Origin: Auricularia sp. M13
Taxonomy: Eukaryota; Basidiomycota; Agaricomycetes; Auriculariales; Auriculariaceae
DNA length: 64,000 nt
Direction: 5' to 3'
Assembly (NCBI GenBank): GCA_037042915.1
Contig: CM073198.1
Coordinates: 2,790,001-2,854,000 of the forward strand
A model generated the notes under the pieces. It did not search any database and was not told the DNA's origin. It worked only from the letters and a program-made list of their open reading frames with translations. Shown piece by piece: positions 1-64,000 of this stretch. Within the stretch, counting starts at the first letter, position 1. Each line of letters opens with the position of its first letter. A program made the position numbers and the translations under genes.

Positions 1-3000
1 CCCGGCCTGGTAACCAGGGTATAGGTGGGCTTGAGACTGTGCAGGCGAATAGCTGCGAGACATCGGGGCATCGTAATAGGTTTCTCGACCGTAGTTGGAC
101 ACCGTCCGGTTGTCGTACTCGTCCTTGAGCTTGGGAGGTGGCACCCACGAGCCAATGCTATGGTTGGATTCCTTGTCCCACAGCTCGTTCTCCTGCAGCC
201 GCAAGTGAGACAATGATACCAACGAACGTAGGTACGGCTTGGACATACGTAGTCGTTCCAAGACTTCAACGGAATAGACCGCGGATCGAACTTGCCCTCG
301 TCCTGGAACAGAATTAGCGCGCTCACATCGATATACCGGCAGAAAACATACATGAACAATGAGCTTCTTGCCTTTCTCGCCAAGTACCACACGAGTAGCA
401 CCCCAGGAGAAGTCGTCCATCTTCCAGAACGCATAGAGTGGCAGGAAGAAAGAAAACGCCGGAATAGCCAGAATGTAGAAAATCATCCAGCCGATCATAT
501 CCCACTTCCTCCGGAATATGAAGATGAGTGCTTGAAGGCCGTAGATGGCGGCGAGCATGATGAGCGACAACTGCGGGATGCCAGTACCCTCCGCGACGAT
601 AAGGTAGATGAGATATGCGATCTGGAAACAAAAACATAAGTATTGACACGGAGGAACAAATCGAGGATCACTGACGTAGGCCACCTGGACTGGTTGCACA
701 ATTGTTGACAACAGGTCGATGAAGACCACGAAGCGCATGGAGAAACAGCAGAATCCACACAAACGGTCAAGGAACACCAACTCGGCCAAGTTATGGATTG
801 TGGAATTGATCCAACGACGACGCTGCGAGAGGAGAATCTTCCATTCGTCTGGGGCAACAGTGTAGGCGTGGGCGTCTCGCACGAACTGGGTCTTGTTGGA
901 AGGGAAGTGCTTGAGGAGGAGCGTCGTCAGGTAGCGATCCTCGCCGAGATGTAGTAGGTTCTTCATATGAAGAGTGTCGACCCGATTCTCCGAGTAATCT
1001 TGGATAACCTGGTTGGAAACGAAAAGCGGCTTATGGGTGTCGGCCGTTCGTAGGCGATACATGGTGAAACAACCGGGTAAGCAAGTCACAGAGCCGAACA
1101 AGCTTTCGAATGCTTTCGCAAGATGATGCGAGATGAAGTACTCGTAGACCTACCACGCAATTAGTGAAATATCGCTGCTAGCAGTCAAAGGATTCTCACC
1201 TGCATCATCGTGATGATTGACTGTTTCGAATTGGCCAACGAGGTCTCGCCGCAAACACCGATGAGCTTCTTGTCATGCATCATCCTAAACGATGTGAGTG
1301 AGGGAAGAATGACATCACGAATGAAAGACGCACGCAGATACGAGACGATTGAGCGACAGCGGTTCAACGGTAGTATCGGCATCGACCACCAGTAGATATT
1401 CGTAGAACGTTGGGTTGACTCCGATGACGTTCTTGATCTGGTGGTATATTTCCAGCTCGAGTGGGTTCATAGGCGCGTTGAAGTGAACCTGTGGACGGCA
1501 AATTAAGCCATGGAACAAAATTGCGGGTTAAAAAGAGCATACCTTGTTAAGGAAGTGCATCAAGACCATCTGGGAGTCACGCTTGCCACGATTGCCAGGA
1601 CGCTGCCTCTCGGTCGGCTTCCCGACCTTGACGACGACGAGGTATGGAACGACATGGCCGCCACATTCGTACAAACCAGAATACACCTTGCCCATGTTGT
1701 GTTGCTTGGCGCCCTCGCCGAGCGAGAGGAAACTCAACGGCTCAGGATCGAGGTTGGGATCGGCACCAAGAATGTCGAGGACGATGCGCGGCGTGGGCCG
1801 ATCGTTTCCAGAACCCACGATATTGCCATCGCAGATGATAAACAGTAGCTTGCGTTTGTCGTCATACCGCAGCTTGGCCAACGAGTCGATGGTGTGCCGC
1901 ATAGACTCCTCGCCTTCGGTGTAGCAAGGAACCTGGCAAATGACGAACTTGTCGTGATCCTCTGGGGCACGCGGCGCGCCGAAGTGAAGAGCAGCCAAGA
2001 ACTTGAACCCAATGATAGAGACCATGACGATGGAGAGAGCAAGGAGAATATACGTCGCGAAGAGACATTGAGGAGCATTGCGGTGGTCCACCTTGCCTAT
2101 GGCAAAGAGATTGCGAAGGCAAATCTTCTGGCGATACTTGACATCGCGATCCAGCGGAAGCTCGTCGAACTTTTTCGTTATGTCGTGACCAGTGTTGAGC
2201 TGGAACAACTGAATAATCGACTGATCGATGATGTTCTTGTCGATGCCCTGAGGCGCTTGCTGCTCCTTGGGTACCTTGACAGCGAGCCCAAAGTTGATGT
2301 AGTTGGTCAGCTCGTAGACAATGTTGTTGTAAACTGCAACAACGCGCCCAGCAGAGGCCATGTCGCGCAGTAACTGAGTGGTGAAGCCGACGAAGCCAAC
2401 GCGGTACTTGTATCGCATGATGGTCATCTGCTCAAAGTACCAGTCAGGGCGGTAGTCAGAACTCCACGCTCTGAAGTCATGGTACTGGGCGTCGGTGGCG
2501 AACGAGCCCGTGGCATTAATGGTATCGAGGGTCAGCCACGGGCTGACCTGACCGTTGACGCCGTTGCAGAGCGCGCTGACTTGGACCGGGAAAAGCTGGG
2601 CTATATCCCGCCCGCCGTACTTGAGAATAGACTTCTGCTGCACAACGGGAATCGTAGCCTGGTGGACCTTCGCGATACTGCTGAGGTCGAAAACCTCGCC
2701 ACGGATGGCCGTGTAGACATGCTTCGGGTTCGTTTCGAAGGCGTGCGAGGAGAGCTCGTCGGCGTTGAAAACGTACTCGCGAGGGCAGATGAGGTTCCCG
2801 AGCACTGCAATGACGAAGATGGTGCAACCGCACATAAACCAGATGATGAGGTTGATGGCCAGCTTCTCGCGCCATGCCTGCCGCACATCCATGCGCTTCA
2901 TGCGGCCGAACCAGGAAAGGAACGGCGTCGGCAGCCACCATGTTAACACCCAGACGACAGCGAGCCACCGCCGACGAGCCGACGAATCATGAATCTCTTC

Positions 3001-5807
3001 CGCGACCTCGCCCTCCATGACCTCGCCAGGGAGCGCCTCCTTCTCGAGGCCTTTCTTCTCGAAATTCTGGAACATATTGCGAGAGGGCGCGTAGGATTCT
3101 GTCCCAAAATTGGAGTTCGTGTCATCACGGTGGCTGGTGTACCGGCTCTGGGCGTCATCATCGCTGCGGAACGATTTGCCGTCGTAGTCGTCGTACAGGT
3201 CTGCGCGCTGGAACGGCTGCGCGTTCGCAACGAGAGGCAGCGCCTGACTCGACTGTCCAAATGGATCCCCGTACATCAACGGCGAGGTCGGCGTATGTTC
3301 TCCACCAGGCGTAGCATACGGCGCATAGGGATCAGACAAACCGCGCGGATCGAGACCCGCTTCGGCCTCCATTTCCCTCATGCGGTTGCGCTTCTGCTCC
3401 TCGACATCTGTCGCGCGAAGTCGGTCCTCGAACTTGTGGAATGCCGCATGGCTGAGGAACACCTGAAAACACATATTAGTGGAAATACAGAGAATATGCT
3501 GGCAGCAGCGAACCTTGAACTGGCCAAGTACGACGTCGTGCTCTGCTAATCCGACCGCTTTACGCGCAAGGTCGACACGGTCGTTGTCCGATCCTTCCAC
3601 CAAGTTCAGCGCGGCAAGGGGCTCCTTGTAACGAGCGCAGAATTCGGCCGGCGTCATGCTAACTTCGAACACGATGGCTGAGCGGCGCGCGATCTCGGGG
3701 AGGCCGACGCATCGCACTTGTGCCTTCACACTTCTGCCCTCGAACTGGTTCGGCAGTTGCGAGTCGTTCGGGTTGATGCAGAACACATACCACGGCTGGG
3801 TATCGTCCAGCGTCTGGATAAGCGTCTCCATCGCGTTCTGGAATTGGCCCGCAGCGCACGGCGCGCCGGAAGACAACGCCTCGTCATGGGCTTCCTCGTC
3901 TTCGCCCAGCGTCGGCATGCGCTTGACGGTGTTCTTGCGGCGCGTGGAAGGTGCACGCATCGGCTTTTGCGGCTGCTGAGCCGCAACAACCGTGTCCTCA
4001 TTACGTGGGTGGGCGACGGTGGAGATAGCCTTGCTCGAGAAGAGACCACGAACGAAGGGGTTGATAGAGCCCGAGTCCGGCAAAGCAGTAGAAGGTAGCT
4101 CTGGCCCTTGCGCATGTGCGCCGCGGAGGAGCGAAACGAAGTCTGGGTTGAGCGCGTCGAGATTTCTCTCGAGGAACGACTCGGATGAGTACGTCACAGG
4201 ACCGTTGTAGTGGTTGATCGTGAACGTCGGGAACCCAGAGCGGTCCATAGCGCCGACCTTGAAGGAGCTATGGTTACCCCACCGCTTCCCAAATGCCTCC
4301 ACCATCGTGTGATCCGTCTTCTTGGGCATACGACGGGCCTGGTCGTCCATAATGTGGATAAGGCCGCCAGGCTTATTGCACAGCAACCGCACACACTCCG
4401 AGTTATCGAAGAATGGCACTGAGGGAACAAAGCGCGAGATGCCCTCCTTAGCGTACTCGTCCGTATGCTTCTCGAAGATAGAGCGCTGGATAAACTGGTG
4501 CAGCTTCTCATTGGCGAAGTTGACACAGAACTGGTCCAGCGAATTCGAACGACTAGCGGAGGTCGGCAGGTTCTGAGTGCCAGGCAGATCGAAAATGCCG
4601 ATAAACGTTGCGAAATCGTCACGGCAGAACCGCTGGTTGATGGACTCGTTCAACCACGAGAAGAGCAGCGAGTACAGCATCTTTGCAAGATCGTCTCGGT
4701 TGTCGGACGCGCCGTCAGGGTCGAGAAAGACCGTACACACTTCCTTCTTCACGAGCTTCGTCTTGTACGACAAGACAGCCTCGAGAGCGGCAGCGTCAAC
4801 GCCGAGGAAGTCGGCGACAATCTCGAGCACGTCAGTGTTGCGCACGACAGCGGCGTCTTCGTTGCGGTGACGGTCGATGGTGAAGTCGAGGTTACCAAGA
4901 TGCAGTATGGCGGCAACCAGCTGACACGCCTGAGCGACATGCCGTTTAGACATTCCCACGTTCTTCAATGCACCCTTCAGCTGCTCAAAGCGGAGCGCGT
5001 CCTCGTCTGGACCGCTTGTGGACGGACGCCCGAGCTGCGCGCGTTGACCGAGGTAGCGGAATGTCGTCTTCTCGCTGAGCTTGAGGTGCTGGCGCTCCTC
5101 GACGGAGGCGCCCGCGAGCAGGTAGTAAAAAATGTGGAAGTTTCGCTCGCCAGAAGGCGCGCCAGCCGCGCGATTGCGCTCGAAGTAGTACTCGAGCGTC
5201 TTGACACCGCATAGTCGACCGCGTTCGGTGAACTGCAGCTCGGTGTATTTGCCAAAGCGCGAGGCATTGGCGTTGAAGAGCGTGCGTGCGTTGCCGAAGC
5301 TCTCGAGGACAAACTCAGCCGCCGGTAGCTGTACGGCGAGCTTGGAGCCTTTCTTGCCAGGGTTGCTGACACTGAGCTCGAGGATGCTCTTGATTGCGAG
5401 ACGTCGGTTCTCAGACTTGCCACTGGCTGTGTCGCCGCTATACGGAGAACAAGCGTCGTTAGGAGCCGTAAACGGGCAACTCGGCGTACGCACCTTAGAA
5501 GGATGGACTGGTCAGAGCCCGTTCTCCGCATGTGGTAGTAGGCATTGTTGGCGAGCTGGAAGATGTGTGGCGGGTTGTAGGTCTTGTTCTCGGACGTGTC
5601 CCTGTACTCTGAGGCGTACTGGTGCAGCACTGCGTCCGAGTTCGAGGCCACGTATTTGTGCGGGTTGACCGCTACGAGCGCGAACGTGCCCACGGCCGTG
5701 TATATCTGGTCGCTGAGGAACCGCTCGCGCAGCGCGGTGATGATGGCATCGTCGGAAATAGAGGGCAGGAGCGAAAGGTCGAGCGTATTTTCGAACTTGC
5801 CGCCCAT
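1..5807 (-). CDS. Chitin synthase with N-terminal myosin motor-like domain (class V type), partial at the window start
   Basis: This membrane glycosyltransferase makes chitin from UDP-GlcNAc at sites of polarised growth. The first exon (5807-5494) encodes the start of a myosin head. An intron (5493-5438) falls just before a P-loop, GDTASGKS, a variant of the myosin GESGAGKT. The myosin-like part covers roughly the first 800 residues. A cytochrome b5-like segment follows near residue 990, at about position 2720, between hydrophobic segments near 2930, 2830 and 2040. The catalytic part then shows a DADTTV motif (about 1400), EDRY (about 930) and the diagnostic QRRRWINST (about 815). An in-frame 51-nt intron sits near 3480, and another intron lies near 1505. 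More membrane segments follow down to position 300, and the C-terminus (DEK_C-like in relatives) lies outside the window. The gene is otherwise intact. The ATG at 5807 was chosen because motor homology starts directly after it; an in-frame ATG lies 24 nt upstream. Confidence 0.95.
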
Positions 5808-6021
5808 GGCTGTAGCTGTACTGCGCAACACAGCGCCCTCTGTAGGACACTGGTCGCGACGAACGAGAGAGGAAGGGCTACGAGCCTCGAGGTGGTAAGG
5901 AGAGGAAGACTGCCGCGCGGCAGTGAAGACAAGTTTGTCACTGAGGGCGGCCGGAACCGGATGGAATTATGGCGTCAATGGGTACATTTCACGGGTAGTT
6001 TCTATCGGTACAGTGTGCACT

Positions 6022-7524
6022 CTAGTCGAATGGTACAGGTCGTACAGCAGGCCCACTCAGACCTTTGTCCGCGGCAGCCGCACCGAAAGCTGAGGGAATG
6101 GGAATACCGCAGCAGTCCCCCCATCCGGTCTCGCCCCTGGCGGCGTGGATGTGGCCATGCTCATCCTCACCGTTACCGGCCTCTGGTGGCACCTCTCCTT
6201 CCCAGGGGAGGATAGAGCCAAACAGGAAGTGCTGCATGACAGGAAGTTTGCCTAGCACTTCCGCCTTGTACATCTTGATCATGCCCGAGTTGACCTTTTC
6301 CCAGGTCTTGACCTACATAGCCGAGGTGTCAGCCGATGAGCGAGGCCGAATAACGTGTGTGCATACTGCAGAAATATCATCCAGCATGGGCGAATGCCAG
6401 CGCAATGAGGCGGTCTTGATCTGAACGAGCGTGTGAGCATCGATATATTTCGGTGACGTATGGCGACGTACGGAATTGATGAAATGGATGCAGGCCAGGT
6501 ACATATAGTGCTTCGAGTATTCAGCGAGAACATCTGGGTCGTGTATCGACTTTGGGCGGAGATACTTGTGACCTGGGCTCTCATAAGTTGTCGGCCATAT
6601 GCATCGGTTGGGTGAAGCTCACCTCGAAGCTGGGCTGATCCAAAGAGGAACGGAAGGAAGTGATAGTCATCTAATCCCCAAACACCGTGCGAGCCAGCCG
6701 GTTCGAGCCAGTATGCGGACTGGATATGCCTCATGACTTGGATGTACCTAACGGAAATTATGCTTTCAATGTTGGCGTGGGTAATCATGTAAATGACACA
6801 CCTCCAGAAGACGCGAATAACCAACGCGGTGTGGTCGCTCTCTCGCACGACCCCGAGGTGTTCTAGACAGAACCTGTTCCAGCTTCGTTTGAGCACGGGG
6901 AGCCGCGACGGCGAAGACGATGGACAGATAGACGTACAGCCAACACAGGAAGTTGAGCTCCATGCCGCTTCCATAGTCAATTCGTGTTCTGTTACCCCAG
7001 GATTCGGCGAAATAGACTTGTATCTCAGGCACCGAGTCCGATGGCAGGCCAGGCAGGCTTGCATGACACGATGGCGCGAGCTATAGTCGACGAACGCAAG
7101 CAGGGCGAGCCAGAACCGAAGAGAGGAGTATCAGAATGCGCTACGGCATGACGAAAGAGCGAGACGGCAGACGTGCTTCGTGGACTTTGTCGTAGAAGGA
7201 CCTGAAGGCTGGGTTGCCAAAGCGCGAACCAGCATTATCGACGGGTGGTGTAGCGTCGACGAGCCGATCAACATCATCCAGCACACGGATAATTGCTTCT
7301 ACGCCCTGCACGCCCACGCGGCCAAGGTGTGAGAGATACGCCAGCAGACAGAAGGCGAGCATGGGATTGCGTCGCACCTCGGAACTGGAACAGCTATCTG
7401 TCAGGCGCACGCCCACGACCGCCTGATTGAGCGTCTCGATGTACTCGAGCAGCTGGGCGTGCGTCTTGGAAGCCTCGAACTCGGCGAGCTGTTCCTTTGT
7501 CACAATGACTTTGCGGGGAATCAT
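6022..7524 (-). CDS. Serine/threonine phosphatase 2A activator (PTPA/Rrd family peptidyl-prolyl isomerase)
   Basis: PTPA proteins activate protein phosphatase 2A and have peptidyl-prolyl isomerase activity in cytoplasm and nucleus. The conserved block [20 protein letters not shown] is encoded near 6660-6720. Other family segments are [16 protein letters not shown] (about 6970-7020), [11 protein letters not shown] (about 6370-6400) and [22 protein letters not shown] (about 6220-6280). Five or six short introns separate these pieces. Examples are one ending in gggcgtgcag near 7306 and one that splits a conserved Arg just before the stretch leading into the WGLDDY block. The C-terminal tail is Gly/Ala/Pro-rich and ends in VPFD. 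The ATG at 7524 gives [13 protein letters not shown], which matches where relatives become conserved, but a short upstream exon cannot be excluded. The stop lies about 215 bp upstream of the chitin synthase start on the same strand. Confidence 0.9.
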
Positions 7525-8453
7525 CAAGGCAACAGCAACAGTTGAGTGAGGCCTTCCGCGATCTGCTGAACGGGATTTGCCGGACGTGTTTGGCCGTCTC
7601 TTCCTCCTGCTCCGGTCGTAGCCACATCCGTCCCAGCTTATTCATGCACGGCGCCGTTTATGCATCAGGAGCGGCCTCCAGTTCTGTGTTCACGCTGGCG
7701 TGCATTGTTGTCGCGGTCCGCGCAGTTCCAGGTGCTCTGGAGGCTGGTTGAGCCGTTGACGCGTCTTCGATCGTGATTAACACACCAGTCGGCCACTCTT
7801 GCTACATCTCCGTTGAATTGGACGCATCTCGGCTATACAGCTGACCCCTATTATCGAAGGTGTCTCCAGCGTGCTCATATTCAATCCCGACCGCCGGCCA
7901 CCGGGGATGGCTCAAGTCACCGACTCTGCACCTCCGCGGACCTAGACATCGAATTGCGCACTTGCTTCGTCTTCTCTCTTGCTTCGACCGGTCCGCGCTC
8001 AGTGTGCCGGGCACATGCTCGCCTGCCGCATATTCGGCGTGAGTAACTCTGCTCTTGCGCTCCAGTGTCAAATACTACGATGTCTCCGTGTTCATATGCA
8101 TGCCTTGACATTCCGTTACGATGACAATTACTGGCGACTTCTACTCCGGGCATTCTTGCAGCAAGACCTAACATTGCTCGGATACCGCTCGATCGAGCAC
8201 ATGTCACCGTCAACTGGGCTAGGAGGCCTGCATTTCGAACATTCGAAGCTATCGAAGTCTCTGGGCCCCTCACCACTCCAGTTCACGCAGAAGATGATCT
8301 CTGATTCCCCCGCACAGCGGAATCTACAGCAATGGAGCCAACAAGGCAACGGTTCTAGACAGCAAGAAAACGAATCTACAGTTCATGTGCCCTCGTGCAA
8401 GAAATGGGTGGCGTAATACATGCGAGTACCTCGTTTTATCGTTCGTCAATTCA
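7525..8453. other. Intergenic stretch without a recognisable gene
   Basis: About 0.9 kb lies between the 5' end of the PTPA gene and the 3' end of the HPP-family gene, both minus strand. Open frames of up to 145 codons occur on both strands but look like nothing I know and lack a consistent exon pattern. The segment should hold the PTPA promoter and the HPP 3' UTR. Confidence 0.5.
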
Positions 8454-9474
8454 TTAAACCTTCTCGTCAGCAGTCCGATTATAGTTTGAGCGCTCGCTGC
8501 CCGATGACGAGGCTGACTGTCGCTGCTCAATACTTTTGAGCGGATCTGTGGATTTACGCTCGTCGGGCTCTGGCCCACCGAGCGCGGGCTCGGGTGGCGC
8601 AGGAATAGCAACCGCGGGCTTCCACCAAAACACGGGGTAACGGCGCTTGAGGCCGAGGTGAGTCTGTGCGCGCGTGCGGCAAGTCCAAAACACACCTGGG
8701 CATTGTTATTGAGCAGCGCAACGCAGAGCACGAGCACGCTGCTGAGAAGGACGACGGGCAGGTAATACCAGCCCAACTCGACGACACTATCTTCGGTCGT
8801 CGCAAGCATAGCCGTCGCGCCAGCAGGAGGGTGCGTGGTTCCGGTGATCATCATTGCCTTTGAGAAGCACTGAGCTCGCGTTGGAGTTAATAGACGATCC
8901 CACTTACGACTAAAGCGACGGCGCATGACAGGGACGCGGACAGCCAGCGCAATTCCTCGTACCGCGCGGCGGGCAGAAGCGCGAAAAGCTTGTGGATGCA
9001 AACACCGAGAAGTGCGGACAGGAAGTGGCCGCCGATGAGCGAGCGCGGCTGGCTGAATGGTGCTTCAACGGCACCATAGCAAAGCACTGCGGACGCGGCC
9101 TGGGTGCAGACGGCTCGGTCAGGGGATGGGCTCTGTTCGGTGCAACAGGGCACGCACGAAGGACGCGATGATCGGGGGAGCATGGCGCTCCTTGAAGTAC
9201 GCTGTATGGCCGAAGACGGCCTGCAGCACTGACATCCCGACGAAGGCGCCTGACGCGATCCGCGGTCGTCAGCGCCGGCGACGCGCACGGGCTGCGCGGG
9301 GACTGACCAATGAACGACCAGGCCCATATTACGACCTGCGCTGGGTGAGCTGGGCGCGCGGACGCGTCGCGGTGGGCTCACCCTGTGCTGTGGCTTGGGT
9401 GGCACGGGACGGTAACCGAGCCAGCGGCTGGCGAGAGGCGGCCAGCGGGCGAGCAGGTGAGCACGGGGGGCCAT
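8454..9474 (-). CDS. HPP-family integral membrane protein
   Basis: HPP-family proteins are small multi-span membrane proteins; bacterial and plant members have been tied to nitrite or anion transport, while the fungal role is unproven. The family signature is plain: TGTTHPPAGATAML, encoded near 8815-8860. Upstream comes a block with ASAVLCYGAVEAP followed by PRSLIGGHFLSALLGV (about 9010-9100). The N-terminal part (LGYRP, then WAWSFIG and GAFVGMSVLQAVFGH) is reached through two GT-AG introns (about 9245-9303 and 9096-9153). Further introns lie after VALVV and after LLNNNAQ. I see four hydrophobic segments, as usual for the family. The tail is hydrophilic and Ser-rich and ends in DEKV. The ATG at 9474 begins MAPRAHLLARW. 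Confidence 0.88.
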
Positions 9475-10571
9475 GGACGTCGAGTACAGCGCTGACCGCG
9501 AGGCGGGGGGTGGGATGTGGGCAGAGGCAAGGAGCGAAGAAGAAGTGCGCGGGACGATTTGGGCCTCTCCGTCCGACCGGGTCAAGCCGAGCGGGAAGCC
9601 AGATTTGGACAGCAGCCGCCGCCCCGGCGATCCGATCCTAAAGTGCGCACACGTGCTGACCACGCCCCGCCGCCGAGTCTGCAAAAATTATGGACAAGTA
9701 TCAGCCTCGTATGTCCGGATCTCTTCGCCGCAGACGGCTCACGCCCTCTCACGCGTCACTGCCCGAACGGGACCGCCAAGCGGCACCTGCAGCCAAACGC
9801 CACTGCCTGGCACGTCTCAATTCGTGGTCATAATTCTCAGGGTCGTCTTACGTATCGGCTAGCCCTCCTGCCAGAGGCGCACCGAGCATCCCAGCGTCGT
9901 GTCATCGAAAGGCAGGGCCATCGGCCGTTCGCGTTACCGTCGCTGCCCGGCACGAGTTCCGCAAACCGCGAATATTGGGCGCGTGGCCGCCTCGCACCTT
10001 ATCCAATATTCCTTCCCGCCTTCGTCACCCGGCCGAACTCGCTGTTCGCGTACGAGTTCTCGTGCCCCCACCTCGCACATGTGATGCTGGCAGAATGCGG
10101 CATCTCAGACCCAAATCATCGTCTTGCTTTCCGCATTCGATCCAACATGCATAATTTTGACGTGATCGGTGTCCGCTCGGCCGTTCGCAACAGAAACTAG
10201 GCCTATCGTTCTGCGTGCCATTGATGCGGACCAGTCCGTCCGCATCTCAACGCGGTTTCTTGGTATTTGCACTTTCAAGTCCGACCGCCGCGACACCGTC
10301 ACACAATTCCTCCCGCTGTCCGAGCCCAAGTGACGCGCTTCTTTCTTCGCCCCTTACTTTGCAGCAACGAGGTGGCCTCTGTCCACGGTTCCTTTTCCTT
10401 CCGCTCACTTGCGAGGCCCACAAATCCCATGGAAAATATCTCTAACGCGTTCTCGCGTGGCTCTTACGGCCGCCCCACGAGAGAAGTATCCGACGCTCGT
10501 GCCCAGACTACTTAAGGACCCGTCACTGCTCCCACAAATCCCCATCCCGGTTTGGGTTTTCTCCACCTGCG
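9475..10571. other. Divergent promoter region between HPP protein and P450
   Basis: This 1.1-kb GC-rich stretch separates the divergently transcribed HPP and P450 genes. A 227-codon open frame at 9517-10200 (+) shows no recognisable domain and an unusual composition rich in Arg, Pro and His, so I regard it as chance. I see no clear TATA box or repeat. Confidence 0.45.
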
Positions 10572-12714
10572 ATGCCTTCGCACTCGTCCGTCGGTCCTGC
10601 TCTCGCAACGCTCGCCGTCTCGGACGCAGACGTCTATCCGACGTCCCAGCTGCATGTCCCCTATTCCGCGGCACTCGCGTCGATCCTCGTTGTGGCGTGC
10701 TACTACTACCTCTTCGTCCACTCCCACTACACGCTCGCCAACGCCAAAGGCAACAAGATACCCAATGGCCCCCGTGGATTCCCCCTTCTCGGTGCGCCGA
10801 TCGCCACCGTTCCTTTGTTGGCTGCCTAACGCGGCCGACCCCAGGTTCCTTCCCCTTCCTCACCGCCTACCCTGAGCTCACCCTCACGTACTGGCAACGC
10901 AAATTCGGCCCCATTTACAGCATGTGGCTCGGCAAACAACTCATGATCGTCGTCTCCGATCCTGGCATCGCAAAGGACCTGCTCGTCACGAACGGCCTCG
11001 TCTTTTCTTCCCGCAAGGAAATGTTTATCAAGAGTCAAATCGTCTTCGCCGGCCGCGGCATCACGGCGAGCCCGTACAATGAACGCTGGAGGACACATCG
11101 TCGCATCGCGGCCGGCATGCTGAACCCCGTCGCGGTGGAGAAGTTCACGCCCGTTTTCGAACGCGAATCTCTGGTCCTCGTGCAGTCGCTTTTTTCCAAA
11201 GGCGGTGCTGGCTCTCTGCCGATCAACCCACAAGTGAGCAATCGCATCTCATAAACGGGAGCGTATCGGCGCGAGACTGACGGCCGCGCATTAGTCCCAT
11301 GCAGGTCGCTGCTCCCTCAACAACATGCTTGCGATTGTCTTCGCGACGCGCACCGACTCTGTCGACCACCCGCTGGTAGGCCAAGCGTTAAGGCTGTCGC
11401 GCGAGTTCATGAATTGCACGGGCCCGGTGTCAAAGTAAGCGATTACCGTCAAAGCCAATCGCGATCTACAGCCCTGAAAATCACTCACTCTATTCATTTA
11501 ACAGTATGGTTGACTTCGTCGAGCTCTTGCAATCGGTGCCGACGCCGATGAAATCTCGGGCTAAGCGACTGCACGCCGACCTCATGTCGCAGTACGGCGG
11601 CATGATAAACGACATTCAGACGCGGCTAGACCATGGTGACAACGTGCCCGACTGCCTCGCAAAGACCATGATCCAAACACGCGATGAAGAGGGCCTTGAT
11701 TGGACAGACATGTGTATGCTTGCAAGCGCGTTCATGATCGGTGGCGTAGAGACGGTACGTGGGTGTGGACATTGGCCGTTTGACTTGATGACCGATCACT
11801 CTCATGGCCCTTTCAGACTGCGGCTATCATGCAGTGGTTTGCGGCACTGATTCCAGCGTACCCGGAAATCCAGGCGCGAGCCCACGCCGAGCTTGACAGC
11901 ATCATAGGCAGGGACCGGTTGCCCACCGTGCACGATGAGCCCTATCTGCCATACATTCGGGTGAGCGCGGTCGCACAGTTTGCGGCCAACACTCCTCGTT
12001 CTGACCGAAACGCCCAACACTTTCGCAGGCCATCATCAAAGAAGTGAGTGTGCTTGCTTCTACGGGCGGTCGCGGTTCCGTAGAAGGACGTGTACTGACG
12101 TTGTTACCCGCTGCGCAGGTGGAACGAACCAGGAATCCATTCTGGCTGGGAACTCCCCACTTCTCCACGGCAGACTTCACTACCTCTTCGGGGCACTACA
12201 TCCCTAAAGGCTCCGTTGTTGTGCTCAACACTTGTGCGTGCCGTTTAGCGGCGCCTGGCCTATTCCTTTGCAGGGCTAACCCTCGCTCACAGACGGCATG
12301 CATCACGACCCGCAGCGTTACCCTGAGCCGCACTCTTTCAACCCGGAGCGGTACATGGATGACGTCTACTCTACAAACGACAGTGCCAACTTGGCAGACC
12401 CTTACGAACGAGACCACTGGATGTTTGGCGCTGGGTGTGTTCTCTTTAAACAAGAGCAGTGCTGTGGCGTCAGAGCCGTCCTAACTTCACCCATTCCTGT
12501 CAGTCGCCGGATATGTCCAGGCATTCTGGTTGCCGAACGCGAGATCTGGTTAACCATCTCTCGCATGCTCTGGTGCTTCCGCATGGAACAGATTCCTGGC
12601 GAGCCCATCGACCTGAAGGAGTACGATGGCAAGTCAGGGCGCAGTCCAGTCCCGTTCCGCATTCGCTGCATCCCGCGGCACGAGAACGTGGCAAAGGTGT
12701 TGGGGCTGGCTTGA
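10572..12714 (+). CDS. Cytochrome P450 monooxygenase (resembles basidiomycete phenylacetate-hydroxylase-like P450s)
   Basis: This is a haem-thiolate monooxygenase anchored in the ER membrane. An N-terminal hydrophobic helix (ALASILVVACYYYLFV) is followed by the proline-rich hinge PNGPRGFPLLG. The I-helix motif GGVETTAAIMQW is completed across an intron near 11755-11818. The K-helix ExxR appears as EVERTR, also split by an intron. PERF-type residues lie in FNPERYMDD. The haem loop FGAGRRICPG is interrupted by an intron between FGAG and RRICPG (about 12436-12507) and carries the cysteine ligand. About eight introns interrupt the gene. The segments EIQARAHAELDSI, WLGTPH and EREIWLTISRMLW fit a CYP504-like group known to me from basidiomycetes. 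That subfamily assignment comes from memory and the substrate is unknown. No break was seen. Confidence 0.9.
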
Positions 12715-12942
12715 GCGTCCGTGTCTGACTGTCTGTACAACTCGGCCAAATGTCATATTACTACTTATTCGAACCGCAATCGTACATTACGCCTCCACAT
12801 CTCTATACAGCACAACGAGCGAAATTCGATTCTGGAGCGTCGCGACGCATCTTAACAGCGATGGACGACCAGCAGTTGGTAGCTTCAAGATTGTGGGTCT
12901 AGCGCGGGACCAGGGGGGAACATGAAGGATCCAAGCACAAAC

Positions 12943-13852
12943 TTAAACGATGAGAGAAAGGGCGGCGGCGCCAGCGGCCAAGAATAGGCCGTGGCTCACA
13001 CCGCGAACAACGGCAGAGTTATCGGGGACGTTGGTAGCTTCGGACTTGGGAGAGACACTCGGACTCCGCACAGACGTGGGGCTACCAGCCGGGGTGCTGG
13101 TCGGGCCTTCGAGTTGTCCACCAGGAAGGTTGGTAGCTGGGATACCATTGATTTGCTGAATGACGCTCGCGTTGAATGTTCCGGCCATGCCCTCAAGTCT
13201 GTAAAATATCACTGGTGTAAGCATAACCATACAGTGTGACTTTATGTAGCACAACGTACGTGAACATATGAGAGAATGCCAGCAGTGGGAGCGTCGGGTC
13301 AGCCGGGTCCGGGACAGGGCACTGAGCGCGGATGAAGCTGTAAATTTATGAGATTGATCATTCGAGCAGCGCGGCGCCAAGAAGTACTGACTAGGAGTTG
13401 GAGTTGGCGCCAATGGTCGGGTCGATGGTGAAGACGAGAGCGGATGTGGCTCCAACGTTGACGTCTGGCGCGATCCTCTGCAGGAAAGTCTACATGACAG
13501 ATCCTTCAGCAAGACCATGCCTGTGGGTGAGATAGTGGACTCACTTGCTGCTGCGCGTTTCCGGTGTAGACGGAGAAGTCGCAGACGCCTAGGTTACACC
13601 ATTGATCAACGGTTGCTCGGTAGCGAGCTTATCGTGTACTCACCGCTCTCGGCGAGCGTAGGAGGGTTCGTCCCGGCGTTCCACTTCACCTGGCATTGTT
13701 GGCCGCCAGTGCATTTCGTGAGGCCGTTAGGGTCGGTAATCTGACGGGACTTTACTGCGCTGTTCCTGCATTGACCAGGATTGGCGACGCACGACAATTT
13801 CAGCGAGGGCTATCGGAAGCGCAGCTGCGACAGCGAGGAGAGAGTAACGCAT
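12943..13852 (-). CDS. Small secreted GPI-anchored wall protein, Kre9/Knh1-like N-terminal domain
   Basis: The product is about 205 residues long. An N-terminal signal peptide (MRYSLLAVAAALPIALA) leads into a domain beginning ITDPNGLTKC and continuing with QCQVKWNAGT, VCDFSVYTGN and YFIRAQCPV. This is the pattern of the Ser/Thr-rich Kre9/Knh1-like family in fungal cell walls. A Ser/Thr/Pro-rich linker follows. The C-terminus is a hydrophobic tail (GLFLAAGAAALSLIV) after a small-residue region, typical of a GPI attachment signal. Five introns of about 50-65 nt were placed, for example the one ending in ccgtcag just after the signal peptide and the one ending in tttacag before LEGMAGTFNAS. Such small proteins are common in Agaricomycetes; the precise role is unknown. 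It is convergent with the P450, with about 230 bp between the stops. Confidence 0.78.
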
Positions 13853-14074
13853 GGTTGATGGCGGGGAGGGGCGTGCAGGGGTTTAACGAGTGTGTGAGCG
13901 AGCGGATGGTGAGGGGGAACACCAAGTTTACTTGCGGACTTTCGACTTCGGCTGATTTCAAAAGCCGGGCGGCGAGGAGCGACAAGAACCAGCCACGACT
14001 GGCGCGGTATCTTGATTGCGAACTCTCGTCTTGTTCTTGGGTAGATACTTGGTACACTAGCTTACAGCTTACAG

Positions 14075-15396
14075 CTAATCAACTTTTGTCACAACTGTCC
14101 CATGGATTTCCCTGCAAACCTGCGGAGGAAGATTAGACTCTGCACCGCACAGGCGCCCGCAGCAAACACACCTCGTCGCCAAGTTCGCGTACGCGAGTCT
14201 CATCGTTACCGATGAGAGATACAGTCACGCCTTTCTGGAAGCTAGGGTACGACCCAATGCGCACTCCTTCCGACTTTACGCGCTGCTGCAACAAGGTCAA
14301 GAAAGGCGCGATCGACGATTCGGGTAGCCTGACGACCCTTCGTCAGGCATTGCACATCATGCCAAGGTGGAGCGCACGTAGTGAAAACCATGTGTCGGAA
14401 CGGTCTTTGGGCAGGGAGCGGTACATAATTCTGCAATAACGCGTCCACTAGACGACGGAAGAGCGACGGGATGCCGGGGAGGACGCAAAGCTTGTGCTCG
14501 AGACGAACAATGGGCTGCAGCATTGCTGTAGCTTTGAATTTGGCCTAAAGAGTACGAGGTGCTCACCACCCATAGATCCTCCACTACGAAGAGAACCTCG
14601 GCCTCACTAGGGAAAAGCGCCATCCTGTTGGGGCAAGAAAATGAGCGCTAGTCAAGTAGCGCCGAGGTCGTCCGACCTTTCCCTGGCGGCCCTTTGCTCG
14701 TCGGTCTGATTATCCAGGTGCTCCTTACGGTACATAGACAGAGCCGTCATCCTGCTCCATATTTGAGTGAACAATGTTTAGCAATTATGTGCCTGAAAAC
14801 GTACCTGCGGCGCACTTCATCGTTCAACTTCAGCTCCTGGCCAAATGCCACCCCAAGAGATGAATATGTTATATCTGCAGATGTCAAGAGGGTTCCAAAA
14901 GCTGGCTCGGATGACTGACCATCATGTGTGGGACCGATGCCTGGTAATCATGAGCATGAGGCCGCACGTGAAACGGATGCATACCGCCACTGGTGACGAC
15001 GAGGTCGAAGGTGGCAGCAAGCCTGCGGGCAGCCTCGACGATCTCGCCTTCGTCGTCCGGGATGACTTCTATGCGCTTGAGGTCTATGCCGTGCTCGAAG
15101 CAGCGCAACGCCAAATAGTGCGAGTTTGTGTCTTGCGTCTGCGACCGGACGTCATTGAATGGGCCAGCGGGACAGAGACGGCGACGCACCTTGCCGTTGA
15201 GTATCTCATCCCCGATAATAAGGGCTGCTGCGGTTTGTATGGGCTTCAACGGCCTGTCTGGCACTGGCGACCGGGGAAACAGGAGCTTTGGCGGGGGCGA
15301 CGGCGACGGCATGACTGCAGACTTGTGGAGGAGGTTGCGCTGGGACGACGGTGTTCCAAGTCGCAGGGTACGCAGTGCAGTGGCGGCTCTGAGCAT
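14075..15396 (-). CDS. MoCF-binding (CinA-like) domain protein, probable mitochondrial presequence
   Basis: The core has the molybdopterin-binding/CinA pattern: ALIIGDEILNGK, then TQDTNSHYLA, the stretch RIEVIPDDEGEI, and VTSGGIGPTHDDITYSSL assembled over two introns. Downstream exons give MALFPSEAEVLFVVEDLW, RLEHKLCVLPGIPSLF, RPFRHMVFTTLPESS and GVTVSLIGNDETRVREL. This is the order in the fungal two-part MoCF-like proteins. Relatives include CinA and the MoCF-like domain of FAD synthetases; the fungal role is not settled. The N-terminus (MLRAATALRTLRLG followed by Arg/Ser-rich sequence) looks like a mitochondrial targeting peptide. Alternatively translation starts at the later MPSPSPPPK. The stop is TAG at 14075. 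It is divergent from ORC3 with only about 140 bp between start codons. Confidence 0.82.
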
Positions 15397-15534
15397 GCCG
15401 GACCGCAAGCGAGAGCAAATGGCGAGACGGCCCAACGGGACTCCGTTGACCGCCCCAAGGGAAGTCGCGGGCCACTCGCGCTTTCAAGCTCAGCCGACAC
15501 ATCGACCCATCCGCCGGCGTCCTCGCGTCGTACG

Positions 15535-18300
15535 ATGGTCAGACGACAGCGCGCGTCCAAAGCCGAACCACAGCCCGCGGAGGAGAATGCCGCGGAGAGC
15601 GAAGTATGCTGCTGCTCGCCGATGTTCCACTTAGTGAACTGACCGTTCCAGACGTGCTACATCATCCCCTTCGACGCCAACCGTACGCGTTGCCACCCAC
15701 AATCGCTGCTTTCGCTCACCGTCCCAAAGCATCACAGCCATTGCAAGATTGTACCACCGCAGCAATACCTCAGCACCCCGCCGCGCAATGTGATATTGAC
15801 GACGGACCAGCCATCCGATTGCGAGCATGTACGACGGCTCTGAAGAAATGTCTGGATCGCATGCAGGTGCGTAGCAGGATCTACGCAGTCCAAACGTAGC
15901 TCAACTGGAGTGCTGCAGGATGTCCTCGCGCAGATACGGGCCAAAACGGTCGATGACATTCACAACTTCGTCATAAACGAGCGTCACGAAGAGAATCCAT
16001 TAATGCCAGTCAAGGAGCTACCTGCTGCTGTGATCTCAGGTAATCGCATGCATGCTGCGACTGTGCAACAACTGACGGTTTGAGGACAGGCTCGGACCCG
16101 GGTCTTGTCAAGAATGTCATGGATGGGCTTTGCGAGCGCCTCGAACGTGACGAGGATAACAAAGTCATACATTTGCACCCATCCGATTGCCTCACTGCGG
16201 CCGGGGCACTCAAGTGCCTGGTCGGGAGGTTCCTGGGCTCCACAGAGGGATCCGGTGGGTGTGAAGGTCTGCGTGGTCCTGCAAGCAGTTACTGATAGGC
16301 GCCTTCCCAGGGACAGTCTCCGATCTGACACCTTTGCAGCAATGGGCGCAAGCTTGCACGCCCAATGGAGGTGCGGCTTGGTCCTTAAATTGGCGGCTTA
16401 ACTGATGGCATAACATCAAAGGCAGCGCTATCCGAGCGATCGTTCTCTTCCACGACGTGGAAATGTTTGATACGCAAGTGCTTCAGGAGCTGTTTGCTAT
16501 CTCAAGGTTAATATCAACGATTGGGTGCCCGCGCAACATCTGACGAAGATCACAGTCTCTATGCGGAAGACCTCCCGCTAGTTTACTGCTTGGGTACTTC
16601 CGCCCGCTCGGACTTCCTCCGCACAAGTCTACCCCGTGCAACACTCGCGACACTGCGAATGCGCAAGTTTGTAATATCACAGACAGCTACCTCCGTTCAT
16701 GAAACAGTGTTACGCAAAGTATGTTTCGCCATGAGCCATGTGCTCGCGCTCTTTAACTTTTCATGTTGACCTTGGATAGCTGTTCTTCGATCTGGACTTC
16801 AGCCCCGACGTCATGCTGGGGCCTGGAGCGTTTGAGGTCTTGCTAGACGAAGCCAATCGTTTCAACGCCTCTACCGACTTTCTGCGATCCGCGCTCCGAG
16901 TACGTACAGTCACTAATGCTTGTTGCACCGCCGTTCTAAGAGAGTTATGGCAGCTGGTGCACATGCACCACTTTGCGGAGCCCGTCTCTGCGGTCTGCAT
17001 CGACGAAGTCCTGGGTAAACGCGATCGGGCGCAGGCGGCGAGGCTGCTTGATCAGTCCGACTCGCGCGCTTTTCGGGAGCGGCTACTCGCATGTCTCGAC
17101 ATCACCCCGAATTCGCAACCGTACCCATCCGGAGAGGACATTCTGGACCTGATAGCGCGTCATCGAACCGAGTTTGAAGCGGCGGTGCGCCGTATGCGCA
17201 TCGCTTTCAACCTTTTGGAGGTGGTCCAGCAATATCTCCGCGAGCAGCAATTGAGGGCTCCAGAATTACGCCACAGCTTTGGACATCTGGCGCACTCGTG
17301 CCTGGCCGGGTCACTGGTCAATACGACCGCGAATGAGCTGTGCACTCTATTACAGTGCGCGATCTCCGGCCTCTTAGTTATGTGCATTTGTCTAATAACC
17401 TGCGCAGGAAACTGTCGGGAGATCAGCTGCGCGGGCTCGTAGCACGCATGCACAGCTTCTTCTACGACCTGTCCCCGCCAAATCGTCTAAATGAACAGGC
17501 CATCCGTACGCGCATCATTGAGGAGAAAGCTGCTCTCGCTGGTGCGACGAGTGTCGAAGACGTTCGCGGACGGGCGGAAAGCATCGGCCAATGGATGCGT
17601 GATTATTTCTCGTGAGCCACTTGACACGCACGTCAAAGCAGACTCTTATGATCCACCAGCGAGTGTCTAGCCAAGTTGGACGATCTCCCATTCTATAGCA
17701 TTACGTGTACGGGACAAACGACTTATTCACCAGAGGTGAGTCCGCTAACACTCATTTGCCACAAAGTTCTGAGGCATTGCACAGCTTTTGAACGCGAATC
17801 CTCGGGCGTCAATGATTGCTGCTTTGCTATCACCTCAGGATATCCTCCCGCCTACGGACGACATGGATGAGCAGGAGCTACCTCCGGACACTAGTATCCT
17901 GTTTCGTCGTTATCTCGACACCGGCAAGCTCATTAACATCCACGACTGGTATCACTCATTCGGTGTCCATCTCTCCGATCGCTCTGGCGCATCCATCACT
18001 AACCAAGTCGAGCACGAAGACGATGAAGACGACGATGGCGATGCCCCGCGCCCCGCAAAGCGTGCCAGACGACGCTCGCGATTGTCGCAGAGCCCGAAGA
18101 AGCCGAAGAAGAGCGCGCCGAAACCTGCAGCATCTATCGGCGACGCCGAACTAGAGGCTGAGGCAAAGGCGCGCTTTTTGCGCAGCTTTCACGAGTTAGA
18201 GTATCTTGGCCTCATCAGGCATACGCGGAGGAAGGTCGAACACGTTCAACGGACAGTGTACGAAGCTCCACATACGGCTCTAGAGGAACGTGATGTATAA
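15535..18300 (+). CDS. ORC3: Origin recognition complex subunit 3
   Basis: ORC3 is part of the nuclear complex that marks replication origins. Recognisable segments in order are AIRLRACTTALKKCLDRM (about 15810), GLVKNVMDGLCERLERDEDNKVIHL (about 16100), IVLFHDVEMFDTQVLQEL (about 16445), and LPLVYCLGTS then PRATLATLRMRKFV (about 16575-16680). The longest exon follows with FFDLDFSPDVMLGPGAFEVL. The C-terminal winged helix reads INIHDWYHSFGVHL, an acidic and Lys/Arg-rich insert, and ARFLRSFHELEYLGLIRHTRRK, ending at 18300. About ten introns interrupt it. The first exon is uncertain. The ATG at 15535 does not join in phase to the conserved part through introns I can see, whereas an ATG at 15587 does. 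The stop codon overlaps a TATA-like run that may serve the next gene. Confidence 0.87.
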
Positions 18301-18304
18301 AAAA
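18294..18304 (+). promoter_or_regulatory. TATA-like element of the nucleoside diphosphate kinase gene, overlapping the ORC3 stop
   Basis: The run tgtataaaaaa includes the ORC3 TAA stop (18298-18300) and lies about 200 bp upstream of the kinase start at 18500. It is the only clear TATA-like sequence in the short gap. Assignment by position only. Confidence 0.4.
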
Positions 18305-18499
18305 ATTGCCCTCCTGCGAAGTCTCTCCCTTGTACGCATAATATGCAGTCGATGTGAAGATGTGGAGGAGGTGGAGACATCGATGGCGGCAGGTACTTCG
18401 AATTCAGCCGCCGCTGCATCGATGGACAAGATCCAGGATAAATTGGCGCACGCCGCGGCAGCTCTCCATCTCTCACCCTCCCACTCACACAGCCAAAAG

Positions 18500-19190
18500 A
18501 TGTCCAAGACCGAGCGCACCTACATCATGGTCAAGGTGAGCTCCAGGCTGTCTTGCAGCGTTGCAAGGTTGAGCGCTGATGCCTGCGATCTCGCCCCTTA
18601 GCCCGACGGCGTCCAGCGCGGTTTGGTCGGCGCCATCATCGCCCGCTTCGAGCAGCGCGGCTTCAAGCTCATCGCCTTGAAGCTCGTGCAGGCGACGACT
18701 GAGCACCTCGAGCTCCGTGAGTCGCCATCGCCGGATTCTATCGCAATCTAAGCGCGTTCATCGCTGATCGTGGCATCGCTGCAGACTACGCCGACCTGAA
18801 GGGCAAGCCCTTCTTCCCTGGCCTCATCAAGTACATGGCATCGGGCCCCGTCGTCGCCATGGTCTGGGAGGTCTCGATGCCGTCAAGACTGGTCGTGCCA
18901 TGCTCGGCGCGACCAACCCCCTTGCATCTGCCCCGGGTCAGTCTAGCACAGTAGACTCTAGTATTCACAGCTCATCTGCCACGCAATTTAGGCACGATTC
19001 GCGGAGACTACGCGCTTGCTGTTGGCCGCAACATTTGCCATGGCTCTGACGCTGTCGACAGCGCCGAGAAGGAGATCAAGCTGTGCGTGTTATTTTGCAT
19101 ACATTCTGTATCTCCTAATCCGTGTGCAGCTGGTTCCCTGAGGGCCTCACTCAGTACAGCCACAGCCAGGAGAACTGGATCTTTGAGTAG
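18500..19190 (+). CDS. YNK1: Nucleoside diphosphate kinase, with an apparent one-base deletion
   Basis: This enzyme transfers the gamma-phosphate from ATP to NDPs through a phospho-histidine. Exon 1 (18500-18535) encodes [12 protein letters not shown] and exon 2 [13 protein letters not shown]. Further exons give [34 protein letters not shown] and [19 protein letters not shown] with the active-site His, ending in SQENWIFE at 19190. The length fits the usual 150-residue enzyme. Near 18870 the frame carrying PVVAMVWE must shift by one base to continue into [15 protein letters not shown]. One G in a run is missing relative to the family pattern and no intron resolves it. An in-frame open stretch of 39 codons precedes the ATG, beginning with an ATG at 18383 in good context, so a longer form is possible. 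The gene is convergent with HD2. Confidence 0.88.
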
Positions 19191-19331
19191 CTCGGTCTCT
19201 GATCGCATGACACCCGTATTAGAACGAATAGCATGAATCTTCCCCCTTCGAAGCCGTTTGCCAAACCAACAACTCTGACTCTCGGGTTTAATACGGGTTC
19301 GATGCGCTGTCCTTTATGCAGGAAAACTGAA

Positions 19332-19410
19332 TTACAAGGATAAGGAGACGGGAGACAAACCGGCACAAGTACAAGGAGACGGAGGACAACAGTGGCACAG
19401 TTACAAGAGA
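19332..19410. repeat. Imperfect short repeat in the kinase-HD2 intergenic gap
   Basis: The words ttacaagga, gtacaaggagac and gttacaagag recur at about 19332, 19369 and 19400, each with GGAGACGG/GGCACA-like sequence between, giving two and a half degenerate units of about 31-37 bp. It lies in the 309-bp gap between the stops of the kinase and HD2 genes. Its function is unknown. Confidence 0.45.
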
Positions 19411-19499
19411 ATAGCATGACAGCACGAGAACAGACGGTAACGAGATAGCAATATGAATCAGCAAGTAGAAAGGAGAAAGCAACGTCAGATAGCCTCCAA

Positions 19500-21495
19500 T
19501 CATGCGTCAACGCCTAAGAATTGTGCCCAACTATTCGCGTGGCCGACGTTTGTCGTCCATGTCGGGTCATAGGCATGATTTACCACGTCCACATGCGCGT
19601 GGGCAGGGGTCCACACATCTGTGGACAAACGTCCTACGGATGCGCCCAAAGAATCGAGGTCAGGCAGCGACATGCTGTCAGTTGCAATGGTTGCAATGGT
19701 ATAATCGACGTGCTGGACGTGGGTAATGGGGTAGGAGAAATCAAACAGCGTTGTCGCCTCGATTAGCGGAGCTCGTGGAGATGTATATTGCTTCAGGAGA
19801 TTGGAGGAGAATGCTCTTGGATCGTGGTCGGGTGCAAACAGAGGTTGGCCTGGCGCACCCAGATTTGCGCGATTTGCCAGTCCCGTATCCTGAGTTGCGG
19901 GTGAGGGCGAGCAGGCACGGCACGGAAGGGGGGGTATGAGGGTGACGTTGCTGTGAAGGGGCACAAATTCCCCAGTGGCAGCGTCCTTGTAGTATAGCTG
20001 CTCTGTAGGCAGGTCTAACAAGGAATCGGTCGGCGTAGTCGGTGGTGCTGAAGACATAGACGATGCGCGAGACGACCCTGAAGATACCGCAGAAGTGCAC
20101 GATGATGAGGACGACTGGCGCGATAACGACGAGGACGTGCGTGATGACGGGCCCGCGCGTGACGCCCTGGGTCGTCGAAGAGGCAGAGGTGTTTGCTTCT
20201 GCGCACGCCTAGCTTTATTGGAGCTCACCGCCCCAGCAGCAATCATAGGCGTATGAGCTTTTGTTGAGGACGGATCGATCGCCCTGGTGCCTGTCGTAAG
20301 GGCGGACGTTAACGTCGTTGACGCGCGAGAAGCGGTCTGTTCAGGCGGCGCAGGACGGGGTGAAGGCCTATCCTGTGCGACTTTCCGCCGTGACGTGCGA
20401 GCTATGGAACCACTAGTGATAGGCCTCTGTATATCACTGTCCCCGGAAGACGAGGAGACTGTCCTGCCACCACGGGTCGATTGGTGATTCTTCGCCGCAC
20501 GTTCCGCGAAAGACACGTAGTGTCCGTCGTCAATATGAAAGTCCTCAAGAAGCCTCGCCAATTCTTCCACAGTAGGTAACGAGTTTCGTGTAGATGCAGT
20601 GGACTAAGAATAGTATTCAGGCTTTCTGCATGAACAGTGAGCATGGCACGTACCTGACAGCCAGAATCGCAAGAGTCGCCGTTGTTTTCCTCATTAACAG
20701 CTCGCGCCTTCAAAGCCGCGCGCTGAGCGCGCAAGTGGACTTCGAGCTCATCGATTGACTGTGGCGCACGCGATCTGTTGTTGGAGCGGTTCTTGTCACG
20801 TGCACGGCGGTTCTGGAACTATACTACAGTTATTAAAAGTCGGTGTAAGTTATGAGAGCCTACCCATATCGAAATCTGCTTCTCCGTGCGGCCTGTTACG
20901 CGAGCAAGGAGGGTTTTCTCGTGAGTCGTAGGCCGCGACGACTGCAGGTAGGCGTATTCGAGGATAGGTCCTGGATCCTGGGCTGATATTAGATGCAATA
21001 TACGCGCCATTGAATCGTGCGTACGGATACGACGGATTGCGTCCGAGTGAGAACACTCGAAGGAATGTGCATGCGGATTTGGGACATGATTTCATCGACC
21101 ATGGAGCCGACTTGTCGCTCGTATGTCGTCAGAAAACTGTCTCTTATGCCCGCAGATATTTTGCATTCGAACGAGGTGTCAGAGGAGGGTGCCGCACAGA
21201 TGTGGTGCGTACTGTCTGCACCGCAGAGAGCAGACGCATATTGGTCCAGAACAGATTGGCCGAGGGAAGTCACGGCAGTTGTAAAAGCGACCTCAATTTT
21301 ATGAGCGACGCCACGAGATATTCCGCGGTTGACGAGTCGGTCAAGAAGCGGCGGGGCAGATGGAAGGATGAGAGCTGGGTCACGACAGTATCTCTCATTC
21401 GAAGAGAGACTGTATCCTCGACTGGTTAGCCATGCCGACATCTTGTCCTGCAGAGCTGTCGCTGTGGGCAATATCGAGTCCAGACTGCAAGCCAT
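19500..21495 (-). CDS. HD2: HD2 homeodomain mating-type transcription factor
   Basis: HD2 proteins pair with HD1 from a compatible mate to switch on the dikaryotic programme. Four exons can be placed: 21495-21057, 20982-20864, 20818-20654 and 20603-19500, giving about 608 residues in one clean frame. The homeodomain spans roughly residues 139-198. It contains GPILEYAYLQSS, TEKQISIW and then FQNRRARDKNRS, so the canonical WFQNRR recognition helix is present with an intron between W and F. The first 140 residues, before the homeodomain, are the likely specificity region. The C-terminal half is disordered, rich in Ser, Thr, Pro and basic clusters, as usual for the family. It is divergent from HD1 with 90 bp between start codons, the classic arrangement of an A (HD) locus. 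The first intron was chosen so that the phase fits. Confidence 0.9.
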
Positions 21496-21585
21496 TGGCG
21501 GTGGTTAGGTGATGGAAGCGGTCAAAGGTTCGGTGTTTGCCGCGCTATTGTCCTTCACTCTCCCACCCACACCCGACGAAGAGCG
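21496..21585. promoter_or_regulatory. Shared divergent promoter of HD1 and HD2
   Basis: Only 90 bp separate the HD2 and HD1 start codons, so both core promoters and 5' UTRs must lie here or overlap coding sequence. The segment has a pyrimidine-rich tract (cttcactctcccacccacacc) near the HD1 start. I see no TATA box. Confidence 0.6.
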
Positions 21586-23561
21586 ATGGAATTATCCGCC
21601 TGCGACGCAGACATTTTCTCACGCCTTCAGCGCTGCCCTGCCGACTTTATGTGCGCTTATGGCTCTGGCGACATGAGTAACTTCCACAACACCTGGGCGG
21701 CCGTATGTGCAGACATCGAAGATGCTCAGGCTCGAGGCGCCGTAACCCTGCCTACCTTGCGACTAGCACACACGGTGTCGGCTACCATAAGATCCCTGGC
21801 ATTGCGCTTCGATAGCATCGAAGCTCGCACTCGTCACTTGGGAGACGACTTCCAGGAGAAAGCACAGCTCGTTCTCAACCAACAAATACCTGCTCCTGCG
21901 GTCAATATTCCCACAGTACGCATTGATCAGTTACTGAGGTACTAAATTTTGATGACGATTGGTAGACGCCTCCGACAGCTCTCCCGTTCCCTTGGGTACA
22001 ACCCCTGCTCCACTTTGTCCTCGATAATATCCACTCTCCGTATCCTTCCTCGGATGAGAAGCAGGCGCTTCTGGAACAATGCGCTGCCGCTGGTTGGGCA
22101 TCTGTTTCTCAGCGTAAGCTGGAGGATTGGATGAACGTTACCCGGAACAAGATGGGCTATACGCGTATCTTGAAAAGCGACGCAGTCCGCGAGAATCGCA
22201 CAACAATGGCAAACTACGTGCGCCGCGTCCTCTCTGGCCGGCCTGCCGACCGCAAGGGTATACCCACGGGAGCTGTCCGGGGAGTCGAGAAAATGCAGCA
22301 ATGGCTGCATGATCAATACGAGACCCGGGCAGCCAGGGACCAGACCAGCTCATGGGCGCGGGATGTCGTACATCTTGTTCAAAACCTGCGAGCCTCTTCC
22401 AAAATCGGCTCTGCCGCTGTCGGCGAGAATGACTGTCTCGGCGACTATGATGACGACGACGTCAGCGACGACGACGAGTCCCTTTACTCTGATAATGACT
22501 CAGAGTGCTCCGACTCTGATACTTTATACTCCGAGACCGACGTCGAGGACAACTTCGATGTTCTTTTTTCCTCGGTCATTGGCGCAAAGCGCAAGTTCTC
22601 CGGTCTTGGACTTGGCCATCCTCCTGCACGGATGGTCTCGCGCTCGTCATCCAGCTCGTCGTTCGTTTCGCATGTTACTTTGTTTGATGAATCCACCAAC
22701 GAGTCGTCCGATTCGGTCTTCCTCACCACCGACTGCGACGACGAACGCGCCTGCGATCGACCGACCAAGCGTAGTCGAAGCTTCCTCACCGCCGACTGCG
22801 ACGACGAACGCGCCTGCGATCATCCGAACAAGCGTCTTCGAAGCTCGCTCGACGACTCATCTGAGGAGCGCACGTCGCCTACACCTACAGTCGTCGCTGA
22901 CAGTCCGCCGGCCAAGCCGAAGCTCTTTGAACATCCGTACCGCTCGCAGAAGCGCAAACGCTCGTCGACCGAGGACTATCCTACATCATCCCCGGCGAAG
23001 CGTGTCAAACACATCGCAGCGCCCCCCTGCGCCCAAGTCGCCGCGACGGATCTCGACGCTCTCGATTCCATCTGTCAACTTGACTGGGACACATCGTCCG
23101 CCATGGCTGAACCGTGCGACAACGTTGACTTGTCGGCTTTTCTCATTGACACACCATCGCTCAACCTCGAGCCCTGCCCCGACAATCTCCTCGAGGCGGT
23201 GGCAGCTTGCTGCGAGTCTCCCAGCAGCTTACATATGCATGCTAGTCTTACCTGGAGCAAACTGCAAGTCTACATGCTAGAACGAATGCTCCGCCACGGA
23301 GTTCACATCGTTCCGTCCCAGGATTCTACTCCGGTGGACTCCACACCGTCAATCAGGTTCGACGCGTCTTTGTTCAGCCCCGAAGAACTCGCCTATCTGT
23401 GTTCGCTGTCGTTGGAGTGTCCAGGCGTCCGCCAAGCCTTGGTCGGGCCTCCAGACCTGGGACTTGGTCCAGATGTCCAAGAAATGACACGGCTGTTGCA
23501 TCCCGTAGACACATCTGTAGCTGCGCCCTCTACTGTAATTGTTCCATGTTGCCATCTGTAG
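21586..23561 (+). CDS. HD1: HD1 homeodomain mating-type transcription factor
   Basis: Exon 1 is 21586-21915, the intron 21916-21965 (branch-like actaa, ending ggtag), and exon 2 21966-23561, together about 641 residues. The N-terminal 110 residues are the probable dimerisation and specificity region. The homeodomain (about residues 120-175) contains NIHSPYPSSDEKQALLEQ, whose PYPS-type insertion is typical of TALE-like HD1 proteins. The recognition helix reads LEDWMNVTRNKMGYT. Trp and the Arg five residues later are kept, but the usual Phe and Asn of WFxNxR are replaced. An acidic run (DDDDVSDDDES) and several KR-rich clusters follow as likely nuclear localisation signals, including a tandem 21-residue duplication. 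The gene may use extra 3' exons to about 23670: splice-like sites there would replace the current tail with one encoding VDFDEWYSSLLSTPLVA. Confidence 0.9.
22719..22844 (+). repeat. 63-bp tandem duplication inside HD1
   Basis: Two adjacent 63-bp units (22719-22781 and 22782-22844) encode FLTTDCDDERACDRPTKRSRS and then the near copy FLTADCDDERACDHPNKRLRS. Each unit ends in a basic cluster that could act as a nuclear localisation signal. The high nucleotide identity suggests a fairly recent duplication. Confidence 0.9.
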
Positions 23562-24214
23562 AGGTCGACTTCGACGAGGTAAGTCGCTACTTTTCCCTTG
23601 CATCATCGATGACAGTCTGACTAACAGTTCCGCAGTGGTATAGCTCTCTTTTGAGTACGCCTCTCGTCGCATGACCTAGATGCATGCCATTTCTATCTTC
23701 ATCTCTGTTTTGCTCGTCGCTTTCGTCGCTTTGGATTGTTGCATTTTGCTTTCATGCTCTTATGATCGGATTGTATATGTATCGTATCCATCAAATCTCG
23801 GTGTAGTTTTATGCAATGTCAATCAGCGGCCCGTGTTCGCGACCAATGGTTTTAACCCAGCCGGGTCAGAACGGCCTGCAGGCTGCGCAGGCTTCTTCAA
23901 CAGTTGGCCCGTCACGGCCCCCTACGGCAAAAGCAAAAGCAAAAGCGAAACGATGTGCCATGCAATGTCCGAGGCAGCCTGGAAATTAGACCTGTTGTTT
24001 TTGGGTAGTCCATTGTCTCAGGACAGCTATAAGAATGCAGGATGACACGGTGGCAAACCGCTGCCAGTCTGGAATAAGACGCGGTGCCAGGTTGCTCGGA
24101 CCGGATTGACACGGTAACAGACAACAACTCCGCTGCATCGAAAATTCCTCCCAAATTCGCTCGTGACGAGCTGGCTGCGGGAGACGTTCCAGACGCTGAG
24201 TGCGGTCTCGGAAG
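23562..24214. other. Gap between HD1 and the GT8 gene
   Basis: The first 110 bp could hold alternative HD1 3' exons. They include a clean donor, gtaagtcgc, at 23580 and an acceptor, gttccgcag, near 23636. The remainder should contain the HD1 terminator and the GT8 promoter. A short GC repeat (gcaaaagcaaaagcaaaagcg) occurs near 23928. No gene was recognised. Confidence 0.45.
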
Positions 24215-27200
24215 ATGGGGTTCGCATTCGTGACCCTTGTAAGCTCGGACGCCGTACCTGCCAGGCGCGCTTGTCGTTGCGTCTGCGCTGCGCGACGTGC
24301 ATCCGACGCCGGCCCAGCCGCCAGAGGTCGAGTTCCAGACGGTCTGCCTCGTCACGCCCGAGACGGTCGACGTCAGGAGCATTAAGCTGCTCCGTCGCGC
24401 GTTCGATGTCGTCGTCGGCGTCGAGGTCATCTCTGCGGACACAACTATCGGCCTGGACTTGCTCGGTACGTCCAGCGTTTCGTTACCCACGGCAAATGGG
24501 CGCCCGTTGCTGCATACACTCGGCCTATCTGGCAACGCGCTGCCCGTGCTGTGCTTCTGGCTTGACGTGCACGCTAACACTCTCCATTCTTGGTTCGCAC
24601 AGGACGTCCCGATTTGCACACCGTGCTCACCAAGCTGCACGCCTTCCGTCTCACTCAGTATGACAAGATCATCTTCCTGGACGCCGACGTTCTCCCTCTC
24701 CGACCATTGTCGCACCTCTTTACGCTTCCTTACGACTTCGCCGCCGTGCCTGATGTCGGTTGGCCCGATATTTTCAACTCTGGTGTCATGGTCTTCAACC
24801 CAGGCGACGATAAATTCAACGCAATCATGGAGCTTGTGAAGTCCAAGGGCAGCTGGGATGGAGGGGACCAGGGCGTTCTGAACGAATGGCGCGGCGATAA
24901 CTGGCATAGGCTCAGTTTCACATACAACACCACTCCAACTGCGGCATATACGTATGTTCTTGTCCTCTCTGACGTTCATTCTTCCGTGCTGAGCATCTCC
25001 ACAGCTACGCTCCGGCATACGAGCGATTTGGGAACAAGATTTCTGCCATCCACTTCATTGGTGCTGCGCTCAATTGTCCGCTCAGAAGTCTTCGAACTGA
25101 CAACACATAGGCCCCAACAAACCATGGGCTTCCATACCGTTCAGAGCCCCCGCATCCCATGCTTCACATCCCTCATCCTCAGCTCAACAATCCTACGCAT
25201 ACAATGCGTTGGTTGACCGCTGGTTCGACGTCTACGACACGCATTTCCGTCCCACCGAACTCGCGCCTCACCAAGAGTACGAGATACAACGGTATAAATC
25301 TGCTTGGAATGAATCGACGGAGTCACTGGCGCCCAACACAGTGCTCAACTTGGACGATCTCAAACGCCTAGCGATTGAAGGTGTCGGTGCCAGCGGCATC
25401 GTCGGTCAAGCACCCGCTGCTGCTGGGGAGGGCGAATATCAAACACTGCCGCTGGAAGGTCGCGTCGACCTGATGCGTCCGCCTCCCCTGCAGACTCAGG
25501 AGCATGCGCCACCCGCCAGTCCGCCTCACGTGCACATCGAAGGCCCCACTCCTCCAGCGGTCTTTACTCAACAGGGCACGAGTGGTTCGTCCTTACAGCC
25601 GTATCCGTCATTCCCTGCCCAGGCCCTGCCGACCCCATTACCGCATGAAGTTCCTCCGGCGCCGCTGCAAAGAACTCACTCGCTCCCGCCAGTTACACCG
25701 CAAACTGGTGTTCCCACCCATCCACACCAGCCGCCGCAGTATTTCCCACCGCCTCCGGCCGCGCAGCACCACTCTCGTACGCCTTCGCCTCCCCGGCCGC
25801 CATCCCCGCCGAAGATTACATGGAACCCTGCGCTCGAGCCGCCGCCGCGCACTCCCCCGCCGCCTTCTCATTTCCCAATCGATTCATACTTCCCCAATGT
25901 TTGGGATGTGCCACAAGGGCAACATCATCATCACCACCAGACTGAGGAGGAGCAGAGGACGCATCGCGACCAACAATTCTTCCAGCCCCCAGCGCGTAGC
26001 CACATCCCGTCGCATCTCATCGAACAAGGTCATTATAGCTCGGTTATCACATCGGACGTGAAGCACCCGCAACCTGACCGAAGCAGTGTTGCTACAGTGT
26101 TTCCTTGGGAAGAGCGACGCAGGCACGCCCCCCAACGCTACTTCCCGCGCACGGACACGCCCCCACCAGGTCTTCCCTTCGTGGAACCAACGCCCGAGAC
26201 TCTTCCGCAGCCGGTCCAAGCCACACGACACTTTTCTCCGCCTTCGTCACCTCCCAGTCATCGCAGCAATGGCATGCCGCTTTCTATGCAGTATGTGAAC
26301 GCATGGGACCACGTGCCAGGCATTCAGAAATATGCAAAGCGTCTGATGCGACCACCTGCGCCTCCCATCGTCCTTCCTACCGAGCCCGCGCCCTCCAAGG
26401 GCCATCGCCGCCGTCACAGTGAAGGTTATCCTGTATGGGAGGAAGTCGAGGAAAGTAGTCGCGACGGTGATGTGAATCGGACGACGAACTTTCGGACAGC
26501 GGACGCAGCACATTGGGTGATCTGGAATCGACGGACTCGCAGGACAAATCTCTGAGCAGCCAAACGCTGACATCGCCGTCCGTCAGTACGGCGCCGCCCT
26601 TCCCTGCTCCAACGCGTCCCGGCACGTCCGTGGTGCCTCGCAGCCGACGAGGTTCGCGTACAGGTTCCATCGGTGACAAAAAGTACAAGTCGCAGAGCAT
26701 CCAGACCATACCCAAAGAAACGCGCGACCGCGGGTGCAGGCCGTGCGCCGCAAGGCTAAGCCGCCACACCTCAGCCCAGGCGCTTTACCACCTGTACCCA
26801 CAGAGATTCAGCAACTCAAGGTCACCGCGAGCGAGGCGCAGATGAGTTCGACGCCTCACGGACCCGCGCCTGGCTTGCCGCCTCCATGAGCGGCAACGCT
26901 GGCTTCCCTCCCTCCGGGACGCTTTCACCCCGTCTGCACGACTCGTACGCCTTCGGTTCGATGAACTATTCACCTCCGAAAGACGATGGTCGCGGTACTT
27001 CGACTCCTCCCAAGCCGAGAGTTGCCGCAGGCGCTCGCCCATCCCCACCGTCTGGACAGTCAGCAAAGGCTGTTCCTCGACAGGACGATCGTGGTGCACG
27101 CAACCGCCCCCGTTTGCAGTCGCTGCCCAGCGAAGACGTAGTCTTGTCCCCGTCTCGAGCGGAACTCCGACCTCCCCTGTAGGCGAGGCTGGACGAGCGA

Positions 27201-27340
27201 CGCGTCGCACCGGACGCGTTTTTGACCCCACTCGCGGTGTGGATGTATTCAAGAGGGGCTCTGAAGAAGTCCTCGCACGCTTCCTTCGGATGGACTCGTG
27301 GGACGAGTCTCCCCCGAAGAAATCTGCCTCACCATTGTAG
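24215..27340 (+). CDS. Glycogenin-like glycosyltransferase family 8 protein with several apparent frame changes
   Basis: Glycogenin-type GT8 enzymes start glycogen synthesis by self-glucosylation. The catalytic domain begins MGFAFVTLVSSDA and runs through VEFQTVCLVTPETVD and, after an intron, RPDLHTVLTKLHAFRLTQYD. It continues with the DxD metal site FLDADVLPLRPL, DIFNSGVMVFNP, GDQGVLNEW and FGNKISAIHFIG. A long disordered Pro/His/Gln-rich tail follows with fungal glycogenin-like motifs (FPNVWD, FPWEERRRHAP, YVNAWDHVPGIQKY) and ends with RVFDPTRGVDVFKRGSEEVLARFL. The frame changes near 24253 (one extra base just before the conserved YLPGALVVAS). It changes again near 26472, 26731, 26884 and 27157, each as if one base were missing. 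I found no introns that restore these joins. Either the consensus is poor here or the gene is decaying. The gene lies next to HD1. Confidence 0.85.
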
Positions 27341-27834
27341 GCGCTTTGGCTCTAGAATATCACAGACTGTGAAGCGATGCTACGTCGTGCCGGATGCCCG
27401 CGACGAACAGCACGATGTCCGTCATCTAGAGTGGGCCTCCGTGCAGTATATATCCCCCCGCTTTCCCGAACCTCATGTGCCATCCGTCTTCCTTGCCAAG
27501 TATCTCTCTTATCTCCCTGTCCCGTCTGTCTCGCCGTCCCAAGCTCTCCTGTGTCGCTCTCTGCCTGTTTTGCACTTCATCTCCCAAATCCCGTACGACC
27601 TGCACTGTTCCTCCGCGTAGTATTCCTGGAAACCCGGATGGAATGTTTGCATCCATGTCATGTACCGCCGCATTCTTTATCATTACCACTGTAAATCCAT
27701 CTCATATGTGCGAATATGTGTGCCACGCTCTTTGTTGTCTGAGGCCATGCGGCAGTTAACGTTCCAGGTCCTACAGAGGTGGCACAATTGTTGCCGAGCC
27801 TCGCTCTCTCTGACACCACTACCATCGGGTTACA
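27341..27834. other. Gap between the GT8 and NYN genes
   Basis: About 0.5 kb without a recognisable gene. A long pyrimidine-rich tract at about 27490-27570 (many tct/ccc words) would suit a fungal promoter of the downstream NYN gene, and the remainder is probably GT8 3' UTR. Confidence 0.45.
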
Positions 27835-29753
27835 ATGAGCAAGAGATCGAGAGTCGCTGTGTTCTGGGACATTGAGGTGCGACATTCACCTGGAATCTTA
27901 CGCGCCTGTTGACCCGGAAATGCAAGAATTGTGCGATCCCCGCCACAGTCAACGGGTGACTTGTTTGACTGCATCCTTGCATCCCCGAGTTGACACAGAC
28001 GCTCAGTGGCGCTGCCGTCCAGTATATCGAGTCAGTAGCACGCGAATATGGTATCTGCAGTCCGTTTCGGGCGTACGCCTCCATGAGCGAAGGGATCGCA
28101 TATTCCAAGTATGAATCCGCGCGGCAGTTACTGTACCCTGGCTGACCTCCGTTCCAGACGATCCGACCTCGTCACCGCTGTTCGTCCTCAAACCCGCGTA
28201 TCTCACACACGCTAATCATCCTTCAGGGAGTCTCACTTATTCCGACGCATGTTAAGATGGCGGACCACGTACTCATTACCGACATGTTGGAATGGGCTTT
28301 CGATAATCCGGATTCGTCTACGATCGTTCTTGTAACCGGCGACAAAGATTTTTCGTACACCATATCTCTCCTGCGCAGGAGAAGGATTCAGGTGTGTTCT
28401 CCACTTTCCCCTTCTCGCTCTCCTCTGACACCATGGGCCCAGGTTGTTCTTATAGGTGCTTCTCCCGCACGGCTACGTACAATGGTGAACTCAAGCGTGC
28501 CTGTTACAGCTCCCAAGGCGGTGGCAAATTCCTCCTTTGCCGCGCAAGCATCGCGAGTTGTTGAGTACGCGTATACTCTCCGGTTTTGTTAATCACCGCT
28601 CTCAACGTTATCTCAGATGGAAACCTGGGCCAATAATACCGGCGAAGGTCGAACTGAAGCGTAAGATCGCAACTCCATTCCACGCACCCCCTCCTCTTCC
28701 TAGCGTCGAGGCCGACGAGCCCGGGCGTTCTTCATCTTGTCCCTCGCAGCCTCACTCCGGGACCGAAGACGATGCTCAGGCGGCCGGCGACAACCAGTAC
28801 ACACCTGCGACGGAACCCGCGACGAAGCCAAGCCCTCCCATGACATTGCCGTCGAAGTTAGGACTTGTGCTTAATCCCGCCACACCGCCTTTTGTACCAA
28901 AATGTACGCCTGCTCCCACAGCGCCTAGCCATCAGCCGGATGAATGGGTCGTCGCTGTCTCGACCAACGGTTCTGCTGTTGACGTCGTAACTGCCCGGTG
29001 CTTCGAAGGCCCACCAAATGCTTCTCTGGATCCAGCTACGATTCCCTTACCCTGCACGCCCGAATCAGAGGCTGCATCTCTGCCTCTGCCGCAATCACCT
29101 GAGACGGTCAAGCCTTCACTTCCATCACCGGAGCCCTCCCCTGCTGCTGGTCCCACTCCGTTACTGCCGCCGGGGCTGGAGCACCACATTCAGAGCCTGA
29201 GAACACCGCCTGCTTCCCATAACACCTCTGAAAGCGAACTTGAAGAGGAAGATGTTGAACATAAATGTTCGGCAATTGAGGACAACGACACGGCTTGGTT
29301 AAGGCCGGTTATGCATAAAGTTCAGAAGTCAACAAACACTGGTGGTTCCCAGTCAGCTTCGTGGAGACGGTCAGGTGTCGACATAAAGCACGAATCCACA
29401 CGAGCAAAGCGGTTTGTAATTTATATTCATCTCCAAGAATCAGCTAACATACATTAAGAGCAAACCTCAGCACTGTCCCGACACCCTATCAACCCCTTGT
29501 GGAAGCTCTAGAAGGCCTTGCACAGAGAGGACACACTCGTCCACTGTGGTCTGCTCTGGGAGGATTTCTCTGCCACCGGAAGCAAGATATATTTGCACAG
29601 CTTGGGGTTAGCAACATGAAGGAGTATTTGCATTCAGCCCAGCAGGCTGGGTGGTGTCTTCTTGGAGAGACCAATATTCCAAAAGGAGGAGAATGGATTG
29701 AGCTGGCGTACCCTCGCCGACGAACTCAGATTCGAACCACAGCTCACTGGTGA
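27835..29753 (+). CDS. NYN-domain RNase-like protein with C-terminal OST-HTH/LOTUS domain
   Basis: The N-terminus MSKRSRVAVFWDIE joins over an intron to NCAIPATVNG, then a segment with SVAREYGICSPFRAYASM. After further introns come GVSLIPTHVKMADHVLITDMLEWAFDNPD and STIVLVTGDKDFSYTISLLRRRR. The Asp residues of WDIEN, DHVLITDML and TGDKDF are the acidic metal-site residues of NYN (PIN-like) nucleases. A Pro-rich disordered middle follows. A C-terminal block (YQPLVEALEGLAQRGHTRPLW through QDIFAQLGVSNMKEYLHSAQQAG to GGEWIELAYP) fits an OST-HTH/LOTUS RNA-binding fold. The combination resembles limkain b1/MARF1-like proteins, which act on RNA. One internal junction near 28195 would need a very short intron and is tentative. 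The stop is 32 bp from the convergent valyl-tRNA synthetase stop. Confidence 0.8.
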
Positions 29754-29785
29754 CATATAAAGCGAGGCACTGCAAGGTGTGTACA

Positions 29786-32700
29786 TTACTTGAGACGAGT
29801 AAAGGACTCAATGGAAGCCTGCAGAGTTGCAATCTCGGTTTCGATGGTGGAGAGCTATTCAGTTGATTAGTCTGTGTATGACGATAGTGTATAAATGTGA
29901 TACCTTTTCACGATTAGCCTCTTGCACGGCGGCTGGGACAGATGTATGATAGTCTGGTTTCGACATCGTTGCTTGAAGTTTCTCCTCCGCTTGTCTCGCA
30001 GCATCTAGTTTCTTCTGTTGTCGCGCAATCGACGCGTCGAGGTCGACTTGGCCCTGAGGAAGAGCATTGTTTACATGCACAAGACATCTGCAATAGTGAC
30101 GGTACTTACTCGTACGAGGAGATACACCGTGAGATTTGGCGACAATACGTCCGATGCTGATCCGTGCGGGATGTCTGAGATGTTGTTCACAACCTTCGCG
30201 CTCTTGCATCCCTTCGTCAATGCGACGACGGTAGGCAACTGCGAAGCCAGGGCATCGGCAAGGGCGGCCTCCTTCGGCACCAAAAAGAAGACTGTACAAG
30301 TGTAAGCCTCAAGCTGGGGCGATGCATAATTGCGACGCACGTTGAACGTTGGTTTGAACACCGTAGACCGCAGCAAGTGACCGCCCGCTCTTGATCGCAT
30401 TGAATATAGTGTTGAAGAGGGCTTCCTCCTTTGCGAATACGCGGCTTTCATCCTGTAGCTTATGAGTAGTGAGCGTTACTCAAAGGAAGTTAACGGACAT
30501 AGACGGGGAAATCAGACACCGCAATCGAAGGCGTTGCGTCTGCAGGCCGACGAGGCAGGCGTTGCCAGAGTTCTTCTGTAACGAACGGCATGAATGGATG
30601 CAAAAGGCGCAAACCATAATCTAGGCAGGTGTAAAGGGTGTCTTGCGCAGATCGACGCGTTTCAGCTGAAGAAGAGTCATCCGTCATGGGCTTCATGGCC
30701 TCCTGAAGAAATTGTCAGCAACAAAAAAGCTGACAGAGAGTATGGGCCGTGTACAATGTAAACGTCACAAAGCTCGTAAAGCCAGAAGTTGTACGCTGAA
30801 GACGTCGCAGCCATGAAATTGCGGGACTCGAGGTGCTGGTTGATTTCTTGCGCAGCAAGATTGAGCTTGTGTAATATCCACCGCTCAACCATCGTTTCGC
30901 GACCAGTCGGCTGGATACAATGTGAGATCGTTGAAGCTGGCATACAGAGCATCACGACCGCAAACCTGCGCAGTTGGCTGTGGGACGAACGCATCGTCGA
31001 GCTTAAGCATTGCGAATTTTGTCGCGTTCCACAGTTTATTGCAGAACTTGCGGTAGCCTTCCACTCGCAACACGTCGAGGTTGATGTCGCGCGCTTGATA
31101 CGTGCAGCTGCGAGTGAGCGGACTTGACGGTGATATAACGACTTCGTACCTCCACTACTGCTATGCGCGCAGAGAGCGAACCGCAGAGCATCCGTACCGC
31201 ACTGCGGAATGCCCTTCGGAAAATCTTGCTGCTGCCCTTTCTTCGCCTTCTCAATCTCTTTTGCGTCCAGATTGCCTTGGAGGAGCTGCTGATGGAGGGC
31301 CTCGAGCGAAACGCCTTGAATTACATCGACAGGGTCGATGACATTGCCGAGCGACTTGCTCATCTTGCGACCGTGTGCGTCGCGCACCATAGCATGGCAA
31401 AGAACCTCCTTGAACGGTACCTTCCCCGTTAACTTGATACCCAGCATGACCATGCGCGCAACCCAGAAGAACAAGATGTCCCAACCGGTTTCCAGCAGTG
31501 ATGTTGGGTAGAATGTGGAGAAGTCAAGGGTCTATCGCTCACTGTCAGATGAAAATTTGTTGCGACATCCGGTCTGCCACAAACCTCACGCGGCCAGCCG
31601 AGTGTGCTGAATGGCCATAGACCGCTGGAGAACCACGTGTCGAGGACATCTTCATCTTGTTCAAGCGTGAATTTCCGACCTTGCGCCTTTTCGGCAGCGC
31701 GTTGCTGCGCCTCCTCCAGCGTTCTCCCGACAACCCAGGACGATGTATCGGACCGCTGCAAAATTCATAAGCACTATGCATGGCAGTCAAAAGCGTTATT
31801 CACGTCATTCTCCTGGCCTTCAATGGCAACGAAATATGCAGGAACGCGGTGTCCCCACCACAACTGACGCGAAATGCACCAATCTTGAATGTTTTCCATC
31901 CAGCGGTACCATTCTGCTTCAGATTGTTGAGGGGTAATGAGGAGCTCTCCAGCGCGCGTGCGCTACGAATATATACCGAGATGTCATCAAGGGATAAAAC
32001 AGGCAAATATAATGAACGCACGCGAACGGCCTCCTGTGCAAGAGGTGTGCAGTTGACCCACCATTGGGGCTTAAGAAGAGGTTCAATGATGTCTCCCGAG
32101 CGACTAGAAACACGATTGAGTGCCCAGTCTGTTTCAAGTGCGCAGGTACGAACGAGCAGATCGGGACCTTCATCGGGTTGTCCTTCGTCTCGATGTAAAG
32201 GCCGAGCTTTGTCAACTCTTCGACCACTGCTTTTCGCGCGTGAAAGCGCCGCATTCCCTTCGAGAAAAAAATATCAACATGAATATACGGCAGGTCGGTG
32301 GATAAGAAATCGCACCTTGAACTGCTCGCCGGCATTTTCATTCAGTGTCCCGTCGTCGTTCAGGATGTTGATGAATTCGAGTTTATGCCGCTGGCCGAGC
32401 TCGTAGTCATTGGGGTCATGGGCAGGTGTGATCTTGACTGCTCCAGTACCGAACTCTCTGTCGACGAATTCATCGGTGACTATGGGAATGCGACGGTCAG
32501 GCACAAAAGGATGGCGGACAAATTTGCCGTGTAGATGCTGAGTGGATGTTGAGTTACGAATAATTGCTGCTAGATAGTTCTCAAGCAGTCACCTTGTAGC
32601 GCGGATCCTCCGGGTGGACGGCAACAGCAGTATCACCGAGCATGGTCTCAGGGCGTGTGGTCGCGACGATGATTTTCTCATCTGGAAGGAGATTTAGTAA

Positions 32701-33942
32701 TTGGACAAGGTAAAGTGGGGGTGCGCTTACCCGAGTTTAGAATGGGATACGCAAACGAGGTGATGACTCCGAACTCGAACTTCTCGTTTGGAGGGTAGCC
32801 AGGGACCGTCAGGAGCACGCGGCCGGAAAGTTCTTTCTGGTCGACTTCGATGTTGGATAGTGTGGTGTTGAGCTTTGTGCACCAGTTCACAAGACGGTTC
32901 GCGCGGTAAATAATACCGTCCTCAAACAACTTGCAAAAGTTCTCGGTCACAGCTCGTGTGCGATCCTGCGAGGAAGCTAGTCATGAGCAAGGTCCAAGCA
33001 TAGCAGAAGGTGCATTTCAGACCTCGTCCATCGTGAATGCAACACGACTCCAGTCGAAACTCGCGCCAAGACGACGTAGTTGAGATGTGATCCTGCTCTG
33101 ATACCTGCAGAACGCTGAGTATATGTAGCCAACCTTTTCAGGCACTTACTCGTGCTTCCATTCCCATACTTTGCCCACGAAAGCTTCGCGGCCCAAGTCA
33201 TACCGCGTCTGGTTCGAGACTTTGGCAAGACGCTTCTCAACGACGGCCTGTGTCGCGATACCCGCATGATCAAAGCCAGGGACCCACAGTGTCGTAAATC
33301 CGCGCATGCGATACCTTTGGGATAGAGTCAGAGATCATATATGCCTTCAAGCGCGTAGCAGCGCGTATTCACCATCGGACAAGGGTGTCCTCGATAGAGA
33401 CGGTGAGACCGTGGCCTATATGCAGGCTTCCTGTGACATTGGGAGGAGGGAAGGGGATAACGAATGTGCCCTGGGGCATGGTCTTGCCCTCTGGCGTCAG
33501 ACGAGGCTTGAAGAAGCCCTGCTTGTCCCACCAGTCGTACCAGGCGGATTCAACGGCGATTGGATTATAGCCAGCAGCCATCGCCTCGCTAAGGTCTATT
33601 GGCCGTGAACTTGGGGTCAGATACGACAGCAATAGAACGGTTGTAGCACGCACCCTTCTTCTCGCCGGGCGGCGTCGTGTTGACGAAAGCAGGCTCCTCC
33701 TCCTTTGCCTTCTCGACCTTGGCCGCCTTCTTGTTGCCTACGCCGGGAACGGCAGAGGCAGCCGCGTTGGCCGTCTTGGCAGCGAGTTTGGCGAGTTTCT
33801 CCGCCTTTTTGGCCTCCTTGGCTGCTCATCGAGATCGGTATGCAATCGATTCGCGATACACGACGCGACGCGGCATACCGGCATTCTTCTTAGGCGCAGC
33901 GCCCTCCTGCACAGGCGGCACGTTGGTAGCGTTATCGGACAT
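29786..33942 (-). CDS. VAS1: Valyl-tRNA synthetase
   Basis: This class I synthetase charges tRNA-Val. The N-terminal extension ([20 protein letters not shown], then an Ala/Lys-rich segment, an intron ending gatgag) is typical of fungal VARS. The HIGH motif sits in [17 protein letters not shown] near 33420 and KMSKS in [14 protein letters not shown] near 31350. Between them are editing-domain pieces [10 protein letters not shown] and [27 protein letters not shown]. The anticodon-binding region includes [12 protein letters not shown], and the C-terminal coiled-coil arm ends in [17 protein letters not shown] followed by FTRLK. About fifteen short introns interrupt it and no break was found. Yeast makes cytosolic and mitochondrial forms from one VAS1 gene by alternative starts. 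Whether that happens here is not visible. Confidence 0.95.
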
Positions 33943-34200
33943 CGTTCTGCGTTGTATGCGGGGAGAAGCAGCGATGTGACTAGATATACAGATGACTCGG
34001 TGCAGTGGACGAGCCAAAATTCGCATGCCACACGAGCGCCTATTTTCCTGCTCAGGTTTGTTCCCGCCCTGAGTCATTTGAATCGTTCTTTATGGATGCA
34101 CTATGAGCGCATCTCAACGGCTTCACGTCGATAATCACGAGTCAATGACAGGCATTGCCTGTGCAGAGTACATTGAATTTGCGGAAGGACAACAGTGTGC

Positions 34201-35977
34201 CTAACTCTCTGATGGCGGCGGAGGATTCACCTTATTTTCTACACCTAGCATATTGGCAAAAGCCTCGGTTTGAGGATTCGTGTACCACGGCGCTGCGCAG
34301 TCATCAGTAATGAAATACTAGTCACTAATGCCCGCTCACGCTGCATTCCCCTTGCGCGACCATGTTTTTGCAAAGGACTCGGCGCAGTCTTCGTAAAGAC
34401 CTGTACGTCCGGAATCTCCAGTGCACTGACGTTATTTGCAACCCACTCTCGCTCCCTTTCCACAAGGCCCCGAGCAGTCTCCTCACTAGGTAACGGGAGC
34501 GCAGCGCGACCAGTGGATAAAAATGGGTGCATCGCCCTCGAAATAGCGAGCCATTCTGGATCAAAAGTCAGGATTGGCCCTGTGCTGGCCACGGGGATTG
34601 GTGTTCGAACGTCCAAAACCTTGCTAGACATTAGACTTGTGCAGACAGCGGAAAACGTGGACACACCTCCAGGAAGGCGCGCTTAGGCAGACATTTATCC
34701 AGTGCCAAGAACTGCGTAACGCGCGGACTAGACGGTACTGTCGGGGCAGGAGTATGACTATCGGCGTCAAGGTTATCCAAGGAAATTTCATCCGGATTCA
34801 ATGATATTTGTAGCGAGGTCGTCGACATAGGCGCTGCGTCGCTTGGATCGTCGATAGAGATTTCGTCAGGATTTGGCAGAGATGTTACGGTGGCTTCGTC
34901 CAAGTCGTCTAGTACAATCTCATCGGGATTGGGTTGAGGAGCATCCTCGAGATCGTCCATGACAATCTCGTCGGGATTCGTGGCCTGATCCCGCAAGGCA
35001 ACTGCACCATGTTGGCCATGGTGGACGGCAGCTTCATACCGTACATGTAAATGAGCAGCGAACCATCTTTTCGGCTGCAGTTTCCGTAGCAGCGCCATCA
35101 TGGGCGGCGAGCCAAGTCGTCCGCTGTCTATGTCTGCCTTGAAGAAGGATTTGCGCTGCAGGAGGCGGGCCAAGTCGCCGTGGTGCTCAATGCCTTGTGG
35201 CCAGTCATGCGAAAGGAAGATGTCTGGTCTCGACAACTGACCCACGTATTGTCAACAGACATCTGGACCAGAAGATCGACCACTAACCAGTGAGAGCTTG
35301 AGAACATCGTACTCGCGAATGTGATAGCTGCTGCGTATGGCACTATGGTTGTACGGCAACGTCTCAAAGTGACCTGGTGTATGTTAAGTAGGGACACCTA
35401 CAAGGAATGCACCGACTAACCCAGTCGGTAATGAGGTTCGCTGTAGATTCCCGACGCGCCAGCGATTCGAAGACCATTCGCCTGGATGCACCCAGAGCCT
35501 CCAAGATAGTATATGTTAGGTGCTAGCCAGCCACCATGATAGCTTATGTTCGCGTTAATTCAGCGCACGCAATGCGTGCAATTCACGCACAGCTCCCAGA
35601 GATAGTTCGAGGCCTCATGATTACCGCCAATGACGAGAGTAGGTATCGGTGCTTGCTTCACCCCATTATAGTAGCTTGAATCTAAATCAGCATCGTCCGC
35701 GCGCTCGAGCGGCCCACATACTTGTGAAAGTCTCCGTCGCGTCTGTACTTCGGCGGCACTGACATGCATTCGAGGTCCATGAAATTTCTAACGGCCTGGA
35801 AGTCGCCACATATTATGAGGAGGTCGACTTTGTAGTTGTTGCGGCGCTCGAGCTCTGCAATGTGCTTGTACGTCGCGTCCAGTTCGCCGTGGCAGCAGCC
35901 CTCGACGGCGATCTGCAAGTCTTGCGCGTTTTGGCGAAATCCGGACGCGAAGCAGCGTGTAGACAGCGTACCTTCAT
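34201..35977 (-). CDS. DBR1: Lariat debranching enzyme with repeated NPDEI motifs
   Basis: DBR1 hydrolyses the 2'-5' bond of intron lariats in the nucleus. A two-codon first exon (ATG AAG at 35977) is followed by an intron and then [18 protein letters not shown]. The metallophosphoesterase residues appear in order: [71 protein letters not shown] and [12 protein letters not shown]. The Cys of GCCHGELD and the HLH motif match the family. Between the catalytic domain and the C-terminal domain lies an acidic linker with four copies of a NPDEIxxDDL-type motif. The C-terminal domain includes [21 protein letters not shown] and the protein ends in PPPPSES. It is divergent from the agmatinase-like gene with about 210 bp between starts. 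Confidence 0.93.
34750..34985 (-). repeat. Fourfold NPDEI acidic repeat in DBR1
   Basis: Four copies are encoded: [39 protein letters not shown] and [13 protein letters not shown], at irregular spacing of about 17-27 residues. They make an acidic, probably disordered linker after the metallophosphoesterase domain. Confidence 0.85.
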
Positions 35978-36185
35978 TTTCCTTTTCGATTTGGTAACAC
36001 GCTGTGGCTTTGGAGTCCTGACTCGTCTCGACGAGTGAGCAGCACGAAAGCAAAGACGCGCCACGGCGCGGCGGACATGCGGACCGGAATCTGGCGGGGT
36101 GCCGCTGAGCTTCCTCCGAACCAGCAAGCTGCAATCTCACACATTTCGTAACGATGCCGAGACGTTATCTTCGTTCTGCACACTC

Positions 36186-37921
36186 ATGCGCCTGGCTGCA
36201 TCTCTGCTTGCTGCACTCGCCTGTGCTGCCCCAGCACTCGGCCACCATGAACCGGACCCCATAGATGTCGTTCAGCCAGCGCCGGAGACCGAGTTCCAGT
36301 CCTGGCTCTCCAAGTACGGGAAGCAAGATGACCTACCATTCTCTGGCCCTCTGAGCTTCTCCCATATTCCATACTCCAAGTGCCTTGAGAATCCTGACGA
36401 GGCTTTTGACATTGCCATCCTGGGCATGCCATTCGATACGACGGTGTCTTACAGACCTGGGGCTCGTTTTGGGCCCTTTGGTATCCGCGCTGGAAGTCGC
36501 CGCCAGAGACCTGGGCGTGGTTATGTTCTCCATTACGGCTTTAACCCTTACACCAGTGGTATGAAAGTTATTGACTGCGGAGACGTGAGGAGAATGCCGC
36601 TTGGTTACTCCGAGTTGCTCCTCGCTTACACCCTGCATGATGTAGGTACCCATATCGCCGGTGCACAATGGTCTGGCGTTGGACCAGATGGAGGTGGCCT
36701 ATGCCGATTTACTCAAACGCCGTGTTGTGCATGACGACGTCATCAAGGCGACACGTTCTTTTTCCGTCGACGAAATCGAGAGGCCCCGGATTATTACACT
36801 TGGAGTAAGGGAATAATATCTTCTCGTATTACCGCGCTAATCTCTTACCAAGGGAGATCATACCATAGGTAACCTGACTGTGATCTTCTGCGTAGCTTTC
36901 AGCTCAAGCCCCCTTGTAGTTCTTCCCATCCTTCGGGCGCTGCACGGCGTCTACGGCCCCATTTCCGTCATCCACTTCGATGCGCATCTAGACACGTGGG
37001 CTTCTCCGCCAGTTCCTGCACCCTACGAAGCCGCCGAAATCACCCACGGAACGTTCTTTACCGCGTTAGTCTATCTCGTATGTGGAAACTACATTCCTAA
37101 ACTCGTTATAGTGCGCGCAAGGAAGGTCTCCTCACGAACAGCTCCGTACATGCAGGCATTCGCTGCAAGTTTTCAGTGAGTACTTACGGACATGTCGATG
37201 ACTACAGCATAACATCTCTTCCATTCGCTAGGGAATCGAAGATCTCGAGCACGACGATGCTATGGGTTTCGCGCTTGTCACGACCGACGACATTGACGAC
37301 CTGGGCGTTGAAGGCATAATCCAGAAGATCCGCGCTCGCGTTGGATCTGCCCCTGTGTACCTGAGGTGACTGAAGTGACTATAGTATCATACCCAACACT
37401 ACTGAGTCTTTTGTAGTCTTGACATTGACGTTTTGGACCCTGCTTTTGCGCCTGCGAGTATGCTTAAAGGGTTCTATGCAATTCAAACGGCTCACATCGC
37501 CACAGCTGGCACGCCAGAAGCTGGTGGCTTCACAACAAGAGAGCTGAAGCGCATTCTCCGGGGACTTGTCGGCCTCAATTTCGTGTACGTTACGCCAGTC
37601 AGTCTTGCTATTGACCTGGACTGATTATCTGCCACAGTGGTGCTGACCTGGTGGAAGTTGCGCCTGCCTATGATGTGCGGTCCCTTGCACTCTCTATGTC
37701 ATCGCCTCGAATTGCTCACTTTGCACGTTCATAGACAAACGCCGAGACAACGGCTACTGTTGCCGCAGATATCGTGCACGAGTTCCTTTCAAGTGAGGAT
37801 ATCGTAGAGCCCGTGAAGTCTTTTATCTTACCCTCCGTTCCCAGTGTTCCTCGTACCCAAGACGCCGGAGGAGAGTAACAAATACTTCAAGGTGCAGACA
37901 CCGAGCCACTCCGAGCTCTGA
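36186..37921 (+). CDS. Secreted agmatinase/ureohydrolase-family protein
   Basis: Ureohydrolases cleave guanidino compounds to urea using two Mn ions. The protein starts with a signal peptide ([19 protein letters not shown]), so it probably enters the secretory pathway. Family motifs follow in order: [29 protein letters not shown] with VIDCGD, IITLGGDHTI (joined over an intron), [26 protein letters not shown], the metal site [30 protein letters not shown] and VEVAPAYD. The DAHxD and SxDxDxxDP residues needed for the metals are present. The end is [13 protein letters not shown]. About ten introns interrupt the gene. The substrate (agmatine, guanidinobutyrate or another) cannot be told from the sequence. 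Confidence 0.9.
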
Positions 37922-38046
37922 GAATTTTCTGCCCTCCGAACCGTTGAATACGAGCGACCGAATATGAGCATTTGTGTTGTGTCTGAGTCGATTGGCTGAG
38001 TTTCAACCGTGATACCGACGCGTTTGGGCCAAACTTGAGACAACAA

Positions 38047-39086
38047 ATGGAAGTCACGCTCCACCACCAACTTGGCGGCACAAACAACGCGTCTCTAAGC
38101 GACAAGTCAGCGTCGCGTCTCGTCCGCGCCGCATTCGGCACGGATGGCTGGCAGACACTGGATTTGAGGGACGCGGAATGTAATCGTAAGCGACAACGAC
38201 GAGGATCTACCCTTCTAACCAGCGGTTCAGCAGGCCATTTCAGCGCACATCCGCTGTTCCATGCGTTTTGCTCTCTGCAGAGGCAGTGGCATTGATACCA
38301 GAATGGGGTGACGACCCGACATCTACACCTGCCGCTGCAGAATCCGCGCGCGTGCCTACGACGGTCGATTACTCAGCACCATTCGATTCCACCAACATTC
38401 CGAGGGACGAGCGTAATAGAACGCGGCATACAGCGTCGCGTAATGAAACGACGCTGCCTCCTTCTAAGAGACGCAAAGTACAGCTTTCGCCGCTGTATCA
38501 TCTTATTGATCAGGTTCGCTTGCCTTCGTGGTCACTGGGGCACTCGCTGAACGTTTCGTAGCCTCATCAATATTTTTCGCCAGAACCCTCGGCGGCGCCA
38601 TCTCCAAACCCGATGGATACACTGCCTGAACACCCTGTTCGTGATTATTTGCAAGACGGCGCGCGTGATTACCTCCATATGCGGCATAAACGCGTTGCAT
38701 GGATCGTTCCAATACGCGGAAAGCCTTTGGACGCGCCAAAGTGCACGGCAGCTGCCTTTGTTCCAACACTCTCTGCTCTCCTCGCAGGAGCTGGTGCACC
38801 TCTCGTCTGGAGGACGGAAACTGCTCGTGCATTCTGGGACTTCCTCATCCGAATTCGAAAACAGCACGTCTTTGGTCAGGTGGGCATCGCCTACGAGCCT
38901 GCCCTCGATTATGACTACATCAAGGTCTACCATTCGGCTCCCTATTCTCTGCGACTGCGGACAGCGCTGGATAGCTTTCGCAACGAGGCAGACGTGCCCC
39001 CCAAGGGTGCCAAGGCGTACCGACCGTTAAAATGCGCAGTCCTCCTCCTTGTCGATGAACTCAACCATGGGCTTCTATTTGCATGA
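38047..39086 (+). CDS. Uncharacterised protein with basic N-terminal region
   Basis: I do not recognise this family. The ATG at 38047 begins MEVTLHHQLGG and an intron (about 38175-38280) leads into EAVALIPEWGDDP. A basic stretch PSKRRKVQLSPLYHLIDQ resembles a nuclear localisation signal. After another intron comes a well-ordered C-terminal block of about 170 residues (DTLPEHPVRDYLQDGARDYL, HKRVAWIVPIRGKP, LVWRTETARAFWDFLIRIRK, AYEPALDYDYIKVYHSAPYS) ending DELNHGLLFA. The composition and open frame look like real coding sequence. It sits head to tail between the agmatinase-like and PalI-like genes. Confidence 0.6.
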
Positions 39087-39411
39087 CATCGACCCGCGCC
39101 CCCGGTCCATTATCCCTGAGCTGCGCACAGACGGGCATGTCCCATAAGTGCCTTGGTATTTCGTTCGTCTGCATTGATCATTTTCCTGCATTCTATTGTT
39201 ATTGGACCATGTATCTTGTACTGGTAGTGCTCTTTGCCCCATATTAGCTAAACGAATATATGGATAGTAGTCGTTGGACCTTGAACACTGCATGCGATGG
39301 TGTGCTGTGCACCGCTCCCTGGTCACTTGCATCCGGTTCGGTGCATCGGTGGCTATTTGACTGTCCGTCATCACAACTTGAGCGCGTACCGCTCAGCTCC
39401 TCTACGTCGCA
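39087..39411. other. Gap upstream of the PalI-like gene
   Basis: 325 bp without a gene. It should hold the 3' UTR of the upstream unknown gene and the promoter of the PalI-like gene. AT-rich stretches such as aaacgaatatatgg near 39250 are possible core-promoter elements. Confidence 0.4.
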
Positions 39412-41349
39412 ATGGGTCTCCGACCAGCTACTCCCGGCTTCATAGTGACTCTGGCAGCCACGATATGCCTCGCGCTTGTTGTATTCTCTGTCCCTTGGCT
39501 CAAATCGGTGTACTTCCTCCAGGCGCACATTGACAGCAACGGTGTCAACGGAACCCTCACACTCGGAGTGCTGGGATACTGTCTAGACATAGGAGCGGGA
39601 GACCAGTGCTCAAAGCCCAGCATAGGGTACGAGTTTGGTGCGTCTCGCTGTCCAGATGTGCCGTAGTTCGGATGTTGACCGTGCACCCTCAAGACCCCAA
39701 CGTCGTTCTCGGCATCACCAACCGCATCGACATACCCAATGTCGTCGTCAAGTGGATTACCTACGCCCTCGTGCTTCACGTCGTAGCGCTCGTTCTCGCC
39801 GCCGTGTCAGCCCTCTTCGGCCTGTTGGCGCATGTCAGAGAGATGTCGATGGTTTGCTGCTCGAATTGCTTCTCTGGTTTCGCGGCATCCATGGCTCTTA
39901 TAGCCTTCATCTTTGACATCGCTTTCTTCTTTCTCGTTCGCTCTCGTATCAATGCAGTTGGCGGCCAGGCCGCCATCGGAACGGGAGTCTGGCTTACACT
40001 CGCCGCATGGGTACTGCTGTTCTTCGCGAGCTGCTTCTACGGCTTTGGACAGTGTTGTTTGCGCCGTCGCCCTCGCGTTCCAGGGCAAAGTGGTCGCACT
40101 GGCAGCGAGCATTACACGCCGCCTTATACCAAGCCAGACCAGAGCCAGGGGGCGGATCCAATGCGCATGGACGCCATCAAAGCTGAGGCAGAGCGCAAGC
40201 AGCGCCAACGCACTACTGAGGGTGGCCTCCCCGCGTTCGCGGAATACGAGTCGAAGCCGCTTCGGACGCAGTTCATCGAGGAATCGGATGAAGAAGACGT
40301 TCCCCAGCAACCATATCGCGACGGTGCCGAACCTCGGCGGCAGCCCACTATGCCCGCTGCCGCAGTAGCAACAGGCTACACCCCCGCGCCGAAGGGGACA
40401 TCAGCGATGGACGAGTACTATTCGCCGACTAGGCAGCCACAACAGCCCGCTGTTTCATACCCACCCCAGCCCCGCCAGTGGCAACAGAATCAGCAACCGT
40501 CGCACGCCCAGATCGCTTCGCACTATCCCGAAATTGTCGAGCCTCAGCCGTCCTTTGCACCGCCGCCGTCTACTACTCCGGCTCCAGCTGTCGGCCATGC
40601 CCTCTTCGCCGGCTACGGTGCTGCAGGTGGTGGTCATGACCAATATCTTTCTACTGCTACGAACGCCCAGGAATATGGTCACGAGGCGCGCGGGACATCT
40701 TGTAAGCTCCAATTCTTTGCCATCTCTTGCCCTACTCATTGCTATCACAGACCACTCTGCACATTCCTACTTCCCCTCGACCTACTCCCAACCAGAATAC
40801 ACACAGAACGGATATGGTCATTCAGCTTCTGCACCAAACGTGTACCAGCCACAGCAGCCTTCCTCCTTCCCGCAGCCATCAGGAGGTGGATATCTGCCTG
40901 CTGGCGCACAACAACCTCAGCCCACTCCTGCAGAGTCGTACTATACTGCCAATGCGTCTACACCATCGGCATACACTCCCACACCACCGGCTATCCTTCA
41001 GCCAGGTTATCGCGACTCTGGGGCAACGGATGGCTCGTATTATTCCTACCAAGCTACTCCACAAATGCCACAGCCGCCACAGAGCGCGTCATCGCTGCCA
41101 TATGCGTTAACTCCTGGTCGGATCAACACAGCGCAGCCTCCCACCCCGTCCTTCGCAGGACAGCAGGCGCAACCGCCTGCACGCCAGCAGTCTGTACCTG
41201 CGCCTCCTCGAGGACCGCGGTCACCGACATCCTCGACGAGCCCAAGCGGATGGGCAACGCGACGCACTAGCGTAACGCCGTCGGACCTGCCGCCTAGTTA
41301 CGAAGGCCCGAGCTCATCCGCGTACCATGCGCCCGCGGAGAAGTCCTGA
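39412..41349 (+). CDS. PalI/Rim9-SUR7 family membrane protein
   Basis: PalI/Rim9 proteins are four-pass plasma-membrane proteins that assist the ambient-pH receptor. The first helix (IVTLAATICLALVVFSVPWL) is followed by an extracellular loop with GYCLDIGAGDQCSKPSIGY, matching the GLGYC-type loop of SUR7/PalI proteins. An intron follows (about 39639-39695). Then come three more hydrophobic segments: YALVLHVVALVLAAVSALFGLL, GFAASMALIAFIFDIAFFFLV and GVWLTLAAWVLLFFASCFYGFG. The cytoplasmic tail is long, disordered and rich in Gln, Pro and Tyr, with a PPSY motif near the end that could bind a WW-domain ubiquitin ligase. A second intron of about 100 nt lies near 40699-40797. Confidence 0.85.
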
Positions 41350-41533
41350 ACTTCCTGACAATGTCTTGACGTCCATTCTTGTAGTTCTTCGGCATTGTAT
41401 ATATCCGCTACACGGACGATTGCTTGATGCCCATAATGCTAACGTCGAATGCACGAGCAGGATATGACCTAAACAAGAGTTGTGGCTGTCTGCGTTTGAG
41501 CTGGGTGTGGAATGGGATGAGCGAGGCGGATGG

Positions 41534-43571
41534 CTATGAAGACGTGGGCATTGGTCGAGCCTTCGGCACTAGCGCTGTGGAAATCGATGCCGACTTGGAT
41601 TTCGGTTTGTCTTTCCGCCTGCGCACAAACTGTGAAGGTCGGGCATTGAGCGGGAAGAGGTCCCTCCACATGCGCAGAGCGTCTCGTCTCACGAAGCGCG
41701 CGGGCCAGCGTTCGCCCATGGCGATGAAACAAGCTACTTGCAGGCGCATGCAGCGGATGCCAAACATGACTGCTCGCCGATACCCAGACTGAAGAGCTTG
41801 GGTGAAGCATTCCACACCCTTCTCGGCCTATCGACATAATCAACCAAGGAAGAAAACAGGTAGGGATGTGGCGAGCTTACCAGTTCCCTAGCCTCTTTAT
41901 ACTCGCCGAGTGCGAAGTGTACTCGGGCCAAGGATAGGTGACAGTAGCCCACGTGGAAACCAGGTGGTCGCAGATTCTGCTCGCGTTCCAGAAATCTCTG
42001 CAGTTGCTGAAATGCTGCGAGAGCATCCCTTGTCAGACCGAGCCTCTGGTAGAAAGCCGCGCGGTGGTGCAGAGTCTGTAAGGCGGCAAGTCGCTCCTTG
42101 GCATTGGAAAGAGTTGGGATGGCTGTTCGTAATAGCGACAGAGCTTCCAAGTTGGCTCGGAGAGCATCATCCCTTCGACCTCTGCGTGCGAGGTCGTCAC
42201 TATGGTGACCAAGCGCGAGAGCAAGCCCTACAGATTGCGATGTGTCGACGTGCCGGAGTTGTCTATGAACCGCAACACATGTTTGCGTGAGTGCTGGGTC
42301 TCGGATGCGATACCTTGCCCCGAGTTCAGCCTGCCTCAGCAAAGATGTTGCATACGACGCGAGAAACTCGGATGGAGACTGCCTGGCCAAAGCTCCCAGC
42401 ACTTGTGTTGCCTCCTGAACAGCACGAATAGCGTAGACGCCCTTGTTCCGGGTTTCCATAGCCTCAGCGTAGTAGTTCAAAGCGTCCGCGAGGCGTAGCT
42501 GCAGTTCCTCATTTTGCCATCGGCTGTATGCCCGTCGACAAACGTGAACACATTCGGCTATGGCATCGGAAGCTCGGCGGAGGCGCTCTTTGGTCCGTTG
42601 CTTGCGGTGGAGAGTCTTGAAGAGAATCCACATACGCGTGCTGACGCCGACGTAAAAAGTGTCGTAGTCAACCATCTCAGAAGGCCAGTCCTGTTCGCCA
42701 AGGCCGCTCGTAATGGAAACTGCTTCCTCGATAGCCAAGTATGCCGCTTCCACATCCCCCGCAGCCTCGCAGGCATTGGATAGTTGGTTAAGGCTGACTG
42801 CAAGCCGCACGCGAGCAGGGACTCCGCCGTCGAGACAGTCACGCGCGACGGAAACCGCAATCTGGCCGGTCTTTGCAGCGTCTTTGGGTCGATCGGCTTG
42901 AAGGTAGTACATGGAGTTCGTCTGGAGCAGCGTGGAGTAGTCCGGGCGCAAGTGCGGGGCAGCGATGGACAAGTCGCCGAGTATGACAGCAGCCTCAGAG
43001 ACTGCGGCAATGGCCCCATGTACATCGCCAGCTGTCGATAGTGCACGTCCAAACTGGTCGAGTGCCATGACGAGCTGCAGCTTCGCCTGATCCGTCTTGT
43101 CGCGGGAGGCAACAAGACGACTGACATCCACCGTCTCGCGTATGATAGGAAGCGCGGGCTCGAGTTCGGATGCGGCCAGGAGACGATTTCCTAAAGCAAG
43201 CAAAGACTGTCCAAGTGATAGCTGAAAGGCGTCCCGATTGACGGACACAAGGCGGCAGGAAATTTCAACGGCTCTGCGAGCTGCATGGATAGCGCGGGCA
43301 TGATCCTGTTGCATGGAGAACGTCCGGGACGACGATATGAACGCATTACGCTGCGCATCCAGTGATTCGATGTCCTGACCCGCGAGCTCACTGATATGAA
43401 CGCGTCGTCAGCAATGTGCGTATCACTTGGAGCTGTGGCAACCCACTGGGAATGAACCGTGTGGAGGGACGCGGCCTCCGACATCCTGCTGCCTGCCTGT
43501 GTCGGGTCATAAGACGCGTCAGATTGGCTGGCGCGTTCTTGGTGTTGAGCCTGAGCCGAAGCACGGTTCAC
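41534..43571 (-). CDS. Tetratricopeptide-repeat protein
   Basis: The main exon (about 43350-41880) encodes at least ten helical TPR-like pairs. Examples are RAIHAARRAVEISCRLV, LVMALDQFGRALSTAGDVHGAI, LAVSLNQLSNACEAAGDVEAAY, DALNYYAEAMETRNKG and YCHLSLARVHFALGEYKEARELV. A last exon, reached by an intron at about 41878-41815, adds VECFTQALQSGYRRAVMFGIRC and a Lys/Arg-rich tail ending at 41534. TPR arrays of this kind occur in fungal STAND/NLR-like proteins, but no NB-ARC, NACHT or CHAT domain is visible here, so the role is open. The N-terminal exon (with SEAASLHTVHSQWVATAPSD) and its junction are tentative. Confidence 0.72.
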
Positions 43572-43817
43572 CGCGTGCGTGGAAGAGGAGCTTGCAGAAA
43601 ATTTGCACGCATGCCGAGGCCTTTGCTGACGAATGAATCGTCGAACGTGGGAGTTGCTAGAAAGAAGATAAGTACAGCGACAAGGGAAAGATGTTGACTA
43701 CTCACAGAGTACGCGCACTAGCGGGTAGCATGCACGCGTCGCAAGAAAACGAAGACCGGGAATGAGCGGCCGTGTGGCGCTGCCTGCTCTCTGCTCTTAC
43801 AACCCGGACTGGCACAT

Positions 43818-44740
43818 ATGTACCCTCCAGTCTCGCCCGATTACAACGAGCGCGAAGTTAGCTTCTACGGCTTTCCAGCAGGCTACTTTGTAATCAGGTC
43901 CAGAGCAACAGGTCGCGTTCTCGACGTCGAAGCCGACAACAGAGAGGACGGCACCGAAGTCATCCTCTGGCCGTCGCAGGAGAGCTCGCACGTTCTGACG
44001 CTGAGAGATCCCAGCACGGATAATCAAGTATTCTTTCTAGACGGGGAGGGTACACTATGTTCGAAAGCCTCAGGTAAGTCATCTTCAATGGCTATTGGGC
44101 CCGGTGCTCAGGCTTGGCATTGGCAGGCCATGCAATCGATGTTGAGCGTACGGCACACCCGCGCTCGCGCAAGGGACCATCCTAATCTCCACCTGCAGAA
44201 GGGAGGCTCGTTCTACGGCACCGCCGCCCAACAACGATACCATATCCCAACACGTACTCTCATCCCATGCCCAAGTTCGAATACCTAGAGGAGGACGGCA
44301 CAATAACTCTCAGGTTTCCAGCGTCTAAAGCTCCCGAGAAAGAGTTCATGCTGGCGGCTCTGCCATCCAAGAAACCTCGCACGCTCATCGACAATGTGGC
44401 TGATTCTCTGTCCACTGCTGCCACCGCGGTATTCTTCGCTCCGTTCACCTTGACCGGTCTTTCGAGTCCTACTCCCGCGCAAACCCAAATGGTGACAGCG
44501 GAGGAGGTGGAAGGCGCGGAGTTCTCACTGAGAGACCATGAACTAGCCGACGAGGATCTGGTGAACGAGGAAGGCCAACTCGACGACAATCCGGACATGC
44601 TGCGCCGAGTGCGAGTCTTTGCACGCGATAAGCGTATCAGGCTTGGTCCGAAAGCGCTTGCGCGACGACAGTGGGATGTAATTTCGATTTTGCGGCAGAA
44701 ATCAATAACGGGCTCTGGGAGAGCTGGATTCAGTTGATTC
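43818..44740 (+). CDS. Ricin-B-like (beta-trefoil) lectin domain protein
   Basis: The N-terminal domain resembles a beta-trefoil QxW lectin fold: YFVIRSRATGRVLDVEADN, TEVILWPSQ, NQVFFLDGEGTLCSKASG and, after an intron, HAIDVEQGRLVLRHRRP. Two introns (about 44074-44127 and 44152-44201) were placed so that these blocks join in frame. The C-terminal part (PKFEYLEEDGTITLRF, then an acidic stretch with LADEDLVNEEGQLDDNPD) has no domain I know. There is no signal peptide, so the protein is probably cytosolic. Similar single-domain lectin-like proteins are common in Agaricomycetes. The stop is at 44735-44737. Confidence 0.72.
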
Positions 44741-44853
44741 ATAATATTACCAGGAAGCTATTGAAGGGGCTTGTATTACAGTTACGTGGACGTATTGTAC
44801 AACAGCTTATACAAGAATGCACATACACATCGCTCATGACACGATCACAGACC

Positions 44854-46836
44854 TCAAAGTCGCAACAACATGACCTGACGCCCAACACAAACAGCGAAAG
44901 CAGCTCTGCCGTCAATAATACGGCAGCTTATATCGAATACGCAATTGTTATCTTGGTCCTGCCATTCTGCAACGCGCTCGCCGGTCTGAACAATGAATTA
45001 GTGATGTTGCCCGTCCATTGATGCAGCAGACACACCTCAACGGAAATGACAAACACGCTTCCATCTCCACCAGCAGACCCAAAGAGTCGTCCGTCAGGAC
45101 TGAACGAGGCGCCGAAGCAGCCTCTATCGTGGCCTTCGATGATGCGTACACATTCTCCCGTCTGAATGTCCCATAATCGAGCGGTTGAATCCAAGGCGCA
45201 GCTTCTAGACAATTAAAAAGCTGATAGTGCGATGTTATACGGGACACTCACGTCGCCACGATGCGGTCGTCAACGGGAGACCACATTATGCGCACAATAC
45301 GCTTTCGGTGTCCGTTCAATGTGCGAACCAACAGTCGTTGAGCACTCTGGTCGAACTGCTTGACAGCATCCCCGGTTAAAATAGGAATCTCCCAGATCTT
45401 GGAAGTCCCGTCGTCTGAACAACTGGCAAGTAAATTGCCTCGAGGGTTGAACCGTACTTGGTTAATCTCGTCAGCGTGCGCGCGCCATCCGAAGGATACC
45501 GGCGCAGACTCTAACGAGTACAAGACAATCTGCATGTCGCTACCGCATGTGGCCAAAGTGTGATCGTCGCGCCAGTCGACATCAAGACAGCTTGCTACGA
45601 GAGGACGTAAGAAACGGAGGCGTTTTCTAAACAGACGCATACTATTGTGGGATTTCAGGTGAGTCACAGCTCGCCGCTCCTTCATATTCCAGACGGTGAC
45701 CGTGCCGTCAAGTGCACAAGCGGCGAGCATACGACCAGACGGCGAGAAGCGCACGCTCAAGAGAGGACCGGTGTTCTACAAGCCAGTAATAGGATTAGGG
45801 ACGCAAAGAAGCAAAGATAGCTGCACCTACGTTCGGGGCGTTAGGGTCCACGGACGAATGGACATGCATCGCGCCAGTCATCTCCCAGACACGGAGGAAC
45901 ATGTCCATGCTCCCCGTGGCAAGTATAGAGCCATCTGAACTCCAGTCCAGACAAGTTATATCGGCAGTCGCTATCGGGTCGGTGTAGGTTTCGTATAATC
46001 TGGGCATAGCATAGGTACGCTCTGCGTCCCAAACACAGACCGACGCCTCCTTCGAGCCAGTTGCGAGTAACGGAGCATGTGGATGCCAGGCACAAGCAAA
46101 TATCTATGCGGCTTCAGATCGCGTACAGGTAAATGTATGCCTGTCGATTACCCACTTCAGTTGAATGACTACCAAGTAGCTCGACCTGGGTCGACTCCAT
46201 TAACTTTGACATTCGCTTGTAATTTCTGTTGCCATCGCCATTAAGGTGCTCAATCACGGCAAGAGCAGACCCTCGCAAGCTACGCGGGAGTTCGGACTGC
46301 ACGTCTTCCATTTGAGCATCATCTGCGGTCGACATGAGCTCACATATTTTGCGCCGGAAATGACATACCATCATCCCGACCGATTACGCCGCTTCGTGCT
46401 TTGGACCGTTTTCCTGCGGCATTGTCGCGACCTTTGCCGGCTCCCTTGCGCTTGACAGGCTCCGAGCTTCATCAGACGTACTAGGCTGGGGCGACTGATT
46501 TACTGATATTGGTACTATATCCGTTGTCCGCTTCGAGGTGGAACAGACATGCTTCTTCAAGAGCGAGAACGGCGCGGTACATGGCTGCGAGCGTCCGTCC
46601 TGTCGCCAGTGCGTTTCAACCTCCACATACAGTAGGGCCTTCGCAAGTAAATCGACGAGAGCATGGCGTTTCAGATACGTTTTCTTGTGATTGGATGTGT
46701 CCAAACGCGCTTCGCTTCGCAAGTTATAGGCTGCATGCTCAAAACCTGAGGATAATCTTCATATTAAGTTTCCTGCTTGCCAAGCGAGCGCACCAGCATC
46801 CACGAGGTATGCATAGATAATATAATTGATCTTGGG
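44854..46836 (-). CDS. LisH and WD40 repeat protein, TBL1/Sif2-like
   Basis: TBL1-type proteins are scaffolds of histone-deacetylase corepressor complexes (Sif2 in yeast Set3C). The N-terminal LisH motif, INYIIYAYLVDAGFEHAAY, joins over an intron near 46740-46785. It is followed by LVDLLAKALLYVEVETHW, an F-box-like part of TBL1. The WD40 propeller includes ITCLDWSSDGSILATGSMDMFLRVWE, SVRFSPSGRMLAACALDGTVTVWN, SCLDVDWRDDHTLATCGSD, NQVRFNPRGNLLASCSDDGTSKIW, MWSPVDDRIVATC and GASFSPDGRLFGSAGGDGSVFV. The last blade probably ends near 44854 with VFDISCRIIDGRAAFAVC; an alternative frame ends at 44928. The start codon was not resolved, since no in-frame ATG precedes the LisH exon, so a short first exon further upstream is likely. 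Confidence 0.82.
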
Positions 46837-47179
46837 AGTTGTTTCAGACGTCAATACTTTGCACCAGTCATGGGCGAACCTCGGTTGCTAGGAGCGAAAT
46901 ATCGGGACCCGCAGTTTTACTACGCGTTGCCGGCATAGACACAAGATGCAGTGCCCTGAGATTCAGAAGCAACGGGATAGCAAGAGGAGAGCTAGTTTGC
47001 GGAGTGCGAACCAGCGTGGTCTCTCTTTTCTTCCCTTTTCTCACACTGAGCTCCTATCCTATTGTTCGCCCTTTGTGTGCACACCATACCGGCGCGCGTC
47101 TTTGGCCTTAACTTCGCTCGAAGCCTTTCACTATCTTACATGCCCGCCGTTGACAAACATTGCTCTTGCAACAACCCTA
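46837..47179. other. Gap between GH92 and TBL1-like genes
   Basis: Both neighbours are minus strand. The stretch should contain the TBL1-like promoter and possibly its missing first exon, plus the 3' UTR of the GH92 gene. A pyrimidine-rich run (ctctcttttcttcccttttctcac) lies near 47020-47045. No gene was recognised. Confidence 0.4.
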
Positions 47180-50159
47180 CTACGTCCCCCATCGCTGCGG
47201 GATACTGCTCATTTCAAAATCCAACGTCGTGTGCCCCTGCCGCGATATTATAACGTGTTGGGCCCAGTGGAAAACACTCACAGGCTGGATCAGTATACTA
47301 TGCGGCAATATTACCGACTCCCATGGGCTTCCGTTCACCTTAAGAGACCGAACATACGGCTTCGTTGCTGCTCCGGGTGCTCTGACAGTCAACCTCCGTC
47401 GTTTTCGGGCAAGTCGATGCTAATCGTGTCGAATGTTGTTGGTGCACCTATCACGTATTCGCCCGATGCGGGATTGACGCTATAAAATCCCAAAGCCGAG
47501 AACAGGAACCTTGGTGTTGTCGTATATCTCAATCAGGGCTAGGGAACGGCGAAACTCTTACCATGCGCTCATCTGACCACAGTCTTCGTTGCCCGCCAGG
47601 CCACTGACTGTGCTGTTGTATTCGCTTTGGGATATAATTCTGATTCTCTCTTGAGCTCTGGACGGCGCCCCTGCCAATGCGTAGAGATACGGAATATGAT
47701 GTGATGGCTCGTTCGTGTGGTCATTGTGGCCTAGAAAAAGTCTGTCAGCGTATGGTATATATGCCTTATCTCAATGTCGTACCTCCGAGGAAATGGTTGT
47801 CTAGTAAATCAACAAATGACTTGTTACCGCCCTTGAGTTCTATCAGGCCCGCGATGTCCTGCACTGCGTCAAACGTATACGCCCATTTGTCCCCCTCTGT
47901 CCAGCCTTCGCCTTCCCCTGCCCAACTGCCATTGGACATCCGGGCTTCCATGAATCCCGTAGCTTGGTTGAAAATCTTGCGGTAATTTTGGCTTCTCTGC
48001 CGAAAGAAAGCGGCAGCATCATGCTTTCCAACCGCACCTGCCACGATAGAAACTGCGTAGTCGTCGTCTGAAATGGGTGTTAGTCACATGCAAGCTGGAC
48101 TGGGGCAGGCTCACAAGCATAGTCTAACGTCCTGGATGCCGATTCGGTGTGCAATTCGTTTCCCACCCAGCCCTTCTGCTTGTAGACTGAAGTCAGCCCG
48201 GCCCGAGCTTCATAGCCGACACCCTGCGCACGAGCGGTCAATGCAAATTGACTCGACGTTTGAATGGTGGTATACTTCTTCGCGGTCTGCATACCTACAG
48301 CCCATCAATTGCGCATTTAGACGAACAGTACTTACTGAAAGCAACTCACTGTGTCGTGTTATCATTTTCGGGAGGGATCGTGGCGTCCTGCGCGACCTAC
48401 GTGAATATGCTTCATGCGAACAGTGCGAATGGTGAAGCTTACCTTAAGCACAGCTTCATAAGCCAGTCGTTCGTCGAATCCCCTTATTCCCTTCGCCATT
48501 GCCTCCGCAATCAACGAGTCGGCATGGGTGCCAACCATAATATTCGTTTCCACAATGTTCTTCCACATCGGCAACCAGCCACTCTGTCTTCCGGATCAGT
48601 GTACACAATAACATAGACGACGGCCCGTTCGTAACCTGCTTATAGTCCTGCAGCATCGACGTGATCATGTGCGGAATATGCTCAGGAGCAAGGAGGATGA
48701 GCCATCTACGGTAGCCATCAGCCGCATTCAGATCCATAGCATAATACACGCTCACCCCCACGCGGCTCTGTACGTGTCCTTTGGTGAATAGTTATACAGA
48801 TGTCATCTCGCCGAAAGGAAATGTAATTACCCAGATAGAATAACCAGTATAGCTGCGCCCGTGATGAACCTGCACATCGTGCACCTTGAGCCGCCCATCG
48901 AAATTCATATTTAATTACTCACCTTGTCATCATACCCCGAGTAGTATTTTCCATTCTCATCTTGCTCGTATGGATACTGAACCACGTTCAGCACATCAAA
49001 TGGCGGTGGGGGGCAACTTGTTCACCTGCAGCGCATGAAAAGCAGCGGTGTAAAACGTCCTCCGCCTATCTGCGTTTCCTCCTTCGACCTTGATCCTATC
49101 AAGTTTCTCAGCCCACGCCGCCCGCGTTTTATACGCCGTAGTCTCCAAAGCCTGGCCATCCGGAATTTCCGCATCCAGATTCGCGCGCGCCTGCTGGATC
49201 GATATGAATGATACACCAATACGCACGTTGACTTGACTCGTCCCTGCAGGAAAGCGAACGAAGCTGGCGAGCTCAGATGCGTTTCTTCGTGAGCGAACGT
49301 TTTCCGATAGTGTCGAGCCCGATGCTATCCCATACGATGCAAATGATTGATCGAACCGAGCAACGAAAAAGCCCGCGTAGCTCGGGGCGAGCGATGGTCC
49401 GAGGATTCTATCTTGTCGCTCTGGGTTGCGTCCGCTCACTTCGCGCCGTGAGGCATCAATGTGCACGTCGCCGAGGTTGTCGAAGAGGTCCGCTGGTTCC
49501 CACCATCGTATGACAGATTTGCGCGTGGCTTGCACTATCACATAGGGTGTCGCGGTCGTGTTGTGAAAGGAGAATCGCAGGTGCCCAACGCGTGACGCTG
49601 CACATGTTAAATATTTCGGCAAGCTATTCGTCAGGCTGCGGCGTACTTGCGCTATGCTCCGCTGTGATTTTTGATCCTCTTGGCCAAGTTCGACACGATA
49701 GTACGAGGCAGTAGCGACTTCGCGTTCATGGGAGAATGAAAGTCCACGCCGGTCGAAGTCGGGCATCACGGCACCTTGCCCAGGCATAAGTGCGATTTGT
49801 CCACTTTCACCCATCCAGATGGCTACAAATCGATAGAATATCACGAGAACTGCAGCACAAGTCGACACGACGATACCTGGTTGGTGTGTCCCAAGAAAAC
49901 CATGTATAGTCGTCTGAATGTAGTTGTACGGATGCACACTGACATAGTTCTGGCGCGTCATGGCCACCCAACGGGTCATGGCAAACGGGGGAGCGACTGC
50001 CGGAATCATGCCGCCACTACCGTTGGGTGTGTCGCCGCCGTTTCCAATTAATCTAGTACGAGTTAAGATGGGAGGCAACCGATCACGAGGTGACGCGTAC
50101 GGGTCGACAAAGTCGAGAGCATCGCTGGGTGGTTGCAAGAATTTCGGCGGGATCGACAT
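47180..50159 (-). CDS. Glycoside hydrolase family 92 alpha-mannosidase
   Basis: GH92 enzymes are calcium-dependent exo-alpha-mannosidases. The N-terminus MSIPPKFLQPPSDALDFVDP joins over an intron to LIGNGGDTPNGSGGMIPAVAPPFAMTRWVAMTRQ. VHPYNY, IHGFLGTHQP and IWMGESGQIALMPG follow. The catalytic (alpha/alpha)6 part includes DENGKYYSGYDDKVH, GWLPMWKN, NIMVGTHADSLIAEAMAKG, SASRTLDYAYDDYA, MEARMSNGSW and TEGDKWAYTF. It ends with the conserved LAGNEDCGQMSAW near 47590, which carries the proposed catalytic acid. There is no N-terminal signal peptide, so the enzyme may act inside the cell or vacuole. About fifteen introns interrupt it. No break was seen. Confidence 0.9.
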
Positions 50160-50568
50160 AGCCGGAACACCCCAAGCTGCGAGAACCAGCCAAGAAAGCT
50201 CTTCAACACAGAGAATAACGGAACGATGGGTGAAGAATCAGACAGAGCAGAAATGCACCGCGGGCGTGAGCAGGGGTTGAACAGAACCGGCAACATCGCT
50301 CACGAAGCAGCTTGGAGGCCAACATGATTTCTTCAACGACAAGGATGCAAAGACACAATCCTCCCGTTAGATGGGTATAGGCTCGATCGTCGTACTCGAG
50401 ACTCGGAGTGTATCGGGCAGTGAGGTTGATCACTGGCAGGACTCGCGTGACGCAACCAAAACGAACTCCGACCGACGCGCCTTGCCCTCTTCCACAACAC
50501 ACTTTGCGAGGCCCACAGCCAGCTCCTGCGAAACCTCGAGACTCTCCGCTTGCATTGCTCCTACAACA
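50160..50568. other. Divergent promoter between GH92 and an F-box gene
   Basis: About 0.4 kb separates two divergent start codons. Open frames continue through it in several frames but match nothing. I see no TATA box or repeat. Confidence 0.4.
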
Positions 50569-51546
50569 ATGCCCACCCATTGCGCCCTCCCCATTGAGCT
50601 CGTTGGCCAGGTCGCAGCATTTACAGCAACGACCCATCTTCTCTCACTCGCGCGCGTATCACGCGCGTTCAAGACTGAAGCGGCGCGTACCCTGTATGGC
50701 TCAGTCTCCCTTCGAAATACCGCCTCTCTCCGATATTTTGCTCGCACTCTGCGAGACCAGCCCTGTCTGGCAGTGCTTGTCCGCTCGCTGAGCATCGAGA
50801 TATACATCCTTGCTGCGAATGTCCTGAATAGCTTGACGCTGGACCGATGCAGAAACCTGCGCCATCTCTCCATTAGCACCGGCTATTGTCCACACAGCGT
50901 CTTCGACAACTTGTCAGACAATCAGCTTCTTACATTCCAACTGTCGACAGCCTGGTTGCATCTCGACGGAGTAGACAATTTCTTGCGACGTCAGCACCGG
51001 TTGACCCGCGTATCCTTTGACGGCTACACCAAACTTGAAGCCGGCGATCTGCCATGCCTGCGCTCACTGGAAGCTCCCCTTTCCACGGTCGTGCAGCTGG
51101 GGCTCGATCGTACCCTGGAAGAGGTCACCGTGCTAGGCACCGTCGAGGGGCCATCCTCTTTCCAGGCTCTCGTGAATGCCCTGCCCAACTGCTTGAAGAA
51201 GCTCACCGTCACTCTGGACGATGGATGCTTTGACAGCCTCAGCCAGCTCGCACGATGTCTTCCGTGCCTAGAGACATTGGTCCTGTGCAACGTGATCCTC
51301 GATGACTTTGAAACGATTGCGACCGCCGCACTGCCTCCCTCCTTTCTCCGCCTCCGCGCGTTCGAGATACTGCTATACACCGTCGACAAACCCGACGTCT
51401 CCAGCCAGTGCGATGTGTTCTTCGCCAATTGGAAGAAGAAGGCGGCTCCCATGCTGCAATATGTACGTGTTCTGGTGGACTACACGGACCGGACTGGCGT
51501 CTACGTGCAATGCGATCCTCCGGCTGGTTTCCCAATACGGCAGTAG
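50569..51546 (+). CDS. F-box-like protein, single exon
   Basis: The N-terminus MPTHCALPIELVGQVAAFTATTHLLSLARVSRAFKTEAARTLY fits a divergent F-box, the motif that docks onto Skp1 in SCF ubiquitin ligases. The remaining 280 residues have leucine-rich repeat-like spacing (LRHLSIS, LPCLRSLEAPL, LKKLTVTLDDG, LPCLETLVLCNVIL, LRAFEILLY), suggesting a substrate-binding solenoid. Large families of such proteins exist in Agaricomycetes. The gene is intronless and intact. An in-frame upstream ATG-like start at 50371 exists, but the ATG at 50569 places the F-box at the N-terminus as usual. Confidence 0.7.
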   Translation: MPTHCALPIELVGQVAAFTATTHLLSLARVSRAFKTEAARTLYGSVSLRNTASLRYFARTLRDQPCLAVLVRSLSIEIYILAANVLNSLTLDRCRNLRHLSISTGYCPHSVFDNLSDNQLLTFQLSTAWLHLDGVDNFLRRQHRLTRVSFDGYTKLEAGDLPCLRSLEAPLSTVVQLGLDRTLEEVTVLGTVEGPSSFQALVNALPNCLKKLTVTLDDGCFDSLSQLARCLPCLETLVLCNVILDDFETIATAALPPSFLRLRAFEILLYTVDKPDVSSQCDVFFANWKKKAAPMLQYVRVLVDYTDRTGVYVQCDPPAGFPIRQ

Positions 51547-51734
51547 ACGTTTCCTTCTGTATTCTTGTTTACCCTTACGACTGTATTGGTCAATGATTCG
51601 ACCGGCGTTCCTCATCCCAATGTAGCAGATCCACGTTCACTGGCGAGTCACGCCCTGCTGACTCGGTCTCGTGACTCGACGCGTTTAGCATTTAAGCCGT
51701 GATAGCATCCATGTCACTGGTGTGCAACCATAAC

Positions 51735-52542
51735 ATGGCCGACCTTGGAAACTTGCATCCTCTGAAGATAGACCCTGCGACAGGGGAACCGTACCTGCAG
51801 CTCACGCCGCCCTACGCACATATCGTCCTCACGCCGCGACGCCTGAGCGATGTGGAGGCGACACTCACAAACCTCAATGACCCGCGCATCTACATGTACC
51901 TGATAGGGCCACCACTGCCGTACCTAGTGGAGCACGCGCTGGACTGGCTCGGACGATGCATAGCAGATACCGAGAAAGCGCTCGAGCAACTGCGCGCCGG
52001 CGCAGAGTTCGTCGACATGTGCCCCGTAAGCGCCATTCGCGACATCAGCAACTCAACCATCGCGGAGGCGAGACTCATTGGGGACTGTACTTTCGACCGA
52101 CATGGCTTCGACCATCTGGCAAAGGCGCTGCATGTCGATGCAAAGCAATTGGAGGAAGAGAACAAGGCGAAGAAAGCTGGTGATCCAACTATTGCTTGGA
52201 GTTTTGGTGGTAGATATCTCTAAATCCGATGGTGCCGTTTACTTTGCCTGACGCCCTTTGCTAGACTGGATAGACCCATCCTACCAGGGTCAAGGCATAA
52301 TGACAGCCGTCGTCCGCACGATCATTGAGCAATGGGCGATACCTCGCATGAACGCACGACACATCGTAGCGTCGGCCTTCTTGGGCAACCGGGGCAGCGT
52401 GCGCGTGTTCGAGAAGAATGGGTTCAAGTTGCTGGAGGATGTGCCAGATATTATCCAGATCGCAGACTCAAAAGGCGGTGGACGGACTGGGTTACACGTC
52501 TTGGAGTGGAGATACAACCCTGAAAGCGACGAGAGCAAGTAA
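51735..52542 (+). CDS. GNAT-family N-acetyltransferase
   Basis: The first exon encodes MADLGNLHPLKIDPATGEPYLQL and HIVLTPRRLSDVEATLTNLNDPRIYMYL, the usual start of fungal GNAT proteins of the RimJ type. An intron (about 52206-52263) joins SF to DWIDPSYQGQGIMTAVVRTIIEQW. This supplies the acetyl-CoA-binding motif A, QGQGIM. Motif B follows in ARHIVASAFLGNRGSVRVFEKNGFKLLEDV. The stop at 52542 is 44 bp from that of the convergent ING gene. The substrate is unknown. The alternative start at 51711 adds eight residues. Confidence 0.82.
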
Positions 52543-52586
52543 TGTACACCGGAGATACTGTAACATAGATGGTATATGCAATGAGT

Positions 52587-53680
52587 CTACTTCCTGCGTC
52601 CCTTGCGTTTCTCGGATTCCATCTTGGGCGCGCACTCGGGACAGTACCACGTCTCGGGAGGCTTGACGCCCACCATGTTTACGCATGTTACATGGAACTG
52701 TCGGAAACCACGGGATGAACATAACAGCTAAGATGGATTTAGGTGTAGGAAACTTACCCATTCGTATGGACAGTTCGGAGCATCGCAAGCAATCATCTGC
52801 GGAAACGTTAGAACGAAGTGAATAGGACAAGGGGATAACGCACTGACCTCGTCGTAGGAAGGCTTCTGGCAGAAGCAGTAGAGAGTATCGTCGCCATCGT
52901 CGTTCTCGGCGACTTCTTCGTCCCCTTCGACCTCCATCGCGTCGAGGAGAGAGGCTGCACGTCCCCGTCCATGATTGCGTGCACGCGCTGTAGGTACGCT
53001 GGGAGACGGAGAAGCATGGGAAGAGCTGACGTTCTGGGTAAGCCGGCGGCCTGTGGAATCGGTCAGTAGACTGGTAACCTGAAGACATGCTGGCTTACGC
53101 TTCAGAGGCGGGCCACCAGATACCAGAGGCGGCGAGCCGTCGGGGGTGTTGAGCGCGCCACGAAGACTGTCTTTGATTCCGCCGAAGAGCAGGCTGTTCG
53201 AGAGATCGTTACCAGTGACAGGTGGCATGTCCATCATGCCCGGTGTAAGAATGCGATTAAGGTCGACGTCCAGTCGTCCACACGCCTTCGTGAGCAGTTC
53301 AACAATGCGCTGCGCGAGCACAACCTTCTCGTCTGCTAGCTGCTCGACCTCCAGCCACTCGTCGGCGCAGCGTTGTGGAACACTGGCATCCTTGGCGGGG
53401 ATGGGCGCGCCGGTCAGGGCGCTGCGAATGTAGCCCTGCGTCTTGTGTTGTATATGCTGCATAAGGGCTACGACGCGTGAGTCAAGCGCGTTTGAGGGTG
53501 TGGCTAAACGGTGCACCTTGGACCTTGTTCTCGCGATCCCGGATCTCCGCCAGCAGGTGTTGCACCTCGGCGGGCAGGTTGTCAAGAGCTGGGCGCGCAT
53601 AAGAGTGGGCGCTGAAAGCCAGAGGGTGACTTACTCGAGATGTACTCTTGTGCGACAACAGCCGCCTCCTCGACCTGCAT
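52587..53680 (-). CDS. ING-family PHD-finger protein (histone acetyltransferase/deacetylase complex subunit)
   Basis: ING proteins read H3K4me3 and belong to acetyltransferase (NuA4 Yng2-type) or deacetylase complexes. The start MQVEEAAVVAQEYIS joins to LDNLPAEVQHLLAEIRDRENKVQ, the ING N-terminal helix, then ALMQHIQHKTQGYIRSAL and EVEQLADEKVVLAQRIVELLTKACGRLDVDL. A disordered middle contains GSPPLVSGGPPLKRK. The C-terminal PHD finger is assembled over introns: LYCFCQKPSYDE, MIACDAPNCPYEW, then FHVTCVNMVGVKPPETWYCPEC. All Cys4-His-Cys3 ligands are present, and the Tyr and Trp of the H3K4me3 cage are kept. It ends in a basic KRKGRRK tail. The start codon is 65 bp from that of the divergent FBXO21-like gene. 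Confidence 0.9.
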
Positions 53681-53745
53681 GGTGGCGAGAGCAAAGTGGC
53701 AATCGGTATTCACCGGCGCGTGTCCCGATCTCACATGCTTACATC

Positions 53746-55771
53746 ATGCTCGACCGCCTCCCACCAGAGCTGCTCGAGGCTGTATGCCGCAAATTCCAGC
53801 TCGAAGACGGCGCTCGGGCTCTGGTTGCTCTCCAGATGACCTGCAAAGCCACACGCAGCATTGCTACGATGTCCATACTCTGGCAGCCTTACTATGACGC
53901 CCGGTGGACAAGATGCATCCGCAAGGAGGAAGACAAGCGCAGACGACGCTACGCTTCGGACTACTGTCTGATGTATGCTGCTCGCGCCAGGCTGGACCGC
54001 ATTGCGGACGAGTTCCTCGACGAGCTCACGGCCGACCGGGCCACTCACCCGGCTAGATCAGTCCAGTTCGCAGACGACCTCGGCCGCGACGTCTGGGATT
54101 ATCTGCGGTCTCAAGCCAAGCGCGACGCTGGATCTCGTCTCATGGGCGCAGACACCTATACTCGTCGTTACTGGGCTGGTCAGGCACTTGGAGTCATCGC
54201 TCGCAAAGAGGCCATCTCGCGCGCAATGGCCGGGAATCGTCCTTATAGCCAATTGTCATTGGAGGCGGCCGTCACTGACCTGTCAGCTTTCTGGGGCGAG
54301 GATGTTGAAGAGGTACGTCTGGTCTGCTAGCTCGTGCTTTCACGCCCTCAGTATATGCGCATGGCAGTTACAAGCGAAATACGACACGCTTGCCCTCAAC
54401 TGCAAGGAATGGCTTATCAACCAGAATGTCTCTTTACCTAGCGATGGGGACAAATTCGACCGCGAGCGATTCGTGGTTTCGCTCTGTACCTGGATGCGCG
54501 GCCAAGGCTTTGGTCCAGCTGCTGGTGAGCCGAAATAGCTGCCTTGTTCTTGTGCAAGCCACCTAATTGCGATGCAGAAGGTCAATATTCGCGTTTGATG
54601 AACCACTTTGCGCATACCTTCCTCACGACGCATCGTCGAACGCTTCCGATGTCCTTAATCATCGTATTCCTCGCACTATGCTCGCGCTTGGGTCTTCCGG
54701 CATCCCCTGTGGCATTCCCCATGCAGGTCATTGTGCGCGTCCATTCGCGATCGGACTCTACACCCGCGGACGATGACATCTTCGTCGATGTCTACTCCTC
54801 GGAGACCAGGGCCGTCATCTCGCGCGAGGCGATTCAAGATCGACTAAGCCAACTCGACTACGCAGTCATCGATCACCCTACCGTCCTCCGACCCACTAGC
54901 ACGCGCGACATGATACAGCGCGTCATCAACAATATCTGGAATAGCCTAAGCCCCGCGGTCAACACCCAGCGGTCTCAACAGGACCACATTACAGCAGGCT
55001 ATGTGACTTTGTGCGTGTCTGCCCTTGTGGCGACGCCGCAGATGCAGCATGCCCGCTTTCTGGATCATCTCGTCGACTCGCGGAGGGAGCATTTCCCGCT
55101 CGATCTGAAACCCATCGTGCTGCGCGGCGTTGCGAAAGCGCTAGCCTCGGATGCGCGGCGCAAGCTTGAGCTACTCTGCGAGGCGAGGACGCAGGAGGAC
55201 TCGCGGCCTGCGAAGCCGCAAGCACGTACCGAACGCATATTGTATGCCGTTGGTCAGATCGTTTTCCACCGGAGATATCATTACTGGGGAGTCGTTTTCA
55301 CCTGGGACGTGAGTATCTGCCATTACAAAATTCTACCCGCGTCGAAACTGACTGGGTTTGCAGCACGCTTGCACCGCTTCGGAGACCTGGATAAACCTCA
55401 TGGATGTCGACCGTTTGCCCGGTGGACGACAGCAGCCTTTCTACCGCGTCTTTGCGATGCTGGATGATCCACAGCCCGAGCGCTACGTTGCGAGCTGTAA
55501 TATTATTCCGCTGCATACTTGTCCTCCGGACGGCGAGTGCCCCACTTGCCAGGGCAAGCTGAGTCTCCACATGCCGCAACTCTGGACACTGGTAGACGGA
55601 GTTCTGGGAGCTAACCCGGGACTTGGTAGATACTTCACACATGTGGAGGAGGGCTGGATGGGCCGCGCGCGATTTGTTCCCAGCCCCGAGTTGCGCGAGG
55701 TCTATCCCGAAGACGATGACTTCGCGCACAAAGCCATCCAGGAACCTTCTGCAGTCGAGGCCCAGATGTAA
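53746..55771 (+). CDS. FBXO21-like protein: F-box, transglutaminase-like core and YccV/HspQ domain
   Basis: Three domains are visible. An N-terminal F-box (MLDRLPPELLEAVCRKFQL, then ALQMTCKATRSIATMSILWQPYY) would dock onto Skp1. The middle (VDVYSSETRAVISREAIQDRLSQL, then LDLKPIVLRGVAKAL) fits the SirB1/transglutaminase-like region found in FBXO21. The C-terminal block (ILYAVGQIVFHRRYHYWGVVFTWD, then WINLMDVDRLPGGRQQPFYRVFA and RYVASCNIIPL) is a YccV/HspQ hemimethylated-DNA-binding-like domain. Three short introns lie at about 54313-54367, 54525-54576 and 55308-55363. The same order occurs in animal FBXO21 and fungal relatives. The protein should be an SCF substrate receptor. The convergent RSC9-like stop is 51 bp away. 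Confidence 0.85.
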
Positions 55772-55822
55772 TTTTATGTTGTCTTACTGTAAAACCAATA
55801 CATATGTACTCTTATTGCTATC

Positions 55823-57863
55823 TTACATATCTTCGTCCACCTCGACATCTCCCAACGTCAAGTCAGCCATCTCTGTGACCCAATCTTGCAGCACTGGGTC
55901 TGCAAACTGGACAGACGCAAGCATCGCACGCACGCCGACGAAGGCTGCCCGGCCCCGCCTCTCAGCATTGAGGTCGCGTTTGACCCGCTCCACTGCCGCG
56001 GGCTCATCGCCGTCAGATGCAGCTGCGTCGTCGCCTTCGATGAGCCCAGGGAAGCCGAAATGCTCGTCGTCGGCGCGCGGGGCTGCCTCGTCAGAGACGA
56101 ATGCCGTGCGGAATAGCACACGCAGCACGAGTAAGGCGACGAGTGAAGTCGATGGTGGTTCCTTCCCCGGTTTCGGGCGCTTGTACGTGAAGGAGGTGGC
56201 CGGCGTCGCTGCCAGAACCGACGCAGCGCTACCGTCCGCTGTTCGCCTCTTCGCGAGGGCAGAAGAAAACTCTTGTTGACCCGGCGGCAGAACGGGCGGC
56301 TTGGGCGGAGGCAAGTGCGTGAGGACGTGTGTCGCAAGACGATCTGGAGGTGGAGACGCCGTGCAGGTCGACCATGGACATCGCGACTCGTTTGCGGGCA
56401 AGAGCATCAGATGAGTCTGTACGTGTCGATAAAGGTCGGAAGGGGAATCGAACGGTTGCGCCGTGCATGTGCCTTGGTCCCACAGACAGTTGCACTGGTC
56501 TGCCCTGGGTTCTGGGGCCGGTTTTCTGCTGATTCCGCGTATGACGAATTTCCCGGACGAGTTGACCAGCGCCTGCGCGTGAGGAAAGACAGTTGCAACA
56601 TTCTTGATGATCTCGGTTGCGCTCAGGAGCGGGTTGCCATGAGCATATGGCATGAGTGGCTCCTGGTACAAACGCCAGAAGTCGACCTGAAGGAGTTCGT
56701 GCTCTGGGGCAGGCCGGAACATCGCACGCATCCTGGCGAAGGTGTGAATATGAAGAAATCCCTTGTGAAAGTTTCCTCGTACCACTCGTAGCAACGCTCA
56801 GGCTCAGGTTTTGCAGCTATGGTCTCGAGAACTTCGCCGGTCAGCTCGAAAAAGGCTTCGGGCTGCGCAGGCTTGGCTTCATCCTTTGCTGCCTCGTTCC
56901 CAGGTGCCGGCGTAGGCTCGATATCAACGGAGACTGTCTCTTGGTCTTGCTCGGCAATGAGCAAGGATGCAAGGACCCTGAGCGTACCCGCAAGCTCAGG
57001 ATGGAGGAGAAATGCCTTCGTCATGGCCTGGTTTGATAGATGGGCATGAAGAAACTCCAGCGATGCACTGAGCAGAAGCCTGTCTTTGAAGAGGGGAAGA
57101 TAACGCAAAGCAGCGGCTAACGCAGGGGACGACGGCGAGAGATTGGCAGAGTTGTGAGGGTTTGAAAGAATCACGGTTAGGGTTTGAAGTGATGAAATGA
57201 TCAGTGAGCGGTTATTGGAGGTGAATGCAATGTCCTCGAGGTGCTTAATTGGGTTGGTAGGCCCAGACGGGACGACGACGAGGTTCGTGCTCATAGCAAA
57301 GAGAAGATCAATGATATGTAGCATGAACTCGGCGTTGGAATCGTGAGTCCGCTGGAGACGTGAGAGCGCGGTGCTGATCAGACCGCGCGTGCGAGGGTGG
57401 CCGCTGAGCTCTTGGGCATTGTCGTTGTTTAGTGACGCGTTACGCATGACGAGCAGGGAGTCGTGAGCGCGCCGCCGTCTGCGCGAGAGATCGGAGTCGA
57501 GAGAGACGAAGAGCCCGTACTCGTCGCTTTCCACCCAGTTGTTGGCGTACCATTCCGGCCATTCGAAGAGCGCGTCCAGCAAGCCCGGAATGGATCTGAA
57601 CGTGAACTTCTCCGTGTGCACGTGCGTAAGTCGGACCAGACGCGTCAGAGCCCAGTCTATCTCGGAGTCGATCCCACAGCGCAGCGCAAGCAGCATGCGG
57701 TTTGAGGGCGACGACTGGGCGTACCAGGCTGCATATTATCCGAGCTGCTGTTAGCTCTGACCCTGCGAGACATTGGAGCCAGCTTACGTTCGCTGTCATC
57801 TTGCAGCCCACCGACGCCTGGAGCTGTCCAAGCGCGAAAGAACTGCTGCTGGGGTGCGGTCAT
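55823..57863 (-). CDS. RSC9: RSC9-like chromatin-remodelling complex subunit with C-terminal zinc-finger-like motifs
   Basis: Rsc9/ARID2-type proteins belong to RSC/PBAF nucleosome remodellers. The start MTAPQQQFFRAWTAPG joins by an intron to an armadillo-like helical region: LLALRCGIDSEIDWALTRLVRLTH, then HIIDLLFAMSTNLVV and LAAALRYLPLFKDRLLLSASLEFLHAHL. An intron of about 48 nt near 56730-56780 joins RCYEW to MRAMFRPAPEHELLQVDFWRLYQ, the RFX-like winged-helix segment. Two C2H2-like motifs follow (CNCLWDQGTC with HVQTH; CPWSTC with HVLTH). The tail is acidic and ends in VEVDEDM. No ARID domain is visible, as in yeast Rsc9. Assignment to RSC9 rests on the domain order and remembered similarity. 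Confidence 0.82.
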
Positions 57864-58032
57864 GTGCCGAGTTTCCGGGCGCGTGCGGTGTGCAAAACGC
57901 GTCCGTTCGATTTTAGATTCCGACAGGCGCGCGTCCCGAGGACCACGAAAGGGGAGATGAGAGGGGCACTCCTTTACCTCTCTTCTCCCTCAGGCCATTC
58001 CTCGTCGTACAGCCCTCACACTCGTTTTGTCA

Positions 58033-58629
58033 ATGCATCTTTTCCGCCTGAGCCATGCGCCTCGAGGAACGGGCGATGGTCCTTGTGCGATGACCGCCGT
58101 TGGCTGCACTGAAGTCGGCACCACCCAGATCAACGTTCCCGCCACCGAAGACAACGCCCCCATAGTCAACTCACCGCCTAGCCAATACATGCGCGGCGCT
58201 GTGGCAGGAGTCGTCGTCATTGGTGTCATTGTCTTGACGCTCGTCGCTGGCTGCGTATTCCTGGCCGCCCGCCGGCGTCCTTCGACTGGCGAACCTAAGG
58301 GACGGCGGAAACGAGAGGGGCTGGGAGATAAGGAGGCTTCTCACGTCGGAGGGCACGAACTCCCTGCGCTCAAGGTTACGAGACCTAATTCGCCGTCCGA
58401 GAGTGGACCAGACGAGTACGATATCGCCGACCTCAAGACGAACCCCTATAAGCTACAAGAACATCGCTACGTGAGTCATCGCTATACACACTCCATGCGC
58501 ACGCACTGATATATGCGCTCGCAGTTGACACCAGACCATCTCTCGGTCATCCTCGAGCGTTCCGGAGAGATGAGCGACTGTGAGACGGCGTCGGCGAGGT
58601 CTGGCACGCCGTCCGAGAGGTACTTCTGA
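58033..58629 (+). CDS. Small single-pass membrane protein
   Basis: The product is about 180 residues long. A single hydrophobic helix (GAVAGVVVIGVIVLTLVAGCVFLAA) is followed by an Arg/Lys-rich stop-transfer segment and a polar tail with YDIADLKTNPYKLQEHRY. After an intron (about 58471-58524) comes LTPDHLSVILERSGEMSDCE, ending in SERYF. Short Ser/Thr-containing ectodomains with one helix are frequent in fungal membrane proteins of unknown function. No signal peptide is evident at this start, so an upstream exon is possible. Confidence 0.65.
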
Positions 58630-58898
58630 GTCGTTTGTATCCTGTGTATATCTCATCGCTGTCCTATCTTTGGCTCTGCTCCTCACATTAGACTTTCAAG
58701 TCGCCGGTGACCGGACTCGGAGATGCTAAGCGAGAGCCGCCGATCGGAAGTGTGCAGAACCGGTCGGAAGATGCTCCCGTGGCCGGAACGGCGACTTTCC
58801 TGCCACCATGATTTGGTGTACAGTTGTGGACAGGGGACGCATTGTGACCTCCCGATATTTAATGGAGCTGCTTAAGCACGTCTCTGCTCCTCACCACG

Positions 58899-59596
58899 AT
58901 GCCCTCCGAGTCTCTCCCCCGCGTCCTCACATTCGTGCTCCATCCCATCCTCGGCGTTTGGGGCGCCTCGGCCGCATCGACGAGTGCTGCAACGACTGGA
59001 TCGTCGCGCACCGAAGACCTCGAGCTTGGGACCGCGCCGCCACAGTTTCGCGAACCTGCGCCGGCGTACGTCGCGGACGACTTTTTCGCCGGAGGACGTG
59101 TCCCAGCGCACTCTACAACGATCGACATGGGCCGCCCCTCGATAGAATCGACTAGCCTGCCGCCGTATACGCCCCCCGGCCATTTGCTCACTGTCGAAGA
59201 GGATGGCACCTACATTTCGCACGAGCCCCCGACCATCGCACGCGAGCTGTTCAAGTTTGGCTTCATGTTTCCCCCATTCTGGATCATCGGGGCATGCATC
59301 ATGTGTACGTTTGGTTGACGGTCGCTGCATCCAAGCTCATGTCTATTCGTAGTTTCCGAGTTGAAAGCCCCGTCCTTCGGCTGGGAAGATAAGACCGACG
59401 ACGAGAAACGCCTTCTTCTGGAATCGACGCGTCGCACCGAAGTACGTTGCCGCCTGCTCCGCATTGTGCTCAGCCTAACGCATCACAGCTCAAGTGGGCG
59501 AAGCGCTGCTTTCTCGCAATCTTTACCCTAGTTCTCATCATCGGTCTTGCCGTAGGCCTCGCCGTTGCGATCATTAGCGTCCACCGTTCTACGTAG
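58899..59596 (+). CDS. Uncharacterised two-pass membrane protein
   Basis: Exon 1 has a Pro-rich cytoplasmic-looking region (STSLPPYTPPGHLLTVEEDG) and then a hydrophobic segment, FKFGFMFPPFWIIGACIM. Exons 2 and 3, joined over introns at about 59306-59350 and 59442-59488, add a charged loop (WEDKTDDEKRLLLESTRRTE) and a C-terminal helix, CFLAIFTLVLIIGLAVGLAVAIISV. The pattern of a conserved GxxFPPFW helix near a terminal helix is one I have seen in basidiomycete hypothetical proteins. I can assign no function. A tatttaatgg element lies about 40 bp upstream of the ATG. Confidence 0.68.
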
Positions 59597-60272
59597 AGCA
59601 TGTAGCCAAAGTACCATCTCTTGACTGCGCCTGCCAGTGTATTTCTTGGACACTCCCCATTGTTCAGAACCTCATCGTCCGCATCAATGTATCCTTTCTG
59701 CTCTCTGCTCAGGCATGAAGAATTGCGCTCCAATTCGCTCCAATGAGCTTGATGCTGTTGAGTTACAGTCGAAAGCTTAAAGCAGTTTTCTCAGCCGAGG
59801 CCCGGGAGCTCGGTGTCAGACGCAAAGTACCGCCACTATTGTAACGCGCCATGATTGTGGACCCATCCCATGCGCTCTCCCGGCCTGCAACCGCCTTCAA
59901 TTGTGACACTCGTTGCCGACTTCTGAGATGTTCTCATGACTACATCTCTTCCTATGTTGTAGCGATTGTGTGCTGCAGGAGACAGCACGTCAACATTCCA
60001 CACATGGAATCCAGCATGTCATGGAGAAATCGACAATAATGTAGATTGGGCGCGCTGGTTGAGCAGGCGTCGAAGCACGGATTATTCTAACATGCGATCG
60101 TGCGATAGTCTATGTGATGCAGGCTGAGAGGGAGAGAAAGCAGCTGGACGAAACGATGACGACCGGATGAGCGGATAGCGATAGCGACAAAACAAGTCTG
60201 GATGAGCAGACTAATGTGGTTCAACCAAATCCCCAGAGGTCCCGTAGAAAAGGGTCGCGAAATGAAATAAAT
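59597..60272. other. Convergent intergenic gap before glycine dehydrogenase
   Basis: About 0.68 kb between two stop codons. It contains no recognisable gene and should hold the two 3' UTRs. An A-rich, GA-rich stretch (gagagggagagaaagcagctgg) occurs near 60125-60150. Confidence 0.45.
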
Positions 60273-63200
60273 CTAGTTGGAAGCGACCTCCTCCACAGAG
60301 GGACATTCGCACTGTTGAACATGGTCAGGAATTGCACTCGACGCAGAGCGCGCACTTACGACTAAGTTGATGTCGCCGTAGGCTGAATGACGATGCCTCT
60401 ATGAGCGCGAGCACAAGTTACGGGAGCAGATGGGCGCACCGTCATCTATCCGTGTTACAGTCGGCCAAAACTTCCGATGCCTGAGGAAAGGCAAGGGATA
60501 GACAGCAACTTCGCGGCTGTATGGGCTTGAATGTGATTTAGCCTACAAACGCATACTTCTTCGCGGTCATACGCACCGATTCCAGTCAGCATCGGACAGT
60601 GTGACGGCCGCGATGGGATGCGGTGCGTTCTTGAGCAGATTGTTGTCCTTGGGCTGCTTCCCAGTGATTATGTCTTCAGCTTCCTCGCGTATCTTGATCA
60701 TGGCGTCGCAGAATCTTAGGTCGAGTCAGTCACTTGCTGGAAAAAGATAGTCAAACACACCGATCAAGCTCTTCGAGCGATTCCGATTCTGTAGGCTCAA
60801 TGAGCATGCACGTGGAAATGGGCCACGAGCATGTGGGTGGGTGGAATCCGTAATCCTGCAGAATTAAGTCGTATCCGTGGTTGGAAGAAAAGATAGATGA
60901 ACGAACCTGAAGACGCTTTGCGAAGTCAGTGACCTTTAAACCGGCGGCTTTATCGAATTCGGCAAGGTCAATGAGCAGTTCGTGGGCGACACGATTTTTG
61001 CCGTTCTTGTAGCGCAACGTATAATGTCCACGAAGACGCTCGGCCATGTAATTCGCGTTCAGAAGCGCCATCTTCGATGCGTCGGAGAGACCACGACCCC
61101 CAAGCATCTTGATGTACGCCCAAGAGATGAGAAGGATGGACGCGCTCCCAAAAGGCGCAGCAGCGACTGCTTCTATGGCATTCTCTCCACCAGTTGCGAT
61201 GAGAGGGTGCGTAGGAAGGAATGGCGCGAGATGCTCTGCAACACAGATAGGTCCAACCCCAGGGCCGCCGCCACCATGAGGGATAGCAAAAGTTTTGTGG
61301 AGGTTCAGATGGCAAACGTCACCGCCGCATGTCGCCGGATTCGTCACACCGACTTGCGCGTTCAGGTTAGCGCCATCGAGGTAAACCTGGCCGCCATTCT
61401 CGTGAATGATCTTGCATGCCTCTGAAACACCATCTTCAAACACTCCAAACGTAGACGGGTAAGTGATCATGAACGCTGCCAGCTTATCACGATGTTGCTC
61501 GGCCTTCGCGCGCAAGTCACCGAGGTCGAGGTTCCCGTCGGCATGGGTCTTGATAGATATGACCTTCATTCCTGCCATTATAGCAGACTACGACGAGTTA
61601 GAGCGGGCGAATGCGCAGAGTATGATTGCTTACAGCAGGGTTTGTACCGTGCGCGCTGACGGGAATCAAGCAGACGTCTCGATGGCCGTCACCCCGGGAT
61701 TCGTGATAAGCCTTTATTACACAAAGGCCAGTATACTCGCCCGCAGCACCAGAGTTGGGCTGCAGCGATGCCGAATGGAAGCCTGTTATCTTGCACAAGT
61801 CCTCAGAAAGTTCCTACGCATGGTCAGATATTGCTCGCCCTGCCTTGAAGTTCTCACCGACCTTGACAATTTGCAGATAACCAGCAGCCTGATCGGTGGG
61901 CACAAACGGATGGATGGAGCTATACTCCTGCCACGTAAGTGGGATCATGCTACTGGTGCTGTTAAGCTTCATGGTGCAGCTGCCGAGGGGGATCATGGCA
62001 TGGACCAGCCCAGGTCCTTCGACTGTAGGTGGTGGATGTAACGAAGCATCTCCGTCTCGGAGTGATGCTTGTTGAAGACCGCGTGAGGAAGGATGTCGGA
62101 TGACCGCTGGACGTTGATAGGAATAGCGCTGGTAGACGGTGGCAGCAAATCAGCTGGTGACGCAGAAGCTCCGGTAAACACGGCGACAAGGTCGGTCAAG
62201 TCCTTGAGGGAGACACTCTCGTCAAGCGTGACACCCAGATGTCCATTGTCGATTTGACGGAGGTTGATGCCTTGCGCGACGGCCCGCTGCTGGATAGCCG
62301 CCGCTTGTTCCGGCGCCGAAATCGTTAACGTGTCGAAGAATGCGGAGTTGACGACTGTGAGCCCTGCACGTTCGACTTGTTGCTTGAGGATCTGAGTGAA
62401 GGCGTGCACCTTGCCTGCGATGGCACGCAAGCCCGTGGGGCCATGGTAAACGGCATACATGGCAGCCATGTTCGCCAACAGAGCCTGCGCCGTACAAATG
62501 TTGCTCGTTGCCTTCTCGCGCCTAATGTGCTGCTCGCGAGCTGGAGAGTGTCAGATAAATGCTGCAGCCATGGGTGGTTGAACGTACTCTGGAGTGCAAG
62601 ACGATATGCCGGCTGACCCATCGTGTCCTTACTTAGTCCGATGAGGCGGCCTGGCATCTTGCGTTTCAGAGCGTCCTTAACGGCAAAGAAGGCGGCATGC
62701 GGTCCTCCGTAGGCAGCAGGAACGCCAAACCGAGCAGAGTTACCCAACACAATATCGCACCCCATTCACCGGGCGGTTTCAGCATCGTCAGAGCAAGAAG
62801 GTCCGTCGCGACGCTGAGCAGAGAGCCGTTCGCGTGTACCCGCTCCGCCAAAGCCGTATAGTCTGCAACATGGCCATTCACGTCGGGATACTGGACCAAC
62901 ACTCCAGAGACTTCGGGGGTAAGCTGGTGCGAGAGGACGTCGGAGACCACGAGTTGAATGCCAAAACCTTTCGCACGCGTCCGAAGAACTGCCAGAGTTT
63001 GCGGAGCAACACCACGATCGACGACGAATGTCCGTTTCTTCGATCCGGAGACCGAGTACGACATGACCATCGCTTCCGCAGCAGCAGTGGCCTCATCCAA
63101 GAGAGACGCATTTGCGATATCCATGGCCGTGAGGACATAACCATCGTCTGGTAATTAACTAAAGACTCGAGACGACCTACAATCACTCAGCATGAGCAAT

Positions 63201-63800
63201 GAACATATCAGCGTAAAACACGCACCCTGCGCTATCTCTGGCTGATAAGGCGTGTAGGGTGTGTACCATGCAGGGTTTTCAAGAATCTAGATAACAGAGT
63301 CGGCCGACGCAGCACACTACCGCCCGCGGGAGAAGACGCACATTGCGAAGGATAACAGGCGGCACTACGGCGTTGTGGTAGCCCATGCCGATGTAGCTCC
63401 TGAACACCTTGTTCTGGCCCGCAAGCTCCTTCGCACGGTCCAGCAGCTCGGACTCGGTCAAGGACGGGATGGTGTCGTTGCTGACGGTGTCGGCGGCGAT
63501 ACGGATGTGCTTCGGGACTGTATCATCGACGAAGGCATCCATGGTGTCATAGCCCAGGTACTTGAGCATCTTAGCAACCTCGTGCGAGTCTGGGCCGATG
63601 TGTCTGTCCGCGAATGTGTCGAGCGGCGCGAACACGGGATGAGCATAATCCGTCGCCGTCGAGAGCGCTCGCAAGCGGGATGGAACGAAGCGGGCCTGGC
63701 CAGGGCGCCGGCCAAGCGAGAGCGAGGATAAGCTCCGCAGTGACGCGGGGAGCGAGCGTCGAGCGCGCGAGACGAGACTGGCCGCCGGTGCACCCTGCAT
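60273..63800 (-). CDS. GCV2: Glycine dehydrogenase (decarboxylating), glycine cleavage P-protein, with two apparent one-base deletions
   Basis: This mitochondrial PLP enzyme decarboxylates glycine in the glycine cleavage complex. The N-terminus ([20 protein letters not shown], Arg/Ser/Ala-rich) is a mitochondrial presequence. Family blocks follow: [111 protein letters not shown] and [20 protein letters not shown], whose Lys binds PLP. The end is [20 protein letters not shown]. The frame breaks twice by one missing base. One break is near 62756, between PPGEWGA and DIVLGN. The other is near 62007, between KDLG and LVHAMIPLG. Neither is explained by an intron. Otherwise about 1000 residues and many short introns are intact. 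Confidence 0.93.
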
Positions 63801-63892
63801 TTGGCCGCTGGGAGGGCAGGCAAAAAAACGGGGGCGGCCTGTCGCGCGGGTAGGCGGTCAAGGGAAGCGAGGGCAAGGAAGGTCGCCGCGCC

Positions 63893-63903
63893 CTCTTATA
63901 TGT
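63893..63903 (-). promoter_or_regulatory. TATA-like element upstream of glycine dehydrogenase
   Basis: On the minus strand the sequence reads catataagagg, about 95 bp upstream of the ATG at 63800. Spacing and sequence suit a TATA box; no other candidate was seen in the 200 bp available. Confidence 0.4.
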
Positions 63904-64000
63904 ACGTGACGGTCGAGCTCGGTGGAATGGATTCGTACTCCACAGAGACATATCCAGCCCTTGTAGCGCGAGTTTACACAGCGTTCCCCGCTAGGTTCCT

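Follow-up and report, generated by a model that had tools for sequence, protein, structure and literature searches.

The question raised by the pair of divergently transcribed homeodomain genes described here is whether they form the A (HD, MAT-A) mating-type locus of an Agaricomycete and, if so, which of the two encoded proteins would read DNA. An earlier note had proposed such a locus, with one gene (HD2) encoding a canonical WFQNRR homeodomain and the other (HD1) a TALE-like homeodomain with a PYPSSDEKQ loop, the two genes diverging from a gap of 90 bp. Analysis of the surrounding window, i.e. the whole 64-kb stretch of DNA under study, leaves us highly confident of the assignment to the Agaricomycete A mating-type locus, of which a single divergent HD2/HD1 pair is visible. 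That reading is based on the divergent pair itself, the HD2 homeodomain, the matches of HD1 to Mating_N and Homeobox_KN, and the identity of the flanking genes.

Splice models for both genes were predicted from sequence, without transcripts. HD2 lies on the minus strand at 19500-21495, with its ATG at 21495 and its stop at 19500, and would encode 617 amino acids in four exons (21025-21495, 20864-20977, 20654-20818, and 19500-20603) separated by introns that are all of the GT..AG type (20978-21024, 47 nt; 20819-20863, 45 nt; and 20604-20653, 50 nt). HD1 lies on the plus strand at 21586-23561, with its ATG at 21586 and its stop at 23561, and would encode 641 amino acids in two exons (21586-21915 and 21966-23561) interrupted by a single intron of 50 nt (21916-21965). 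The intergenic region between them (21496-21585) is exactly 90 bp long, and the divergent arrangement had therefore been described correctly, including the gene ends. The four exons of HD2 equal in number those of Trichaptum HD2 (PMC8970355), whereas the two exons of HD1, as against three in Trichaptum, count against the MAT-A reading.

The HD2 polypeptide matches the Pfam family Homeodomain (PF00046) at residues 162-205 with an E-value of 3.5e-10 and a score of 40 bits against a cut-off of 22.9, and the WFQNRR core is present at residues 195-200, which bears out its description as a canonical homeodomain protein. When PDB sequences were searched with HD2, 173 distinct sequences were found at E ≤ 1, and all were homeodomain proteins by name among the 60 listed. 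As aligned by Pfam, the homeodomain is encoded at 20789-20965 on the minus strand and is split by the intron at 20819-20863 directly after W195; another intron falls 38 residues earlier, just ahead of the aligned start. This placement of introns 1 and 2 in the homeodomain region, together with the long last exon, agrees with the verbal description of HD2 genes in C. cinerea and F. velutipes, whose first two introns break the homeodomain at shared sites and whose C-terminal exon is long (PMC3140503). Because the intron separates W from F, HD2 was overlooked by a scan for the W.N.R motif, which is blind to genes interrupted at this point. The N-terminal part of HD2 gave no Pfam match, and its predicted structure is mostly helical at low confidence (pLDDT 48). 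Pattern searches outside the fungi are uninformative on rarity in fungi: the last exon gave 13 matches among viral contigs and residues 1-250 gave 32 among bacterial and archaeal genome contigs, of which none was confirmed in either case.

The N-terminal region of HD1 resembles Mating_N (mating-type protein beta 1, PF12731). With exon 1 searched alone, the alignment covered residues 5-89 (21598-21852, plus strand) and positions 10-93 of the model (84 of 95), with an E-value of 0.0044 and 17.5 bits against a cut-off of 21.4; Mating_N was missing among the families listed for the whole HD1 protein. None of five reversed or shuffled HD1 control pieces matched Mating_N or Homeobox_KN, but one of the five hit a DUF of no relevance with E 0.0087, which renders the value of 0.0044 weak on its own. 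Taken alone, the Mating_N match of HD1 is thus modest. The Homeobox_KN family (PF05920) scored 21.6 bits with the whole HD1 protein (E 2e-4), below the cut-off of 24, and 24.9 bits with an 89-residue piece (E 1.9e-5), just over it. In both scans the alignment was confined to residues 129-150, the PYPSSDEKQ region, with helix III outside it.

What appears to be a degenerate TALE-type homeodomain extends at 22020-22145 (plus strand) from the PYPSSDEKQ region through helix III, which reads WMNVTR (residues 165-170). By standard homeodomain numbering, W48 and R53 remain, M stands in place of F49, and V in place of N51, and the motif WFxNxR is accordingly not present. Moreover, the tryptophan is at position 33 in HD2 and at 39, ungapped, in HD1 relative to the same Pfam model, which places six extra residues before helix III of HD1. 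The TALE-like homeodomain that had been claimed for HD1 is therefore recognizable by sequence only in its front part, helix III being degenerate. A normal WFxNxR masked by a missed intron or a frame shift was considered and rejected, as all three forward frames of 22080-22190 lack the motif. The first reading of this DNA had passed over the degenerate state of the recognition helix.

A single-sequence structural model of a 150-residue piece of HD1 was of low confidence (pLDDT 55) and placed three helices at the positions expected for helices I-III. When this model was submitted to Foldseek, 5 of 40 matches had a probability above 0.4 (0.47 to 0.89), and all five were chains of Extradenticle (Exd) or Pbx1, their identities being taken from PDB sequence-search names and entry titles. 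These are TALE homeodomains, yet every E-value among the 40 matches was at least 2. When PDB sequences were searched with the homeodomain piece of HD1, no homeodomain was returned, only three unrelated matches with a best E-value of 0.18, and these two outcomes count against the MAT-A reading. So do the Pfam scores of HD1, which lie near or below their cut-offs, and the lack of a Mating_C match in its C-terminal part.

The replacement of N51 by V and the six extra residues before helix III indicate that HD1 itself probably has no DNA-reading role. The same two features could mean that the locus is present but has lost control of mating, either in a homothallic or asexual species or through decay of HD1, the degenerate homeodomain then reflecting loss of function; a frame break in one neighboring gene and an apparent one in another, described below, would be in keeping with this. 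We consider such a loss unlikely, given that the last exons of both HD genes are long open frames (531 and 367 codons) and that a degenerate or missing HD1 homeodomain is already known from published fungi. Pycnoporus cinnabarinus is reported to have an HD1 with a degenerate homeodomain carrying a deletion in helix II, the HD1 of Grifola frondosa is described as having no DNA-binding domain (PMC10607315), and that of Wolfiporia hoelen is described as lacking the motif (PMC9503964). In all three, as in the present pair, an HD1 without a good WFxNxR is partnered by an HD2 with a homeodomain. Since several accepted HD1 proteins are without it, WFxNxR is usual in HD1 but not defining. The present HD1 differs from those three in that its PYP loop region can still be read, both W48 and R53 survive, and helix III is preceded by six additional residues, in contrast to the helix II deletion of Pycnoporus. 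This half-degenerate HD1 looks intermediate between a normal HD1 and those reported without a homeodomain and is of use for the question of when HD1 stops needing DNA binding.

By analogy with the family, fusion of monokaryons would allow HD1 of one nucleus to dimerize with HD2 of the other allele via their N-terminal parts, whereas HD1 and HD2 from one and the same allele would not form a dimer. The putative seat of this specificity, as proposed in the earlier note, would be the N-terminal 110-140 residues of each protein. Basic signals in HD1 would help the dimer into the nucleus, the HD2 homeodomain would position it on DNA, and the acidic region of HD1 would activate genes such that nuclear pairing and clamp formation are switched on. 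HD2 would be expected to do almost all the DNA reading because the recognition helix of HD1 has lost the DNA-contacting Asn 51. Consistent with these putative roles, HD1 contains an acidic stretch, a candidate activation region, at residues 264-295 (22425-22520, plus strand), in which the best 30-residue windows have 15 D/E residues of 30. A pattern scan also revealed basic clusters near residue 436, including the nuclear-localization-like RSQKRKRSSTED (22941-22976, plus strand). The acidic and basic stretches fit the description of HD1 as the carrier of a nuclear localization signal and an activation domain, with HD2 binding DNA strongly (PMC3140503), and may serve as such here.

Inspection of the flanks bears on the identity of the locus. 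Adjoining HD2 is a nucleoside diphosphate kinase (NDK) gene (18500-19190, plus strand), and adjoining HD1 is a glycogenin-like gene with approximate ends at 24215-26555 (plus strand), in which Glyco_transf_8 (PF01501) matches at 24578-25213 with E 2.6e-13 and the identity as glycogenin was read by eye. Farther left of HD2, beyond NDK, are an ORC winged-helix gene, a molybdopterin-binding domain gene, and genes for a P450, PTPA, and a myosin-type chitin synthase. To the right of HD1, the glycogenin-like gene is followed by an NYN domain gene, a class I tRNA synthetase (valyl by eye), DBR1, arginase, and SUR7, and then by genes for a TPR protein, a ricin-B lectin-like protein, a WD40 protein (best THOC3), GH92, F-box, and ING proteins, and glycine dehydrogenase (P-protein). 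The last of these, ∼37 kb beyond HD1, was recognized as exon pieces on the minus strand at 60754-63857 (ends approximate) by PF02347 and PF21478. The genes flanking MAT-A in Volvariella volvacea are MIP, SEC61, glycine dehydrogenase, and glycogenin (PMC4938666), and MATA of Trichaptum has glycogenin at its flank (PMC8970355). The pair is therefore linked to two genes reported to flank MAT-A, which, together with the divergent HD1/HD2 arrangement, supports the assignment as an A (HD) mating-type pair made in the earlier note. That these are instead homeodomain genes without a role in mating, divergent by chance, has a precedent of sorts in W. hoelen, where a conserved homeodomain gene, HD3, is thought by the authors not to act in mating (PMC9503964). 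Such an explanation seems to us very improbable in view of the Mating_N-like N terminus of HD1, the head-to-head pairing, and the presence of the reported MAT-A flank genes.

Both genes adjoining the pair appear to be interrupted. PF00334 matched NDK in three pieces, covering model positions 45-75 (E 3.8e-8), 74-99 (E 0.042, weak), and 96-129 (E 2e-9), and a one-base frame change is present near 18871, between the pieces matching 45-75 and 74-99, with nothing in between. An apparent one-base frame change near 24240, in the first exon of the glycogenin-like gene, was noted by eye in pieces without a Pfam match. These breaks suggest either that the sequence record may carry indel errors or that both genes have decayed. 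Neither the frame breaks in the neighboring genes nor the lack of a recognizable MIP in the window had been mentioned in the first reading.

The MAT-A reading preferred here likens the locus to those of V. volvacea, Trichaptum, and F. velutipes, with divergent HD1/HD2 genes, a classical HD2 homeodomain, and glycogenin and glycine dehydrogenase among the flanks. It is unlike them in having no MIP found in 64 kb and NDK directly beside HD2, and also in having the glycogenin-like gene directly beside HD1: the 653 bp between these two genes are too short for the 231-residue beta-fg protein (PMC7151073), leaving no room for beta-fg there. The Pfam domain scan covered 93 ORFs (40 + 9 + 44) out of 330 stop-to-stop ORFs of at least 85 residues, the families listed being 25 of 35 for the 44-ORF batch and 25 of 34 for one other ORF, with the low-ranking ones left out. 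Among the families listed for these 93 ORFs of the 64-kb window there was no Peptidase_M3 that would point to MIP; six-frame translation contained no HExGH and a single HExxH, which looked unrelated. MIP is described as closely linked to the HD genes throughout Agaricomycetes (PMC3140503), and the failure to find it here thus counts against an ordinary locus. However, a nearby MIP is usual rather than defining because in Auricularia heimuer MIP lies about 60-68 kb, and beta-fg about 52 kb, from the HD genes (PMC7151073). Beta-fg, too, is a usual neighbor of such loci. In not having MIP and beta-fg beside the pair, the present locus resembles that of A. heimuer, and the MIP distance in that species provides a lead toward an Auriculariales-like layout.

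In A. heimuer there are two HD pairs at a distance of 36-41 kb, compared with the one seen here, and the subloci of F. velutipes are 73 kb apart, with no beta-fg detected nearby (PMC3140503). Taken with the failure to find MIP in the window, these cases make it possible, although somewhat doubtful, that the present pair is one of two HD subloci with the second beyond the window, a variant of the MAT-A reading that does not exclude it. Within the visible flanks, which extend 19.5 kb left of the pair and 40.4 kb right of it, no second homeodomain was present among the families listed for the 93 ORFs, and tblastn beyond the immediate surroundings of the pair gave no good match (best E 0.17 with HD2, 0.52 with HD1, and 0.11 with the HD1 homeodomain). 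In A. heimuer strain A14-8, the proteins are of 683/693 and 626/628 residues with gaps of 153 and 294 bp (PMC7151073), as compared with 641 and 617 residues and 90 bp here, the likeness noted being one of layout and lengths. NDK or ORC genes beside HD loci were not mentioned in the papers listed by literature searches, and the arrangement could still be published.

Returning to the single pair in view as a MAT-A locus, we tentatively propose, as a combination quite possible but short of probable, that HD1 has a folded TALE-like domain that does not read DNA, that the mating heterodimer would read DNA via HD2 alone, and that in this lineage the pair lies between NDK and glycogenin, having become separated from MIP and beta-fg. 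The locus is of a well-known kind, its unusual points being the degenerate HD1 and the failure to find the usual neighbor gene MIP nearby. It could be used as a marker in breeding for mating type or in population studies of this fungus, and the flanking genes would offer a route to amplifying further alleles; apart from HD1 and use as a marker, it is ordinary.

Other elements were sought in the window. No pheromone receptor domain was present among the families listed for the 93 ORFs, NCBIfam returned nothing relevant for seven ORFs, and six short ORFs with a CaaX-like end were rejected as pheromone precursors, none being convincing by eye. The sequence GATGN9ACA is a target site of the U. maydis b and yeast a1-alpha2 type; it occurs 11 times in the window, where about 8 are expected by simple base counting, with none inside the intergenic region at 21496-21585, an unremarkable outcome. 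Finally, HD1 contains an in-frame tandem duplication of 63 bp (22718-22845, plus strand), in which the unit DCDDERACD...KR.RS is repeated at residues 366 and 387.

Inspection of HD1, the homeodomain gene on the plus strand of the probable mating-type locus, revealed an in-frame 63-bp tandem duplication (window 22718-22845; copies matching at 90%) that doubles an acidic-basic unit and may represent a length polymorphism between alleles. The Pfam domain Mating_C was not matched in HD1 itself. A weak Mating_C match, below cut-off (E 0.0029), was present in an ORF encoding an origin recognition complex winged-helix protein (window 17773-18297) and is probably an artefact of a basic stretch.

The reading frame of the nucleoside diphosphate kinase gene beside HD2 changes by one base midway through a conserved stretch (window 18860-18960), consistent with either an assembly indel or decay. 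An apparent one-base frame change, read by eye, was also observed in the first exon of the glycogenin-like gene (window 24215-24260). A large chitin synthase gene with a myosin motor and a cytochrome b5-like domain occupies window 1-5511.
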